From positions 62,001-126,000 of the forward strand of contig JAFSBY010000040.1 of the NCBI GenBank assembly GCA_017437045.1: 64,000 bases of DNA, written 5' to 3'. The stretch comes from Alistipes sp. (GTDB lineage: Bacteria; Bacteroidota; Bacteroidia; Bacteroidales; Rikenellaceae). The notes beneath the pieces are model-generated. The model was given only the letters and a program-made list of their open reading frames with translations. It was not told where the DNA came from and did not search any database. Every line of letters starts with the position of its first letter. Within the stretch, counting starts at the first letter, position 1. This document shows positions 1-64,000 of the stretch, in pieces. Position numbers and translations under genes: made by a program.

Positions 1-1231
1 CCAGACCTTCGACGGACAGCGACAGATGTCCTTCGATCGGTTGCGCGATCTGATGTATGCCTTGATGTCCGGTAGCGACTACACGATGGATATCCCGGAG
101 GCGTACTACAACCCCGCAACGGAGCGTTATACCTTCAGGGCCAATCTGCGTGCCCGCCCCAACTTCAAGCTGACCATTGGTGGAAATATCTCCTCGACGG
201 CCTTCAACCAATTCTATATCGGCCTGAACTACCAAACGTTCGGTCGTACGGCCAACCGCTTCAGTGCCGACCTCTATTTGGGTCCGACCTACACCTGGGG
301 AGCCCTTGGCGGGCGTGTCGATTTCTTCTGGAGCGACCCCTTCTTCCTGACCTACGGCTATAACTTCTCGACCAAGAACTTCCGCCATGGTTCGTTTGGA
401 CGCATTGCGCGCGTCGATAACACCCTGCCGATCAAGAGTTCGGACAGCTACGGACAGCTGGGGTTGGGTGTTCGTCTGACCCACCGCAGCGTCTTCGATC
501 TTAAGCTGCATGGCGGCCATACGAATTACCACTATTATCCCGACATTGCCGATCTCGACCACTCGGATCACACCCGCTTCTTCTTCCTCGGAGCCAAGGC
601 CGAGGTGGCTCGCAACACGCTCGACAAATACCTCTATCCGACGCGTGGCTCCGACCTGCGCCTCTCGGCGATCTATATCTCCGGCAGCGAACGCTTCCGT
701 GCCGCTTCTGCCAAGAATTTTTCGTCGGGTGACAACCGTAATTGGTGGGGTGCACGATTCAGTTGGACGAAGGTCTTTGATATGCCCTCGCTCAGTTGGT
801 TCTCGTTGGGCCTGAATGCCGAGTCGGTCTATACGAATCACCCCGATTTTGGGGTGCCGGGAGCTTCGATGCTCTCCAAGCCCTCCTATGAGCCGATTCC
901 GCACGCCAAGATGATCTTCATGCCCGACTTTTATGCCGATCGTTTTGTGGCCGGAGGTGTACAACCGACCTTCGATCTGATGCCCAACTTCTTCCTGCGT
1001 ACCGGCTTTTATGCCATGTATCGCAACAAGAACCACTATGCTTCGGGTACGCTGGTCGATTGGAAGGATCGCCAGATGCACTATATTGCCGAGTGTTCGC
1101 TGGTTTACCACACCCCGATCGGACCGGTGAATCTCTCCTTTATCAAGTATGATCTGAATAGCTGGCGCAACGCCTATCTGATGTTCAACTTCGGTTATCC
1201 GATCTTTGCCCCGAAGGGAACGTTCTATTGA
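1..1231 (+). CDS. Omp85/BamA-type outer-membrane barrel, C-terminal part (5' truncated; possibly patatin-like phospholipase)
   Basis: The reading frame is open to the left edge (first full codon at position 2), so the N-terminal part lies outside the window. About 409 residues are visible. They show alternating aromatic/polar beta strands, the segment NTLDKYLYPTRGSDL, which resembles the NTLD..PTRG turn of Omp85/BamA barrels, and a C-terminal aromatic residue (..PKGTFY) as expected of a BAM substrate. In Bacteroidetes such barrels are often fused behind a patatin phospholipase and POTRA domains, and the soluble stretch before the barrel fits that. This is an inference because the catalytic domain is not visible. 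It ends just before a convergent gene at 1253. Confidence 0.75.
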   Translation, partial: QTFDGQRQMSFDRLRDLMYALMSGSDYTMDIPEAYYNPATERYTFRANLRARPNFKLTIGGNISSTAFNQFYIGLNYQTFGRTANRFSADLYLGPTYTWGALGGRVDFFWSDPFFLTYGYNFSTKNFRHGSFGRIARVDNTLPIKSSDSYGQLGLGVRLTHRSVFDLKLHGGHTNYHYYPDIADLDHSDHTRFFFLGAKAEVARNTLDKYLYPTRGSDLRLSAIYISGSERFRAASAKNFSSGDNRNWWGARFSWTKVFDMPSLSWFSLGLNAESVYTNHPDFGVPGASMLSKPSYEPIPHAKMIFMPDFYADRFVAGGVQPTFDLMPNFFLRTGFYAMYRNKNHYASGTLVDWKDRQMHYIAECSLVYHTPIGPVNLSFIKYDLNSWRNAYLMFNFGYPIFAPKGTFY

Positions 1232-1252
1232 TGGCGGGGTGAGGGTGGCGCG

Positions 1253-1843
1253 TTAGCGCAAAAGCCGCAATGTCGTAAGCCCGTTCTGACGGCCCACCAC
1301 ATAGGTCAGTGAGGGAGCATCCGTGTCTTTATGGGCACGGAAATCGCTCATGGCCAACTCTTTGCCGAGGGTAAATTGCAGGCAGGAGAAGGTGTCGCCC
1401 ATCTGCATCTTGGCATTCTCACAACTCTCGGCCACAAACCGATTTTCACCCAGATAACGCACCGTGCAGAGACGGTCGGGCAGCCAGCCGATTTGCAAAC
1501 GGTCGCCCACCTTGAGGTTGCCGGTCGCAATCTGCTCGGCATTGAAGAGCTCCGATTCGCCGCTCGTTTCGCTGTGTAATTGTTCGCAGAAGGCACGCCA
1601 ATCACTTCCAGTAGCATATTTGGCCAACACATCGAGCGTACGCAGCGAGACGGTTTTATAGCCACGCGTCGAGTAGCCCCATACGCGCTCCAAGGTGCTC
1701 TCGGAGATATGCTGACGCTGCTCCATCTCGATCACGGCTACAAGGGCCAAGAAATCGGCATGCACGGCCAATCTCTTCTCAAAACGTTCCTCTACGCGTT
1801 GGCGCAGGGCGGCAATTTGCGGAATATCACTTCGTATGCTCAT
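1253..1843 (-). CDS. Small putative HTH-like protein of unknown function
   Basis: 196 residues, starting at ATG 1843 (MSIRSDIPQIAALR). A longer upstream frame exists but would run through the promoter region. Residues about 15-80 are helical; the stretch HISESTLERVWGYSTRG resembles a helix-turn-helix seen in uncharacterised Bacteroidetes proteins. The C-terminal half is beta-rich (KVGDRLQIGWLPDRLC; LGENRFVAES). It has no signal peptide, so it is probably cytoplasmic. It is divergent from the kinase at 1885, with promoter elements only 5 bp apart, which suggests the two are controlled together. A regulatory role is inference only. Confidence 0.65.
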   Translation of the reverse strand: MSIRSDIPQIAALRQRVEERFEKRLAVHADFLALVAVIEMEQRQHISESTLERVWGYSTRGYKTVSLRTLDVLAKYATGSDWRAFCEQLHSETSGESELFNAEQIATGNLKVGDRLQIGWLPDRLCTVRYLGENRFVAESCENAKMQMGDTFSCLQFTLGKELAMSDFRAHKDTDAPSLTYVVGRQNGLTTLRLLR

Positions 1844-1850
1844 CGTGTTA

Positions 1851-1858
1851 CAAAAATA
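1851..1858 (-). promoter_or_regulatory. Promoter -7 element TATTTTTG
   Basis: Matches the Bacteroidetes sigma-ABfr consensus TAnnTTTG on the minus strand. It ends only 7 nt before the ATG at 1843, so the transcript would have almost no leader. Confidence 0.5.
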
Positions 1859-1863
1859 ATGAT

Positions 1864-1871
1864 TATCTTTG
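1864..1871 (+). promoter_or_regulatory. Promoter -7 element TATCTTTG for the kinase
   Basis: Matches TAnnTTTG and ends 13 nt before ATG 1885. It lies 5 bp from the oppositely oriented element at 1851-1858, so the two promoters overlap. Confidence 0.55.
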
Positions 1872-1884
1872 ACAATCAAAACGA

Positions 1885-3069
1885 ATGACGATGCAGCAGG
1901 AGAGTGGTCTGTTTGTCGATCTGCCTGAAGAGGAGGGACCAAAAACGGGTTTTTACGACTTTAAGTTGTTGAAAACCACGGCTTATTCGCGGCTGTATGT
2001 GGCTCTCAAGCAAGGGCGGCGCGTGTTGATAAAGACAACAAAAGACAATTCCGAATGGCAGTTGCGACTGCTTCAACGCGAGTATGAATTGTCGAAAAAC
2101 TGCGACCATCCGCATCTGGTGCACATCTATGACTTTGATCCGGAACTGCCGATGGGAGCGGCACTTATCATGGAATATATCGAGGGTCGCACGCTCGATG
2201 CCTACCTGGCCGAACGACCTACATCGAGGGATCGCAAACGCCTCTTCGGGGAGCTGTTGTCGGCGGTGGACTACCTGCATCAGCGCGGAATCATCCACAA
2301 CGATCTCAAACCCGAAAATATCCTAATTACCCGCGCCAACAACACCCTGAAGGTGATCGACTTTGGCTTGGCAGACAGTGATGCGGAGTATGCCTTGCGC
2401 ACACTCGGTTGCACACCGCAATACGCCTCGCCCGAGTTGCGCGAACGCCAGACGGTCGATGCCCGCAGCGATATCTATAGCCTGGGGTGTCTGTTGGGAG
2501 AGCTCTTTCCGCATCGTTATCGAGCCGTGGTGCGTCGAGCCATGGCCGAACGCTCCGAGCAGCGTTATGCCGACGTGGCGTCGTTGCGTCGTGCCTGGTT
2601 GGGCGTGCAGCATCGGCCGCGCCGACTCTTGATCGGTTTTGTGATCGTGTTGTCGCTTGTGTGGTTGGGGTGGGAAAGCGGCTCAAGGAGGCTCTCGGAG
2701 CGTTACCTGCAAGCGCAATGCGGAGCATTTGAGGCCACGATGGATCAATTGTGCCGTGAGGCGATTGATTCGATGGCCCCCATTCCCTTCTACAATTGGA
2801 CCGAGCTGATCGGTTGGGAGTTTGAGGCGCGTATTGATTCGTGTCAGGCTCGCGCCCTCCGTCACTTCGCACACGAACGCACACGGAGCGCCTTTGAGCA
2901 ATTTTGCACCTCGTGTGCCCAGAGAGCCAAAGCGCGCATCACGCAGGCGAGCTGGGAGGGTGGTAAATTGTATATCCACCAAACTGCGACCCTCAGCCCT
3001 GAGGAGCATGCCTTCTATGACTCGCTCTTCTTTGCCGGAGCACCCTATCGTCCCTATTCGGGCGAATAA
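1885..3069 (+). CDS. Membrane-anchored Ser/Thr protein kinase, divergent
   Basis: 394 residues. The kinase domain (about 25-225) shows the VLIK lysine (K50), the catalytic loop HNDLKPEN (H138-N145), DFG at 159-161, SPE and DARSDIYSLG. Two departures from the family norm are visible: the HRD arginine is asparagine (HND), and the glycine-rich loop lacks its glycines (LLKTTAYSRLYVA). A single membrane segment follows (about 238-253), then a cysteine-containing C-terminal domain of about 140 residues, probably periplasmic. The layout resembles transmembrane bacterial kinases, but no PASTA repeat is present. Catalytic K, D and N are kept, so activity is plausible. ATG 1891 is an alternative start. 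It is divergent from the HTH-like gene. Confidence 0.85.
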   Translation: MTMQQESGLFVDLPEEEGPKTGFYDFKLLKTTAYSRLYVALKQGRRVLIKTTKDNSEWQLRLLQREYELSKNCDHPHLVHIYDFDPELPMGAALIMEYIEGRTLDAYLAERPTSRDRKRLFGELLSAVDYLHQRGIIHNDLKPENILITRANNTLKVIDFGLADSDAEYALRTLGCTPQYASPELRERQTVDARSDIYSLGCLLGELFPHRYRAVVRRAMAERSEQRYADVASLRRAWLGVQHRPRRLLIGFVIVLSLVWLGWESGSRRLSERYLQAQCGAFEATMDQLCREAIDSMAPIPFYNWTELIGWEFEARIDSCQARALRHFAHERTRSAFEQFCTSCAQRAKARITQASWEGGKLYIHQTATLSPEEHAFYDSLFFAGAPYRPYSGE

Positions 3070-3122
3070 TAATCCCTCGGTTTTTACCCTCCATACCGAT
3101 CGCACCGAGACCCCTTTCGGGG

Positions 3123-8347
<5,225 letters not shown>

Positions 8348-8380
8348 TGTCTTAAATTCTAAACGCTAAATTTTGAATCT

Positions 8381-8414
8381 AAAAAAGCCGCTCGAAAGGG
8401 AGCGGCTCTTTTTC
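8381..8414 (-). terminator. Rho-independent terminator after pgk
   Basis: Perfect 8-bp stem AGCCGCTC (8386-8393) / GAGCGGCT (8400-8407) with a 6-nt loop and a T-run on the minus strand. The T-rich other side could also stop plus-strand transcription. Confidence 0.85.
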
Positions 8415-9677
8415 TTAGTCGCGGATAGCCGCTACACCCGGCAGATCGCCAAACTCGATGTACTCGAGCAACGCACCGCCACCGGTCGAGATGTACGAAA
8501 CCTCGTCGCCCAGACCGAACTTGTTGATGCAGGCTACCGAGTCACCGCCACCGATGAGCGAGAAGGCCCCATTCTTCGTAGCCTCGGCAATGGCGTCGGC
8601 AACGACCTTCGAGCCGGTCGAGAACTTGTTGATCTCGAATACACCCACCGGACCGTTCCAAAGGATCGTCTTGCAGCCCAGGATGTGCTCGCGGAAGGCA
8701 GCCTTACCCTGCGATGCGATATCGACACCCTCCCACTCCGAGGGGATCGACATAACCGACGACTCCTGCGTGTTGGCCTCCTCCGAGAACTGATCGCAGA
8801 TCAGTGCATCGGGCGACATGACGAGCTTCACGCCCTTCTGCTCGGCCGTCTTCAGGATATCGAGCGCTACGGGGAACATATCGGGCTCGCAGATCGACTT
8901 ACCAACCTGGCCGCCACGTGCACCGGCAAACGTATAGGTCATACCGCCACCGATGATGATCGAATCACACTTGTCCAGCAGGGCCTTGATCACGCCGATC
9001 TTCGACGAAACCTTCGAGCCACCGATGATGGCGCAGAAGGGACGCTGCGGGCTCTCCATCACCTCCGAGATAGCCTTTACCTCCTTCTCCATCAGGTAAC
9101 CGAACATTTTGTCGTTGGGGAAGTGCTTGGCGATCAGGTAGGTCGAAGCGTGCTTGCGGTGAGCCGTACCGAAGGCGTCGTTGATGTAGCAATCGGCATA
9201 CGAAGCCAATTTAGCGACGAACTCCTTCTGCGGACCCTCCTTGAGTGCCTTCTTGGCGGCATCCTTCTCCTCCTTGGTGGCATCCTCGGCCAGACCGCGG
9301 GGCTTACCCTCCTCCTCGGCATAGAAGCGGAGGTTCTCCAGCAGCACTACCTCACCGGGCTGGATGTTCTTGCACATCTCGGCAGCCTTCTCACCCATGC
9401 AGTCACCGGCAAACTGAACCTTCACGCCCAGATTCTTCTCCACGGCGGGGATGATCTGCTCGAGCGTGTACTTCATGTCGGGGTTCTTCTTCGGACGACC
9501 CATGTGCGACATCAGAATCACAGCACCCCCCTCGGCCAGCACCTTCTTGATGGTCGGCATGGCAGCGCGGATTCGCGTGTCATCGGTTACGTTGCCCTCG
9601 GCATCTACGGGGACATTGAAATCTACGCGGATAATCGCGCGTTTACCTTTGAAATCGTACTTGTCAATCGAAATCAT
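8415..9677 (-). CDS. pgk: Phosphoglycerate kinase
   Basis: 420 residues, full length. It opens with the conserved substrate-binding segment RVDFNVP, followed by HMGRP, the hinge region and the C-terminal nucleotide-binding GGGDSV motif. It catalyses 1,3-bisphosphoglycerate + ADP to 3-phosphoglycerate + ATP in glycolysis, in the cytoplasm. It is monocistronic, with a clear terminator downstream and two overlapping promoter elements upstream, as expected for a highly expressed glycolytic gene. The codon use is strongly biased. It carries a short charged insertion around residues 125-145 (EEKDAAKK..), common in Bacteroidetes enzymes. Confidence 0.98.
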
Positions 9678-9724
9678 AGTTGTTTATTTTTGAGTTGTTT
9701 GTCTTGCGTTGTTACAAATCGGCG

Positions 9725-9740
9725 CAAAGATACAAAAATA
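9725..9740 (-). promoter_or_regulatory. Two abutting -7 elements upstream of pgk
   Basis: TATCTTTG (9725-9732) and TATTTTTG (9733-9740), both on the minus strand, 48-63 bp before ATG 9677. Either could be the main promoter. Confidence 0.55.
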
Positions 9741-9772
9741 AATTTTGAATATCGGAATTCTCTATTTTGAAT

Positions 9773-11083
9773 TTAATATTTATACCGCATCCACTTCCAC
9801 AACTCTTTGAGGCTCGGTTTCTTGCCATACATGAAGATACCGACGCGATAGATCTTGGCGGCCAGCCATACCATGACCATGAACGAGGCGTAGAGCAGCA
9901 CGAGCGAGAGGACAATCTCCCACATCGGAATGTCGTAGGGGATACGGGCCATCATCACAATAGGCGAGGTAAAGGGGATCACCGAGAACCAGAAGGCGAT
10001 CGGCGAGTTCGGATCGTTGATGACGGCCAGCATCATCAGCAGACCCAGGATGATGGGCAACATAACGGGCGTTTGCAGCTGTTGGGCATCCTGCACGCTA
10101 TCGACTGCCGAGCCGATGGCTGCAAACATGGCCGAGTAGAGCAGGAATCCGCCAAAGACAAAGAGAATCAGGCAGATAAAGATCTTGGCCAGGTAGGCCG
10201 AATCGGTCATTGCGCTGACAACCTGAAGCATCTCGGGATCTACGTTAGTGGCCACGCCGGCCTCCATGGCTTCAGCCCCCATCATCGCCTCGGCGGGCAT
10301 CAGCTGGGGCAGCACAAAGCTGCCTACTCCAAAGATCAGCACACCCCAAATGGCCACCTGCACGATCGCTACCGAAGCGACACCGAGGATCTTACCCATC
10401 ATCAGCTGGAAGGGCTTGACCGACGAGACCATCACCTCCAGAACGCGGCTGTTCTTCTCCTCGATGACCGACTGCATGACCATGGCACCGTAGATCAAGA
10501 GGAACATGTAGAGGACAAAGCCCAGGATGTAGCCCAATGCCGTGGCGACGATCGAGGATTGTCCGCTCTGCGCCTCCTCCTCGGTCTTGTCGTTGCGGAA
10601 GGTCTGCATCGAGACGTGGGTCTCCACCTCGGCTAAAATCTGGTCGAGGTTGTCGATTTGGTAGGCTTTGAGCTTCTCGTTTTCGATCACCTGCTCGATC
10701 TGCGAGGTGATCTGCTCCTCGAGCATGATCGAGGTCGAAGCGTTGGCATAGAGCCGTACGTTGGACGGGTTAGAGAGGATGTCGCTCCCGATGTAGAGGA
10801 TGGCAAAGTGGTCCGCTAAGCTGTTGCGAGCCTCTTCGACGGCCAGATCAATCGTCTCGAAGGCCATCGCCTCGTCGCTCTGGAGTTGCGGAGCCACCAA
10901 GCCGCTCTCGTCGATGACGGCAATGCGCTTCTGCTCGCCTTGCGAGTACTCCATGATCAGTGCCGGAGCCACCATCAGACCGATCATCAACACGGGCATC
11001 AGGAGCGTGGTGATGATGAAGGACTTTTTGCGTACGCGGGCTCGAAATTCACGCCCGACGATAAGGGAGATATTGTTTGCCAT
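9773..11083 (-). CDS. ABC-2 type transporter permease (NatB-like)
   Basis: 436 residues. An N-terminal cytoplasmic stretch (GREFRARVRKKSFIITTLL) leads into membrane segment 1. A large extracytoplasmic domain (about 45-190) follows, then five more hydrophobic segments ending near residue 425. This is the layout of NatB/YhaP sodium-efflux-type permeases (ABC2_membrane_3 family). It forms an exporter with the ATPase encoded immediately upstream (15 bp gap). The substrate is unknown: NatAB moves sodium, but related systems export antibiotics or serve cell-envelope functions. Confidence 0.88.
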   Translation of the reverse strand: MANNISLIVGREFRARVRKKSFIITTLLMPVLMIGLMVAPALIMEYSQGEQKRIAVIDESGLVAPQLQSDEAMAFETIDLAVEEARNSLADHFAILYIGSDILSNPSNVRLYANASTSIMLEEQITSQIEQVIENEKLKAYQIDNLDQILAEVETHVSMQTFRNDKTEEEAQSGQSSIVATALGYILGFVLYMFLLIYGAMVMQSVIEEKNSRVLEVMVSSVKPFQLMMGKILGVASVAIVQVAIWGVLIFGVGSFVLPQLMPAEAMMGAEAMEAGVATNVDPEMLQVVSAMTDSAYLAKIFICLILFVFGGFLLYSAMFAAIGSAVDSVQDAQQLQTPVMLPIILGLLMMLAVINDPNSPIAFWFSVIPFTSPIVMMARIPYDIPMWEIVLSLVLLYASFMVMVWLAAKIYRVGIFMYGKKPSLKELWKWMRYKY

Positions 11084-11098
11084 AGTTCGATACGTTGA

Positions 11099-12019
11099 TT
11101 AAAGGTTTCCATTTACGGCCCGGATGAACAGGTCGTTCATCGAGGGGATGATCTCGCTGAAGGAGCGCAATTCGACCGCCTCGTTGGCGCGCGTGATCAC
11201 CTCGCGCACCGTGCTGTCGTCAGCCACGTGGAGTTTGAGCGTGTTGTAGCCGATCGGCGAGGTGGTTGTTTCGAGCACCTCGACACACCCCTCGAGGGCC
11301 TGTCGGAGGGTCTGCTCCTCGCCGCGGTAGTCCAACGTGAAGATGCCGGCACCGTGTTGGTGACGAATCTCCTCGACATTGCCCGAGAGGATGTTCTTCG
11401 ACTTGTTGATCAGCGTGATATGGTCGCAAAGCTCCTCGACCGACGACATGTTGTGGGTCGAAAATACGACCGTTGCCCCCCGATCGCGCAGGGCGAGAAT
11501 CTCCTCCTTGAGCAGGTTGGCATTGATCGGGTCAAAGCCCGAGAAGGGCTCGTCGAAGATCAGCAGCTCCGGCTCGTGCAGCACCGTGACGATGAATTGC
11601 ACCTTTTGTGCCATTCCTTTCGAGAGCTCTTCGACCTTTTTGTCCCACCACGATTCGATGCCGAACTTCTCAAACCAAATTTTGAGCCGATGGATGGCAT
11701 CGCGGCGCGAAAGCCCCTTGAGGCGGGCAAAGAAGATGGCCTGCTCGCCCACCTTCATCTTTTTATAGAGGCCGCGCTCTTCGGGCAGATAGCCGATGCG
11801 GTAGATGTCGTCGGGTTGCAGGGGGCGATCACCAAAGAGCACGCGTCCCGAATCGGGGGCCGTGATGCGGTTGATGATGCGGATCAGGGTCGTTTTGCCG
11901 GCACCATTCGGGCCGAGCAGACCATAGACCGACCCTTGAGGAATCGAGAGTGACACGTCGTCGAGAGCCGTATGGCCGGCAAAGTGTTTCGAGACATGTT
12001 CTACAGTAAGCAACTTCAT
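11099..12019 (-). CDS. ABC transporter ATP-binding protein (NatA-like)
   Basis: 306 residues. Walker A GPNGAGKT (36-43), signature LSKGM (132-136), Walker B LLIFDEP (152-158), a switch histidine in FSTHNMSS, and a C-terminal extension of about 90 residues matching the DUF4162 tail of NatA-type ATPases. It powers the permease encoded directly downstream in the same operon. The leader starts at a good -7 element (12053-12060). Confidence 0.93.
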   Translation of the reverse strand: MKLLTVEHVSKHFAGHTALDDVSLSIPQGSVYGLLGPNGAGKTTLIRIINRITAPDSGRVLFGDRPLQPDDIYRIGYLPEERGLYKKMKVGEQAIFFARLKGLSRRDAIHRLKIWFEKFGIESWWDKKVEELSKGMAQKVQFIVTVLHEPELLIFDEPFSGFDPINANLLKEEILALRDRGATVVFSTHNMSSVEELCDHITLINKSKNILSGNVEEIRHQHGAGIFTLDYRGEEQTLRQALEGCVEVLETTTSPIGYNTLKLHVADDSTVREVITRANEAVELRSFSEIIPSMNDLFIRAVNGNL

Positions 12020-12052
12020 CGTGTTGTGTTGTTGGTTAAGACTATTTCACTG

Positions 12053-12060
12053 CAAAGGTA
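12053..12060 (-). promoter_or_regulatory. Promoter -7 element TACCTTTG for the ABC operon
   Basis: Matches TAnnTTTG on the minus strand, giving a leader of about 29 nt to ATG 12019. The remaining intergenic sequence to 12208 shows no gene or strong structure. Confidence 0.55.
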
Positions 12061-12208
12061 TGAAAAATTTCGATAATCGACCAAAATTTATCGAAAAACA
12101 ATAAAAAATTGTGGCAATAGGGGCGTTTGTTCGATCGTCGCCTCCTCGAAACCGGCCGGATGATCAGCTTCTCTACCCGCCCAGAACGCCTTGTCAAAGG
12201 GCATTCAA

Positions 12209-12256
12209 TCAAAAAAGGGACGGTCGCAACCCTCTTGTTGGACAATCCCTTCTAAT
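12209..12256 (-). terminator. Terminator after glsB
   Basis: Imperfect hairpin (arms about 12216-12230 and 12237-12250) followed on the minus strand by six T. The loop-proximal CAAC/GTTG with adjacent GTC/GAC resembles four other terminators in this window. Confidence 0.65.
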
Positions 12257-12267
12257 GGATACGATTC

Positions 12268-13278
12268 TTATTCTGCTTGTTTGATGCGCTTTGCCTTGCG
12301 CTTTTTGATCCGATCCAGGTGGTCGATCAAGGCCAGGCGGAAGGCCTCGCGGCGGGCACGCAGGTTGCGACGCCACCCCTCCCAGCGCATGTAACGCTGC
12401 TTTTTCTCGGGATAGATGTCGGGCACAGTGACCAAGATGCCGGTCTCCTCCACGCCGCCAAAATCGGGATTCGAAACCGTGTCGAAGACCTTCATCGTTG
12501 GCGAGAGATTCATGTAGGCATTGATCAGCGGCGGAATGTGTTCGTTCACCTCGCGGATCTTCTGCACCAGGATGCGGTAGTTCTCCTGGAATGTTTCGCC
12601 CGAGAAGAGCTCCTCGTAGTAGGGGTCGTCCAATCCCAAGTCGATGGGGTGGATACCCTCGACCAGCCCCTCGCGATCGGGGAAGTAGTGACGCAGGAAC
12701 CAAATCAGCGCATTGCGGGCTACCTGTTGGTAGGAGGTGTACATCGTCACCTTGCCAAAGAGGTATTTGATCTTAGGGTTGAGCACCAACACGGCACCCA
12801 ATCCATCCCACAGATTGTCAAGCGCATAGATGCTCTTCGAGTTGGCACGCGTCTGGTAGGCCGGTTGCACGAACGAGCGTCCCAACTCCAACGTATAGGG
12901 CAGGTAGCGACGACGGAAACGGTCGCTGAAGCGGAAGTAGTGTTCGGTCGAGAGGTGGCGCGGATTCGCTGACGTGCAGACGATGAATCGGTAGCCGCCG
13001 ATAATCTCTTGAGCCGAGGGGTCCCAGACGATCAATTGGCAGTAGCCATCCTCGGCCAGATCCTCCTCGTCGATATCCACCTCCAAGCCCGTACCGCCAC
13101 CGGCACCGCGGAAGGCCTCTTCACGCAGGCGCCCCACCTCGCGCATCAGATTCGGACACTCCGAGGCGACAAAGAGGTAGATCTCATTGCCGGCACGGGC
13201 CGTATCGCGCACCTTTCGTTCGGGGGTGAGCTCGGCGAGCAGCAAGGCTCGATCAATGGGCCGAATGATGGGTTCCAT
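12268..13278 (-). CDS. glsB: Glycine-lipid N-acyltransferase homologue (GNAT/OlsB-like)
   Basis: 336 residues. The central GNAT fold (about 35-230; GYRFIVC, TLELGRSFVQPAY) matches the OlsB/acetyltransf_5 family, which acylates an amino acid with a 3-hydroxy fatty acid. In Bacteroides, GlsB forms N-acyl-3-hydroxy-glycine and GlsA adds the second acyl chain to give glycine (and flavo-) lipids. The neighbouring acyltransferase at 13318 supports this pair. The C-terminus is basic (ARREAFRLALIDH..KKRKAKRIKQ), perhaps for membrane contact (inference). It has its own promoter element at 13304-13311. Confidence 0.78.
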   Translation of the reverse strand: MEPIIRPIDRALLLAELTPERKVRDTARAGNEIYLFVASECPNLMREVGRLREEAFRGAGGGTGLEVDIDEEDLAEDGYCQLIVWDPSAQEIIGGYRFIVCTSANPRHLSTEHYFRFSDRFRRRYLPYTLELGRSFVQPAYQTRANSKSIYALDNLWDGLGAVLVLNPKIKYLFGKVTMYTSYQQVARNALIWFLRHYFPDREGLVEGIHPIDLGLDDPYYEELFSGETFQENYRILVQKIREVNEHIPPLINAYMNLSPTMKVFDTVSNPDFGGVEETGILVTVPDIYPEKKQRYMRWEGWRRNLRARREAFRLALIDHLDRIKKRKAKRIKQAE

Positions 13279-13303
13279 AGGTTAGTAGCTGTTATTGTCC
13301 GTG

Positions 13304-13311
13304 CAAAGATA
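13304..13311 (-). promoter_or_regulatory. Promoter -7 element TATCTTTG for glsB
   Basis: Matches TAnnTTTG on the minus strand. It lies in the 39-bp gap between glsA and glsB, so glsB may be transcribed separately from glsA. Confidence 0.5.
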
Positions 13312-13317
13312 AGCGAA

Positions 13318-14154
13318 TTATTCTGATTTTGGTACCTCGAGGAGTGCTTTTTCGAGTGCATAGCACCGTTCTCGCACAAATTCCACCTGTTCGCCGAGGC
13401 TCTCCAACCCCTCCAATTGCTCGATCGGGATCGGCTCACCGACGATGATGCGGAAGTGCCGCCCCTTTTGGGCAAGCATCTCATCGACCAACCACAACAT
13501 CTCGATATTGGCCTTCACACCGAGGCGTTTACGCCAGGTGTAGAGCCGATAGAAGAAGTTCGAGAGACGCCCCTCGCAGAAGATCGGGACGATCTGTCGG
13601 CCCGATGATTTGGCCTTCTTCATGAAGTTGGGTCGCCACTTCAGGTCCTGCACCTTGCCCTTGATTTTGCGCGAACAAAGGCCAGCCGGAAAGGTCAAGA
13701 TGGGCATGGGACTTTGAAACGCCTCGTCGAAACGACGGGCATAGGAGAGTTTCTGCGAGCCATGCTTATTGACCGGCAGCCAGAGCGGATCGAGTGGTGT
13801 GACCTCGCGCAAAATATCATTGACAATGACCCGCACGTCACCAAAATAGTCGATCAGTTTGTCGGCCAGCATCATGCCGTCCATGCCGCCAAAGGGGTGG
13901 TTCGAGACAAAGAGATAACGCCCCGAGCGATCGAGTTTTTCGATCCCCTCGATCGAGTAGCTGACCCCCCATTCGCGGAAACAGGCATGGATGAAGGGTT
14001 GGGGCGCCAGATCCCAATAATTATCGTAGATGACATTGAGCTCATCTTCGTGGATCGTGCGTCGCAGCCAATTCACCACGCAGCGCGGGATGCGTCGGGC
14101 CAGCTTCGGGGCCTTGGCTTGCAGGACCTTTGCGACATCAATTTTTTTGCTCAT
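13318..14154 (-). CDS. glsA: Glycine-lipid O-acyltransferase homologue (PlsC-like)
   Basis: 278 residues from ATG 14154 (MSKKIDVAKVLQ). The frame extends further upstream, but that start would lie beyond the -7 element at 14181-14188. The acyltransferase motif NHPFGGMD (N85, H86, D92) has the H-x5-D spacing of hemolysin-like/OlsA enzymes rather than the common H-x4-D, and FPAGLCSRK is the second conserved block. In Bacteroides, GlsA O-acylates the product of GlsB. It is a cytoplasmic, membrane-associated enzyme. It is divergent from the dcw cluster. Confidence 0.78.
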   Translation of the reverse strand: MSKKIDVAKVLQAKAPKLARRIPRCVVNWLRRTIHEDELNVIYDNYWDLAPQPFIHACFREWGVSYSIEGIEKLDRSGRYLFVSNHPFGGMDGMMLADKLIDYFGDVRVIVNDILREVTPLDPLWLPVNKHGSQKLSYARRFDEAFQSPMPILTFPAGLCSRKIKGKVQDLKWRPNFMKKAKSSGRQIVPIFCEGRLSNFFYRLYTWRKRLGVKANIEMLWLVDEMLAQKGRHFRIIVGEPIPIEQLEGLESLGEQVEFVRERCYALEKALLEVPKSE

Positions 14155-14180
14155 GATGGGGTCGTCAAAATTTATCTCGA

Positions 14181-14188
14181 CAAATATA
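14181..14188 (-). promoter_or_regulatory. Promoter -7 element TATATTTG for glsA
   Basis: Matches TAnnTTTG on the minus strand, about 27 bp before ATG 14154. The opposite strand has only a weak near-match for rsmH (TAACTTTA at 14212-14219). Confidence 0.55.
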
Positions 14189-14255
14189 GGGATTCTTTTT
14201 TGAAAAAAGCGTAACTTTACCCCCAAATCGACTTATAGTCGAACCGGAAAAACAG

Positions 14256-15167
14256 ATGGAGAAGAAAACCTACCATATCCCCGTATTGCTCGAACCGGCT
14301 GTCGAGCAGCTTGCTATCCGCCCCGAAGGGGTCTATGTGGACCTCACGTTTGGTGGTGGAGGCCATTCGCGACGTATCTTGCAAGATCTGGGTGAGACGG
14401 GTCGCTTGTACGGCTTTGACCAGGATCGAGATACGCTGGCCAACCGTCCCGACGATGCCCGCTTTCACTATGTGGCCAGCAATTTCCGTTTCCTGCGAGG
14501 CGCCTTGCGATGGCGCGGTGTGGAGCAGGTCGATGGCATTTTGGCCGACCTGGGTGTCTCGTCACACCACTTCGACGAGCTCGATCGCGGCTTTTCGTTC
14601 CGGGGCTCGGCACCACTCGATATGCGCATGAATCAGCGCGGACGGCTCACGGCGGCCGACATCGTGAATGATGCCTCGGTCGAGGAGCTGACCCGCATTT
14701 TTCGCGATTGGGGCGAGTTGGAGACCCCCTGGAAGGTGGCCTCTTGCCTGGATCGTGCCCGCAAAGGGGGGCGTATCGAGACAACGGCGGCGCTGGTTGA
14801 GGCGGTGCGTCCCTGCACCCCGAAGAAGGACGAGTCGAAGTTCTTGACCAAACTCTTTCAGGCCTTGCGCATTGAGGTCAATGGCGAGATGGAGGCCCTC
14901 AAGATGGCTCTCGAGCAGAGCCTCAAGGTGCTGAAGCCGGGCGGTCGCCTGGTGGTGATCTCATACCACTCGCTGGAGGATCGTCTGGTGAAGAATTTCT
15001 TGCGTAGTGGCAACTTTGAGGGGCGCATCGAGAAGGATTTCTTTGGTCGGGCTGCCACCCCCTTTGAGGTGGTGACGCGCAAAGCCATTACGCCCGATGT
15101 CGAGGAGTTAGAGCGCAACCCCCGATCGCGCTCGGCCAAGTTGCGGGTAGGTATCAAATGCGAATAA
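14256..15167 (+). CDS. rsmH: 16S rRNA (cytosine-1402-N4)-methyltransferase
   Basis: 303 residues. The SAM-binding motif is LTFGGGGHS; LADLGVSSHHFDELDRGFSF and DMRMNQ are conserved RsmH/MraW blocks, and the C-terminal NPRSRSAKLR is the family end. It N4-methylates C1402 in the ribosomal P site. It is the first gene of the dcw cluster here. mraZ, which usually precedes it, is absent; glsA is divergent in its place. Confidence 0.96.
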   Translation: MEKKTYHIPVLLEPAVEQLAIRPEGVYVDLTFGGGGHSRRILQDLGETGRLYGFDQDRDTLANRPDDARFHYVASNFRFLRGALRWRGVEQVDGILADLGVSSHHFDELDRGFSFRGSAPLDMRMNQRGRLTAADIVNDASVEELTRIFRDWGELETPWKVASCLDRARKGGRIETTAALVEAVRPCTPKKDESKFLTKLFQALRIEVNGEMEALKMALEQSLKVLKPGGRLVVISYHSLEDRLVKNFLRSGNFEGRIEKDFFGRAATPFEVVTRKAITPDVEELERNPRSRSAKLRVGIKCE

Positions 15168-15179
15168 AGGCGTGAAACG

Positions 15180-15692
15180 ATGAGTCAGGATCTGGATTTT
15201 CACCCCGAACGTGCCGAAGAGGAGCGTCGTCGTGCCGAGGAGGAGCAGTTTGCTCGTCGGGTGCGACGCGAGGTCTTGCGCGTGCAAAGCGGGGAGGCTG
15301 AGGAGGATCTGCGTGCCGACCGCGAAGCGGAAGAGGCCGAGGCGAAGGCCCGAGCGGCCGAGCAGGCGCAGCGGGAGCGTCGCAAGGCCAATCCGATTCT
15401 GCGCCTCTTCTCGGGCTCGATTCTGGTCAGCGAGCGGCTCACGCGCAACTACCCCTACCTGATCACCATTGCCGTGATGTTTCTGATCAACATCATGGTC
15501 ATCTTTTGGTCGTTGCACCTCGATATGCGTTATTCGCGTCTCGAGCGGGAGGTGCAGATGCTGCGTGAGCAGTCGATCCGCCTCGAGGAGCAACGCTACC
15601 GTATGACGAACCACTCGGCGGTGGTCGAAGAGTTGGCTCGCCGCGGGATTCCGATCGGTGATCCCGAACACCCTGTTGAAATTATTCCCTAA
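15180..15692 (+). CDS. ftsL: FtsL-like division protein
   Basis: 170 residues. A long, highly charged cytoplasmic N-terminus (Glu/Arg-rich helix, about 1-75), one membrane segment (about 92-112, YLITIAVMFLINIMVIFW) and a periplasmic coiled coil (MRYSRLEREVQMLREQSIRLEEQRYRM, about 117-145). Its position between rsmH and ftsI is that of ftsL. The N-terminal charged part is longer than in E. coli FtsL but usual for the Bacteroidetes form. It likely recruits FtsQ/B and FtsWI partners at the septum. Confidence 0.88.
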   Translation: MSQDLDFHPERAEEERRRAEEEQFARRVRREVLRVQSGEAEEDLRADREAEEAEAKARAAEQAQRERRKANPILRLFSGSILVSERLTRNYPYLITIAVMFLINIMVIFWSLHLDMRYSRLEREVQMLREQSIRLEEQRYRMTNHSAVVEELARRGIPIGDPEHPVEIIP

Positions 15693-15698
15693 CGAGCC

Positions 15699-17861
15699 AT
15701 GCAGCAAGAACCATCGAAGATCAAGGGTGATATCCTCTCCAGCGTGCAGCTCCTCTACCTCTTTTTTCTGATTTTGGTAGGGGTGATCTTGGTGCGCCTG
15801 GTGGCGGTGCAGTTCTTCTGCGAGGAGACGCGGATCAATGCCGAGCGGCTCTCGAAGCGCATCTTCGTCGAGCAGAAGATCGACGCTCGTCGCGGGTCGA
15901 TCTTGGCCCGTCACGGGGAGCCGTTGGCCATCTCGATCTTCCGCTACAACCCGCTCTTTGACTTCGATTCCGAGGGTTTTGCCGATACGACCACCTTCTT
16001 CAAGCAGAGCGATTCGTTGGCACAGCTGCTCTCGGCCTATTTTGGTGACCGTTCACCGCGCGCCTATGCCGAGTTGCTGCAGGGCCATTGGCGCAGGGAG
16101 CGCAGCCGAGTGAAACGCTATGTAGAGCGCGACACCTCCTACTACAACGAGGAGCTCTCGGTCGTCCCGCTACTCTTTCGGCTCATGGCCGGCACGGCCA
16201 AGATCGAGCGTCGTGTCCGCGATACGATCCGCTTCCATCGCCCCATTGCCATCTTCCCGCGCGAGGTTGATTACACCGAGTGGGAGCAGTTGAGCGATTA
16301 CCCGATTTTGAACTACAACATGGGTTACACCTATCGCCTCGACAAACAAGATCGGCGCATCTATCCGCAGGGCGATTTGGCACGACGCACGATCGGACGA
16401 CGCACGGACAACGACTCGACCAGCTATGGTCTGGAGCTGATCTGTGACAGCCTGCTCCGTGGCGAGGATGGCTCATCACTGCGTCAGCGCATTGCGCGTG
16501 GCTTTTCGACCCGCGTAGGCGAAGAACATCGGGCGGCGGTCGATGGGCTGGATGTGGTGACAACGATCGACCTCACGCTGCAAGATGTCGCCCATAAGGC
16601 CTTGCGCCGCCAGTTAGAGGAGCAAAATGCCGATTGGGGTACGACGTTGGTCATGGAGGTTGAGACGGGCGATTTGGTGGCTATGGTCAATTTGGGTCGA
16701 TCGTCGAAGGGGCTGCTTTACGAGCGGGAGAACTACGCCCTCGGTCGTTCGATGGAGCCCGGCTCGACGATCAAGTTAGCCACGATGTTGGCTCTGCTCG
16801 ACGAGGCGGGCATGTCGCCCGACAAGGAGTATGAGACCAACAACGGCGAAAAGGTGCAGGTCGGCCCTGCCCGCGATATTCAGGATTCGCACAAAGGCGA
16901 CCACCGCATCGCCCTCAAACGGGCCGTGGCCGGCTCGTCGAACGTCTATTTTGCCCGAGCCTATTGGGAGTATTACGGGCAGACGGGGCGTAAACAGGCC
17001 CTCTCGGACTACCTGCATGGGCAGTTGGGGCTGGGCGAGCGGGTCGGATTTGAGGCGCTCGGTGAGCGTAAGCCGAGCCTGACTACCGATTGGCGGGTGC
17101 CCGACCCGGGCGTGATGTTGGTCAAGATGGCCTATGGCTATCGTGTGGAACTGACCCCGATTCAGATGCTGACCCTCTATAACGGTATTGCCAACGGTGG
17201 CCGCAAGGTGGCTCCGCGACTTATTCGGGAGATTCGTTGTGGCGACGAGGTGGTCGAGCAGTTCCCCACGCGGGTGCTTCGCGAGCAACTCTGCACACCG
17301 CAGACCCTGCGCATTGTGCAGGAGTGCCTGGAGGAGGTCTCCAAGAGTGGAACGGCAGCCCCCTTCTTCAGCGATACGACCCATCTGCGCGTAGCGGCCA
17401 AGACCGGCACGGCGCAGGTTACTTCGGGGGCCAAGGGGCGTTATTTGGGCTCGATGGTGGCCTATTTCCCCGCCGAGCAGCCGCGTTATACGGTTTTGAC
17501 TACCATCTGCACCCACCAACAGCCCGGCAAGGCCTATTATGGGGCTTCGCTGGCCGGTCCGGTGGTGAAGCGCGTGGTCGATTATATCTATGCCAGTGAA
17601 CAGACCTGGTCGGAGCCGCTCGCGGCCGAGCCGGCGCAACAGCCGAGCGGTCGGTTGGCCGGTGGGTCGGTCGAGGTCTTGGAGAAGGTGACAACCACCC
17701 TGCCCGATGTCTGCGGATTGGGATTGCGCGATGCCCTTTTTCAACTCGAACGAGGCGGGTTGCAGGTGAAGATTGTCGGCTCGGGGGTGGTCGTGCGACA
17801 GATGCCACAAGCCGGAGCACCCCTTCGACCGGGTACCGAGGTGACGATCTGGTTGAAATAG
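15699..17861 (+). CDS. ftsI: Septal peptidoglycan transpeptidase, class B PBP (PBP3) with one PASTA domain
   Basis: 720 residues. N-terminal membrane anchor (about 11-32), PBP dimerisation domain, transpeptidase domain with S356-T-I-K359, S413-S-N415 and K568-T-G, then a C-terminal PASTA domain (about 665-720, LPDVCGLGLRDAL..). It cross-links septal peptidoglycan together with FtsW, encoded five genes downstream. A PASTA tail is typical of this protein in Bacteroidetes and Firmicutes but absent in E. coli. Confidence 0.95.
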   Translation: MQQEPSKIKGDILSSVQLLYLFFLILVGVILVRLVAVQFFCEETRINAERLSKRIFVEQKIDARRGSILARHGEPLAISIFRYNPLFDFDSEGFADTTTFFKQSDSLAQLLSAYFGDRSPRAYAELLQGHWRRERSRVKRYVERDTSYYNEELSVVPLLFRLMAGTAKIERRVRDTIRFHRPIAIFPREVDYTEWEQLSDYPILNYNMGYTYRLDKQDRRIYPQGDLARRTIGRRTDNDSTSYGLELICDSLLRGEDGSSLRQRIARGFSTRVGEEHRAAVDGLDVVTTIDLTLQDVAHKALRRQLEEQNADWGTTLVMEVETGDLVAMVNLGRSSKGLLYERENYALGRSMEPGSTIKLATMLALLDEAGMSPDKEYETNNGEKVQVGPARDIQDSHKGDHRIALKRAVAGSSNVYFARAYWEYYGQTGRKQALSDYLHGQLGLGERVGFEALGERKPSLTTDWRVPDPGVMLVKMAYGYRVELTPIQMLTLYNGIANGGRKVAPRLIREIRCGDEVVEQFPTRVLREQLCTPQTLRIVQECLEEVSKSGTAAPFFSDTTHLRVAAKTGTAQVTSGAKGRYLGSMVAYFPAEQPRYTVLTTICTHQQPGKAYYGASLAGPVVKRVVDYIYASEQTWSEPLAAEPAQQPSGRLAGGSVEVLEKVTTTLPDVCGLGLRDALFQLERGGLQVKIVGSGVVVRQMPQAGAPLRPGTEVTIWLK

Positions 17862-17886
17862 TGAAACGAAGAAACAGACGATAGCT

Positions 17887-19374
17887 ATGAAACGATTATC
17901 CGAGTTATTGCAACACATCCCCTTTACGGAAGCCGTGGGCTCGTTGGAGGTGTCGATCGAGGAGCTGACCTACGATTCTCGTGCGGTTCGCCCCGGCAGT
18001 TGCTTTTTTGCCATAGCGGGCACACAGGTCGATGGCCATCGCTTCATCGCCTCGGCGATCGAGCAGGGTGCCGTAGCCGTGGTGTGCCAACACCTGCCCG
18101 AGCAGCAGCCCACCGGGGTTACGTTTGTGCAGGTCGCGCAGACCGAGCCCGTGATGGCCGAGATGGCCGCTGCGATGTATGACCATCCGAGCCGCGAGCT
18201 GAAGTTGGTCGGAGTGACCGGTACGAACGGCAAGACCACGACGGCCACGTTGCTCTATGAATTGGTGCGCCGCCTGGGCTATCGGGCCGGCTTGATCTCG
18301 ACGGTGGTCTATCGCATCGACGATCGTGCCATCGAATCGACCCATACGACCCCCGATGCGATTCGCCTGCAGGCGATGATGCGCCAGATGGTCGATGCCG
18401 GTTGCGACTACTGCTTCATGGAGTGTTCGTCGCATGCCATCGTGCAGCATCGCACCCACGCGTTGCACTTTGCCGGTGTGCTCTTCTCGAATCTGACACA
18501 CGACCACTTGGACTATCACGGCACCTTTGCCGACTATCTGAAGGCCAAAAAGGGGCTCTTCGATCAACTTCCGAAGGGGGCCTTTGCCCTCATCAACATC
18601 GACGATCGCAATGGTCGCGTGATGGTGCAAAATACGGCTGCCCGGGTCGTAACCTATGCGCTGCGGAGCATGGCGGACCATCGTTGTCGCATTCAGGAGA
18701 TGCACCTCGACGGGATGTTGCTCACGCTCGACGGGCGTGAACTGTGGAGCCATTTGACGGGTCGCTTCAATGCCTACAACCTACTGTCGGTCTATGCCGT
18801 GGCCGTCGAGTTGGGCTTCACGCAGGAGGAGGTATTGACCGCCTTGAGCTCGCTGGAGCCGGTTAGCGGTCGTTTCGAGTGTGTACGAGCACTCAACGGA
18901 ACGATTGCCGTGGTGGACTATGCCCACACACCCGATGCGTTGGAGAATGTGCTCACGACCATCGAGGAGATTCGAGGCGGTCGTGGTCAGTTGATCGTCG
19001 TGTGTGGATGTGGCGGTAATCGTGATCGGACGAAACGCCCCGAGATGGCGCGCATTGCGGTGCGGTATGCCACGACGGCCATCTTTACGGCCGACAATCC
19101 GCGCCATGAGTCGCCCGAGGCGATTCTCGACGAGATGGTGGCCGGCTTGGAGCCTACGGACCGCTACGTACGCTTGGCCGATCGTCGGGAGGCGATCCGC
19201 ACGGCGGTGATGCTCTCCCAGCCCGGCGATGTGATTCTGCTGGCCGGCAAGGGGCACGAAACCTATCAGATCATTGGCGACGAAAAGCTCCACTTCGATG
19301 ACCGCGAAGAGGTGCGCAAAGCCTTCGAAGTGTGGTGTGGAGCCACCTCGGCAAACGAAAAATCGAAAAAATAA
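17887..19374 (+). CDS. murE: UDP-MurNAc-L-Ala-D-Glu:meso-diaminopimelate ligase
   Basis: 495 residues. P-loop GVTGTNGKTTT (about residues 111-121), Mur ligase central and C-terminal domains, and the DNPR motif (ADNPRHESPEAI) that marks meso-diaminopimelate specificity rather than lysine. It adds the third residue of the peptidoglycan stem peptide in the cytoplasm. It follows ftsI by 25 bp and precedes mraY by 9 bp, in one transcription unit. Confidence 0.97.
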   Translation: MKRLSELLQHIPFTEAVGSLEVSIEELTYDSRAVRPGSCFFAIAGTQVDGHRFIASAIEQGAVAVVCQHLPEQQPTGVTFVQVAQTEPVMAEMAAAMYDHPSRELKLVGVTGTNGKTTTATLLYELVRRLGYRAGLISTVVYRIDDRAIESTHTTPDAIRLQAMMRQMVDAGCDYCFMECSSHAIVQHRTHALHFAGVLFSNLTHDHLDYHGTFADYLKAKKGLFDQLPKGAFALINIDDRNGRVMVQNTAARVVTYALRSMADHRCRIQEMHLDGMLLTLDGRELWSHLTGRFNAYNLLSVYAVAVELGFTQEEVLTALSSLEPVSGRFECVRALNGTIAVVDYAHTPDALENVLTTIEEIRGGRGQLIVVCGCGGNRDRTKRPEMARIAVRYATTAIFTADNPRHESPEAILDEMVAGLEPTDRYVRLADRREAIRTAVMLSQPGDVILLAGKGHETYQIIGDEKLHFDDREEVRKAFEVWCGATSANEKSKK

Positions 19375-19383
19375 CGATAAACT

Positions 19384-20580
19384 ATGTTCTACCATCTTTT
19401 TAAGTATTTTGACGAAGCCTACGACCTGCCCGGCTCGGGAATGTTCCAATACATCTCGTTCCGTTCGGCCGCAGCTATTATTTTGGCACTGCTCATTGCC
19501 ATCATCTTTGGCCGTCGCATCATCGACTTCCTGCGTCGCAAACAGATCGGGGAGGAGATCCGCGACCTGGGGCTGGAGGGTCAGTTGCAGAAGCGCGGCA
19601 CGCCGACGATGGGTGGCGTGATCATCCTGCTCTCGATCCTGCTGCCGACGCTGCTCTTTGCGCGCCTTGACAACATCTACATCCAGCTGCTGCTCGTCTC
19701 GACCGTTTGGTTGGGGCTGATCGGTGGTCTGGACGACTACATCAAGGTCTTCCGCCACCACAAAGAGGGCCTCAAGGGTCGTTTCAAGATTGTCGGTCAG
19801 GTGGGTTTGGGTCTGATTGTCGGCACGACGATGTGGCTCTCGCCCGATATTGTGGTGCGTGAGGAGGTGGCCTGCTCGGATGAGGCTACGGAGGTGGTGA
19901 CTGAGGATTTCAAGACCACCCAAACGACGATCCCCTTTGTGAAGAACAACGAGCTGGATTATGGTTGGTTCACGGGTGGCAACGAGACGGCCGCCTGGGT
20001 GCTCTATGTGCTGGTGGCGATCTTGGTTGTCACGGCCGTCTCGAACGGAGCAAACCTCACGGACGGATTGGATGGTCTGGTGACGGGTGTTTCGGTGCCG
20101 ATTGTCATGGTGCTGGGTATTTTGGCCTATCTGTCGGGTCACTTGGTCTATGCCGATTACCTGAACATCATGTACATTCCCAATAGTGGTGAGCTGGTGA
20201 TCTTTGCCGCCGCACTGATGGGTGCTCTGGTCGGTTTCCTGTGGTACAACTCGTTCCCGGCCCAGATCTTTATGGGCGATACCGGCTCGCTATCGATTGG
20301 CGGTGTGATCGCCGTCTTTGCTCTGTGCATTCGCAAAGAGCTGCTGTTGCCCCTCTTGTGTGGAATCTTCCTGATCGAGAGTTGTTCGGTGATGATGCAG
20401 GTGGCCTATTTCAAATGGACCAAACGCCGCTATGGCGAGGGACGTCGCATCTTCCTGATGACCCCGATTCACCACCATTACCAGAAACGCAACATCTTCG
20501 AGACGAAGATCGTGCTGCGTTTCTGGATCATTTCGCTGCTGCTGGCAGCCGTGACACTTGTAACGCTCAAAATTCGATAA
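19384..20580 (+). CDS. mraY: Phospho-MurNAc-pentapeptide transferase
   Basis: 398 residues with ten predicted membrane segments. Conserved cytoplasmic motifs include [26 protein letters not shown] and the C-terminal HHHYQK. It transfers phospho-MurNAc-pentapeptide to undecaprenyl phosphate, making lipid I. A periplasmic loop of about 60 residues (about 155-205, containing [17 protein letters not shown]) is longer than in E. coli, as is usual in Bacteroidetes. Confidence 0.97.
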
Positions 20581-20583
20581 ACG

Positions 20584-21939
20584 ATGCAGAAAAAGAAGAT
20601 TGTTGTCCTCGGTGGCGGCATCAGTGGCTATGGTTCGGCGGTGCTGGCCAAGAAGAAGGGTTTCGAGGTCTTTCTCTCGGATCGGGGGAAGATTGCCGAT
20701 CGCTACAAAGCGAAACTCGACGAGTGGGAGATCCCCTATGAGGAGGGTTGCCACAGCGAGGAGCGTATCTTGGATGCGACCGAGGTGATCAAATCGCCCG
20801 GTATTCCCGACAAAGCACCCCTTGTGCAGCAACTGCGTGAGCGGGGTATTCCGATCATCTCGGAGATCGAGTTTGCCGGTCGCTACATGGGTAAGGCGCG
20901 GTGCATCTGCATCACGGGCTCGAATGGCAAGACGACGACTACGTCGCTCGTTTACCGCATCCTGCGCGATGCCGGATGGAACGTGGCCTTGGGCGGAAAC
21001 ATCGGAGAGAGCTTTGCCTATTCGGTGGCAACGGGCAACTACGATTGGTATGTGCTGGAGCTCAGCTCCTTCCAGCTCGATGGCATGTCGCGTTTCCGGG
21101 CCCATATCGCTTTGCTGATGAATATCACGCCCGACCATCTGGACCGTTATGACTACTGCTTTCAGAACTACGTAAACTCGAAACTGCGTATCACCCAGAA
21201 CCAAACCTCGCGCGATTGGCTGATCTATTCGGCCGACGACGAGGTGGTTTGGCAGCAGATCGAGCAGCGAGAGTTGAAGGCGCGCCAGCTCCCCTTTGCT
21301 GCCAAGATGCAGGTCGTCAGTGGCGCGGGTGATGGGTTTGTCGAGGGCCGAAAACTCGTTGTCGAGGTGGGTAAGCAACACCTGTCGCTCAACACGGAGA
21401 AGATGCAGATCAAGGGGTTGCACAACTGCTACAACGCCATGGCTGCTGCCTTGGCTGCCCTGGCCGCCGGTGTCTCACCGACGCGGATTCGTCGTTCGAT
21501 CTATGCCTTCTCGCCCGTAGAACACCGCCTCGAGCCGGTCAAAGAGGCTGAGGGGGTATTGTGGATTAACGACTCGAAGGCGACCAATGTCGATTCGGTG
21601 TGGTATGCTCTTGAAAGTATGACCCGCCCGACGGTTTGGATTGCCGGAGGTACGGACAAGGGTAATGATTACGCCCCGTTGATGGAATTTGCCCGCCAAA
21701 AGGTCCACACGCTCATCTGCATGGGGTTGGACAACCAAAAGCTGATCGACAGCTTCACGGGGGTAGTCGGTGAGGTGATCTCTACCGCGTCGCTCGACGA
21801 GGCGATGCAGGCTGCTCGGCGGGTGGCGCGTGCCGGAGATGTCGTACTGCTCTCCCCGGCCTGTGCGAGCTTCGATCTGTTTCAAAACTATGAACAACGT
21901 GGCCGCCTCTTCAAAGAGTGGGTCGTAACACATTGTTAG
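20584..21939 (+). CDS. murD: UDP-MurNAc-L-alanine:D-glutamate ligase
   Basis: 451 residues. N-terminal Rossmann-like domain (VVLGGGISGYGSA), ATP-binding GSNGKTTTT, central block ELSSFQLDG and the C-terminal NDSKATN motif. It adds D-glutamate to UDP-MurNAc-L-alanine in the cytoplasm. It begins 3 nt after the mraY stop, so translation is probably coupled. Confidence 0.97.
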   Translation: MQKKKIVVLGGGISGYGSAVLAKKKGFEVFLSDRGKIADRYKAKLDEWEIPYEEGCHSEERILDATEVIKSPGIPDKAPLVQQLRERGIPIISEIEFAGRYMGKARCICITGSNGKTTTTSLVYRILRDAGWNVALGGNIGESFAYSVATGNYDWYVLELSSFQLDGMSRFRAHIALLMNITPDHLDRYDYCFQNYVNSKLRITQNQTSRDWLIYSADDEVVWQQIEQRELKARQLPFAAKMQVVSGAGDGFVEGRKLVVEVGKQHLSLNTEKMQIKGLHNCYNAMAAALAALAAGVSPTRIRRSIYAFSPVEHRLEPVKEAEGVLWINDSKATNVDSVWYALESMTRPTVWIAGGTDKGNDYAPLMEFARQKVHTLICMGLDNQKLIDSFTGVVGEVISTASLDEAMQAARRVARAGDVVLLSPACASFDLFQNYEQRGRLFKEWVVTHC

Positions 21940-21943
21940 CGAG

Positions 21944-23197
21944 ATGGCAGAGGAGGCATTTCAGGCGCAGACAAATCGTCGTTGGTTCAAGGGAGATCGT
22001 GTCTTGTGGGTGATTGTGGCCGTGCTGGCCGTCATCTCGGTGTTGGTGGTGTACTCCTCCACGGCCAAGATGGCCTATGACCCGCGTACGTTGCGTTCTA
22101 CGACCCATTTTCTGAATCAGCAGGTGATCATCTTGTTGTTGAGCCTGGGTACGATGTTGCTGGTGCAACGGCTCAACAGCCGGTTCTATAACCGCCTCTC
22201 CGGTCTGGTTTATCTCCTCTCGCTACTCTTGACCCTCTCGGTCTATTTCCTCGGCTTCTCCACCAATGGAGCGGCCCGTTGGATTCCGATTGGGCCCTTC
22301 CAATTTCAGCCCTCGGAGGCTCTGAAGGTCGCTACGGTGATGTTCCTGGCCCGTCAATTGGCTGCTCGGCAATCGAAGATTGATAAGTTGCAGATCGTCC
22401 CGTCGCTCAAATTCTGGACCTGGCGCTCATCGAGCGAACAGCAGCGCATCTGGCGCGAGGGAACGTGGCCGATTCTGATGCCGATCGTCATTGCTTGTGC
22501 TGTCATCTTCCCGGCCCACACCTCTTCGGCCGCCCTGCTCTTCTTGGCCAGCTGGGTCATGATGTTGATCGGTCGGGTGCGGAAGCGGGAGCTGATGAAA
22601 CTGTTTGGATATGCGCTACTCGGATTTGTACTGCTGATGGCCCTCGATTTGGGGCGTAGCGAGACGGCCGAAGGACGCCTTTCGACCTGGGTGAAACTGT
22701 GGGTGTTGCCCCAGGATCAAAAGCCGATCGAGCATCTGACCGATAGCGAACGCTCGATGATCGCTATCCACAACGGCGGTCTGCTGGGTGAGGGGGCCGG
22801 ACAGAGTGCCATGCGGGTTGAGATGGTGCACCCTGAAAGCGATTTTGCCTTTGCCTTCTTTGTCGAGGAGTATGGCTTGTTGCTGGCCGTTGCCCTGATG
22901 ATGCTCTATCTGTGGATCTTCTTCCGGGCTATCGAGATCTTCAAACGCTGCGGAACAGCCTTTCCGGGGCTTTTGGTTCTGGGGTTGGCCCTGATGATCA
23001 CCTGCCAGGCACTCCTGCACATCATGGTCACGGTCAATCTGATCCCCGAGACGGGTCAGACCTTGCCGTTGATCTCGCGTGGCGGCTCCTCGACCCTCTT
23101 TACGGCCATCGCGCTGGGCATGATCTTGAGCGTCAGCCGCCAGAATGAGGAGGCCTCGCACGATACACCCCGCAGCGAATCGTTGTTGGAACGCTAA
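21944..23197 (+). CDS. ftsW: Septal SEDS glycosyltransferase
   Basis: 417 residues with about ten membrane segments (VIVAVLAVISVLVVYSS..). SEDS-family features include GAARWIPIGPFQFQPSE, the long loop with the essential aspartate region (HPESDFAFAFFVEE) and the C-terminal GQTLPLISRGGSS. It polymerises septal glycan with FtsI. The loop around residues 140-165 (RSSSEQQRIWREG) is longer than in E. coli. In most bacteria murG, murC, ftsQ, ftsA and ftsZ follow; none of them does here. Confidence 0.95.
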   Translation: MAEEAFQAQTNRRWFKGDRVLWVIVAVLAVISVLVVYSSTAKMAYDPRTLRSTTHFLNQQVIILLLSLGTMLLVQRLNSRFYNRLSGLVYLLSLLLTLSVYFLGFSTNGAARWIPIGPFQFQPSEALKVATVMFLARQLAARQSKIDKLQIVPSLKFWTWRSSSEQQRIWREGTWPILMPIVIACAVIFPAHTSSAALLFLASWVMMLIGRVRKRELMKLFGYALLGFVLLMALDLGRSETAEGRLSTWVKLWVLPQDQKPIEHLTDSERSMIAIHNGGLLGEGAGQSAMRVEMVHPESDFAFAFFVEEYGLLLAVALMMLYLWIFFRAIEIFKRCGTAFPGLLVLGLALMITCQALLHIMVTVNLIPETGQTLPLISRGGSSTLFTAIALGMILSVSRQNEEASHDTPRSESLLER

Positions 23198-23213
23198 AAA
23201 ATGGATAAAAGAT

Positions 23214-23609
23214 ATGGACGATATTCGATTGGACAAATACCTGTGGGCCGTGCGCATCTTCAAGACGCGTAGCGATGCCGCCGATGCCGTGCGCAACAAC
23301 CGTGTGACGGTCAATAATGCCTATGCCAAGCCTTCGCGCGAGGTGAAGATTGGCGATATCATTGCCGTGCGTCGCCAAGCGGTCACCTATCAATATAAGG
23401 TGCTCGACTTGGTTTCGAGCCGTCAGGGGGCGAAGAATGTCCCCCAATATTGCCTGGATATCACCCCGCAGGAGGAGCTGGACAAGCTCAATGCCCCGCG
23501 TGAGACGATCTTTGTCTTCCGCGATCGTGGCACGGGCCGCCCGACGAAGAAGGAGCGCCGTGAGATCGACTCGTTGATGGACGAGCTCTTCTATGGCGAG
23601 GAGGAGTAG
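23214..23609 (+). CDS. S4-domain RNA-binding protein (Hsp15-like)
   Basis: 131 residues from ATG 23214; the longer frame from 23145 overlaps the end of ftsW and lacks similarity. The S4 fold covers residues about 3-65 (RLDKYLWAVRIFKTRS..AADAVRNNRVTVN), followed by a charged tail (RPTKKERREIDSLMDELF). E. coli Hsp15 (HslR) binds stalled 50S subunits carrying nascent chains; a role in ribosome recycling here is inference. It starts 17 nt after ftsW and probably shares its transcript. Confidence 0.85.
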   Translation: MDDIRLDKYLWAVRIFKTRSDAADAVRNNRVTVNNAYAKPSREVKIGDIIAVRRQAVTYQYKVLDLVSSRQGAKNVPQYCLDITPQEELDKLNAPRETIFVFRDRGTGRPTKKERREIDSLMDELFYGEEE

Positions 23610-23641
23610 CGTAGTTTGTAACCGTAAGAGTTGGATGTACG

Positions 23642-24667
23642 ATGATTTATTTTGATTCGGATTATATGTCGGGGGCACACCCCGAGGTGTTGGAGCGGCT
23701 GGTGGCTACCAATGCCGAACAGACGGTGGGCTATGGCTCGGATGGCTATACGCAGCGGGCGCAGGACTTGATCCGTACCGCTTGTGGAGCTCCGCAGGCG
23801 CGGGTGCAGTTGTTGGTGGGTGGCACGCAGACCAACGCCACGCTGATAGATGGGGTCTTGGCGCGTCATGAGGGTGTGTTGGCTGCCGAGAGTGGCCATA
23901 TTGCCGTGCATGAGGCGGGAGCCGTTGAGGCCTCGGGCCATAAGGTGCTGACCCTGCCCCACACCGAAGGAAAGGTCTCGGCCGAGACGGTGGCACGCTA
24001 TATTGCCGATTTTTATCACGATGAGACTTATACGCACATGGTCGCTCCGGGGATGCTCTATATCTCCCAGCCGACCGAGTATGGCACGATCTATAGTCGG
24101 GCCGAGTTGGAGGCTTTGAGCCGAGTTTGTCACGAGGCGGATATTCCGCTCTACATCGACGGTGCGCGTTTGGGGTATGCGTTGGCAGCTGAGGGGTGCG
24201 ACTTCACGTTGCAGGATATTGCCGCGTTGAGCGATCTGTTTTATATCGGCGGTACGAAGGTGGGTGCGCTCTTTGGCGAGGCGGTCGTGGTGACCAATCC
24301 CCGATTGATACCCCATCTGTTTCCGCTTGTCAAACAACATGGAGCCTTGTTGGCCAAGGGTCGCCTGCTGGGTGTACAGTTTGAGGCCCTCTTCACCAAC
24401 GACCTCTATTTGCGCATTGCCCGGCGGGCAGTAGGTCAGGCGTTGCGCCTGCGTGATGCCTTTGTGGCGCGAGGCTATGAGGTGGTGGGAAGTTCACCCA
24501 CCAATCAACAATTTTTCCGGTTGGATAATGCCGTGATTGACCGGCTGAAGGAGCAGGTGAGTTTCGAGTTGTGGGGTCCGCGAGGAGCTGAGCAGAGCGT
24601 TGTACGCTTTGTGACGGGTTGGAGCACCTCGGATGAGGATATTGAGGCCCTGATCGCCCTGTTATAG
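23642..24667 (+). CDS. ltaE: Low-specificity L-threonine aldolase
   Basis: 341 residues, PLP fold type I. Opening FDSDYMSGAHPEVLE and GYGSDGYTQRA match the threonine aldolase family; the Schiff-base lysine is K206 (YIGGTKVGAL). It splits L-threonine or L-allo-threonine into glycine and acetaldehyde. Glycine is the head group of the lipids made by GlsA/GlsB, but a link is only a thought. No strong promoter element is seen directly upstream, so read-through from the dcw unit is likely. It ends before a shared terminator at 24738-24785. Confidence 0.92.
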   Translation: MIYFDSDYMSGAHPEVLERLVATNAEQTVGYGSDGYTQRAQDLIRTACGAPQARVQLLVGGTQTNATLIDGVLARHEGVLAAESGHIAVHEAGAVEASGHKVLTLPHTEGKVSAETVARYIADFYHDETYTHMVAPGMLYISQPTEYGTIYSRAELEALSRVCHEADIPLYIDGARLGYALAAEGCDFTLQDIAALSDLFYIGGTKVGALFGEAVVVTNPRLIPHLFPLVKQHGALLAKGRLLGVQFEALFTNDLYLRIARRAVGQALRLRDAFVARGYEVVGSSPTNQQFFRLDNAVIDRLKEQVSFELWGPRGAEQSVVRFVTGWSTSDEDIEALIALL

Positions 24668-24737
24668 CCGGAAGCGAGAGGTTGCACATGGCGCAATGGG
24701 CATCATGCTAAACGCCCCTTACCGCCCTTTCGCCGTG

Positions 24738-24785
24738 AAAAAAAGGAGCTGTCGTAACAGATTTGTTAGACAGCTCCTTTGTGTT
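24738..24785. terminator. Bidirectional terminator between ltaE and pth
   Basis: Arms AAAGGAGCTGTC (from 24742) and GACAGCTCCTTT (to 24780), extended by TAACA/TGTTA, flanked by an A-run and T-rich sequence. It serves two convergent genes. Confidence 0.85.
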
Positions 24786-24797
24786 TTGTTGATAAGG

Positions 24798-25361
24798 TTA
24801 CTTCTTATTGAAGTTGTTCATCGTCATCTGGCAGCCGACCGAGACGTACGAGAGGATTGCATCGCCAAAGACCTTCAGGCGGTCGGGCATAGCCTTGCGC
24901 TCCTCGTCGGACCATTTGCCGAGCACGTAGTCGATCTGGTGGCCTCGCGGAAAATCGCCACCCACGCCGAAGCGCATGCGGGCGAAGGCCTCCGTGCCGA
25001 GCAGTTCGGCGATGTTTTTCAGACCGTTATGACCGCCGGCCGATCCCTGCGGACGCAGACGCAACTGCCCAAAGGGGATGGCGATGTCGTCCGAGATGAC
25101 GAGCAGATTCTCCGGCTTGATCTTCTCCTGCTCCATCCAATAGCGCACGGCCTTACCCGAGAGATTCATGTAGGTCGATGGCTTGAGCAGCAGCACCGTG
25201 CGGCCACGATGGCGCAATGTGGCCATGTCGCCATAGCGCACGGTCGTAAACGAAGTGTTGGACGCCTCTGCGAGTGCGTCCAACACGTTGAATCCGATGT
25301 TGTGACGGGTATCGGCATACTCCGAGCCGATGTTGCCCAATCCAACAATAAGATATTTCAT
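24798..25361 (-). CDS. pth: Peptidyl-tRNA hydrolase
   Basis: 187 residues, the usual length. LIVGLGNIG at the N-terminus, catalytic H20 in DTRHNIGF, TYMNLSGKAV, SDDIAIPFGQLRLRPQGSAGGHNGLK and FGVGGDF are all conserved. It releases tRNA from peptidyl-tRNA that has dropped off ribosomes. It lies 21 bp downstream of the bL25 gene on the same strand; rplY-pth is a common pairing in bacteria and one operon is likely. Confidence 0.97.
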   Translation of the reverse strand: MKYLIVGLGNIGSEYADTRHNIGFNVLDALAEASNTSFTTVRYGDMATLRHRGRTVLLLKPSTYMNLSGKAVRYWMEQEKIKPENLLVISDDIAIPFGQLRLRPQGSAGGHNGLKNIAELLGTEAFARMRFGVGGDFPRGHQIDYVLGKWSDEERKAMPDRLKVFGDAILSYVSVGCQMTMNNFNKK

Positions 25362-25382
25362 TGTTTACCGGTCCTCGAAAGA

Positions 25383-25955
25383 CTATTTCTCGGCAGCGGC
25401 AGCACCACGCGAAGCACGCGTTACACGTACGGCGCAAACGGCGGTCGTTGCGGGGGTCACAAACTTGAGGTTCTCGAAGGCCAGGTCGCCTACGAAGATG
25501 GTCTTACCAACACCCAGCGGCGTAACGTCTACGGTCAGCTCATCGGGCAGGTTCTCAACCAGCGCGCTAACAATGAGTTTGCGAGCCGACAGTACGAGCT
25601 TACCACCGACCTTCACACCCTCGGCGTTACCGGTCAGACGTACCGGAATAGCAACCGATACGGGCTTACCCTCGGCGATGCGGAAGAAATCAACGTGGAG
25701 CAGCTCCTCGCGTACGGGGTGCCACTGAGCCTCGCGCATAACGGCCAGCTCAACCTTCTCACCGAAGTGGAACTCTACGATGTACGAGTTGGGGGTGTAG
25801 ATCAATGCTTTGATGTCGCGGGGATCGATCGTGAAATTCACGGTCTCACCGTTACCGCACAATACGCAGGGTACCAGACCCTCGCGACGAACAGCCTTAG
25901 CTGCCTTCTTGCCGAAGTCCTTACGCTCAACGGCATTTACAACGATAGTTTTCAT
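25383..25955 (-). CDS. rplY: 50S ribosomal protein bL25 (CTC/TL5 type)
   Basis: 190 residues from ATG 25955 (MKTIVVNAVERKDFG). Upstream in-frame codons were dropped because they lie in the leader. The N-terminal L25 domain (about 1-90) binds 5S rRNA; the C-terminal beta domain (about 95-180, LTGNAEGVKVGG..) is the CTC/TL5 extension. It ends in an Ala-rich tail. It is the first gene of an operon with pth. The leader is unusual: the best promoter lies near 26247-26277, so the mRNA would carry a ten-unit 16-bp repeat before the start codon. A second -7 match (TAGTTTTG, 26003-26010) would avoid the repeat. Confidence 0.95.
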   Translation of the reverse strand: MKTIVVNAVERKDFGKKAAKAVRREGLVPCVLCGNGETVNFTIDPRDIKALIYTPNSYIVEFHFGEKVELAVMREAQWHPVREELLHVDFFRIAEGKPVSVAIPVRLTGNAEGVKVGGKLVLSARKLIVSALVENLPDELTVDVTPLGVGKTIFVGDLAFENLKFVTPATTAVCAVRVTRASRGAAAAEK

Positions 25956-26002
25956 TTGTTTGAAAATGTTTAATAAAGTTAAACCACCGACGGTTTTCAG
26001 CA

Positions 26003-26010
26003 CAAAACTA
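26003..26010 (-). promoter_or_regulatory. Possible proximal -7 element TAGTTTTG for rplY
   Basis: Matches TAnnTTTG on the minus strand, about 48 bp before ATG 25955, but no TTG/TTTG is found at the -33 distance. It is weaker than the upstream promoter. Confidence 0.35.
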
Positions 26011-26048
26011 CGCTACCACGCTGCTACGCTATCATTGTCATCACGCAT

Positions 26049-26208
26049 CCATGCTACCACATTTCCATGCTACCGCGCTTCCGCGCCATCACATTTCCAC
26101 GCTGCCGCGCTTCCATGCTACCACATTTCCACGCTGCCACATTTCCACGCTACCGCGCTTCCATGCTACCACATTTCCACGCTACCACATGACCACGCAC
26201 CCACCGCA
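26049..26208. repeat. 16-bp tandem repeat (minisatellite), ten units, in the rplY leader
   Basis: Ten head-to-tail units of exactly 16 bp. Plus-strand forms include CCATGCTACCACATTT and CCACGCTACCGCGCTT; each unit is a variant with A/G or T/C changes at a few fixed positions. A degenerate lead-in is visible from about 26005. The unit length is not a multiple of three, and the reading frames through it give only low-complexity peptides, so it is not coding. The rest of 25956-26318 holds the promoters. Confidence 0.9.
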
Positions 26209-26246
26209 TACCGTGTTTTGGCCCCTGTGCCGTCTGTTTGGGAGTG

Positions 26247-26277
26247 CAAAAGTACGACGCAAAATCGAAAAAACAAA
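26247..26277 (-). promoter_or_regulatory. Promoter TTTG-N19-TACTTTTG for the rplY-pth operon
   Basis: On the minus strand, TTTG at 26277-26274, a 19-nt spacer, then TACTTTTG at 26254-26247. This is a near-ideal Bacteroidetes promoter. The predicted leader is about 285 nt and contains the whole 16-bp repeat array. Confidence 0.65.
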
Positions 26278-26318
26278 ATTCAGGCCTGGAAAATCGTTCT
26301 AAAACGTAAATAATTGGG

Positions 26319-27335
26319 TTAATGCATCATCTTACCCGGCACATCTCTCACGCAACGTACCGAATAGGCGTCGTGAGGCCACGCCATCGGATCCACCTCC
26401 AGACTTCCTTGGCCGAATAAGAAGTGCCATACTAAGCCCTCACCGCCACCGTGACGATCCGTCCAATATATACCCACGTTTTCGCGCGAATAGCAGAAAC
26501 CGTCGAGATCACGATAACCACCCATCGGGAGGAAAATTCGGGGCACTCTGGAGCTATAGGCCCGGGGACCCGAGAACCAGCGACCTTTCTGCCCTCCCTC
26601 GTAATAAACGGTCTCGTCAGAATAGTTCTTGCATAGTTCCTGATAGTCGTGCAGGTCGGCTACACGCCAGCCGTTGGGACAGGGGTCATTGGCCTTGTTC
26701 TTGCGAATTTCCATTGTTTCGGTCTGATTCCACAATTGCATATCGTTTCGCGTCCAGTTGAACCACCCTCCTTTTTCGTGGAAATAGTGCGTATCGGGGT
26801 GCTGACGCGCCTCGGCAGGGGTTACCGGCGCAGAAACAAGTTTGGCCGTTGTCTTATCGGGACGCACATTGTGCTTCGGATCTTTATAGGGTTCACCATA
26901 GCCCTGGCCGTGTTTGCGCCCCCACTGGTAGAGCTTACCGTAGGGGTAGTCAGTCTTGTGGTAACCACAGTTTACGGGGGCCCATACCACCGTACCGATC
27001 AGGATACCGCCACCGTGGTTGATGCCATACTCGTCGATATAATCGCAATCCGATTCGCGTTGAATATTCTGACCCTTATCGGTTGCAACAAGCGTTGTAT
27101 TCGCCGCCGCCGCATGCGATGAAACAGTGGACCGCGAGCGGCTTCCCTGCTCGGCCGCCTGCTCGACCTGATTCTCCTCGCGTTGCTGATTTTCCTTAGG
27201 CTTTAGCTTGTCGATACCCTGTTCGACCTCTTTTTCAACGATTTTTCCAAGTCTCTTCAGGAAACTCTGCGCTGATAGATCCGAAGCACTAACAGCAAAA
27301 AGGAGTGTTAAAATAAAAATAAAAAAGCTTTTCAT
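26319..27335 (-). CDS. Secreted FISUMP-domain protein
   Basis: 338 residues. Signal peptide (to about SDLSAQ), then a short amphipathic segment SFLKRLGKIVEKEVEQGI, a charged Gln/Glu linker, and a C-terminal domain (about 90-330) of the Fibrobacter succinogenes major paralogous (FISUMP) type: VWAPVNCGYH, LYQWGRK, DPCPNGWRVADLHDYQELC, FLPMGGYRD, VRCVRD. The family's function is unknown; it is thought to be cell-surface. The signal segment shares SFLKxLGKxxExEV with the product of the next gene (27400). The -7 element at 27341-27348 ends 5 nt before the ATG. Confidence 0.82.
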   Translation of the reverse strand: MKSFFIFILTLLFAVSASDLSAQSFLKRLGKIVEKEVEQGIDKLKPKENQQREENQVEQAAEQGSRSRSTVSSHAAAANTTLVATDKGQNIQRESDCDYIDEYGINHGGGILIGTVVWAPVNCGYHKTDYPYGKLYQWGRKHGQGYGEPYKDPKHNVRPDKTTAKLVSAPVTPAEARQHPDTHYFHEKGGWFNWTRNDMQLWNQTETMEIRKNKANDPCPNGWRVADLHDYQELCKNYSDETVYYEGGQKGRWFSGPRAYSSRVPRIFLPMGGYRDLDGFCYSRENVGIYWTDRHGGGEGLVWHFLFGQGSLEVDPMAWPHDAYSVRCVRDVPGKMMH

Positions 27336-27340
27336 ATTCT

Positions 27341-27348
27341 CAAAATTA
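27341..27348 (-). promoter_or_regulatory. -7 element TAATTTTG abutting the ATG at 27335
   Basis: Matches TAnnTTTG on the minus strand, with a TTG 22 nt further upstream. Transcription would start at or next to the ATG, giving a leaderless mRNA. Confidence 0.45.
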
Positions 27349-27399
27349 TATCATTAAACACGCAACTATACAATAAGCTCAACCTCTTGTTGTTCACTA

Positions 27400-27948
27400 C
27401 TAATCTCTTCTCACTACAGTAGGAGCAGGAGTTCCTGCGAGTTTCTCCTTAATAAAGAGTTCGATATCAAAAAATATAACATATTGGTTGTACTTTACAT
27501 CTCTAAAGATTGCATCACAACTGAAAACCTCGTGATACTCACCGCGGTGATCAATATAGTACGTTCCACCATCCTTATAGAGTTTGTAGGTGTTCTCTTT
27601 ACGCCCCATTCGATACCAGACATCAATATCCTTTACATATTTTGCACTGCTACTCAGCTGCTTAAGCGGCTTGTAGAACTTGGTTTTCGAAGGGCTCGTC
27701 TGAGTCTCAGGCTGGGTTGCCGGACGCTCCTGTGGTTGATTCTCCGGTTCCTGAGCAGTTTTTGCCTCCTTCTTCGGCAGAGGCTGCGCCATAACCTCTC
27801 TGACAGCCCTTCTTGTCCCCTTTTCTACCTCGGACTGAACTTCAGACTCTATCGTCTTGCCAAGTTTCTTCAGAAAACTCTGTGCTGTAACCTCGACAGC
27901 TCCCATTGACATCAGCACCGCTATCAATGCAACAATCAATCTCTTCAT
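27400..27948 (-). CDS. Secreted protein of unknown function
   Basis: 182 residues with a signal peptide (MKRLIVALIAVLMSMGAVEVTAQ). Right after the cleavage site comes SFLKKLGKTIESEVQSEVEKGTRRAV, clearly related to the same place in the FISUMP protein at 26319. A Pro/Gln/Glu-rich linker follows (about 60-90), then a small domain with tyrosine-rich strands (YKDGGTYYIDHRGEYHEV). I do not recognise the C-terminal domain. No promoter element is evident in the 180 bp upstream, which otherwise holds AT-rich spacer. Confidence 0.65.
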   Translation of the reverse strand: MKRLIVALIAVLMSMGAVEVTAQSFLKKLGKTIESEVQSEVEKGTRRAVREVMAQPLPKKEAKTAQEPENQPQERPATQPETQTSPSKTKFYKPLKQLSSSAKYVKDIDVWYRMGRKENTYKLYKDGGTYYIDHRGEYHEVFSCDAIFRDVKYNQYVIFFDIELFIKEKLAGTPAPTVVRRD

Positions 27949-28071
27949 AACAAATTAGGTTTATTCGGTATATGGTGTGACTAAATCTTCAAATCGTGGA
28001 ATTTATCGCCATAAAGTTACAACAAAAAAACGAACCTAAACCGAAAAACAAAAAAACAAGATAAAAAAGTA

Positions 28072-28102
28072 TTGGAAAAACAGCAAGGAGTCACTATATT
28101 TG
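28072..28102 (+). promoter_or_regulatory. Promoter TTG-N20-TATATTTG
   Basis: TTG at 28072-28074, a 20-nt spacer, then TATATTTG at 28095-28102. The start codon at 28131 gives a leader of about 24 nt. Confidence 0.6.
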
Positions 28103-28130
28103 TAAAAATCATCTGCTCAAAAGGTTGCTT

Positions 28131-28937
28131 ATGCGAAAATTACTCCTTTTCTTGCTCGGTTGCGGCTGTTGCCTGCAGGTTGCGGCGCAGGTCGGTCGCG
28201 TCGTGAAACCGCTCGGACGCGCTGCGACCGGAAAGGTCGGCATCGAGGCCTCCCGAGCCCTGCAGCAAACCCCGCCCGGACGCAACGTTCCGATTACTCC
28301 CATAGGAGTTACGCCGCAGGTGCAGTTTCCGAAGTTAGATACCCCTCGTATGTACTTCCCTTCGGTGAAAGTCTCCGGGTTGCTTTTAGACTCCATACAC
28401 ATAATTCGGATGCCGATGGATAGCCTCTCGGGTGGTTTCTGGAGTCCCTCGCTGACCAAGATGTTTGAGATGTGGCGAGACTCGTTGCGCACCGATATGT
28501 ATGAATATGTCGGCACCTCGGTTCGACTGGGTGATGGTACGTACAGCGCGCTGTACCCGAATCCCGGCATGCAGCGGAGCCACTTGGCCTGCATCGGGGT
28601 TGATCCGAAGAGCAACCGGGTGGAGCTCCTTTCGGTGCGGTCGCAGACCACCTATTATTGTTGCTTTACGCTCGATAGGGGCGATGAGCAGGTGTGCTAC
28701 TATGCTCCCGACGAGCAATTTGCCGCCCAATTTCAGGATCGGGAACCGACCGAGGCCGAGTTGGCCGATGTGCTGCTCTTTCCGCTTGTGGTCCATCTCA
28801 CCCACCAAACATACGCCTTCTACTACCAATTCAAGAACCAGATTTGTTACGATTATTACAAGAGGGTGGATCTTCAATCAAAACCACAGCCCGAAACTAC
28901 TGTACCCGAACCAATCATTCAAAACGATAGCTTATGA
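28131..28937 (+). CDS. Secreted protein of unknown function, coupled to a double-FISUMP gene
   Basis: 268 residues from ATG 28131. Signal peptide (MRKLLLFLLGCGCCLQVAAQ) with two cysteine-rich stretches; a lipobox reading is possible. The mature part has a Pro-rich segment (QTPPGRNVPITPIGVTP), a helical middle and a C-terminal tyrosine/cysteine-rich beta region (TTYYCCFTLDRGDEQVCYY). I do not recognise the family. Its stop overlaps the next start (ATGA at 28934-28937), so the two are translated together and their products probably work at the same place. Confidence 0.65.
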   Translation: MRKLLLFLLGCGCCLQVAAQVGRVVKPLGRAATGKVGIEASRALQQTPPGRNVPITPIGVTPQVQFPKLDTPRMYFPSVKVSGLLLDSIHIIRMPMDSLSGGFWSPSLTKMFEMWRDSLRTDMYEYVGTSVRLGDGTYSALYPNPGMQRSHLACIGVDPKSNRVELLSVRSQTTYYCCFTLDRGDEQVCYYAPDEQFAAQFQDREPTEAELADVLLFPLVVHLTHQTYAFYYQFKNQICYDYYKRVDLQSKPQPETTVPEPIIQNDSL

Positions 28938-30187
28938 AACGCGCTTTTCTCCTTTCACTGTTGTTCCTCACGCATCTTGCCGTGTGGGCTGATGAGCCAC
29001 GAACAAATGACCCTGTTGCCCCGCAAGCTGCGTCGGGCTCGACGAATGGCCACGAGTGGGTCGATTTGGGTCTGAGCGTTAAATGGGCCACCTGCAATGT
29101 GGGTGCATCGACCCCCGCGGAGTATGGCAATTACTTCGCCTGGGGCGAAACAAGTGTCAAATGGATGTATTGGGATGATGATAGTGCTACCTACGAAAAA
29201 TCCATGGGCGATATTGCGGGAAATCCGGATTATGATGCAGCTCGCGCCAATTGGGGCGACGGTTGGCGACTGCCGACCCAAGCAGAGTTTCGTGAGTTGA
29301 TAGATAAATGTACCTGGACTTGGACATCACAAGGTGGTCACAACGGCTACAAAGTAACCGGAAAGAACGGCAACAGTATTTTCCTTCCCGCTGCCGGTTG
29401 GCGTGACGGGTCGTCGCTCAACTACGCCGGAGAGTACGGCTACTATTGGAGTTCTACGCCTCTCGAGAGTGATTCGCGGGGCGCGTCCGGCCTGTACTTC
29501 TACAGTGGTAGTCGCTACGTGAATTGGGGCTACCGCTACTACGGTCGCTCGGTGCGCCCTGTAATGGATCTCACCCCAAGCGAGCGGCAAAGTATGGCAG
29601 CAACGGAGGAGCAGGCGTGGAGGGCTAAGATTGCGGCTGGTAAGATGCACCAAATAAATGGCTACTATTACGTCGATTTGGGATTGAGCGTCAAATGGGC
29701 TACTTGCAATATAGGGGCAAATTATCCGTGGAACGATGGAGACTATTACGCTTGGGGCGAAACAAACACCAAATCGGAATACACCGCGGAGACCAGTACG
29801 TCCTACAACAAATCCATGGGCGATATAGCCGGTAACCCAACCTATGATGCGGCACGAGCGAAATGGGGCGGCAGCTGGCGGATGCCCACCAAAAAGGAGA
29901 TGTTAGAGTTGATCAACAAATGTACTTGGAGGGAGACTGTGGTTGGAGGATGTCGTGGATATCAAATCATAGGCCCGAATAGGAATAGTATTTTTCTTCC
30001 TCTTGCCGGCTGGAAGGGTAAAACGGGCTCGAGCAAGAAGGGAGAACAAGGTTTGTATTGGAGTTCTACGTCGGATAGCGGTGAGTTGCAGGCTGCATGT
30101 GGCCTCTTGCTGCGTGGAGGTGGTTCTCCATCGGTGATGCGGGGAACGCGTAATGGCGGCACTCCGATCCGCCCCGTCACGGATTAA
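28934..30187 (+). CDS. Secreted protein with two tandem FISUMP-like domains
   Basis: 417 residues. Signal peptide (to about VWADE), then two copies of the same module, about 38-211 and 243-417. Each contains YVDLGLSVKWATCN or WVDLGLSVKWATCN, YAWGET or FAWGET, SMGDIAGNP, DAARAxWGxxWRxPT, FLPxAGW, YWSST and IRPV/VRPV. The two copies are similar enough to be an internal duplication. The linker carries SERQSMAATEEQAW. Bacteroidales carry many such proteins at the surface; binding partners are unknown. It is coupled to the preceding gene. Confidence 0.85.
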   Translation: MKRAFLLSLLFLTHLAVWADEPRTNDPVAPQAASGSTNGHEWVDLGLSVKWATCNVGASTPAEYGNYFAWGETSVKWMYWDDDSATYEKSMGDIAGNPDYDAARANWGDGWRLPTQAEFRELIDKCTWTWTSQGGHNGYKVTGKNGNSIFLPAAGWRDGSSLNYAGEYGYYWSSTPLESDSRGASGLYFYSGSRYVNWGYRYYGRSVRPVMDLTPSERQSMAATEEQAWRAKIAAGKMHQINGYYYVDLGLSVKWATCNIGANYPWNDGDYYAWGETNTKSEYTAETSTSYNKSMGDIAGNPTYDAARAKWGGSWRMPTKKEMLELINKCTWRETVVGGCRGYQIIGPNRNSIFLPLAGWKGKTGSSKKGEQGLYWSSTSDSGELQAACGLLLRGGGSPSVMRGTRNGGTPIRPVTD

Positions 30188-30243
30188 CGGTGAAAAAAGG
30201 GCCGATAAAATGCGCCTTGAGGGACTATTTGTCAAATTTTTGT

Positions 30244-30251
30244 TATTTTTG
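30244..30251 (+). promoter_or_regulatory. -7 element TATTTTTG upstream of the membrane-protein pair
   Basis: Matches TAnnTTTG, 57 bp before ATG 30309. No well-spaced -33 element is seen. Confidence 0.4.
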
Positions 30252-30308
30252 TATGGAAAAGCCCGATCGTGTGGGTTGTGGCTTCGATTTTGCTAATCTT
30301 CTATCACT

Positions 30309-31052
30309 ATGGATCTATCAGAAAACCCCATTCAACAGCCGTCAGCACCCAAAGTGTCGGCCATGCAGCTTACGGCTGCAATCCTGCTGGTGATCAACGA
30401 GTTCACCCTCTTTCTATTGTCGCTCTATTATGATTTTGGCGAGCTGGTGACCGCCACGTTGTTGCTCGCGCCCGCCGTGGCCTATTTCCTGCTGGTGAAG
30501 CAGGCGGCCAATCGCGCCACCTCGAATGCCGTGTTGCTCTGTGCCGTTACGCAGGCGGCGGCAGCACTGACGATCATCTTCTTTTACATGGTGCGTCAGG
30601 TGGTTGGCTCGGCAACGATCTTTTATCTGATCAATCAACTCTCGCTGCTGCTCATCTACCTCATCCCCTCGTTCCTGGCGATGATGGTGCTGCGCCACAA
30701 TGTGGTCTCGAAACAGGATCGGGCTTGGATCTCGATGCTCTTGATCTGCCCCATCTTCCCGGTCTTCCGCACGTTGGTCGCTATGCTTTCGTTTGTTGTT
30801 CCCAACATGATGTGGTTCAGCTATTATCAGCATAGCTCGTGGCTGCATTGGGTGTTGATGCTCTTGCTGATGTTCCTCATGGCGGTGGGTTATTGGCGCT
30901 TGGCGTTGCTGCCGATCTTCTCGGGCCGGAAGGTTGAAGAGGAGGTGACCTCGTCGGCCTATCTGCCGCTGAATAAGTATGCGGCGGCCGTGGGTATTCC
31001 GTTGGCGGTGTTGATTACGGCCGCATTTATCTTTATGTGTTTTATGGACTAA
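30309..31052 (+). CDS. Integral membrane protein of unknown function
   Basis: 247 residues with about seven hydrophobic segments (first at about 20-40, last at about 225-245) and a short polar N-terminus (MDLSENPIQQPSAPKVSA). No signature residues of a known transporter family are visible. It is followed 13 bp later by another small membrane protein on the same strand, so the two may form a complex. The function is not assigned. Confidence 0.65.
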   Translation: MDLSENPIQQPSAPKVSAMQLTAAILLVINEFTLFLLSLYYDFGELVTATLLLAPAVAYFLLVKQAANRATSNAVLLCAVTQAAAALTIIFFYMVRQVVGSATIFYLINQLSLLLIYLIPSFLAMMVLRHNVVSKQDRAWISMLLICPIFPVFRTLVAMLSFVVPNMMWFSYYQHSSWLHWVLMLLLMFLMAVGYWRLALLPIFSGRKVEEEVTSSAYLPLNKYAAAVGIPLAVLITAAFIFMCFMD

Positions 31053-31065
31053 TTTGAAGTGAGCT

Positions 31066-31503
31066 ATGAATTTGGCATCTATCAACGAAAAAATAACGCT
31101 TGTACACCTGCTCGACAAACGTCTGTGGAAAGATCGGATCGAGGCGAATCCCTATTTTGCCACCTTGTCGGTGCTCTTTATTGCCTTGGCGGGTGCCTGG
31201 GCCGGTATTGGCGGCATCGCCGATTGGCTGGGCTGGGGCTTTGGGATCTCGCTGCAGCCGAGTATTGTACTCCTGCTGGTGGTCTGGGCTCTCAATATCG
31301 GGGAGTCGATCGTAGCGGCCGAGACCCTTTCTATTGCCTCGATGCGCGCCTTGCTCATCGGAGGTATGTTGCTCGTTGCGATCACGGTGGGCTATCTCTT
31401 CTCGATCGTGGCCGTGGTCGGCATTGTGGGCTTGATGGGCTATCTGATTGTGATTGCCGTGATTGCCGCTATCAAACGCGGCGAAGAGCCGGAACAGAAG
31501 TAG
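31066..31503 (+). CDS. Small integral membrane protein of unknown function
   Basis: 145 residues with about four hydrophobic segments (LSVLFIALAGAWAGIGG; PSIVLLLVVWALNIG; ALLIGGMLLVAITVGYLF; IVGLMGYLIVIAVIAA) and a charged C-terminus. It is probably co-transcribed with the membrane protein at 30309. No family recognised. Transcription ends at the hairpin at 31551-31595. Confidence 0.6.
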   Translation: MNLASINEKITLVHLLDKRLWKDRIEANPYFATLSVLFIALAGAWAGIGGIADWLGWGFGISLQPSIVLLLVVWALNIGESIVAAETLSIASMRALLIGGMLLVAITVGYLFSIVAVVGIVGLMGYLIVIAVIAAIKRGEEPEQK

Positions 31504-31550
31504 GCAGTTTCACCGATCGTAAACGCCTATTTGTGATATAACGTCAAACC

Positions 31551-31595
31551 AAACGGGGCTGTCCAACTTTGTAGGTTGCGACAGCCCCGTTTCTT
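31551..31595. terminator. Bidirectional terminator
   Basis: Perfect 13-bp arms AAACGGGGCTGTC (31551-31563) / GACAGCCCCGTTT (31580-31592) with loop-proximal CAAC and GTTG. It separates convergent genes. Confidence 0.85.
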
Positions 31596-31614
31596 GGTTT
31601 GTCAAAGGGTTGGC

Positions 31615-33717
31615 TTATAAGCCGCGATTGCGCAGCAGCGCGTCGATCTTCGGCTCACGACCTCGGAAGTTGGTGTACATCACCATGCCGTTGTCGATAC
31701 CGCCCGGCGTCAAGACATATTGGCGGAACTTGGCAGCCACCTCGGCATTGAACAGATCGCCCGTCTCGGTGAAGGCCTCAAAGGCGTCGCAATCGAGCAC
31801 CTCGGCCCACATGTAGCTGTAATAGCCGGCCGTGTAACCACCGCCCATCGTGTGGCTGAAGTTAGTCATGCGGTAGCGAGGCAGAATCTGCGTCGGGATG
31901 CCGCGGGCAGCGAGCTTCTCAGCCTCGAAATCCATTACGTTGAGATTCTCGGGGATCTCGGTCAGCACGTGCAGATCCATATCGCTATACGAGGCAGCCA
32001 GATACTCTACCGTGGCGAAGCCCTGACCATATTTGGCACTCTCGACAATCTTCTCGACCAGCTCCATCGGGATCACCTCACCCGTCTGGTAGTGCTTGGC
32101 ATAGACCTTCAGCACCTCCGGCTCGAAGGCCCAATGCTCGTTGATCTGCGAGGGCAGCTCGACAAAGTCGCGCTCGACACCCGAGGCACCGTTGTAACGT
32201 ACGTCGCGCATGAAGCTGTGCAGGGCGTGGCCAAACTCATGGAAGAGCGTCTCCACGTTGTCAATGCTTTGCAGGGCGGGGCCATCGGCCGTCGGAGCGG
32301 TCATGTTGCAGCAGTTCACCACGATCGGAATCACACGCTCGTTCGCCTCATAACGCTGACCACGGAAGCTCGTGCACCAAGCACCGGCACGCTTCGACTC
32401 GCGGGGGAAGTTGTCGCTGTAGAAGATCGCCAACAGCGTGCCGTCGCGGTCGATCACCTTGTAGGCCTTGGCCGTAGGCTCGTAGGCGGGCACCTCGGAG
32501 GTGATCTCCTCGAAGGTCAGCCCGTAGAGTTTCCCGGCTACATGGAAGATGCCCTGCATCACGTTGCCGATCTCCAGATAGGCACGCAACTCCTGCTCAT
32601 CGACAGCATATTTGGCCTGCTTGGCCTTGTCCGAGTAGTACATGTAGTCCCAGCCTTCGGGCTCGAACGAGTGGCCCTCCTTGCGGATCTCGGCACGGAT
32701 GTCGTCAAGCTCCTCTTGGGCCTTCTTGACGGCCGGACCCCACACCTGGTCGAGCAGGTTGTAGACCGCCTGAGGCGTTTTGGCCATACGCTCCTCGAGC
32801 ACCAACTCGGCGTAGTTCGTGTAGCCCATCAGCTTGGCCTTCTTCAGGCGCAGCTCGACAATCTGGGCCGAGATAGCCTTGTTGTCATAGGCATTGTCGC
32901 GGTTGCCACGGTTGTAGTAGGCCTCATAGACCTCCTTGCGCAGTTCGCGGTCCGAGCAGTATTGCAGCACCGGATTGCAGCTCGGACGTTGCATGTTGAA
33001 CATCCACTTTCCGGCTTGACCCTGCTCCTCGGCCATCTTGGCTGCGGCGGCAATGTTTGCCTCGGGCAGACCGGCCAGACGCTCGATTTGATCGACTACG
33101 ACAAAGGTGTTGTTCGTCTCGTGGAGCAGATTTTGCGAGAAGTTGAGCTGCAACATCGAGAGCTCCTTGTTCAGCTCGCGCAACTCGGCCTTCTGGGCCT
33201 CGTCGAGCTCGGCACCGCTGCGCACGAAACGCTTGTAGCAATTCTCGAGCACCTTCTGCTCCTCGGCCGTCAGCGTCAGCTCGCTGCGCATCTCATAGAC
33301 CGCCTTGACACGGGCAAAGAGGGCCTCGTTGAGGTAGATGTCGTCGCTGTGGGCCGACTGCAGGGGCGACAGCTCCTTCTGCAGCGCGCGGGTCTCGTCG
33401 GTCGAGTTGCTGCTCGAGAGGGGACCGAAGGTGCCGCCCACACGGCGCAGAAGTGCACCGCTCTGATCGAGGGCTACGATCGTGTTTTCAAAGGTCGGAG
33501 CCTCCTCGTTGGCGATGATGGCTGCAATCTCGGCCTGCTGCTGCTCCATGCCGAGCAACATGCCCTCGCGGTAGTCTTCAATGGTGATTTGGTCGAAAGG
33601 AGCGATCCCGTAAGGGGTGGTAAATTCGCTCAGCAACGGATTCTCACCGTTTCCGTTGCTACAGCCGCAGGCAAAGAGTGCCATCGTGGCGGCCAGAACT
33701 GACGTGTTGATTTTCAT
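31615..33717 (-). CDS. M3 family oligopeptidase / peptidyl-dipeptidase (Dcp-like), lipoprotein
   Basis: 700 residues from ATG 33717 (MKINTSVLAATMALFACGCSNG, a lipoprotein signal). The frame extends upstream, but those codons lie within and beyond the -7 element. The zinc site is HEFGH (H493, E494, H497) with third ligand E520 in DFVELPSQINEHW; the family C-terminal block GGGYTAGYYSYMWAEVLD is present. M3 enzymes cut oligopeptides, Dcp removing C-terminal dipeptides. With the M13 enzyme at 6329 it gives this segment two envelope peptidases of different clans. Confidence 0.93.
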   Translation of the reverse strand: MKINTSVLAATMALFACGCSNGNGENPLLSEFTTPYGIAPFDQITIEDYREGMLLGMEQQQAEIAAIIANEEAPTFENTIVALDQSGALLRRVGGTFGPLSSSNSTDETRALQKELSPLQSAHSDDIYLNEALFARVKAVYEMRSELTLTAEEQKVLENCYKRFVRSGAELDEAQKAELRELNKELSMLQLNFSQNLLHETNNTFVVVDQIERLAGLPEANIAAAAKMAEEQGQAGKWMFNMQRPSCNPVLQYCSDRELRKEVYEAYYNRGNRDNAYDNKAISAQIVELRLKKAKLMGYTNYAELVLEERMAKTPQAVYNLLDQVWGPAVKKAQEELDDIRAEIRKEGHSFEPEGWDYMYYSDKAKQAKYAVDEQELRAYLEIGNVMQGIFHVAGKLYGLTFEEITSEVPAYEPTAKAYKVIDRDGTLLAIFYSDNFPRESKRAGAWCTSFRGQRYEANERVIPIVVNCCNMTAPTADGPALQSIDNVETLFHEFGHALHSFMRDVRYNGASGVERDFVELPSQINEHWAFEPEVLKVYAKHYQTGEVIPMELVEKIVESAKYGQGFATVEYLAASYSDMDLHVLTEIPENLNVMDFEAEKLAARGIPTQILPRYRMTNFSHTMGGGYTAGYYSYMWAEVLDCDAFEAFTETGDLFNAEVAAKFRQYVLTPGGIDNGMVMYTNFRGREPKIDALLRNRGL

Positions 33718-33744
33718 ATTGTTTGGATTATAGAACTTTCGAGA

Positions 33745-33752
33745 CAAAGATA
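33745..33752 (-). promoter_or_regulatory. Promoter -7 element TATCTTTG for the M3 peptidase
   Basis: Matches TAnnTTTG on the minus strand, 27 bp before ATG 33717. It is divergent from the rnpB promoter 50 bp away. Confidence 0.55.
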
Positions 33753-33803
33753 CGGATAAAAAACAAAACGGGCGAATGCGATGGTGATTTTCACATCTTT
33801 TTG

Positions 33804-33811
33804 TATCTTTG
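33804..33811 (+). promoter_or_regulatory. Promoter -7 element TATCTTTG for rnpB
   Basis: Matches TAnnTTTG and ends 4 nt before the first base of P1 (33816). Because the RNA's 5' end can be placed from its structure, it calibrates the distance from -7 element to transcription start (about 5 nt) used elsewhere here. Confidence 0.7.
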
Positions 33812-33815
33812 CAGC

Positions 33816-34288
33816 GCAGTTCCGCTCTGTCGCTGCCGATTTCGATCGGGGGAGGAAAGTCCGGGCAACAAAGAGCACCACGCAAGCTAACGACTTGATG
33901 GGCGCGAGCTTATGGCAAGCGTAACAGAAAATAACCGCCCCGTTGGGAGAGGCACCGCAGCTTGGCTGCTTTTCGGGTGTACTCATCTGCGACGAGGTAA
34001 GGGTGAAAAGGTGGGGTAAGAGCCCACCGCGAGGGCAGTGATGTCACTCGGTCAGTACGTCCCGTGGGTTGCAAGACCGTGTATACCGGCAGTTATAGGG
34101 TTGCTCGCCCGATGCCGGGGGGTAGGTTGCTGGAGGCGATGGGTGACCATCGTCGTAGATAAATGACAGGGGGCTGTGTGTTGTTGGGTGGCGGGCGGCC
34201 GTTTCATCGGGAGTTTTCTCGATTTTTCGGAACGATCGCTTGGCCACGGACAGACATAGCAACAGAACCCGGCTTATAGGGGCTGCCT
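33816..34288 (+). ncRNA. rnpB: RNase P RNA
   Basis: The catalytic RNA of RNase P, which trims the 5' leader of pre-tRNAs. Conserved regions of the bacterial A-type RNA are visible in order: GAGGAAAGTCCGGGC (33852-33866), ACAGAAAATAACCGCC (33924-33939), GGTAAGAGCCCACC (the tRNA 3'-CCA-binding loop, near 34016-34029), AGATAAATGACAG (34157-34169) and ACAGAACCCGGCTTATAG (34262-34279). Terminal helix P1 pairs GCAGTTCC (33816-33823) with GGGGCTGC (34279-34286), which sets the ends. A terminator follows at once. Confidence 0.95.
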
Positions 34289-34290
34289 CG

Positions 34291-34336
34291 CAAAACGAGG
34301 ATGTTCGACACACGTCGGACATCCTCGTTCTATTTT
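34291..34336. terminator. Bidirectional terminator between rnpB and batB
   Basis: Stem AACGAGGATGT / ACATCCTCGTT with inner TCGAC/GTCGGA pairing, followed by CTATTTTG. It is placed for both rnpB and the convergent bat operon. Confidence 0.8.
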
Positions 34337-34367
34337 GCTCAAGCCGCTATGCAACGACCGAGGCTTG

Positions 34368-35408
34368 CTAACGCTCCTCGCGGAAGATATTCAGATGCGC
34401 CAGGAGCGGGTTGCGGCGGTCGAGCAGAATGAACTCGATCAGCAACAACACAAAGGCGATCCACAGCGGCCAGCGATATTGCTCGTCATACTCCTCGAAA
34501 CTGATCGTGGTCAGCTCGCCCTTCTCCATCTGTTCGATGCTCTCGACAATCTCCTGCAGCCCGAAAGCCTGGGTCGAGGCGCGCACATAGGCACCACCGG
34601 TGATGGCAGCTATCTCGGTGAGGGTCTGCTCGTCGAGCTTCGAGACCACCATTTCGCCCTGTTCGTCGGTGATCAACTCCTCGCCAATGCGGATCGGGGC
34701 TCCCTCGGGCGTACCGATACCGATTGTGTAGATACGCACGCCCATCTCGGCCGCGCGACCGGCAATCTCCAGGACATCCTCTTCGTGGTTCTCACCATCG
34801 GTGATGAGGATGATGACGCGGCTTTGTGCCCCCTCCTGCTCCTGCTCCGAGGCACTCGAGAAGGAGAGCAGGGCCAACGAAAGGGCCTTGCCGATGTCGG
34901 TACCCTGCACCGAGACCAGGGTCGGGTCGATGCGGCGGGCAAAGGCCTTGGCCATCCGATAATCGGCGGTAATGGGCAGCTGCACCTTCGGCTCGCCGGC
35001 GAAGACCACCACACCGACGCGATCCTGCTTCATCTCGTCGAAGAGCTTGTTGATCGCATATTTGGTGCGCTCGAGGCGGTTGGGGGCGAAATCTTCGGCC
35101 AACATCGAGTTGGAGACATCGACCACGAGCATCATTTCAACACCTTCGGCCTTCTCCTCGCGCAGCTTCGATCCGGCTTGCGGGCGTGCTAACGCAAAGA
35201 TCAGCGCGGCGAGCGCGCAGCAAAAGAGGATGAACTTAAGCCAAATGCGCGCCGACGAATAATCGGGCATGAGTTGCAACAGGGTTGAGACCTGCCCGAA
35301 GCGCGCCAAGCGGCGGCGGCGATGGTAGGAGGCCCACAAAAAGAGCAGGATCAGGATCGGCACCAACCACAGGAGCCAGAGATATTGCGGATTTGCAAAT
35401 CGAAACAT
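34368..35408 (-). CDS. batB: VWA-domain membrane protein BatB
   Basis: 346 residues. Two N-terminal membrane segments (about 8-26 and 58-76), a von Willebrand A domain with MIDAS DVSNSM (about 96-101), ITDGENHEED, and a C-terminal membrane segment (about 314-332). It resembles BatB of the Bacteroides aerotolerance operon. It starts 3 nt after batA and is the last gene of the operon. Bat proteins are linked to aerotolerance or envelope stress and appear to work with a MoxR ATPase; the mechanism is not settled. Confidence 0.88.
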   Translation of the reverse strand: MFRFANPQYLWLLWLVPILILLFLWASYHRRRRLARFGQVSTLLQLMPDYSSARIWLKFILFCCALAALIFALARPQAGSKLREEKAEGVEMMLVVDVSNSMLAEDFAPNRLERTKYAINKLFDEMKQDRVGVVVFAGEPKVQLPITADYRMAKAFARRIDPTLVSVQGTDIGKALSLALLSFSSASEQEQEGAQSRVIILITDGENHEEDVLEIAGRAAEMGVRIYTIGIGTPEGAPIRIGEELITDEQGEMVVSKLDEQTLTEIAAITGGAYVRASTQAFGLQEIVESIEQMEKGELTTISFEEYDEQYRWPLWIAFVLLLIEFILLDRRNPLLAHLNIFREER

Positions 35409-35411
35409 AGC

Positions 35412-36401
35412 TTACGGAATACGTTTTAAGAGCAACGAAGAGAGCAGGAACTCGATGATCAGGAGTGCGAGGGCTGCGAGCAACCATCCGGCAAAGAGTT
35501 CGTGATAGAGGTAACGCTCGGTCACTTCGACCTTCGATTTCTCCATTTGGTTGATTTCGTCGTAGATAGCCTGCAACTTTTCCTTGTCGGTGGCGCGGAA
35601 GTAGCGGCCTCCGGTCATCTCGGCAATCATTTGCAGGGTCTTTTCGTCGATCTCGACCTTCTGCTGGATGAAGGTCATCTCGCCATACATGTCGATGGCC
35701 GGATAGGGAGCCATTCCCTCCGATCCGACACCGATCGTATAGACGCGGATGTTTTGCGCTTGGGCGATCTCGGCAGCCGTCATCGGGGTGATCGAGCCGC
35801 GATTGTTTACACCGTCTGTCAGGAGGATGATCACCTTCGATTTGGCCTCGCTTTCGCGCAGTCGGTTGATCGCCGTGGCCAGGCCGTTTCCGATGGCCGT
35901 ACCATCCTCGATCAGACCACTGCGAATGCGGCTTACGAGGGTCTGCAAGGTCCCTTGGTCGGTTGTCAGGGGCGATTGGGTGAAGGCCTCACCGGCAAAG
36001 ACCACCAAGCCGAGGCGGTCGCCATAGCGGTCGGCAATAAACGAGCCGGCCACCTCTTTGGCCGCCGTGATGCGGTCGGGTTTAAAGTCGCGGGCCAACA
36101 TCGAGCCGCTGACGTCGATCGAGAGCATGATGTCGATACCCTCGGTGTTCGAGTGGGAGAGTCGTTCGACATCTTGCGGGCGGGCAAAGGCGACAATCAG
36201 CAGCGCAAAGGCCGTGGTGCGCAGCGCAAAGGGCACATGGCGCAGGTAGTAGCGCAACGTGCGCGGGGCACGGCGCAGCGCGTCGGTGCTGGAAAATTGG
36301 ATCGAGGCACCGCCCCAAAGCGTGCGCCAGATGTAATAACCAATGATTGGCACCAAAAGCACCAATAACCAAAGGTAATAGGGAGATTCAAACTGCATCA
36401 T
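35412..36401 (-). CDS. batA: VWA-domain membrane protein BatA
   Basis: 329 residues with the same plan as BatB: two N-terminal membrane segments, MIDAS DVSGSM, LTDGVNNRG, and a C-terminal membrane segment (AGWLLAALALLIIEFLLSSLL). The aerotolerance operon of B. fragilis carries batA directly before batB, as here. The adjacent VWA proteins probably form a membrane complex. Confidence 0.88.
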   Translation of the reverse strand: MMQFESPYYLWLLVLLVPIIGYYIWRTLWGGASIQFSSTDALRRAPRTLRYYLRHVPFALRTTAFALLIVAFARPQDVERLSHSNTEGIDIMLSIDVSGSMLARDFKPDRITAAKEVAGSFIADRYGDRLGLVVFAGEAFTQSPLTTDQGTLQTLVSRIRSGLIEDGTAIGNGLATAINRLRESEAKSKVIILLTDGVNNRGSITPMTAAEIAQAQNIRVYTIGVGSEGMAPYPAIDMYGEMTFIQQKVEIDEKTLQMIAEMTGGRYFRATDKEKLQAIYDEINQMEKSKVEVTERYLYHELFAGWLLAALALLIIEFLLSSLLLKRIP

Positions 36402-36428
36402 TGCATTTCGGTGTTTTGTGCGGGTGGG

Positions 36429-37181
36429 TTACCAATTCTTTTTACCACGAATGACCACCCCTTGCTTCTCCTTGAGCTTCTCTTGGGTGCGATCCTCTTG
36501 TGCCTGGATGGCATCGAGAATCTGCTCCTGCTCCTGCTCGGAGAGTTGGTTTTGAGGTTGCGCAGGCGAATCCTCACGCTGTTTCGGATCGTTGGGCTGT
36601 TGTTGTTGCTGCTGTTGCTGTTGATCCTGGTTGTTGTTCTGATTCTGCTGTTGATCCTGCTGTTGCTGTTGGTTCTGGTTCTGATTCTGCTGCTGATTTT
36701 GATTCTGATCTTGGTTTTGATCCTGATTCTGATTTTGGTCGTCGAGCAGCTTCTTCGTATAGGCATAGTTGTACTTTGCCTCCTGATCCGAGGGGTTCAG
36801 CATGAGCGAAGAGCGATAGCTTTGCAGGGCCTCTTTGTACTTTTTCTGTTTGAATTGGGCATTTCCCAGGTTGTAGAGGGCGTGGGCACGCTCCTCGTCC
36901 GAGCGCAACGAGTCGGCCGCCGAGCGCAACATCGTCTGCTCGGCTTGTTCGTATCGCTCGGCTTTATAGAGGGCATTTCCTAAGTTGTAGGTCGCCTCCC
37001 ATTGTTCGGGGACGATCTCCAATGCCTGGTTGTAGCGTTCGATCGACGCCTCGTAGTTTCCCTTGTTGTATTGGCGATTTCCTTTGCGTACCTTCGAGCG
37101 TTCGGGCATCTGTTGGGCAGCGACCGGCAACGCTACAAGGAGCAGTAGGAGTATAGAGAGGTATTTTCGCATAACCATCAT
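36429..37181 (-). CDS. BatC-like TPR protein with a Gln/Asn-rich tract
   Basis: 250 residues. Signal peptide (to AAQ, about residue 23), two to three TPR repeats (about 30-143: NKGNYEASIERYNQAL; TYNLGNALYKAERYEQA; LYNLGNAQFKQKKYKEAL), then an almost pure Q/N/D tract (residues 149-195) and a charged C-terminus. The start ATG 37181 overlaps the previous stop (ATGA), which supports this codon over nearby in-frame ATGs. TPR proteins of Bat operons (BatC) probably scaffold BatA/B. Here the gene precedes batA, whereas batC follows batB in B. fragilis. Confidence 0.82.
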   Translation of the reverse strand: MMVMRKYLSILLLLLVALPVAAQQMPERSKVRKGNRQYNKGNYEASIERYNQALEIVPEQWEATYNLGNALYKAERYEQAEQTMLRSAADSLRSDEERAHALYNLGNAQFKQKKYKEALQSYRSSLMLNPSDQEAKYNYAYTKKLLDDQNQNQDQNQDQNQNQQQNQNQNQQQQQDQQQNQNNNQDQQQQQQQQQPNDPKQREDSPAQPQNQLSEQEQEQILDAIQAQEDRTQEKLKEKQGVVIRGKKNW

Positions 37182-38152
37182 GATTCTTTGTCAGACATCG
37201 GACCCTCCTCGGCACTCTCCTCGACGGGCTTGGTCTCCTCGACAAAATAGTAAGCCTTTTGGTAGTCCGTTTCGTTTTGTTCGCTCTCGGGGGTGAACTT
37301 GGCAAATTTCACCAGATCGCCATCCCGCAGGATGGAGTTCAGATCCATGCGAGCCTTGTCGGGCAGCTCGAAGAGGCGCATCACCTCGATGATCTCCTCC
37401 GAGGTCATCTCCATGGCACTGATACCCCAGCGCCCCGAGATGTAGGTGCGCAGGATATCCGTCAGCCCCGAATAGTAGAGCTTGTGGCGGTTGTTTTGCC
37501 AGAGCTTTTGGTTGTGCAGCTCCTCCAGGGCCTTGATGGCCACGACGTGCGGCGGCTCGGGCGGTGCAGGCTTAAACAGGTCGGAGAAGCGTTTCCCGCG
37601 CGCCTTGAGCTGGCGACGACCCCACCAGAAGAGGGCCACAAGCAGGGCGAGGATCAGCACACCCCAAAGCGTGTAACCGCGAATCTCGGCAAAGCGGAAG
37701 GGGAGGGTACGCTGGGGCTTCAGGTCGTAGATCGACTGCGAGGTGGAGTCGATCTCGAAGGTGGCAACCTGCAGATAGACCGAGTCGCGGGCGTAAAGCG
37801 TATCGACGATGTTCTTGTCGGCATAGAGCACGCCTCCGACTCCCAGATTGAGCAAGCCCTCTTGGAAGGCGGCCAGGCGATACCGCTTTTGCAGCTGGAG
37901 CCGACGGCCATCCCGCAGCAGGGTATCGACCGGGCAATCTTCGATCAGCTCGACCGGTCCCCCCTCGACGGGTTGAAATTCAGGAAACTCGATCGTCTGC
38001 ACCAGATCCTTGTCGATCTGGATGATGTAGTCGAATTGGTCGCCGATAAAGACGCTGTCCGGCTCTACGCGAGCCGTCACACGCGGAGTCTCCGATTGTG
38101 CCCATGCCGTTTGTGCGAGCAGGAGCACGACCCACAGGAGTTGTTGTTTCAT
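37178..38152 (-). CDS. Bat-operon membrane protein (BatD/DUF4381-like)
   Basis: 324 residues. Signal peptide (MKQQLLWVVLLLAQTAWAQ), a periplasmic beta-rich domain (about 25-150, VTARVEPDSVFIGDQFDYIIQ), a membrane segment (about 160-182) and a cytoplasmic helical domain (about 195-300, ALEELHNQKLWQNNRHKLYYSGLTDILRTYI) like those in DUF4381 proteins encoded between DUF58 and batA genes. It is shorter than a classical BatD. The start overlaps the DUF58 stop and its stop overlaps the TPR gene start, both by 4 nt. Confidence 0.75.
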   Translation of the reverse strand: MKQQLLWVVLLLAQTAWAQSETPRVTARVEPDSVFIGDQFDYIIQIDKDLVQTIEFPEFQPVEGGPVELIEDCPVDTLLRDGRRLQLQKRYRLAAFQEGLLNLGVGGVLYADKNIVDTLYARDSVYLQVATFEIDSTSQSIYDLKPQRTLPFRFAEIRGYTLWGVLILALLVALFWWGRRQLKARGKRFSDLFKPAPPEPPHVVAIKALEELHNQKLWQNNRHKLYYSGLTDILRTYISGRWGISAMEMTSEEIIEVMRLFELPDKARMDLNSILRDGDLVKFAKFTPESEQNETDYQKAYYFVEETKPVEESAEEGPMSDKES

Positions 38153-39033
38153 CGTTGTTTGAAGAGTTTGATCAGTTCGGCCACGTAGTCCCCTTCGGTT
38201 GAGACTACGGCCGTGTCTATGCGGTTATGTTTCAAGGTCTCCATGATGCGCTCCTCGCGTTGCTGCCAACGAGCCAGGTAGTGCTCGCGCACGGCTCGCG
38301 ATGAGGTATCGACCCACATTTTTCGTCCCGTCTCGGCATCGCACAGCTCCACGATGCCCACATCGGGCAGGCTCTGCTCGCGCGGATCGACGATGCGGAT
38401 ACCCACCAGATCGTGGCGACCGCGGGCAATCTTGAGTGCGTCGTCGAGTGCCGACTCGTCGCGCGACGAATCGAGGAAGTCGGAGAGGATGAAGGTCGTG
38501 CAGCGCTTCTTATTGACATTCGTCAGGAAGCGAATCGGCTCGGAGAGCTTCGTGCGTTTCGACTCCGGCTCGAAGCCGATCAGTTCGCGGATAATCATCA
38601 GAATGTGGCTGCGCCCCTTCTTCGGGGGGATGAATTTCTCCACCCGATCCGAGAAGAAGATGCACCCCACCTTGTCGTTGTTTTGGGCAGCCGAGAAGGC
38701 CAAGACGGCGGCAATCTCGGTCATCAGGTTCTTCTTCAGTCGATCGGTCGAGCCGAACATGCGCGAAGCCGAGACATCGACCAAGAGCATCATCGTCAGC
38801 TCGCGCTCCTCCTCATAGACCTTGATATGGGGCTTACGCGATCGGGCGGTGACATTCCAATCAATGTCGCGCACATCGTCACCGGCACGATATTCACGCA
38901 CCTCGGAAAACGACATACCGCGTCCGCGGAAAGCCGTATGATACTTTCCGGCAAAGATCTCGTTCGACAACCCGCGGGTCTTGATCTCGATCTTGCGAAC
39001 ACGTTTGAGAATATCGTTCTCGTTCTGCTGCAT
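38149..39033 (-). CDS. DUF58 domain protein of the MoxR/Bat operon
   Basis: 294 residues, no signal peptide. The DUF58 signature is EVREYRAGDDVRDIDWNVTAR (about 43-63), followed by a VWA-like fold with DVSASRMFG. It is encoded directly after MoxR, as in most MoxR loci, where the AAA+ ATPase is thought to act as a chaperone for VWA-containing partners. A 4-nt overlap with the next gene shows tight coupling. Confidence 0.88.
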   Translation of the reverse strand: MQQNENDILKRVRKIEIKTRGLSNEIFAGKYHTAFRGRGMSFSEVREYRAGDDVRDIDWNVTARSRKPHIKVYEEERELTMMLLVDVSASRMFGSTDRLKKNLMTEIAAVLAFSAAQNNDKVGCIFFSDRVEKFIPPKKGRSHILMIIRELIGFEPESKRTKLSEPIRFLTNVNKKRCTTFILSDFLDSSRDESALDDALKIARGRHDLVGIRIVDPREQSLPDVGIVELCDAETGRKMWVDTSSRAVREHYLARWQQREERIMETLKHNRIDTAVVSTEGDYVAELIKLFKQR

Positions 39034-39035
39034 CG

Positions 39036-40034
39036 TTAGGGAACGATTACGTTATTCAAAATCTCGGTGATGATCTCCTCCGAGGTGATGTTCTCGGCCT
39101 CGGCCTCGTAGGTCAGACCGATGCGGTGGCGCAATACGTCGTGGCAGACGGCACGCACATCCTCGGGAATCACATAACCACGGCGACGGATGAAGGCGTA
39201 GGCGCGGGCGGCCTTGGCCAACGAGATCGAGGCACGCGGCGAACCACCGTAGGCAATCAGGGCCTCCAGACGATCGAGGTTGTAGCTCTTCGGCTCGCGG
39301 GTGGCGAAGATGATATCGACGATGTATTTCTCGATCTTCTCGTCCATATAGACATCCTCCACGACGCGACGGGCCTTGACGATATCCTCGGGCGTGATCA
39401 CCTTATTGACCTCGGGCATGCCGCCACCGGCCAGGTTCATGCGTACGATATCGCGCTCCTCTTCGCGCTTCGGGTAGGAGATTTTTGCTTTGAGCATGAA
39501 ACGGTCCACCTGTGCCTCGGGCAGCGGGTAGGTACCCTCCTGCTCTAAGGGGTTCTGCGTAGCCAACACGAGGAAGGGCTGCGGCAGGGGGTAGGTCTCG
39601 TCACCGAGGGTCACCTGACGCTCCTGCATGGCCTCCAGCAGGGCCGACTGCACCTTGGCCGGAGAACGGTTGATCTCATCGGCCAGCACGAAGTTGGCAA
39701 AGATCGGGCCCTTCTTGACGACGAAATCCTCCGACTTCTGCGAGTAGATGAGCGTACCGAGCAGGTCGGCAGGCAGCAGGTCGGGGGTAAACTGGATGCG
39801 CGAGAAGTTGGCATCTACGGCCTTGGCCAGCGTCGTGATTGCCAGCGTCTTGGCCAATCCGGGAACACCCTCCAGCAGGATGTGGCCATTGGAGAGCAGA
39901 CCGATGAGCAGCGTATCGACCAGATGGCTCTGACCGACGATCACCTTGCCCATCTCCTGGCGCAGGGTATCTACAAAGACCGATTCGCGCTCGATGCGCT
40001 CGTTGAGCTCTTTGATGTTGATGACTTCAGACAT
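39036..40034 (-). CDS. MoxR-family AAA+ ATPase
   Basis: 332 residues. Walker A is GVPGLAKT (about 56-63), Walker B LADEINR, sensor 1 ATQNPLEQEGTYPLPEAQ, and C-terminal AAA lid. MoxR ATPases assemble or activate VWA-domain proteins, here probably the DUF58 protein, BatA and BatB. It is the first gene of a six-gene operon, with a predicted leader of about 210 nt that contains three direct repeats. Confidence 0.93.
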   Translation of the reverse strand: MSEVINIKELNERIERESVFVDTLRQEMGKVIVGQSHLVDTLLIGLLSNGHILLEGVPGLAKTLAITTLAKAVDANFSRIQFTPDLLPADLLGTLIYSQKSEDFVVKKGPIFANFVLADEINRSPAKVQSALLEAMQERQVTLGDETYPLPQPFLVLATQNPLEQEGTYPLPEAQVDRFMLKAKISYPKREEERDIVRMNLAGGGMPEVNKVITPEDIVKARRVVEDVYMDEKIEKYIVDIIFATREPKSYNLDRLEALIAYGGSPRASISLAKAARAYAFIRRRGYVIPEDVRAVCHDVLRHRIGLTYEAEAENITSEEIITEILNNVIVP

Positions 40035-40119
40035 AGTTGTTCAAATTTTATGTTTTTTTAATTTTGTTTATCCTCTCTTGCGAACGTAGCCGTCGTTCTT
40101 GCTGTTTGTATGCTTCTGC

Positions 40120-40228
40120 GTCTGCCAACTCAACGGGAGTCGCCTCTTTTGACAAGTTGTTGTCTGCCAACTCAACGGGAGTCGCCTTTTGAAGCAGGCT
40201 GCATCCGCAAACTCAACGGGAACCGCCT
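40120..40228. repeat. Three direct copies of a 26-bp element in the bat-operon leader
   Basis: Copies at 40120-40145, 40162-40187 and 40203-40228. The first two are identical over 26 bp; the third matches at about 21 positions. The core ACTCAACGGGA is shared by all three. Spacing is 42 and 41 bp start to start. After copies 1 and 2, TTTTGA also recurs. In the minus-strand RNA each copy can form a small hairpin around CCGTTGAG. The rest of 40035-40423 holds only the two divergent promoters. Confidence 0.85.
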
Positions 40229-40251
40229 CTTAGGCGAAACGTTCTAACCGA

Positions 40252-40259
40252 CAAATTTA
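40252..40259 (-). promoter_or_regulatory. Promoter -7 element TAAATTTG for the moxR-bat operon
   Basis: Matches TAnnTTTG on the minus strand. It predicts a leader of about 210 nt that includes all three 26-bp copies. Confidence 0.5.
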
Positions 40260-40367
40260 TTGCAAAATTTAGAAAAATTCAAATTTCAGCGAGAAAGTCG
40301 CCTTGGGCTGGCGAAACAGCGCTGGTTGAGGGGTGTTGTTGGTCTGTTGAAAAATATAATCTTTTAT

Positions 40368-40402
40368 TTTGCGGGATCACGCTTGTTTTCTTCGTATCTT
40401 TG
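40368..40402 (+). promoter_or_regulatory. Promoter TTTG-N23-TATCTTTG for the helicase gene
   Basis: TATCTTTG at 40395-40402 with TTTG at 40368-40371. It shows that an in-frame TTG at 40400 cannot be the start codon and supports ATG 40424. Confidence 0.6.
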
Positions 40403-40423
40403 CCATCCAAAGCGAATGAAAGG

Positions 40424-42952
40424 ATGAACGAACAAGAGATATTACAGAGTCTGAACGATGCGCAACGCGCTGCTGTTGTGGGTTTTGAGAAACCTTCGCT
40501 CATTATTGCCGGTGCCGGATCGGGCAAGACGCGTGTCTTGACCTCGCGCATTGCCTATATGATTGCGCAGGGGGTCAAGCCGTGGAATATCCTGGCCCTG
40601 ACCTTTACCAACAAGGCGGCGGCCGAGATGCGCGAACGTATCGAACAGATGATCGGTTCGTCGAGCCGTTACCTGCGTATGGGTACCTTCCACTCGGTCT
40701 TTTCGCGCATCCTGCGTGAGAATGCCGAGCGTATCGGCTACACCCAGGCCTTCACGATCTACGAGCCGAGCGATGTGAAGAATCTGCTGAAGACCATCGT
40801 CAAGGATATGCGTCTCGATGCCGATAAGTATAAGCCCAATGTGCTTGCTTCGCGCATCTCGATGGCCAAAAACGCGCTCATCACCGCCGGGGCATACCAA
40901 GCCAGTACGAGTTGTGCCGTTGAGGATCGGCAGGCCCGCATCCCCGAGTTTTGCAACGTCTACCACGAATATTGCCGTCGCTGCAAGCAGAACAATGCGA
41001 TGGATTTCGACGATCTGTTGTTGCAGACCAATATCTTGCTGAAGGATTGTCCTGAGGTGCTGGCTCAATATCAAGAGCAATTCCAATATATCTTGGTCGA
41101 TGAGTATCAAGATACGAACTACGCCCAGTATATCATCATTCGCCGCCTCTCGCAACTCCACGGCCGGGTCTGCGTGGTGGGAGACGATGCGCAGTCGATC
41201 TATTCGTTCCGTGGAGCGAAGATCGAGAATATCCTCTCGTTTCGCAACGATTATCCGACGGCCGAGGTCTTCAAATTGGAGCAAAACTACCGCTCGACGC
41301 GAACGATTGTCGAGGCGGCCAATTCGGTCATTACGCACAATCGCAAGAAGTTGCAGAAGGTTTGCTTCTCGCAGGGAGCTGTAGGTGAGAAGATTCGCAT
41401 CATGCGCGCCTATACCGACCGAGAGGAGGCCGAGTTGGTTGTTAGCGATCTGATTGATCGGGTGCGTGAGGCAGATGATCGGTGGTCCGAGGCGGTGATT
41501 CTGTATCGTACGAACAACCAATCGGCCGTCTTGGAGGATCAGTTGCGCCGCCGAACCATCCCCTATCGGATCTATAAGGGCTCCTCGTTCTACGACCATA
41601 AGGAGATCAAGGACCTGATGGCCTACCTGCGTTTGGTGATCAATCCGCGCGATGATGAGGCCTTCAAACGCATTGTGAATTACCCCGCGCGTGGCATTGG
41701 CGATACGACCATCCAGCGTATCGAGCAGTTGGCCGCCGAGCGAGGCCTCTCGATGTGGGCAGCAGTCGATCGGCTGGTTGAGGAGCAGGAGGCCAAGAAC
41801 GACCCCGTGCAACGCGCCATCGTGCGCAAGGTGACCGAGTTTGTCGCCCTGATTCGTTCGCTGTCGTTGGCCCGTACCGATAAGAGCCTCTATGAGTTTG
41901 GCTTGGAGGTGGCCAATCGTTCGGGTATTTTGGCACTCTATCGCGCCGAGAATCTGCCCGAGAATGCTACGGCTATTGCCAACATTGAGGAGTTGCTCAA
42001 CTCGATGCAGGAGTTTACCGAGCGGTGTGATGCCGAGATTCGCAATGGGGAGCGCGAACCGGAGGAGGTGGCCACGATCGAGGAGTGGCTGCAGGGGGTG
42101 ATGCTGATGACCGATGCCGATAACGACGACCCGGAGGACAACAACAAGGTGACCCTGATGACGGTCCACTCGGCCAAGGGGTTGGAGTATAAATATGTCT
42201 ATATCGTCGGCTTGGAGGAGAACCTCTTTCCCTCGCAACGCGCCATGGAGACCCCCGACGGCATGGAGGAGGAGCGACGCCTGTTCTATGTCGCTCTGAC
42301 GCGCGCCAAGGAGCGAGCCGTGATCTCCTATGCCGAGATGCGTTTCAAGTGGGGTAACATGGAGTTTTCGCGTCCGAGTTGTTTCCTGCGCGAGATCGAC
42401 TCACGCTATATTGATTCGGAGGTCGATTTCACGGCACAGCGGGTACGTCCCGAGCCCGAGGGTGAGGAGCCCCGCGCCATCGACGAACTGCGTCGCCGTT
42501 TCGACTATCGTTTCCAGCAACAACGCCAGCAGGGGGCCTCGGGAGGTGGCTTTGGCGGCTCGGCGAACCGTTTTGGTCGTCCGGCGGATGGGGAGTCGAA
42601 TCGGGCACAACGCTTCTCGCGCCAGAATGACCCCTATCGCAACACGTCGGGCACGAGCTATCCCCACCCCAAGACGCAATACGACGAGCGGCTGGAGCGG
42701 GCTATTTCGTCGCTCGGCAACGAGCAACGACGCACCTTGCGCTCGGTGGGCTCGGTGGGCTCTCCGGCCGGAGCTTCGACAGCCCCGGTCGGTGATTTCA
42801 CGGTGGGTGATCGGGTCGATCATGCGCTCTTTGGTGTGGGCGAGGTGGTCCGCATCGAGCGCATGGCGGGCGATATGAAATTGGTGGTTGATTTTCAGAA
42901 GGTGGGGCAGAAGACCCTGCTGGCCAAATTTGCCAAACTGCGTAAATTGTAA
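40424..42952 (+). CDS. ATP-dependent 3'-5' DNA helicase, UvrD/PcrA family
   Basis: 842 residues from ATG 40424, preceded by AAAGG. Superfamily 1 motifs: Q motif LNDAQRAAV, Walker A GAGSGKT (about 28-34), Ia TFTNKAA, II LVDEYQDTNY, III VGDDAQSIYSFRGA, IV EQNYRST, V VHSAKGLEY, VI YVALTRAKERA. The C-terminus carries a Gly/Ser/Arg-rich linker (about 690-770) and a Tudor-like domain (VGDRVDHALFGVGEVVRIE). It unwinds DNA in nucleotide excision and mismatch repair and clears RecA. nth follows 5 bp later, giving a repair pair. Confidence 0.95.
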   Translation: MNEQEILQSLNDAQRAAVVGFEKPSLIIAGAGSGKTRVLTSRIAYMIAQGVKPWNILALTFTNKAAAEMRERIEQMIGSSSRYLRMGTFHSVFSRILRENAERIGYTQAFTIYEPSDVKNLLKTIVKDMRLDADKYKPNVLASRISMAKNALITAGAYQASTSCAVEDRQARIPEFCNVYHEYCRRCKQNNAMDFDDLLLQTNILLKDCPEVLAQYQEQFQYILVDEYQDTNYAQYIIIRRLSQLHGRVCVVGDDAQSIYSFRGAKIENILSFRNDYPTAEVFKLEQNYRSTRTIVEAANSVITHNRKKLQKVCFSQGAVGEKIRIMRAYTDREEAELVVSDLIDRVREADDRWSEAVILYRTNNQSAVLEDQLRRRTIPYRIYKGSSFYDHKEIKDLMAYLRLVINPRDDEAFKRIVNYPARGIGDTTIQRIEQLAAERGLSMWAAVDRLVEEQEAKNDPVQRAIVRKVTEFVALIRSLSLARTDKSLYEFGLEVANRSGILALYRAENLPENATAIANIEELLNSMQEFTERCDAEIRNGEREPEEVATIEEWLQGVMLMTDADNDDPEDNNKVTLMTVHSAKGLEYKYVYIVGLEENLFPSQRAMETPDGMEEERRLFYVALTRAKERAVISYAEMRFKWGNMEFSRPSCFLREIDSRYIDSEVDFTAQRVRPEPEGEEPRAIDELRRRFDYRFQQQRQQGASGGGFGGSANRFGRPADGESNRAQRFSRQNDPYRNTSGTSYPHPKTQYDERLERAISSLGNEQRRTLRSVGSVGSPAGASTAPVGDFTVGDRVDHALFGVGEVVRIERMAGDMKLVVDFQKVGQKTLLAKFAKLRKL

Positions 42953-42957
42953 TCCTT

Positions 42958-43605
42958 ATGCGAGTCAAAGAGCGTTACGAGGCGGTGATCGCCTATTTTC
43001 AGCAGGCCATGCCGACGGCCGAAAGTGAGTTGCACTTCGAGAATCCCTGGCAGCTGCTTGTTGCCGTGGTCCTTTCGGCACAGTGCACCGACAAGCGGGT
43101 CAATATGACCACACCGGCCCTCTTCGAGGCCTTCCCGACACCCGAAGCGATGGCGGCGGTCTCGGCCGAGGAGATCTTCCCCTATATCCGTTCGATCTCC
43201 TACCCGAACAACAAAGCCAAACACCTGGCTGCGGCAGCCCGCATGCTCTGTACAGAGTTTGGCGGTCAGGTCCCCGACGATCTGGAGCAGCTGCAACGAT
43301 TGCCAGGCGTGGGGCGCAAGACGGCCAATGTTCTGGGGGCGGTGTTGTGGAACCGCGAGGTGATGCCGGTCGATACGCATGTCTTTCGGGTGGCCGAGCG
43401 TATTGGTCTGACCACCGGGTCGAAAACCCCGTTGCAGACCGAGCTGACCCTCTCGAAGCAAATTCCCGGCCACCTGTTGCCTGTGGCACACCATTGGCTC
43501 ATTCTGCATGGACGTTATGTCTGCTTGGCACGTGCCCCCAAATGTGCCTCGTGTGGCATCAGTGCATGGTGCCGATACTATGCCAAAAGTCGGATTGAGA
43601 GGTAG
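42958..43605 (+). CDS. nth: Endonuclease III
   Basis: 215 residues. Helix-hairpin-helix LPGVGRKTA, catalytic K121 and D139 (PVDTHVFR), and a [4Fe-4S] site C189-x6-C196-x2-C199-x5-C205. It is a DNA N-glycosylase/AP lyase that removes oxidised pyrimidines in base excision repair. It lies 5 bp after the helicase gene and is probably co-transcribed. Confidence 0.96.
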   Translation: MRVKERYEAVIAYFQQAMPTAESELHFENPWQLLVAVVLSAQCTDKRVNMTTPALFEAFPTPEAMAAVSAEEIFPYIRSISYPNNKAKHLAAAARMLCTEFGGQVPDDLEQLQRLPGVGRKTANVLGAVLWNREVMPVDTHVFRVAERIGLTTGSKTPLQTELTLSKQIPGHLLPVAHHWLILHGRYVCLARAPKCASCGISAWCRYYAKSRIER

Positions 43606-43630
43606 ATTTGGCGGTTTTTACAAAAAAATG

Positions 43631-43638
43631 TATCTTTG
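43631..43638 (+). promoter_or_regulatory. -7 element TATCTTTG abutting ATG 43645
   Basis: Matches TAnnTTTG with only 6 nt to the ATG. Transcription would begin about 2 nt before the start codon, giving an almost leaderless mRNA. Confidence 0.5.
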
Positions 43639-43644
43639 TGGCCG

Positions 43645-44667
43645 ATGGAACTGAATAAAGAGCATATCGAACAACTTCGCACGTTGTTGGCCGAGCCGCA
43701 ACAGATCGTCATCGTGTCGCATACGAATCCCGACGGAGATGCCGTAGGGTCGTCGATGGCGTGGGCCGAAGCCCTGCGCAGCATGGGTCACACGGTACAT
43801 TGTGTCGTACCGAACCGCTATCCCTATTTCCTGAATTGGATGCCGCAGATCAAGGATGTGCTCATCTTTAAGGATCAGCCCGAGGCTGCCAAAGCGGCCA
43901 TCGATACGGCAGATCTGATCTTCTGCCTTGATTTCAACGATGTTTCGCGCCTGGAAATCTTGACCGAAACGTTGGCAACCAATACGACGGCTCGTCGCGT
44001 GCTGATCGATCACCATCTCTCGCCGGCCGAAGGGTTCGATCTGACCTTCTCCCATCCGGACTCCTCCTCGACCTGTTTTTTGGTCTACTCGATTATCGAG
44101 GCCCTGCTGGGTGTGGAGGTGATCACGCGCCCGATGGCCGAGCAGCTCTATGTGGGCATGATGACCGATACGGGCAATTTTGCCTTCTCGTTCCTCACCC
44201 CCGAATTGTTCCGCGCCGTGGCGGTGCTGCTCGAGCGGGGTATTGTGATTCCCGACATCCATAATCAGGTCTATAATGCCTATACGGCGGGTCGTGCCCG
44301 TCTGTTCGGGTATGCCATCAACCGCAAGATGGAGCTGATCCACAACGGCCGTGTCGCCTACATGTCGCTCAAAGAGAACGAGATGCGTCGCTTCGGCTTC
44401 CAGCAGGGCGATTCCGAAGGCTTTGTCAATTATCCGCTGACGATCAAGAAGGTGAAGATGTCGGTGATGTTCTTGGAGCACACCAACTTCATTCGTGTTT
44501 CGCTCCGTTCGCGCGGCCAGGTCGATGTGAACCTCTTTGCACGTCGCTATTTCAATGGTGGCGGGCATAAGAATGCGGCCGGCGGAAAGTCGTTTGTCTC
44601 GATGGAGGAGACGATCGAGCACTATATCCGTTCGGTCGAGGAGTTTGCCGCCGAGGGCTATTTGTAG
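43645..44667 (+). CDS. DHH-family phosphoesterase (NrnA-like nanoRNase / pAp phosphatase)
   Basis: 340 residues from ATG 43645. DHH domain motifs HTNPDGDAVGSS, CLDFND and IDHHLSP; C-terminal DHHA1 motif GGGHKNAAGG. NrnA degrades oligoribonucleotides of 2-5 nt, and related enzymes also convert 3'-phosphoadenosine 5'-phosphate to AMP. A c-di-AMP phosphodiesterase role (as GdpP or DhhP) is another possibility for this family; no GGDEF-like or PAS domain is present. It may be transcribed from its own promoter or with nth. Confidence 0.87.
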   Translation: MELNKEHIEQLRTLLAEPQQIVIVSHTNPDGDAVGSSMAWAEALRSMGHTVHCVVPNRYPYFLNWMPQIKDVLIFKDQPEAAKAAIDTADLIFCLDFNDVSRLEILTETLATNTTARRVLIDHHLSPAEGFDLTFSHPDSSSTCFLVYSIIEALLGVEVITRPMAEQLYVGMMTDTGNFAFSFLTPELFRAVAVLLERGIVIPDIHNQVYNAYTAGRARLFGYAINRKMELIHNGRVAYMSLKENEMRRFGFQQGDSEGFVNYPLTIKKVKMSVMFLEHTNFIRVSLRSRGQVDVNLFARRYFNGGGHKNAAGGKSFVSMEETIEHYIRSVEEFAAEGYL

Positions 44668-44731
44668 CCTTGTGGGGGAGGGCTGACCCTCGTTTTGGCT
44701 TGTTGCTCAACCTAATCTTACCAATATACCG

Positions 44732-46108
44732 ATGAAACGAACGCTGCTATTGTTGTTTCTCTTGTTCCCGTTGCTGCTTGCTGCACAAGAGGGGACATGG
44801 AGTGGCACGCTCCAAGTGCAAGGCTTGAAATTGCGCTTGGTCTTTCACCTGCAACCGACTGCCGAGGGTTGGCAGGCGACGATGGATAGCCCCGATCAAG
44901 GCGTTCGTGGCATTCCGATCGACTCGTTGCAGGTCTCTGCGATGGGGGTTACGTTGCAAGTCACGCCACTCAAGGCCCGTTTTGAGGGGGCTATGTTGAG
45001 TAGCGAATTGCTGATGGGTACCTTCTCACAACAGGGCTTTCAAGCCCCTTTGATGCTCAAACGGGGTGAGCCCGAACGGCCACGTCGTCCGCAAGAGCCG
45101 CAGAAGCCCTATCCGTATGCCGAGCAGGAGCTGACCTTTGCCAGCCGCGAAGCGGGGATTACGCTGTCGGGCACGCTGACGATACCCGAGGGGGCGGGAC
45201 CCCATCCGGCGGTGATACTGGTGACCGGCAGCGGCACCCAGAACCGCGACGAGGAGATCATGGGGCATAAACCCTTCTTGGTGTTGGCCGATCGGCTGAC
45301 GCGTGCAGGGTATGTCGTCTTCCGCTACGATGATCGCGGCTACGGAGCCTCGAAGGAGGAGGCTGCACAGTGGGCCCATACGACGACCCACCACCTGATG
45401 CTCGATGCGTTGGGGGCTTTTGATGCCTTGCAACACCATCCGAAGGTCGATCCTGCCCGCATCGTGGTCGGTGGTCATAGTGAGGGTGGAACGATTGCCG
45501 TGATGGCGGCCACGACCGAGCCGCGGGTGGCAGGCGTTGTTTCGTTGGCCGGCATGATGACCTCGGGGGCTGAATTGCTGGCGACGCAGAATCGTGCGCT
45601 GATGTTGGCACAGGGCCTTCCGGCAGGGGTCGTTGAGGGCTATGTGCGCGCCTTGGAGCGGCTCTATGCCACCTGGCAAAAAGAGTCGCCGGAGGCGGTG
45701 ACAGCCGATATGGATCGTCTGGTGGCCGAGATTACGGTCGGAGAGCCGCTGCCCACGCCGTTGGTGGAGAATCTGAAACAGGTGGCTGCCGGAGCGCAAA
45801 ATCCCTGGCTCTATTATTTTGTGCGGCTCGATCCGTTGGCCCATATTGAGCAGCTGGGTGAGCGTCCGCTCTGGGCAGCGAATGGTACGAAGGATCTGCA
45901 AGTCGATGCCGAGCAGAATCTGGGGCGGTTGGAAAAGCTCGGTCGCTCGTCGGTCGTAACGCGTCGTTTTGAGGGATTGAACCACCTCTTTCAGCCTTGC
46001 GAGCGGGGCGTAGTGGCCGAGTATGGGCAGATCGAGATCACCTGCTCGGAGGAGATGATGCAGGCGTTGATCGGTTGGTTAGATCAGACATTTTCGGTAG
46101 CACGCTAA
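44732..46108 (+). CDS. Secreted alpha/beta hydrolase
   Basis: 458 residues. Signal peptide (MKRTLLLLFLLFPLLLAAQ), an N-terminal beta domain (about 20-110, GTWSGTLQVQGLKLRLVFHL) found before many Bacteroidetes hydrolases, then an alpha/beta hydrolase fold: oxyanion region VTGSGTQNRD, nucleophile S250 in GGHSEGG, probable acid D388 and base H418 (GLNHLF). It is probably an esterase or peptidase of the S9/S33 type acting in the periplasm; the substrate is unknown. Confidence 0.85.
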   Translation: MKRTLLLLFLLFPLLLAAQEGTWSGTLQVQGLKLRLVFHLQPTAEGWQATMDSPDQGVRGIPIDSLQVSAMGVTLQVTPLKARFEGAMLSSELLMGTFSQQGFQAPLMLKRGEPERPRRPQEPQKPYPYAEQELTFASREAGITLSGTLTIPEGAGPHPAVILVTGSGTQNRDEEIMGHKPFLVLADRLTRAGYVVFRYDDRGYGASKEEAAQWAHTTTHHLMLDALGAFDALQHHPKVDPARIVVGGHSEGGTIAVMAATTEPRVAGVVSLAGMMTSGAELLATQNRALMLAQGLPAGVVEGYVRALERLYATWQKESPEAVTADMDRLVAEITVGEPLPTPLVENLKQVAAGAQNPWLYYFVRLDPLAHIEQLGERPLWAANGTKDLQVDAEQNLGRLEKLGRSSVVTRRFEGLNHLFQPCERGVVAEYGQIEITCSEEMMQALIGWLDQTFSVAR

Positions 46109-46130
46109 CGTGCTCCTCCCTCCCATCAAA

Positions 46131-46172
46131 AGGGGCTGCCCAACAAAGATGTTGCGACAGCCCCTATTTTTC
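46131..46172. terminator. Bidirectional terminator
   Basis: Arms AGGGGCTG.CCAAC (46131-46144) and GTTGCGACAGCCCCT (46151-46165), then TATTTTTC. It separates two convergent genes and belongs to the same hairpin class as 31551 and 59942. Confidence 0.8.
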
Positions 46173-46187
46173 GCGTAGGCCTACCCC

Positions 46188-47450
46188 TTACTCCTTGACG
46201 AGCTTCTTGGTCGGGTCGATCGCTAAGAAGAGCACAGCCGAGATGACCAGCATGCCCGCAATGGCAAAGAGTGGTGCATTGTAGTCTCCATCGGGCATTG
46301 CCTCGGATTTGGTCGCCTCGATCAGATAACCGAAGGCCGTGGCACAGATAAAGCCACCGATATTGCCCGCCGTATTCATCGCACCCGATACGGCACCCGA
46401 GTAACGGCCACCGATGTCGCTACAGATGGCCCATGCCGAGGGCAACATCAGGTCGATCACACCAAAGGCCAACGAGAGGAAGATGAAGACCTCGGTCTTG
46501 CCCGGAATGTAGGCGGCCAGGAACATAAAGAGGGCCGAGACGGCCAAACCGCCGACACCCAGCAGACGACGGCCCACCTTCAAGCCATATTTGACCGAGA
46601 AGCGCGACGAGAGGTATCCTCCGGCGATGTTGCCCACCATCGACATGACGAATGGAATGGCAATGACGTAGGTCAAAGCCTCCTTCTCAAAGCCTCGTCC
46701 CACCTCCATGAATCGGGGGAACCACGAGAAGAAGAACCAGCTGCCCCAAGCGTAGAAGAAGTACATGGCCAGGATCAGCCAGAATTGGCGGTTGTGCAGC
46801 ATGGCGCGCCAGGGCACCTTCACCTTGTCCGCCTTGCGCGAAGCCTCTTCGGGCAGTTCGGCCAACTCTGCGTCGGTGATGCCCTTCACATCGGCCGGGC
46901 GGTTACGATACCACAGATACCAACCAATGGCCCAAATGACCCCGACAGCTGCCAGGATATAGAAGGCCCATCGCCATCCCAAATAGTGCAACACGGGGAG
47001 TACGATAAAGGGGGTCAGAGCACCGCCCATGCGGCTGGCTGCCCAGATGTAGCCTTGTGCCGTGGAGGTCTCGTGTTGCTTGAACCATTTGACCACAACT
47101 CCCGTCATACAGGGGTAGGAGCCCGCCTCACCGATACCGAACATGAAGCGGATGACCAACAACGATCCGAAGCCCCAGGCCAAGCCCGTTAAACCCGTAA
47201 AGATCGACCACCACAGCACAATGAGGGCCAGCACCAAGCGATAGCCTCGCTTATCGCCCCAGACGCCCAGCGGCACCTGCATCAGTCCATACGAAATCGT
47301 AAAGACCGACATGACCCATCCCCACTGAATGTCGTTCAGGTGCAGATCGGCGATGATATCCTTCGAGGCCATCGTGATGTTGATGCGATCCAGGAAGGTG
47401 ATCACGCTGATCAAGACCAGCAGCAGGAGGGTTATATTGCGTTTTTTCAT
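46188..47450 (-). CDS. MFS transporter, anion:cation symporter type
   Basis: 420 residues, twelve membrane segments. The opening VLISVITFLDRINITMA is the start of segment 1 with a conserved R-N pair; GVWGDKRGYR is the MFS loop 2-3 motif; RFMFGIGEAGSYPCM matches the hexuronate/phthalate (ACS) group. Such carriers import organic anions such as sugar acids with protons or sodium. It is 38 bp downstream of the racemase-like gene, and the pair probably handles one substrate (inference). Confidence 0.85.
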   Translation of the reverse strand: MKKRNITLLLLVLISVITFLDRINITMASKDIIADLHLNDIQWGWVMSVFTISYGLMQVPLGVWGDKRGYRLVLALIVLWWSIFTGLTGLAWGFGSLLVIRFMFGIGEAGSYPCMTGVVVKWFKQHETSTAQGYIWAASRMGGALTPFIVLPVLHYLGWRWAFYILAAVGVIWAIGWYLWYRNRPADVKGITDAELAELPEEASRKADKVKVPWRAMLHNRQFWLILAMYFFYAWGSWFFFSWFPRFMEVGRGFEKEALTYVIAIPFVMSMVGNIAGGYLSSRFSVKYGLKVGRRLLGVGGLAVSALFMFLAAYIPGKTEVFIFLSLAFGVIDLMLPSAWAICSDIGGRYSGAVSGAMNTAGNIGGFICATAFGYLIEATKSEAMPDGDYNAPLFAIAGMLVISAVLFLAIDPTKKLVKE

Positions 47451-47488
47451 CCTTTTGACACGCGTTTAGGTGTTTTCCCTTCGAAAGG

Positions 47489-48145
47489 TTAGATCAGCCC
47501 CTTCTCCTTCAGATAGGCCTTCAAGCCCTCGACACCCAGCAACGGACTCGAAAGGACAATCTTACCGGTCATCTCGGCCAATTTCTGCTCCATGGCGGCC
47601 ATCGACCCTTGTGCCAGCACGATCACATCTACCTTGTCGGCCAGCGTTTTGGCCTCCTCCTCGATTAGGGCGTCGTGCGTTGCCTTATCGGCACCAAAGG
47701 CACCCTTGGCAAGGCCCTCGACCACCTCGATCTCGACATGCGCCTCCTCGGCCTTGTCCATGAGCAGCTGTACGGTCGGCTCCAGGGTTGTGGGCAGCGT
47801 AGCGATCACACCGATCCGCTTACCGGCGCGCACCGCCTTCTCGGCCATCGGGCCATCGATGCGGAAAACCTTCACCGGTGCGATCAGATCGCCCATCTCG
47901 GCCACCTTACCTACCGACGAGCAGCAGTTGAAGACCACGTCGGCCCCCGAATCGGCCGCTGCGATGTAGTAGTTGATCAGGCGACGACGCACGGCCGGGG
48001 TCACAGCGTTGTTGGCAATGACCTCTTGGATGAGCGAATCATCGGCAATGTGGTTGAGTTTCACCTCGGGAAGATGCTCTGCAAAGAGCTTGGTCAGCGG
48101 CTCGACGAGCGCCATGGCCGTATGTACGGCAACGATACGAATCAT
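47489..48145 (-). CDS. Asp/Glu/hydantoin racemase-fold protein
   Basis: 218 residues. The two-lobed racemase fold shows the first cysteine site in FNCCSSVGK (C74/C75) and GVIATLPTT at the start of the second half. The second cysteine, expected in a motif like LGCAGM, is replaced: VLAQGSMAAM (Q179-G-S181). Two-base racemisation is therefore doubtful; one-cysteine relatives include decarboxylases and isomerases. It precedes the organic-anion carrier in the same operon, so a catabolic role is likely. Confidence 0.78.
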   Translation of the reverse strand: MIRIVAVHTAMALVEPLTKLFAEHLPEVKLNHIADDSLIQEVIANNAVTPAVRRRLINYYIAAADSGADVVFNCCSSVGKVAEMGDLIAPVKVFRIDGPMAEKAVRAGKRIGVIATLPTTLEPTVQLLMDKAEEAHVEIEVVEGLAKGAFGADKATHDALIEEEAKTLADKVDVIVLAQGSMAAMEQKLAEMTGKIVLSSPLLGVEGLKAYLKEKGLI

Positions 48146-48187
48146 AGTTTATCAGTTTTTAGGTTGATTGGACAGGTTATAGTTGCT

Positions 48188-48195
48188 CAAAAATA
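48188..48195 (-). promoter_or_regulatory. Promoter -7 element TATTTTTG for the racemase-like/MFS operon
   Basis: Matches TAnnTTTG on the minus strand, about 43 bp before ATG 48145. Confidence 0.5.
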
Positions 48196-48246
48196 CAAAT
48201 TTTTTTGGAATAATATGCTTTTTGGTATACCTTTTCGATTTTTTTG

Positions 48247-48254
48247 TATTTTTG
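48247..48254 (+). promoter_or_regulatory. Promoter -7 element TATTTTTG for the 6S-like RNA
   Basis: Matches TAnnTTTG. It predicts a transcript start near 48259, about 20 nt before the outermost paired base of the rod structure. Confidence 0.5.
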
Positions 48255-48277
48255 TACTGAAATATTGATTTTACGCG

Positions 48278-48453
48278 GAAAGTGTAAGTTTATTCTCGAA
48301 TTACGAACGTAGGAAATTCGAATCACAGAGAGAATAGGCGGACATGATCTCGCGTCATACCTGCATAGGTATGGCGTGGGGCTGTTGCTTGTTTTATCTG
48401 TGAGGTTCCCTACGACCTGTAATTCTAAAATAAGCCTTCAGCACCACGCTTTC
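48278..48453 (+). ncRNA. Rod-shaped structured RNA, candidate 6S RNA
   Basis: A long imperfect hairpin fills most of 48146-48503. Nested pairs: GAAAGTGT (48278-48285) with ACGCTTTC (48446-48453); AAGTTTATT and GAATTAC (48286-48304) with GTAATTC and AATAAGCCTT (48419-48438); CGTAGG (48308-48313) with CCTACG (48409-48414); TCACAGA (48323-48329) with TCTGTGA (48397-48403). Then comes an open bubble (48330-48350 / 48379-48396) and a closed 12-bp end hairpin (48351-48362 / 48367-48378). A closing stem, central bubble and terminal hairpin at about 180-200 nt is the plan of 6S RNA, which binds RNA polymerase. A long leader for the gene at 48504 is the alternative. Confidence 0.5.
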
Positions 48454-48503
48454 TTTGTTGTTTTACCATATCGAGGTGCGGATATATTCATACATTTATT
48501 TTT

Positions 48504-49019
48504 ATGTATTGTAAAAATTGTGGAAAGGAGGTAAATGCACTTGCCTCGGTGTGTGTGTCGTGTGGAGTTTCGGTTGGAAAAGGGAACTCCTATTGTGCTG
48601 ATTGTGGGGCTCAGTTAGACCCTTATGCTACTGTTTGTGGGAAATGCAATAAAGCCATTCAAACTGTTAATATGGCGCAACAGGGTGGGGTCGATTCGTT
48701 TGGCGGAGCCATTCGTTCGTGTTGGACAAAGTATGCCACGTTCAAGGGCCGAGCTAATCGCTGCGAATATTGGTATTGGGTGTTGTTTACCGCGATTTTT
48801 GCGTGGATTCCCTTTATTGGTGAGATTGCAAGCCTTGTCTTCCTCGTTCCATCTTTGGCGGTAGTTGTCAGACGCTTACATGATATTGGAAAGAGTGGTT
48901 GGTGGTATCTGTTTGTGTTGATTCCTATTGTAGGTTGGATTCTGTTGATTGTATGGTTCTGTACTGCCAGCCAGGAGGGTGAAAATAAGTATGGTCCCAA
49001 TCCGAATACGCTTTCGTAA
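48504..49019 (+). CDS. Zinc-ribbon DUF805 membrane protein
   Basis: 171 residues. Two N-terminal zinc ribbons, CKNCG..CVSCG and CADCG..CGKCN (residues about 3-53), then a DUF805 domain (about 70-165: FGGAIRSCWTKYATFKGRANRCEYWYW, RLHDIGKSGWW) with three to four membrane segments. DUF805 proteins are widespread and uncharacterised. Base composition is clearly lower in GC than in the flanking genes, which suggests later arrival. It is followed by another small gene 29 bp later. Confidence 0.82.
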   Translation: MYCKNCGKEVNALASVCVSCGVSVGKGNSYCADCGAQLDPYATVCGKCNKAIQTVNMAQQGGVDSFGGAIRSCWTKYATFKGRANRCEYWYWVLFTAIFAWIPFIGEIASLVFLVPSLAVVVRRLHDIGKSGWWYLFVLIPIVGWILLIVWFCTASQEGENKYGPNPNTLS

Positions 49020-49048
49020 GTATAATCATTTTATAAGAAAAATAAATT

Positions 49049-49468
49049 ATGAGCACAGACCTGTTAAATGGAGAACGATTGCTGACAAAAGCTGCATGTT
49101 ATCACAATAAAAGCTTCTTCAATATGCAATCCGGTACATTTTATGTGACCAATTATCGTTTTATTTTTGCCCGACCTTCTAAAACGGCACGCTTTTTTTT
49201 GGGAGGTGGCCTGATTGATCAGTTGGGTGGATTGAAAGGAACAGAGGTGGCTTTTGAGATCCCTCTGAAGGATATCAAAGGTTTTTTTAAGAAGAAAAAG
49301 CTCTCCTCGTATTATTTGTTAAAAACTACGACATCAGAATATAAAATTCAGATGAAGGCTTTTACGATGGATTGGCTTCCGATCTTTAAGGAGGCCGTAT
49401 CGCAATCTGTATCGGGAACAGTCGTTGATTCCGAGTTCCCATACGGAGGTTTTATAGTGCAGGATTAA
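49049..49468 (+). CDS. Small GRAM/PH-like domain protein
   Basis: 139 residues, no signal or membrane segment. The strand pattern LLTKAACYHNKSFF..GTFYVTNYRFIFAR..FEIPLKDIKGFFKKK fits a GRAM or bacterial PH fold, which often sits at membranes. It is AT-rich like its neighbour at 48504 and probably shares its transcript. Function unknown; working with the DUF805 protein is inference. Confidence 0.6.
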   Translation: MSTDLLNGERLLTKAACYHNKSFFNMQSGTFYVTNYRFIFARPSKTARFFLGGGLIDQLGGLKGTEVAFEIPLKDIKGFFKKKKLSSYYLLKTTTSEYKIQMKAFTMDWLPIFKEAVSQSVSGTVVDSEFPYGGFIVQD

Positions 49469-49485
49469 CCTTTTCGATCTTCAAT

Positions 49486-49530
49486 AAACAAAATAGCCCA
49501 ACATTTTCTTGTTGGGCTATTTTGTTTGTG
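49486..49530. terminator. Strong bidirectional terminator
   Basis: Perfect 18-bp stem: AAACAAAATAGCCCAACA (49486-49503) pairs with 49510-49527, loop TTTTCT. It separates the GRAM-like gene from the convergent lipoprotein operon. Confidence 0.9.
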
Positions 49531-49545
49531 GTTATTGGTTTCGTG

Positions 49546-51141
49546 TTACTCGTACACCAACTCGAAATCATCGACCCACATCACACTCTTCGTGCTGCCG
49601 GTGAAGTAGTCGCCCAGACGCGAGGCCGAGCAGACCACCACCAAGTGGGTCGGAATACGGTTGGAGGCTACGTAGTTGAGCGGAATCGTGAACTCGGTCC
49701 ACGCCTCGACGCTCTTCTTGATAGCCAGCTCACCGTAGGCAATCACCGCCTCACCATAGGGGTCGAAGGCTGTCTCCTCGATGTAGCGCGTGGCGATCTC
49801 AACGGGGCTATCCTCCGTACCGCCATATTCGGCCGGATCCCAATCGCCCAAGGCGATGTAGATCATACCCGTGTCGGGTTCGCCCTTGGTGATCGTCTCG
49901 CCAGCCGGTACACGCTGGATGCGGTCAATGTCGCCACACGTGTATTTGAACCAGCCGCGCAGTGCCACGGGGCGTGCCGTGAAGGGACGACCGAAGTGGA
50001 CAATACCGTTCGTGCCGTCGTTCTTCACATATCGGCCGATGTAGAGGTTGCCGGCGGCAAATTTACCGACTCCAAAGACATTGGCATATTTCGATGCGAG
50101 GCGGGCAGACAACTTACCCGACGATCCGGGGCGGATGTCGGAGACACCCTCGGTGAGGGTCTCATTGACGATGCTGGCACCGACATTGCCCGATGCCCAA
50201 TAGGGGGCAGCCCCCTCGGCATAGGGATAGACGATGTCATTGACCACGCACCAATCCTCGAAACCACCGCCCGGAAGCGGAATAATGGCTTCGGTCGTGC
50301 GGCTCTCGATGGGCGAGAGGTCGTTGTCGGCATAGGCGACGAACTCATAGGCCGTCTCGGGCTGCAAGCCGGTGACGCGGGTCGTGAAGGTACCGCCCTG
50401 CTGGGTAGCCGTCGGAGCTTCGTTCCAAAGGGTCGCCCCTGCCTTGCGATAGCGGAACCCGACCTGTGCACCCTCCTGCGCCGCACCATAGAGGTGGGCG
50501 ATCGTAGCCCAAGCATCGGCCTGCGTGATGGTCACCTTCACGTCGGTCGGCTTAACATAGAGTTGCCAACGCTCCGTAGCACCATTCAGGGCCGGATATT
50601 GCAGATAGACATAGCGCACCGAACTGAAATCGGTCAGCTCCTCGATCGAGGGGCTCATCTCGGTCACCTCGGCCGGACCCAGCTTGAGCGACGTAACGCG
50701 CATCTGGCTCAAATCGCGACCCTCGGCTACATAGACCGTTGCCGTGCGGCTTTCGGTGTCGATCTCCGTCGAGCCGATCTGTCCCGTCACGGTGAAGTAG
50801 CGTTCGATGGGCTGCTCGGCACGAATCGTCCACACATAGTCCTGATAGCGAGAGAGGGTAACCTCTAACGGGGAGGAGAAGTTGAAGATGCCGGTCAGCG
50901 GAATCGACGGAACACCATTTTCGGAGATGGTAACCGAGGTCACCTCGACGGCCGTGATGTTGGTCGGCTCGTCGAGGTGCAGGGTTACGGTGCGCGTGAG
51001 CTGATCGATCGTCGAGCGGAAACCGACCCCCTCATAGGTCAAGATCTCGATCTCCTCTACGGGGTAGGGGATGTCGTTCTCGATACACGAGGTGGGGGCC
51101 ACCAAGCCGATCAACAGCAGTATGCGCAACAACTTTTGCAT
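49546..51141 (-). CDS. PCMD-domain surface lipoprotein
   Basis: 531 residues from ATG 51141 (MQKLLRILLLIGLVAPTSC, lipobox). N-terminal Ig-like beta domains (about 25-280) include a segment like a fibronectin type III fold (GLQPETAYEFVAYADND). The C-terminal domain (about 280-531: GGGFEDW, NLYIGRY, FTARPVALRGWFKYTCG, MWVDDFELVYE) matches the putative carbohydrate metabolism domain (PCMD). It is the last gene of a five-gene lipoprotein operon. PCMD has a jelly-roll look and may bind glycans; this is not proven. Confidence 0.83.
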   Translation of the reverse strand: MQKLLRILLLIGLVAPTSCIENDIPYPVEEIEILTYEGVGFRSTIDQLTRTVTLHLDEPTNITAVEVTSVTISENGVPSIPLTGIFNFSSPLEVTLSRYQDYVWTIRAEQPIERYFTVTGQIGSTEIDTESRTATVYVAEGRDLSQMRVTSLKLGPAEVTEMSPSIEELTDFSSVRYVYLQYPALNGATERWQLYVKPTDVKVTITQADAWATIAHLYGAAQEGAQVGFRYRKAGATLWNEAPTATQQGGTFTTRVTGLQPETAYEFVAYADNDLSPIESRTTEAIIPLPGGGFEDWCVVNDIVYPYAEGAAPYWASGNVGASIVNETLTEGVSDIRPGSSGKLSARLASKYANVFGVGKFAAGNLYIGRYVKNDGTNGIVHFGRPFTARPVALRGWFKYTCGDIDRIQRVPAGETITKGEPDTGMIYIALGDWDPAEYGGTEDSPVEIATRYIEETAFDPYGEAVIAYGELAIKKSVEAWTEFTIPLNYVASNRIPTHLVVVCSASRLGDYFTGSTKSVMWVDDFELVYE

Positions 51142-51151
51142 GGTCAATTTG

Positions 51152-53359
51152 TTAATATACCCAACGGAAATCATCCAGATACATCGTATTTGATGCACAA
51201 CCGTTCATGTCGTCACCATAGCGGCTCGTAGCGGCCGAGATGATGAGCGTGTAGTTCTTCGACGGCTTGGTCACCTTGTCGTAGAAGTAGATCGGAATCT
51301 CCACCTCACTGAGCGAGGAGGTCGTGGCGGGCGAGTTGGGATAGATCACGCCATAGCCGATCACCTTGCCCGACGAGGATGCGTCAGCACCGTTCTCGGG
51401 GCTCCAGACACCGCTCGGTGCACCGCTACCCGAGGTCACCTTGTGCTGCGTATCCCAGTCGATGATCACCACCTGAATCGAGGCCTCATCCTGGGCCCCC
51501 TTGGCGATGTTCGAGCCGTAGGTCGTGTGGGTGGCGTTGCCGATGTTGGCCCAATACTTCAGGCGAATGGCCGACGGACGAGCCTGCCAGTTGTAACGTA
51601 CACCAAACGATACCGTACCGCTCATACCCGACATGTTGAACTGACCCGTAAAGAGGTTGCCGGCAGCCATCATGTTCAGTACGCCCGGATCGTTGGCCTG
51701 CAGCTTGGCGCAGTACGAACCTGCGTTGCCTGCATACGAGGCTTGCGTGCAAAGGGTCTTGGTGATGCTGTTGTTACCACTGCCCCAGAAGGTGGCTCCG
51801 GCACTGCTGGTCGAGAAACAGGTCAATCCGCTGTTCTCGAAGCCGGCATCGGGAATCATCTGCGAGGTCGAGGTGCTCATCGAGCCGCTATCCTTCGTCA
51901 CACCATCAACGACCAGCTCACACTCGTAGCTGTTGTTGGCAAAGATGCTCTTGGCCGTGATCGGCGTATAGTAAGTGTGGCCCTTGACGTTGGTCTGTGC
52001 TGCACTCCAAGCAGCCTCGGAGGTCGCCGTGTAGTTCTTCTGACCATCGGAGGTAGCCGTCATTGTGTTCCACTCGGTGGTACCCACCTTGCGGAAGCGG
52101 ATCTCCACCTGCGCAGCATCTTCGGCTACGAAGGCCTTGAACGAACCCGTATTGGCCCACAGATCAGCCTTGAAAGCCTCCATGATCAGGCCCGTCTTCT
52201 TGAACAGGAGCGTCTGGTCGTAAACGCCTTCCGAGTCGGTCATGCCGAACAGCAGTTTCTGCGTCGAACCCTTCAGCGTATCGAAGTAGTTGGCGTTGAT
52301 CGTGAAGGTTACCTTCGTATCCGAGACCTTTGTGGCTGTCAGACCGGCAATGGCACCCTCGACAACGACTCCGTTCTCGAAGAAGTTTACACCACCTAAC
52401 GAGAGGGCTACCAGGTTGTTGATCGACTCGCAAGCAAACGAAAGGGTGCTGCCTGCTTGGTAGATATTCTCACCCTCGGCCAGAATACCTGCACCCGAGA
52501 TCTCGGGCTGCGGCTTGAAGTTGAAGTCATCCTCGATCGGATCCACCGTATCGTCGATCATGACCGTGATACCGGCATAGCCATCCGGCGTGCGCGAATA
52601 GTGGAAATTGACCGAATAGCCCTTACCCGGCTCGACGTTGGCAATCGTACCCACCTGTGCTACGGCACCATCGGTCGCATGCTCGGCCTCGAAGCTCCAT
52701 ACGAGGGTCGTGACACCCTCGGGCATCAGGAAATAGCCCGTACCCGTACCGTCGAAGTTGAGCGTCGGGGCTTTCGTCTCGTTGATGGCGCTTTTCAGCT
52801 CGGCCACCGACGTGGCGGTGGTGGTCAGGGCGCTCATCGAGATCTTGACATTGCTCAAGAGGTGGTTTTCGTACTTCTGGCGACCCGACTCATCGACCTC
52901 GGTATCCTGCGTATCGAAGATCACCTGCGATTTGACGTTGATCGTCGGGCAGGTTACGGCAATCGACGACTGGGTGTGTGCTGCCACCGAGAAGGGCTTC
53001 TCGCCCAGGTAGCAGAGCATCTCTTTGCGGGTCGTGGCGTCCGAAGGCTCTTTGAAGGCCACATTGGCCGGATCACCACCCTCGACCTTGACCGAATAGT
53101 TTCCGGCTACCAGATAGAGCAGGTCGGGAATCTCCTCGAACGAGGTGTAGCGACGAATCAGCTCACCATCTTGGCGATAGATGCGCACCTTGACGGCGGC
53201 CGGCGTAAAGTCGCTCTGATTGACTGCGCGCGATTCGGCCGACATCGTGATGTCGAAACTTACCGCACCCTCAATCCCCTCCGAGAGGGGCTCCTTGTCG
53301 CAGGAGGCGGCCATGAAGGCCACTCCTGCCAGGAATATATAGCTAAATAACTTTTTCAT
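51152..53359 (-). CDS. DUF4493 + PCMD surface lipoprotein
   Basis: 735 residues. Lipoprotein signal (LAGVAFMAASC). The N-terminal DUF4493 domain (about 25-270: GAVSFDITMSAESRAV, VKVRIYRQDGELIRRY, YLVAGNYSVKVEGGD), a middle Ig-like region, then a C-terminal PCMD domain (about 490-735: IPDAGFENSGLTCFS, GNLFTGQFN, YNWQARPSAIRLKYWA, TMYLDDFRWVY). It shares its C-terminal domain with the next gene (49546) and its N-terminal family with the two preceding genes, so the operon looks built from shuffled modules. Confidence 0.83.
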   Translation of the reverse strand: MKKLFSYIFLAGVAFMAASCDKEPLSEGIEGAVSFDITMSAESRAVNQSDFTPAAVKVRIYRQDGELIRRYTSFEEIPDLLYLVAGNYSVKVEGGDPANVAFKEPSDATTRKEMLCYLGEKPFSVAAHTQSSIAVTCPTINVKSQVIFDTQDTEVDESGRQKYENHLLSNVKISMSALTTTATSVAELKSAINETKAPTLNFDGTGTGYFLMPEGVTTLVWSFEAEHATDGAVAQVGTIANVEPGKGYSVNFHYSRTPDGYAGITVMIDDTVDPIEDDFNFKPQPEISGAGILAEGENIYQAGSTLSFACESINNLVALSLGGVNFFENGVVVEGAIAGLTATKVSDTKVTFTINANYFDTLKGSTQKLLFGMTDSEGVYDQTLLFKKTGLIMEAFKADLWANTGSFKAFVAEDAAQVEIRFRKVGTTEWNTMTATSDGQKNYTATSEAAWSAAQTNVKGHTYYTPITAKSIFANNSYECELVVDGVTKDSGSMSTSTSQMIPDAGFENSGLTCFSTSSAGATFWGSGNNSITKTLCTQASYAGNAGSYCAKLQANDPGVLNMMAAGNLFTGQFNMSGMSGTVSFGVRYNWQARPSAIRLKYWANIGNATHTTYGSNIAKGAQDEASIQVVIIDWDTQHKVTSGSGAPSGVWSPENGADASSSGKVIGYGVIYPNSPATTSSLSEVEIPIYFYDKVTKPSKNYTLIISAATSRYGDDMNGCASNTMYLDDFRWVY

Positions 53360-53370
53360 CTCTTACTCGC

Positions 53371-55275
53371 TTATTCGATGTGGAACTTAACCTCTTTGAC
53401 CGTCTTGCCGCCGGCATCCTCTACCGTCAGCGTAAAGATGGCATCGCCCTTCTCGCCACCGTAGAGAGCCCACAGCATACCCGTGAACTCGGTGATCTTG
53501 AAGGTGAGGGCCTTCTGCATGTAGAGCGGGCTCACCTTACCCTCCTTGCGGGCACCCGGCGTACCGTCCTCGGCATCGGGGTAGTAGATGCGGTAGTTGT
53601 CGTCAGCAAAGGCATCTGCGCGATCACCCGACTCGGTGGGCAGGAAGCCCAAGCTGCGCAGACCACTCTCCATCTGGGCACTTTCGGGCTCCAGCAGGTT
53701 CATGTGCTGGGCCAGACCGAAGTTGGCCAGCTCCTCGGGGGTCAGCTTCTCGGCGTTGATATCGACATACATGCCCGTAACACCCGTCTCGCTCGTGATG
53801 TCGATGGCGGCATCGTAGTTCTCGAAGCTGGTCAGCGAGTGCCACTGATCGATCACATCCACGCCATTCTTCATCCAAACGACCGTCGGACCATTGCCCG
53901 TCGAACCTGCCGATACAGTGATGATCACATCGGTGTGCTTCATGCGGTTCTGGCTGTCGATCGTGTAGACGCTTGCCGTATGCGTGCCGCTATACTTGTA
54001 GAGGGCATCCATACCGGCAGCCTTGAGCGTGATGGTCGTACCATCGGCGGCTGTGGTAGCATAGTCCGAAGCGGCATTGGTCGGGAAGAGGTCGATGCGA
54101 CCCTCGGCGAAGCCCTTCTCGGCCATAGCCGACAGCAACGAGGCGTTGGTCGAGGTAAATACGGCGTAGATCGATGCAACCGAGCTGCCATCCTTCGGTG
54201 TGATGTTGAGCTTGAGCGTCGAGGTCCACATCTCGGCATCGGCATCGTAGATCGACTCGTTGATGGCGAAGTTCAGACCCTCCTGGCCGTTGATCGTCAC
54301 ATCCGGAGCAGCCGGATTCTCCTCCTCATCGTCGGGAATCGACTCCTCGATGTTGAGCGACTCGTAGAGCGTTACCACATCGACCACGATCTCCTCGTCG
54401 AAGGCATAGCTCTCGATTACGAACTCGAACTTCACATCACCGGTCGTGTTGTGGTCGATGTCGATCGAGATCTTGCGCCACTGGGCTGCGCGGACGTTGG
54501 TGACGGTCTTTACCATGCGCACCTCTTTCCACTTCGACTCGTCGGCACGACCCTCGATCACGTCGATCGGGTCGCCCGTGTAGTAGTCACCCGAGAGGGC
54601 GATCGTCATCGTGTTACCCGAAGCGTTGTTCGGACCTACGACATCCGTAAAATAGACCAGCGGAGCCTCGTGCGTCGAGGAGGCCTCGAAGTCATACTCG
54701 TTGGTCACCGCATCCGAACCCACCTTCACGTTGGTCTTCAGACGCTTCTCCGAGGTGGCCTCGTAGGGCTTGAAGACAGCCTTCAGGTCGGCCGAAAGCT
54801 CTACCGTGGTCAAGATATTGGCCAGGCGGCAGGTGACGGTCGTCGAGGCGGTCTGCTTCGTGACGATCTCGATATCCTCCGATTGACCGGCATAGTAGGG
54901 GGCATTGGCAGCTACGCCCATAGCCGGCGTCTTGGCCTGCGATTGGTAGGCATAGACTACGTAGGTGCCCGGCTCCAGACCGATCGTCTGGCCCTTCAGC
55001 TCGGCATAGTTGCCCGACCAGGCTGCTGCACCGGTTGTCTTGTGAATCACCTCGATGTAGAACGAACCATCCGCCTCGCTGGCTGCGCGCGAAATGTTCT
55101 TCTCGGGGCTGATGATCGTGTTCTCCGTGTCACCATTGACGAGCAGGCTGCCGATTTGCAGGTAGCCCTTCTCGCTGTCGGTTTCGTGCTCGGGCGTGGA
55201 GAGTTTGTCCATCCCGCAGGCCGTTACCGCGGCTGCTATGGCAACCAGGAACAGGCTCTTGATGTATTGTTTCAT
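53371..55275 (-). CDS. DUF4493 surface lipoprotein
   Basis: 634 residues from ATG 55275; the codon three residues earlier is TTG. Lipoprotein signal (VAIAAAVTAC). DUF4493 domain in the first half (GYLQIGSLLVNGDTE, LEPGTYVVYAYQSQAKT), then a Glu/Asp-rich linker near residues 315-325 (SIPDDEEENPAA) and two further beta domains of unknown type. It is probably exposed on the cell surface. It sits 11 bp before the downstream gene of the operon. Confidence 0.78.
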   Translation of the reverse strand: MKQYIKSLFLVAIAAAVTACGMDKLSTPEHETDSEKGYLQIGSLLVNGDTENTIISPEKNISRAASEADGSFYIEVIHKTTGAAAWSGNYAELKGQTIGLEPGTYVVYAYQSQAKTPAMGVAANAPYYAGQSEDIEIVTKQTASTTVTCRLANILTTVELSADLKAVFKPYEATSEKRLKTNVKVGSDAVTNEYDFEASSTHEAPLVYFTDVVGPNNASGNTMTIALSGDYYTGDPIDVIEGRADESKWKEVRMVKTVTNVRAAQWRKISIDIDHNTTGDVKFEFVIESYAFDEEIVVDVVTLYESLNIEESIPDDEEENPAAPDVTINGQEGLNFAINESIYDADAEMWTSTLKLNITPKDGSSVASIYAVFTSTNASLLSAMAEKGFAEGRIDLFPTNAASDYATTAADGTTITLKAAGMDALYKYSGTHTASVYTIDSQNRMKHTDVIITVSAGSTGNGPTVVWMKNGVDVIDQWHSLTSFENYDAAIDITSETGVTGMYVDINAEKLTPEELANFGLAQHMNLLEPESAQMESGLRSLGFLPTESGDRADAFADDNYRIYYPDAEDGTPGARKEGKVSPLYMQKALTFKITEFTGMLWALYGGEKGDAIFTLTVEDAGGKTVKEVKFHIE

Positions 55276-55310
55276 AGCTTTCAACTATTTTTATTATTTG
55301 CGCATGTGGG

Positions 55311-56177
55311 TTATTTGCCCTCGCCGTTCAACTCGACATCGACGGCCGGCACCTCGGTAAAGGTGTCGTCGAAGGCAATTTGCAAGGCACCACTACCGGC
55401 TGTCGAATGATCGACGCGGATCGTGTAGCAACTCTCGGCGGCAATCGTACCGCTACCGATCGTCGTCTTGGGGAACTCGACCTCGACGCCATTCTGGGCC
55501 TTCACAGCCTTACCGCTCAAGGCGAGCTGCTGACCCGGCTTGACGAAGATCAACTCACCCGGAGCGGTCGTCGTGGGGTTGAACGTAAAGCTGTTCGAGG
55601 CGGTGTGGATCGTCAGCTCGATGGCCGTGTAGTAGGCGAGCATCCACTCGGTCACCTCGACCACAAAGCAGCTGTTTGCCAACTTGGCCGAGAGGCTTAC
55701 CGTGGTCGTCTTGTTGGCAGCAATCGTAAAGGTTGCAGCATCCCCCTTGAAGCAGGGCTTGGCAGCACCTTCTGCCTCCATGTTGCCATAGCTGATCGTT
55801 GCCGTGTAGCTGTTCTGGTAGGCGTGAGCCGTCGTGTTGTAGATACCGGCCTCCAACTCGGGAGCCTCGGTGTTGTAATCGGCTACGGTTGCCCATGTGC
55901 GGGGGCCATAGCTCTTCTCGATCGGTGAGCCATTCTCACCCTCCTCGGTGTAGGCACCGCTGAGCGTCAGCTGCATGGCCTCACCTGTGGGGATCAGCTC
56001 GGCGGGGAGCTGATAGCCCTCCGTGGCGCGTGTCGTCACGTTGGCAACGAAGGCCTCGGTCGAGCAGTCAAATGTCACTTTTCCCTCGCCGCGGAGCGGT
56101 GTTGCAGCCTCATCATCCGAGCTGCATGCTGTCGTCGCCAGGGCCACGGCCAGCAGTGGGAGCATCCATCGTTTCAT
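55311..56177 (-). CDS. DUF4493-type surface lipoprotein
   Basis: 288 residues from ATG 56177 (MKRWMLPLLAVALATTACSS); an ATG two codons upstream is equally possible. After the lipobox, a single beta-rich domain resembles DUF4493 (GEGKVTFDCSTEAF, LEAGIYNTTAHAYQNS, ANSCFVVEVTEWMLAYYTAIEL). It is the shortest of the operon's proteins and may be the minimal form of the module that is extended in its neighbours. Confidence 0.75.
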   Translation of the reverse strand: MKRWMLPLLAVALATTACSSDDEAATPLRGEGKVTFDCSTEAFVANVTTRATEGYQLPAELIPTGEAMQLTLSGAYTEEGENGSPIEKSYGPRTWATVADYNTEAPELEAGIYNTTAHAYQNSYTATISYGNMEAEGAAKPCFKGDAATFTIAANKTTTVSLSAKLANSCFVVEVTEWMLAYYTAIELTIHTASNSFTFNPTTTAPGELIFVKPGQQLALSGKAVKAQNGVEVEFPKTTIGSGTIAAESCYTIRVDHSTAGSGALQIAFDDTFTEVPAVDVELNGEGK

Positions 56178-56213
56178 GATCATCTGTTTTAGAAATGTTA
56201 TTATTATTGTTTT

Positions 56214-58097
56214 TTATTCGTTTACAATCGAGATCTTTATGTTGTCGATATAGAGGTAATAGACGCAGTTTGCGGCAATCTTACTCGATGATTGCGAAGT
56301 GGTTGCCCACCATACGACGCGGGTCGTGTTTCCGACGCCTCCTACCGTAAATGTTGTTGTTGGGAAGCTGCTTCCGTAGCTATCATTGGTATATGCGCTT
56401 GTATAAGCCGATGAGGTGTAGGCCAACAGATTCATGGCCCCTGCTACGTTATTTTGATTCTCTCCGTCGAGAGCACTGCTTTGGCTGTTGCTGTGTAGAC
56501 CGACTAAACAGGTTGTTGCGGCATTCGTTCGGTCGTCCGTATTGTAGCCTTTGGGCACATAACAACCCATGTCATATTGTACACGAATAGAGACATTCGC
56601 GCTCGCCTTAAGTTTGGAAAGGGCCGGTGTGTCGAGGCGACCGCAGTAGCGACCGACCACCCATGCACCTGATTGGTAGCGGACATTGATACGTACACCC
56701 AATCCGGCTTTGCCTCCACCGTGCGAGATGTTCCAACCATTCTCTGGCATCAGACCGTCGAGCAAATATCCCTTAACGCCTGTGTTGTTTTGAGCCGAGG
56801 CGGTGTAGGCATCGTCGTAGGCGAAATTAGCCGAAAGCCCCGAAAAGTCCTCTGCCAACAGATAGGGGACCTCTTGATTCACGCGATTCGATGCGTGGTT
56901 GGTTAGCGAAGATGGCAAGTGGATGACATCATCGAAGAGCGTGTGTTCGGATTCGTATTTGACCGCCAGCGTTTGGTTTTGAAGGGTTGTATTCGATGCG
57001 CAAACCGCCACTTTGTAGCTGTTTGAAGCGTTGGGCGTGAATTGCAGGGTCGAAATCGTCGTTGTGGTGTAGGGAACAACGAACGAATAACCGCTAAGAC
57101 TCATCGTTTGCCACTCCTCGCCAAGATGGTTGGCTGTCTCTCGAATATCCAAATAGGTAATAGGAGATAAGGGAGATTCGGGGATGGTCAACGCGACGGG
57201 GGTTACACGTTGCGAAGCGAATGTTTTGTCGATCGATGTGCTGATAACGGCCGACGGGACGCCATAAATGTTGTAGGCCTGGAAAGAGAGTTCGCCCGTC
57301 AGGGTGCCCGGCTTGATATGGAGCCAGATGTAGCCCGAGCCGGCATCGATCGTCCCGTTGTCGGGCAACTCGACCGTGATTTTGTTCGTCAAGTTGCTCC
57401 ACGTGGCCGTGCCGACGGGATCTTTCACATCGAAGGTAACCGTGCCGACTACCTCCTGCGGGAAGATCACATCGAGTCGCTTGATGGGTTGCCCGAGCAG
57501 ATTTTTCCCTTCGGGAATGCGGATGCGCACCAGGTGGAAGAGGTGTGCAAAGTGCAGCTCCGGCTCCTGCCAGCCGATCTCGGTCTGGGTTGTGGCGCGC
57601 GGCAGCAGGGCTTTGCCCGTTGTCGTGGCCGTCATAACGTCGAGTGCGGGATCGTAGGTGCCACGCTGCTGGGCAGGTAGGGTGTAGCTTACCTCCGTGC
57701 CCGTGCGGGTTTCCGGGATGGGGTAGACGGCATGGTAGGTGTAGGTGCCCTCCTCCATTGCGCCTACGGTTGCCATGAAGTCGGCCGACTCATAGGTGGC
57801 GTTGTAGGTGCCGAGCGTAAAGGTTGTTCCCTCAAAGGCGTAGGTGCCGGTCGAGGCCGATTCGGCCCAAGCGAGCAGTTGATCACCCACCGACCAGCGA
57901 ATGGCCTGCGTCGAACCGTCGCTTTCGCCCAATTCGGTACGCGAGAGCGATCCGTGTGAGGCGCGAAGTACGACGTCGTGGGTGGTGTTTGGGGTTAGGG
58001 GAGTCTCCTCCAAATCAGAGGTGTTGCAGGCGATCAATCCCATCGTTGCAACGGCCATCAGGCAACTCCATATTTGTCTCCTTATATTCATATGCAC
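56214..58097 (-). CDS. Fimbrillin-family (Mfa-like) surface lipoprotein
   Basis: 627 residues (ATG 58097; ATG 58091 also possible). Lipoprotein signal (MAVATMGLIACN). The N-terminal half resembles fimbrillin/Mfa-like proteins: RASHGSLSRTELGESDG, WSVGDQLLAW, TYTYHAVYPIPETR, FAHLFHLVRIRIPEG. The C-terminal half (about 310-627) is a beta-rich domain rich in Ser, Thr and Asn that I cannot name. Fimbrillins polymerise into short surface fibres; whether this long form is a subunit, tip or stand-alone adhesin is unknown. It is the first gene of the operon, with a promoter at 58111-58118. Confidence 0.78.
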   Translation of the reverse strand: MHMNIRRQIWSCLMAVATMGLIACNTSDLEETPLTPNTTHDVVLRASHGSLSRTELGESDGSTQAIRWSVGDQLLAWAESASTGTYAFEGTTFTLGTYNATYESADFMATVGAMEEGTYTYHAVYPIPETRTGTEVSYTLPAQQRGTYDPALDVMTATTTGKALLPRATTQTEIGWQEPELHFAHLFHLVRIRIPEGKNLLGQPIKRLDVIFPQEVVGTVTFDVKDPVGTATWSNLTNKITVELPDNGTIDAGSGYIWLHIKPGTLTGELSFQAYNIYGVPSAVISTSIDKTFASQRVTPVALTIPESPLSPITYLDIRETANHLGEEWQTMSLSGYSFVVPYTTTTISTLQFTPNASNSYKVAVCASNTTLQNQTLAVKYESEHTLFDDVIHLPSSLTNHASNRVNQEVPYLLAEDFSGLSANFAYDDAYTASAQNNTGVKGYLLDGLMPENGWNISHGGGKAGLGVRINVRYQSGAWVVGRYCGRLDTPALSKLKASANVSIRVQYDMGCYVPKGYNTDDRTNAATTCLVGLHSNSQSSALDGENQNNVAGAMNLLAYTSSAYTSAYTNDSYGSSFPTTTFTVGGVGNTTRVVWWATTSQSSSKIAANCVYYLYIDNIKISIVNE

Positions 58098-58110
58098 ATT
58101 TTCTCACATG

Positions 58111-58118
58111 CAAAAATA
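58111..58118 (-). promoter_or_regulatory. Promoter -7 element TATTTTTG for the lipoprotein operon
   Basis: Matches TAnnTTTG on the minus strand. The leader would be about 9 nt to ATG 58097 or 15 nt to ATG 58091. Confidence 0.5.
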
Positions 58119-58290
58119 GTTTCAACGTTTCGCTATAAGAAATAAATTCAATCGGTATTCTGTTTTTCCCCATGAATGGTTGTTTTTTCATCATAAAACG
58201 GGTATTTTAGACTAAAAGAGCTGATTTGGCTATTGATGATGAAAAACAGATGGTTCGTTGAATTTTTTCGCTATGGTCATATCTTTTCCC

Positions 58291-58298
58291 TATATTTG
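58291..58298 (+). promoter_or_regulatory. Promoter -7 element TATATTTG for the outer-membrane protein pair
   Basis: Matches TAnnTTTG, 20 bp before ATG 58318. It argues against the in-frame codons further upstream as starts. Confidence 0.55.
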
Positions 58299-58317
58299 CA
58301 ACGCTTTATTGTGCAGT

Positions 58318-59103
58318 ATGATGAGATTCTACAAACTATATTTGGCGGTCGTGTTCTTGCTCGGGGCTCTTGGGTGGGCTTCCGCAGTGCAGGCACAAAG
58401 CCTCGACTCCTTGAGTGTGGCTGAACGCATCTCGCAACGAGGTGTGACCGACCTGAAAAATGTCTTTGTTCCGCGTGGACAGTGGATTTTGGGCGCATCG
58501 GCCTCCTTCTCAACCCACAAGAACAACAATTACACCTTTGCCATCATCGAGGATATCCAGTCCGAGGGCTACAACGTGCGTGTCAGCCCCATGGTGGCCT
58601 ATGCCTTGCGCGATAACATGGCGATCGGTGTACGCGCTGTCTATTCGCGCACGAATCAGACGATCGACAATGCCGATCTGAAGTTCGGTGACGATGAGAC
58701 CGGTACGGAGATCTTTGTCGATGCCTTCAAGACCGTCCGCCACACCTACACCGTCTCGGCCATCTGGCGACACTACATTCCGCTGGGACAGAGCAAGCGT
58801 TTTGCGATCTTCAACGAGATCTCGCTCGGTGCCGGAGGTACGCAGTCGATCTACGCGGCCGATCAACCCGTGCGGGGTACCTACGAAAAGGGTTATACGC
58901 TCTCGCTGGGTGTTTCGCCCGGCCTGATTGCCTTTGCCACGAACGATGTGGCCATCGAGGTCAATGTGGGTGTGATGGGTATCAATTATACCGATGTCGA
59001 GCAGGTGCACAACCAGGTCGAGACGGGCCATCGGCGCAACAGTAGTATGAATTTCAAGGTCAATCTGCTCTCGATTGGCCTGGGTGTATCCTTTTATCTG
59101 TAA
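58318..59103 (+). CDS. Outer-membrane beta-barrel protein
   Basis: 261 residues from ATG 58318 (ATG 58321 equally good). Signal peptide to about VQAQ, then amphipathic strands with glycine and aromatic residues (WILGASASFSTHKNNNYTFAIIEDI; IGVRAVYSRTNQ; LSLGVSPGLIAFATND) and a C-terminal ..LGVSFYL typical of barrels. An 8-12-strand porin-like fold is likely. The next gene, 6 bp downstream, encodes a related protein, so the two form a unit. Confidence 0.72.
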   Translation: MMRFYKLYLAVVFLLGALGWASAVQAQSLDSLSVAERISQRGVTDLKNVFVPRGQWILGASASFSTHKNNNYTFAIIEDIQSEGYNVRVSPMVAYALRDNMAIGVRAVYSRTNQTIDNADLKFGDDETGTEIFVDAFKTVRHTYTVSAIWRHYIPLGQSKRFAIFNEISLGAGGTQSIYAADQPVRGTYEKGYTLSLGVSPGLIAFATNDVAIEVNVGVMGINYTDVEQVHNQVETGHRRNSSMNFKVNLLSIGLGVSFYL

Positions 59104-59109
59104 CCGGTT

Positions 59110-59913
59110 ATGATGCGAAAACTTCTCCTTTTCAGCCTCTTGCTCGCTACGCTGGGTACACTCTCGGCACAAGAGCAAACCCGCTTCCTGCCCCAATCAC
59201 GACGCATTGATCGCGGCATCAATACGCCCGGCTCGGTCTTTGGCTACCGCGGTGAGTCGATGATGGGTGTGACGGCCTCGTATGGTACGATCTCGGCCGA
59301 GGATGCCGATATTCTGGTCTATTTGGCCGATATCAATCTCGACGGTGCGATGACCACCATCAAACCCTATTATGGTTACTTCTACCGCGACAACCGCCTG
59401 ATCGGTATCCGCCTTGGCTATCAATATGTCGATGGAGATCTGGGTAATCTGGATCTCGATTTGGGCGAGCAGAATGATATTGAGCTGAACATCAGCGGCA
59501 TGGAGATGTCTAACAGCAGCTATTCGGTGGGCATTTTCCACCGAGCCTACGTCGCGCTCGATCGTCGTGGTCAGTTTGGTATCTTTGCCGAAGTTGAGGC
59601 CTCGGCCCTCTTTGGTCAGAGTGAGTTTGTCAATCAGACGGGCGAAACGGCCCGCTATACGAAGAGTGACAACATGCGTTTCAAACTTGGATTCAATCCC
59701 GGTGTTGCAGTCTATGTCTTCCCGTCGGTCTGCGCGACCGTTTCAATCGGCTTGGGCGGTCTGCAATACAGCACGGTCGAGCAGTTTGACGAGTTGGGCA
59801 ATAAGGTCGGCACGCGCCGTGCTGCCAAGATGCAGTTCAAGCTCAACCTGGCCAACATCAACTTCGGTGTCAATTTCCACCTGTGGAATAAGAAGAAGAT
59901 GGCTGCACGCTAA
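59110..59913 (+). CDS. Outer-membrane beta-barrel protein, paralogue-like partner of the preceding gene
   Basis: 267 residues. Signal peptide (LLATLGTLSAQ), then the same barrel pattern as the gene at 58318. Shared features include an early glycine-aromatic strand, a strand IGIRLGYQYVDGD against IGVRAVYSRTNQT, and a late segment STVEQFDELGNKVGTRRAAKMQFKLNLANINFGVNF against TDVEQVHNQ..MNFKVNLLSIGLGVSF. The basic tail WNKKKMAAR after the last strand is unusual for a barrel. Function unknown. Confidence 0.72.
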   Translation: MMRKLLLFSLLLATLGTLSAQEQTRFLPQSRRIDRGINTPGSVFGYRGESMMGVTASYGTISAEDADILVYLADINLDGAMTTIKPYYGYFYRDNRLIGIRLGYQYVDGDLGNLDLDLGEQNDIELNISGMEMSNSSYSVGIFHRAYVALDRRGQFGIFAEVEASALFGQSEFVNQTGETARYTKSDNMRFKLGFNPGVAVYVFPSVCATVSIGLGGLQYSTVEQFDELGNKVGTRRAAKMQFKLNLANINFGVNFHLWNKKKMAAR

Positions 59914-59941
59914 ACGATTCTGTTCTACACTTTCAAATGAT

Positions 59942-59979
59942 AAGGGGCTGCCCAACATCTTGTTGGACAGCCCCTTTTG
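59942..59979. terminator. Bidirectional terminator before galE
   Basis: Arms AAGGGGCTGCCCAACA (59942-59957) and TGTTGGACAGCCCCTT (59961-59976), loop TCT, then TTGG. It separates convergent genes and is the same hairpin class as at 31551 and 46131. Confidence 0.85.
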
Positions 59980-60001
59980 GTTTCTTGTCGTTGGGAAAGA
60001 C

Positions 60002-61036
60002 TTACTCCTCGATGCCGCGCACGCGCTTCTCCCACGCCCAGGCCGAACGCAACGTGTCGTCCAGATTGCGCGTAGCATGCCAGCCTAACTCCTCGTTGGC
60101 GCGGGTCGGGTCGGCCCAAATGGCGACAATGTCACCGGCTCGGCGATCGGCAATCTTATAGTTGAGCTTCAGCGAGTTGGCCTCCTCGAAACGGCGTACC
60201 AACTCCAAGACCGAAACGCCATTGCCCGTTCCGACATTGAAAATCTCGTAATTCTCCTTATTCTTGCCCTCGATCAGGCGAGCAATAGCCACTACGTGGG
60301 CGCGCGCCAGATCGACTACATCAATATAGTCGCGGATGTTTGATCCGTCGGGGGTGGGGTAGTCGTTGCCAAAGACCGACAGACACTCGCGGATGCCAGC
60401 TGCCGTCTGCGTGATGTAGGGCACCAGGTTCTGCGGCACACCGCGCGGAAGCTCACCGATCAGGGCTGAGGGGTGGGCACCGATGGGGTTGAAATAGCGC
60501 AAGGCGATGCCGCGCAGATCGCCATAAGCGGCCACCGAGTCGCGCAGGATATCCTCGCACATGGTCTTCGTGTTGCCGTAGGGTGAGGTGGCCGGTTTGC
60601 GGGGCGTAAGCTCCGTGACGGGCTGTTTGTCCGGCTCACCATAGACCGTACACGACGACGAGAAGAGGATGTTGTGACGGCCATAGCGACGCATCAACTC
60701 GATGATATTCATCAGCGAGGTGAGGTTGTTGCGGTAGTATTCGAGGGGTTTCTGCACCGACTCACCCACCGCTTTGAAGGCGGCAAAATGGATCACCGAA
60801 TCGAACGTGTAACGCTCAAAAAGCTCCGAGGCTAACCGCTCACGATCGCAGCAGTCGATCTCGACAAAGGGGACATCGACCCCCGTGATTTGGCGTACAC
60901 CCTCGACGGCTCGCAGATCGCTGTTCGACAAATTGTCGGCAATGACCACGTCGTAGCCCGCCTCGATCAACTCTACGGCGGTGTGCGAACCGATGTATCC
61001 GGCACCTCCGCTCACCAATACACAATGCTTACTCAT
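60002..61036 (-). CDS. galE: UDP-glucose 4-epimerase
   Basis: 344 residues. NAD-binding GGAGYIG near the N-terminus, FSSSCTVYG with the catalytic serine/threonine region, and Y153-x3-K157 (SPYGNTK). It interconverts UDP-glucose and UDP-galactose; with the beta-galactosidase at 3123 this covers parts of galactose use, although the two genes are far apart. It also supplies UDP-galactose for surface glycans. Promoter at 61073-61080, divergent from kbl. Confidence 0.95.
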   Translation of the reverse strand: MSKHCVLVSGGAGYIGSHTAVELIEAGYDVVIADNLSNSDLRAVEGVRQITGVDVPFVEIDCCDRERLASELFERYTFDSVIHFAAFKAVGESVQKPLEYYRNNLTSLMNIIELMRRYGRHNILFSSSCTVYGEPDKQPVTELTPRKPATSPYGNTKTMCEDILRDSVAAYGDLRGIALRYFNPIGAHPSALIGELPRGVPQNLVPYITQTAAGIRECLSVFGNDYPTPDGSNIRDYIDVVDLARAHVVAIARLIEGKNKENYEIFNVGTGNGVSVLELVRRFEEANSLKLNYKIADRRAGDIVAIWADPTRANEELGWHATRNLDDTLRSAWAWEKRVRGIEE

Positions 61037-61072
61037 ACGAATTTGATAGTTGAAAATCGCTATTATTTCTCA

Positions 61073-61080
61073 CAAAGATA
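61073..61080 (-). promoter_or_regulatory. Promoter -7 element TATCTTTG for galE
   Basis: Matches TAnnTTTG on the minus strand, 36 bp before ATG 61036. It is divergent from the kbl promoter. Confidence 0.55.
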
Positions 61081-61102
61081 GTGCTTTTTCAAAAAAATGT
61101 CG

Positions 61103-61110
61103 TAATTTTG
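61103..61110 (+). promoter_or_regulatory. Promoter -7 element TAATTTTG for the kbl-lrp operon
   Basis: Matches TAnnTTTG, about 50 bp before ATG 61161. Confidence 0.5.
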
Positions 61111-61160
61111 CTAATAAATTGACACCCTAAAACGATAAAATTCACTAAAAACGCAACGAT

Positions 61161-62348
61161 ATGTACGAAAAAATGCAAGCACACCTCCAGCAGGAGCTGG
61201 ATCAGATTAAGGCGGCAGGCCTTTACAAAACCGAACGAGTGATCGAATCACCCCAGCGAGCCGAGATTGAGGTTGCTGGTCGCAATGTGCTGAATTTCTG
61301 CGCAAACAACTATCTCGGTTTGTCGAACAATCCGCGACTGATCGAGGCTGCCAAGCGCGCCATGGACGAGCGTGGTTACGGAATGTCATCGGTGCGTTTC
61401 ATTTGTGGCTGTCAGGACCTGCACAAGGAGCTTGAGCAGGCCATTTCGGACTATTTCGGCACCGAGGATACGATCCTCTATGCCGCCTGCTTCGATGCCA
61501 ACGGTGGCGTCTTTGAGCCGCTCTTCACCGAGGAGGATGCCATCATTTCGGATAGCTTGAACCACGCCTCGATCATCGACGGTGTGCGTCTCTGCAAGGC
61601 CGTTCGCTACCGCTATGCCAATGCCGACATGGCCGATCTGGAGGGGTGTCTGAAGAAGGCCCAGGCGCAGCGTTTCCGCATCATCTGTACCGACGGCGTC
61701 TTCTCGATGGATGGCAATGCCGCACCGCTCGATCAGATTGTCGCCCTGGCCGAGAAATACGACGCCATGGTGATGGTCGATGAGTGCCACTCGGCCGGTG
61801 TGCTGGGTGCTACGGGTCGCGGTATCACCGAATTGTACAACCTGCGTGGTAAGGTCGAGATTTTGACCGGCACGCTCGGCAAGGCCTTTGGTGGTGCTGT
61901 GGGTGGCTTCACGACGGGTCGCAAGGAGATCATCGACCTGCTGCGTCAGCGTTCGCGCCCCTATCTGTTCTCCAACTCGCTGCCCCCCGCCGTGGTGGGT
62001 GCTGGTATCGAGCTCTTCAAGATGTTGGGCGAGAGTGACGAGCTGCACGATCGTCTGGTGGCCAATGTCGAGCACTTCCGCACGAAGATGATGGCTGCCG
62101 GTTTCGATATCAAACCCACGCAGTCGGCCATTTGTGCCGTGATGCTCTACGACGCCAAACTCTCGCAGGAGTTTGCCGCCAAGTTGCAGCAGGAGGGGGT
62201 CTTCGTGACGGGTTTCTACTATCCGGTTGTCCCGAAGGGTCAGGCCCGTATTCGCGTGCAGGTTTCGGCCGGCCATACGACTGAGCAGCTTGACCGTTGT
62301 GTAGCCGCCTTTGTGAAGGTCGGCAAGGAGTTGAACGTGTTGAAATAA
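61161..62348 (+). CDS. kbl: Glycine C-acetyltransferase (2-amino-3-ketobutyrate CoA ligase)
   Basis: 395 residues, very like E. coli Kbl in length and sequence: NFCANNYLGLS, SVRFICGCQDLHKELE, CFDANGG, DEC in place of DDS before the substrate histidine, PLP lysine K241 (GTLGKAFGG), RPYLFSNSLPPA, and the end VVPKGQARIR. It condenses glycine with acetyl-CoA or works in reverse in threonine breakdown with threonine dehydrogenase. No tdh gene is adjacent. Serine palmitoyltransferase is a close relative, but the CANNYLGL and FICG motifs favour Kbl. Confidence 0.94.
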   Translation: MYEKMQAHLQQELDQIKAAGLYKTERVIESPQRAEIEVAGRNVLNFCANNYLGLSNNPRLIEAAKRAMDERGYGMSSVRFICGCQDLHKELEQAISDYFGTEDTILYAACFDANGGVFEPLFTEEDAIISDSLNHASIIDGVRLCKAVRYRYANADMADLEGCLKKAQAQRFRIICTDGVFSMDGNAAPLDQIVALAEKYDAMVMVDECHSAGVLGATGRGITELYNLRGKVEILTGTLGKAFGGAVGGFTTGRKEIIDLLRQRSRPYLFSNSLPPAVVGAGIELFKMLGESDELHDRLVANVEHFRTKMMAAGFDIKPTQSAICAVMLYDAKLSQEFAAKLQQEGVFVTGFYYPVVPKGQARIRVQVSAGHTTEQLDRCVAAFVKVGKELNVLK

Positions 62349-62368
62349 ACCTCAAAAAACGATAAGCA

Positions 62369-62839
62369 ATGAAAGCCAATCTCGATGCCATTGATCGTAA
62401 GATCTTGAAACTTTTAGTCAACAACGCCCGCATGCCCTATCTCGAAATCGCACGTGAGTGTGGCATTTCGGGTGCGGCTATCCACCAGCGTATCCACAAA
62501 CTGACCGAGTCGGGGGTGATCCGCGGCAGCTATTTGGAGGTCAATCCGCGCGCGCTGGGTTTTGACGTCTGTGCTCACATCAACATCACGCTCAAGGACC
62601 CGAAGCTCATGGAGAAGACGGTCGAGGAGCTGAAGCTGATCCCCGAGATCGTCGAGGCACACTTTATCTCGGGTAAGGGGTCGATCCAGGTCAAGCTCTA
62701 CTGCTTGGACAACGAACACCTGATGCATACGGTCTATGACCGGGTGTTGAGCCTGCAGGGTGTGGCCACGACCGAGACGACCATTTCGCTGCGCGAGGTC
62801 TTCCGCCGCCCGATTGATTTGAACTTTTTAGAGGAGTAG
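62369..62839 (+). CDS. Lrp/AsnC-family transcriptional regulator
   Basis: 156 residues. N-terminal winged HTH (about 5-55: LDAIDRKILKLLVNNARMPYLEIARECGISGAAIHQRIHKL) and a C-terminal RAM effector domain (about 70-145). Such regulators sense amino acids and assemble into octamers on DNA. It starts 20 nt after kbl, so it probably controls, and is induced with, the threonine/glycine enzyme. Transcription stops at a strong hairpin at 62901. Confidence 0.92.
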   Translation: MKANLDAIDRKILKLLVNNARMPYLEIARECGISGAAIHQRIHKLTESGVIRGSYLEVNPRALGFDVCAHINITLKDPKLMEKTVEELKLIPEIVEAHFISGKGSIQVKLYCLDNEHLMHTVYDRVLSLQGVATTETTISLREVFRRPIDLNFLEE

Positions 62840-62900
62840 TATTTGCTTTGCCCTTTATTGTTTAATGTAGGATCGTTTCTATAATAGTAGATTTCTCTTC

Positions 62901-62938
62901 AATCATCTCTTGCACAACTTGCAAGGGATGATTTTTTT
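62901..62938 (+). terminator. Terminator of the kbl-lrp operon
   Basis: 14-bp stem (62901-62914 with 62920-62933, one G-U pair), 5-nt loop, then seven T. It cleanly separates the operon from the RNA locus downstream. Confidence 0.92.
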
Positions 62939-62971
62939 GTATTCTATCCGAATAAGAACTTAAAAAGGGTA

Positions 62972-63001
62972 TTGTTATTTGCAAAACTTTACCTATCTTT
63001 G
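62972..63001 (+). promoter_or_regulatory. Promoter TTG-N19-TATCTTTG for the structured RNA
   Basis: TTG at 62972-62974, a 19-nt spacer, TATCTTTG at 62994-63001. It is one of the best promoter matches in the window, with no coding gene for 330 bp downstream. Confidence 0.65.
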
Positions 63002-63005
63002 TAAT

Positions 63006-63250
63006 GTTGTGGGATTTATTCCATAACATTACATATTTGATGAAAGTGTAATCGCTTTTATCCTTGATCGGAAATCTGGAAAATTTCAAAGCAACAAGGA
63101 TAGCAATCACACTCGTCACTCGGTATTGGTACGTGTTATGTGGTTTTCTTGCCTCATACTCCAATACGAGTGTGGGGTATTGTTTATTTGTTGCAAGGTA
63201 TTCCAGAACCTCCGATCAGATAAACGATTCGGCTCCACACTTTTCTTTTT
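63006..63250 (+). ncRNA. Structured RNA of unknown class, about 245 nt
   Basis: Occupies the gap 62840-63333, which has no convincing gene. Paired regions found by hand: AGTGT/ACACT plus ATCCTTG (63060-63066) / CAAGGAT (63095-63101), with an inner GAAAT/ATTTC; CACTCGGTATTGG (63117-63129) / CCAATACGAGTG (63161-63172); and GTGTGGGG (63170-63177) / CTCCACAC (63233-63240) enclosing ATTGTTTAT (63179-63187) / ATAAACGAT (63220-63228) and AGGT/ACCT. The last stem is followed by TTTTCTTTTT, like an intrinsic terminator. A further 12-bp hairpin (63001-63032) overlaps the predicted start. I do not recognise the class. It could be a trans-acting sRNA or a leader of the genes at 63334. Confidence 0.55.
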
Positions 63251-63333
63251 GTATATTAATTAAGCACTGACCATATGGGGCTGATGGTATTTGAATTTAG
63301 AAAACTGATTACAACCTTTTAAATTTAAGTACA

Positions 63334-63813
63334 ATGAAAAAGATTCTTTTATTCTTATTGCTGGCTGTATGTGCTATGCCGGTGGTTAATGCTCAAGTGA
63401 GAGGTAAGGCGAAGGTTGCTGTTTATGTAACCGGTAAGATGGGTAATGTAGAACGTAAGCTTATTAGCTCTAAAGCCTTATCGTGTCTTGTGCGTAGTGA
63501 CCGGTATGTTGCGCTTGAACGAACAGACTCTTTCTTGAATGCAATTATGAAGGAGCAGGACTTTCAACTCTCTGGTGAGGTGAGTGATGAACAGGTTGCT
63601 GAGATTGGAGCTAAATATGGTGCTCGTTATGTGGCGGTTTTTGATGCGAATAAAACGCCTGATGATTATTGTCTGATGTCTGCTAGATTGGTGGATGTAG
63701 AAACAGGAGTGATAATTAAGTCTGTAGATGGAGAGCGTATAATTGATTCTACAGCAGATTTGATAGGATTAACAAATAATCTTTCATATCGACTTTTTGT
63801 TCAATCTAAATAA
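63334..63813 (+). CDS. Secreted CsgG/LpoB-like protein
   Basis: 159 residues. Signal peptide (MKKILLFLLLAVCAMPVVNAQ). The mature part KVAVYVTG..SSKALSCLVRSDRYVALERTDSFLNAIMKEQ..VSDEQVAEIGAKYGARYVAVFDAN..ARLVDVETGVIIKS follows the fold shared by the periplasmic part of CsgG and by LpoB. CsgG forms curli-export pores; LpoB activates a PBP. Here there is no lipobox and no pore segment, so only the fold is claimed. It is AT-rich compared with most of the window. Confidence 0.75.
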   Translation: MKKILLFLLLAVCAMPVVNAQVRGKAKVAVYVTGKMGNVERKLISSKALSCLVRSDRYVALERTDSFLNAIMKEQDFQLSGEVSDEQVAEIGAKYGARYVAVFDANKTPDDYCLMSARLVDVETGVIIKSVDGERIIDSTADLIGLTNNLSYRLFVQSK

Positions 63814-63824
63814 GACAGGCTATT

Positions 63825-64000
63825 ATGAAAAATATTATATTATTTCTGCTCTTGTTCGTGATTCCGTTTGGTGTTAAAGCTCAAGAGTCACCAGGTAAGG
63901 TAGCTATTTATATAACAGGAGATATCAATCAAGGATATAAAAAGGTGTTTGGTTCTAAAATTGTCTCCAATATTTCAAGTACAGGGTATGTCGCTGTGGA
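63825..64000 (+). CDS. Second secreted CsgG/LpoB-like protein (3' end outside the window)
   Basis: 58 residues visible from ATG 63825: signal peptide (MKNIILFLLLFVIPFGVKAQ), then SPGKVAIYITGDINQGYKKVFGSKIVSNISSTGYVAV, which lines up with KVAVYVTGKMGNVERKLISSKALSCLVRSDRYVAL of the previous gene. The two are tandem paralogues 11 bp apart. The window ends inside the gene. Confidence 0.72.
   Translation, partial: MKNIILFLLLFVIPFGVKAQESPGKVAIYITGDINQGYKKVFGSKIVSNISSTGYVAV

Follow-up and report, generated by a model that had tools for sequence, protein, structure and literature searches.

An apparently undescribed family of folded 5′ mRNA leaders, found in Alistipes and related bacteria mostly before genes for predicted exported proteins

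Within a single genome, c-di-GMP riboswitches act on many genes that are unrelated to one another. The leader family described here resembles the c-di-GMP-I (GEMM) riboswitches in that it occurs in many copies before unrelated, often surface-related genes, and in that its 5′ UTR fold contains tertiary contacts; unlike them, it has no Rfam match, and the leader and the genes behind it (its cargo) appear to recombine. The cobalamin riboswitch (RF00174) is similar in another respect, as it is a junction RNA in which the loop of a downstream hairpin folds back to pair with the core, close to the start codon. The present leader differs from RF00174 in that no Rfam model matches it, that there was no B12-related gene among the cargo when one gene was considered for each copy in its own genome, and that the partner of its downstream hairpin, P5, is a bulge of the closing stem.

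Other structured RNAs have been described in Bacteroidetes, including Flavo-1 (RF01705), Bacteroidales-1 (RF01693), and 6S-Flavo (RF01685) (PMC2864571, in part), while none of these three models matches either the window, which is the whole stretch of 64,000 nt of Alistipes sp. DNA that was analyzed, or 20 related loci. The available part of a study on Flavobacterium psychrophilum, a member of the same phylum, reports 64 structured 5′ regions, some of them without Rfam hits, as well as the conserved folded sRNA Rfp18 (PMC9723704); the present leader is likewise a predicted structured 5′ transcript. A search for structured RNAs in the HMP2 human-microbiome data included Alistipes and gave cis-acting candidates. 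The Alistipes example in the available part of that study is a 49-bp L20 leader, unlike the present one, and an unlabelled fragment of the leader family may be among its thousands of candidates (PMC8040213).

The searches for a known family gave the following results. With Rfam 15 at gathering thresholds there was no family in the RNA stretch of the window, the only match being RNase P elsewhere in the window, and in E-value mode the stretch gave five sub-threshold matches, all to eukaryotic RNAs. The 20 related loci had no match at threshold except a tRNA in L191; in E-value mode L202 had no match up to E 5, and L206 matched only mir-310 and ES173 sRNA, both of them on the opposite strand and scoring far under threshold. 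The literature search returned no recognized description of the family, and members without a label could be present in two published lists of candidates. This family of folded 5′ mRNA leaders is apparently previously undescribed. Judged from sequence comparisons, the leader may act on translation via a pseudoknot, and it would have been retained while the cargo was exchanged.

The leader at the window locus and its distribution

All features of the window given below lie on the + strand. The preceding kbl-lrp operon is closed by a terminator with a 14-pair stem and a T-run (62901–62933), as a sequence-only reading of this DNA had proposed. The near-ideal promoter claimed in the same reading was also found in the sequence, as a Bacteroidetes-type TTG-N19-TATCTTTG element at 62972–63001 (TTG at 62972–62974, TATCTTTG at 62994–63001). 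Directly after the promoter is the 5′ hairpin P0 (63004–63029), followed by the core, which is closed by the helix P1. The description of the stretch as strongly structured is borne out by the folding energy of 63004–63252, which is −83.7 kcal/mol versus −53.5 ± 4.7 kcal/mol for 200 dinucleotide shuffles, none of which was as stable (z −6.44). On both strands there are ORFs of 40 to 100 aa that overlap the RNA region; since no more than 33 of 181 leader copies have a + frame that is open from one end of the core to the other, a hidden coding gene in the core is unlikely, which agrees with the earlier view that the stretch contains no convincing gene.

The sequence TTTTCTTTTT (63241–63250) directly follows the closing stem, as had been noticed; the extent given in that reading needs correction, as the conserved unit continues beyond the U-run to the hairpin P5, at ~63294. 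The whole leader is ~310 nt long, far longer than the median 5′ UTR of B. thetaiotaomicron (32 nt; PMC7366714) or of F. psychrophilum (24 nt; PMC9723704), as given in the available parts of those reports. Structure prediction for the full-length leader gave the window copy an extra A/U-rich hairpin at ~63285–63332, just 5′ of the CsgG-like start codon. The first cargo gene (63334–63813) encodes a secreted CsgG-domain protein (Pfam PF03783, E 9.7e-7). The second, related cargo gene (63825–63998) runs beyond the window end, has 279 aa in L006, and shows 40% identity with the first across 155 residues. A second leader copy, of a divergent subtype, is located at 48266–48498 (67.7 bits, E 2.3e-17), with the promoter box, the bulge GCACC, and the loop GGTGC all visible, and the gene behind it (48504–49019) encodes a double zinc ribbon, DUF805 protein (PF05656, E 1.4e-28).

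The distribution of the leader was analyzed with several searches. BLASTN with 62995–63260 found three copies in the own genome; of 101 genomes, 54 had a match, including 52 of 61 genomes of the same genus (own genome counted). A covariance model, R1, built from 32 copies (alignment A1), found nine copies in the own genome (E 1.3e-5 or better) and detected the leader in 84 of 91 same-genus genomes, the own included, and, elsewhere in the order, in 16 of 59 genomes, with at least 13 matches in one genome among strictly pre-filtered candidates. In an even draw from the phylum, R1 matched 12 of 198 genomes including the own, that is 11 of 197 others, which matched more weakly (best E per genome 1.3e-16 to 4.9e-8) and all belong to the same class, Bacteroidia. 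A scan of public genome records with a 20-nt pattern gave at least 118 stretches; each of the 118 matches the core profile, one being fragmentary. Among the matches listed (80 of at least 118) most are labelled Alistipes or Rikenellaceae, and there are also Bacteroides acidifaciens and Candidatus Phocaeicola, Cryptobacteroides, and Pullibacteroides species. The pattern bases are invariant by construction in the copies selected in this way (L067–L184), and conservation was repeated on 64 representatives of 78 copies chosen without the pattern.

A phage or plasmid origin was considered as well, and these elements are not the main carriers in these collections: the pattern scan gave at least one viral contig, together with two phage records and no plasmids. 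The copies on contigs labelled as viral or phage are L185 7106–7311 and those in the phage records MT838511 and MT836914.

Fold of the core and its pairing with a downstream hairpin

The aligned copies share a common order of promoter box, P0, core, U-rich linker, P5, and start codon. The −7 box TAnnTTTG was present in all 134 copies with enough upstream DNA and in 10% of shuffles, while the full promoter pattern was present in 90 of the 134 copies versus 1.5% of shuffles. The sequence of P0 is variable and its hairpin is kept; its native energy was below the shuffle mean in 97.7% of 132 copies.

The consensus fold of 32 copies obtained with RNAalifold was a long rod with both-side changes at 24 of 66 pairs. 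A second alignment, A2, contains 89 copies that were aligned without structure and took in 89 of 114 usable copies (117 in total, with three cut ones excluded); the 25 copies omitted by hand were mainly A1 loci renumbered, near-duplicates, and copies with odd 3′ ends. All A2 copies but three are clearly distinct from the 32 of A1, the exceptions being L079, which is identical to an A1 row, and L158 and L118, which are close to one. When a pseudoknotted model of 62 pairs was applied to A2, 93.0% of 5267 cells were paired versus 81.4% in shuffles, both-side changes were observed at 39 of 62 pairs versus 25.0, and there were 636 both-side cells versus 191. The covariation score was 0.330, in comparison with 0.139 in shuffles and 0.05–0.08 when the model was slid by one to three columns. 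None of 500 shuffles reached the real value on any measure, and the slid control matters too, because shuffles lose the relatedness among copies. These results, together with the Rfam negatives, uphold the earlier assignment to an unknown RNA class, for which a search of Rfam and of stem covariation in relatives had been proposed as checks. The G-U cells across copies (353) outnumber the A-C cells (53), and therefore the RNA of the + strand is what is kept.

In the window copy the P1 5′ strand, GAAAGTGT (63042–63049), is paired to 63237–63244, within the segment containing the P1 3′ strand and the U-run (63237–63250), and it shows little variation, with 99.9% of A2 cells paired. The PA 5′ strand (63061–63065) has its partner at 63096–63100 and crosses Px, K, and Py. 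The Px 5′ strand, the local hairpin hpA, and the Py 5′ strand occupy 63067–63095, with the kissing loop CTGGAA at 63076–63081, while the PC arm, with the Py 3′ strand, hpC, and the Px 3′ strand, occupies 63182–63225, with the kissing loop TTCCAG at 63201–63206. Between them is the apical hairpin PB (63117–63172), which is variable in length and has both-side changes at 6 of 10 pairs and 86.8% of cells paired. In A2, both-side changes were observed at all pairs of Px (4/4), K (6/6), Py (7/7), and PA (5/5), and at two of the five pairs of hpA. The fold is pseudoknotted, because PA covaries and crosses Px. PC hardly varies (both-side changes at one of eight pairs) and P1a also barely varies, so that both rest on position and complementarity.

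The simple long hairpin of the first folds was retained only in part: its Px, K, and Py parts are real, while its helices rodS1 and rodPz had no covariation in Alistipes-type copies. Its element rodCAAG beat shuffles (seven both-side cells versus 0.5), and the outer pair of this element was merged into Py. In distant homologues, namely some class-level copies, the rod helix Pz looks paired by eye, so that the rod may apply to them; PC and Pz may be alternatives, since Pz excludes PC.

The P1 3′ strand contains, just 5′ of ACACTTT, a bulge that is mostly NNCTCC or NNCCTC, and its complement is in a hairpin loop 20 to 40 nt further on, as in the pairs CATCTCC/GAGATG, CTGCTCC/GAGCAG, CAACTCC/GAGTTG, and CGACTCC/GAGTCG. 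In the window copy the bulge CGGCTCC (63230–63236) is the partner of the loop GGGGCT (63277–63282) of the P5 hairpin (63270–63288), and the two form six pairs, of which two are G-U. Because the MAFFT alignment A1, and hence R1, is misaligned at P5, this hairpin and the pseudoknot were tested by anchored scripts. The mean best bulge–loop score was 13.3 versus 10.6 ± 0.2 when bulges were re-dealt among copies (138 of 142 copies), and the highest value in 500 such permutations was 11.2. A full 6-pair complement was found in 134 of the 176 copies (of 181) used in this test, in comparison with 70 ± 4.8 (maximum 83) after permutation, and was missing from the other 42; among dissimilar representatives it was found in 74 of 99, versus 38.6 ± 3.6 (maximum 51). 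The P5 stem itself covaries, with a score of 12.5 versus 10.3 ± 0.22 in permutations, among 101 copies preselected for a good pseudoknot score, and it is weak by free energy alone, being below the shuffle mean in 58% of 131 copies. A P5 partner was also seen by eye in five of six divergent copies of the own genome and in the distant homologues L202 (AGTTCC/GGAACT), L204 (AAACCC/GGGTTT), and L215 (GAGCCT/AGGCTC). As read from these comparisons, the conserved predicted secondary structure with compensatory changes reaches the gene start. Around the start codon most copies are rich in A and U, and neither the made nor the broken pseudoknot visibly sequesters this region, which weighs against a gating of translation by the pseudoknot.

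Some copies have other 3′ parts or other surroundings. In L112 5988–5787 (−), L168 309–115 (−), L124 3284–3483 (+), and L170 5674–5875 (+), the core ends in CACACTT, and a shared GAACCG...GATACC replaces the U-run and P5 (by eye); three of these copies sit near locus ends, and downstream of L112 there are an XRE-like regulator and type I restriction-like genes (by eye). The class-level copies L201, L206, L207, L210, L211, and L213, in which inspection by eye found no P5 partner, are upstream of TonB-receptor-like or sigma-factor-like genes (by eye), and several of them have TTGCGA near the core 5′ end; they are perhaps a subfamily with another role. In L096 (Bacteroides acidifaciens DSM 15896) there are tandem leaders on the minus strand, at 5723–5464 and 5314–5040, and in the 400 nt that follow the first leader no ORF of at least 45 aa begins.

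Genes behind the leader and their exchange

The ORFs downstream from the leader were counted in 129 copies with 450 nt or more of downstream DNA, 13 others being too short. In 115 of the 129 copies the start of a same-strand ORF of at least 100 aa is no more than 260 nt away, and the remaining 14 have no such ORF; the distance from the core end to the ATG has a median of 51 nt (quartiles 46–70). The first genes were secreted-like in 90 of 115 cases versus 131 of 445 control ORFs from the same loci, as scored by a simple home-made rule, with leader ORFs of 100 aa or more and control ORFs of 200 aa or more, whose starts are uncertain. The cargo is diverse, with 126 downstream proteins falling into 61 clusters, of which the largest has 29 members and 45 are singletons. 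A Pfam scan of nine genes, one for each leader copy of the own genome, assigned one protein to CsgG, one to zinc-ribbon DUF805, and one to DUF4377, and gave no match for the other six; in the same scan, which also served as a retron test, there was no reverse transcriptase. No metabolic theme was seen in the cargo genes. The labels given to cargo are lipoproteins and fimbrillin-like lipoproteins by eye, and CsgG, DUF805, zinc ribbon, and DUF4377 by domain. In L008, L079, L035, and L104 short ORFs of the form M...APE(F/V)EV were noticed by eye between the leader and the next gene, which often encodes a lipoprotein.

Among 21 loci around CsgG-like homologues, 12 matched the leader model at E 0.1 or better, corresponding to eight distinct leader places, the weakest at 23 bits, while the remaining nine had no leader in the DNA examined. 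The own genome has another tandem CsgG-domain pair, on contig C26, with no leader in the DNA examined around it.

Comparison of related loci points to separate movement of leader and cargo. Leader pairs at least 90% identical had homologous downstream genes in only 9 of 48 cases (these pairs are not independent), and comparison of L136 with L118 and of L008 with L009, over the DNA examined, showed that they are alike only in the leader copies. A further case is that of L273, from G029, and L180, apparently the same locus as contig C30 of G028: their upstream DNA and leader, 1.5 kb in all, agree at 96% identity, the identity stops within 40 nt of the core 3′ end and is followed by different genes, and similarity resumes at 93% inside an ORF. 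The DNA is also conserved on both sides of changed cargo in L146/L141 and L308/L140. There are thus three sites, as compared by sequence, at which both flanks are conserved and the cargo differs. Misassembly of metagenome-assembled genomes at repeats is unlikely to explain the exchange at these three sites, because both flanks are shared; it is possible at the TruA site, for L158 paired with L118 and with L119, where there is no clear return of synteny.

Same-site pairs, defined by upstream-gene identity of 65% or more among 181 unique copies, numbered 17, and they are not independent. The first gene was homologous in six and non-homologous in ten of the 16 testable pairs, while the second upstream gene was homologous in 11 of 14. 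At upstream identity of 80% or more the first gene was homologous in five of eight pairs, the three changed ones representing two sites, and the second upstream gene was kept in seven of seven. Cargo exchange, as judged from these alignments, rests on few independent sites. The window site is empty in G023 (L045), where lrp and the HAD gene are adjacent, ~340 nt apart, without a leader, and among 21 lrp loci searched, some with little DNA behind lrp, the leader was found only at the own locus. These comparisons show that the leader precedes genes for diverse proteins, mostly exported as judged by the rule above, and that it stayed at several sites while genes were replaced.

Possible modes of action

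The interpretation that we favor, with a probability of roughly 60%, is that the RNA forms the 5′ untranslated leader of the operon with the CsgG-like genes and belongs to a new family of cis-acting leaders in the class that includes Alistipes. For the leader role taken separately the case is strong, and we consider it very probable. The main reason for seeing a leader rather than an sRNA is that the P5 pseudoknot links the region before the start codon to the core. A trans-acting sRNA family with its own promoter and terminator, lying merely upstream of genes, would account for the promoter, the U-run, and the strong fold, and among the class-level copies there are some in which no P5 partner was seen by eye and the next long ORF is farther away. 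On the other hand, P5, which is past the U-run, is kept and covaries with the core bulge, and a same-strand ORF follows closely in 115 of the 129 copies, so that a separate sRNA ending at TTTTCTTTTT, one of the two roles offered by the sequence-only reading, is unsupported as the general role; we regard an sRNA family as improbable. Slightly less probable still is a mobile DNA element, MITE-like or a recombination site, with a hairpin acting as DNA. Such an element would fit the terminal AAAGTGT/ACACTTT, the near-identical leaders in unrelated places (L136/L118, L008/L009), and the cargo exchange, and is opposed by the covariation along the whole RNA, the 353 to 53 excess of G-U over A-C, and the conserved promoter and gene position; moreover, the right junction of L273/L180 is inside an ORF, and the two right junctions that were read have no evident common site.

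The other role offered by the sequence-only reading, a long attenuating leader, is supported as regards a leader of the downstream gene, and its attenuating part is considered here as a rival. In a transcription attenuator, P1 and the U-run would be a conditional intrinsic terminator, with P5–bulge pairing or a ligand setting read-through. The U-rich tail is indeed kept (mean 8.6 T in 11 nt; a TTTT run in 126 of 175 copies) and directly adjoins the closing stem, but this stem has just eight A/U-rich pairs, is worth −8.7 kcal/mol as a bare hairpin, and has the 7-nt bulge next inward; a simple terminator scan made no call at P1, and P5 is made only once the polymerase is past the U-run. Attenuation is accordingly an unlikely mechanism, although better placed than the sRNA and the mobile element. 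An orphan riboswitch, with the junction and kissing loop as the aptamer for a widely used signal, is a form of the leader reading and not exclusive of it. The many copies per genome before unrelated genes, the complex covarying tertiary fold, and the partner helix close to the start codon are in its favor, while the absence of a visible metabolic theme in the cargo and of any Rfam riboswitch match in the window and the related loci scanned speak against it. We consider it possible and rather doubtful, and would say the same of a core that senses a ligand.

Returning to the favored cis-acting leader, its predicted mode of action can be outlined. The core would read a common signal, which could be a small molecule, a protein, or a physical condition, and the making or breaking of the P5–P1 pseudoknot just upstream of the start codon would alter translation or mRNA stability, while P0 and the core would protect the mRNA 5′ end. 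Structure near the start can matter, because Bacteroidetes, without Shine-Dalgarno sequences, tune initiation by mRNA structure (PMC6847099, in the part available). We put control of translation or stability through P5 at a little under even odds. The conserved leader could also be an anchor for homologous recombination, by which new genes would gain an existing regulated expression site. A broader and more speculative proposal, which we hold to be possible yet doubtful, is that of a class-wide leader with one common signal, behind which incoming surface-protein genes would recombine, together with a matching P5 loop, and would immediately share its control, to give an exchangeable envelope regulon.

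An RNA of ~310 nt with many copies per genome in common gut bacteria would be among the larger unexplained regulatory RNA families of the class. The fold and the partner helix give precise, testable predictions. As the cargo is accessory and mostly exported, the leader may explain how such genes come under control after transfer.
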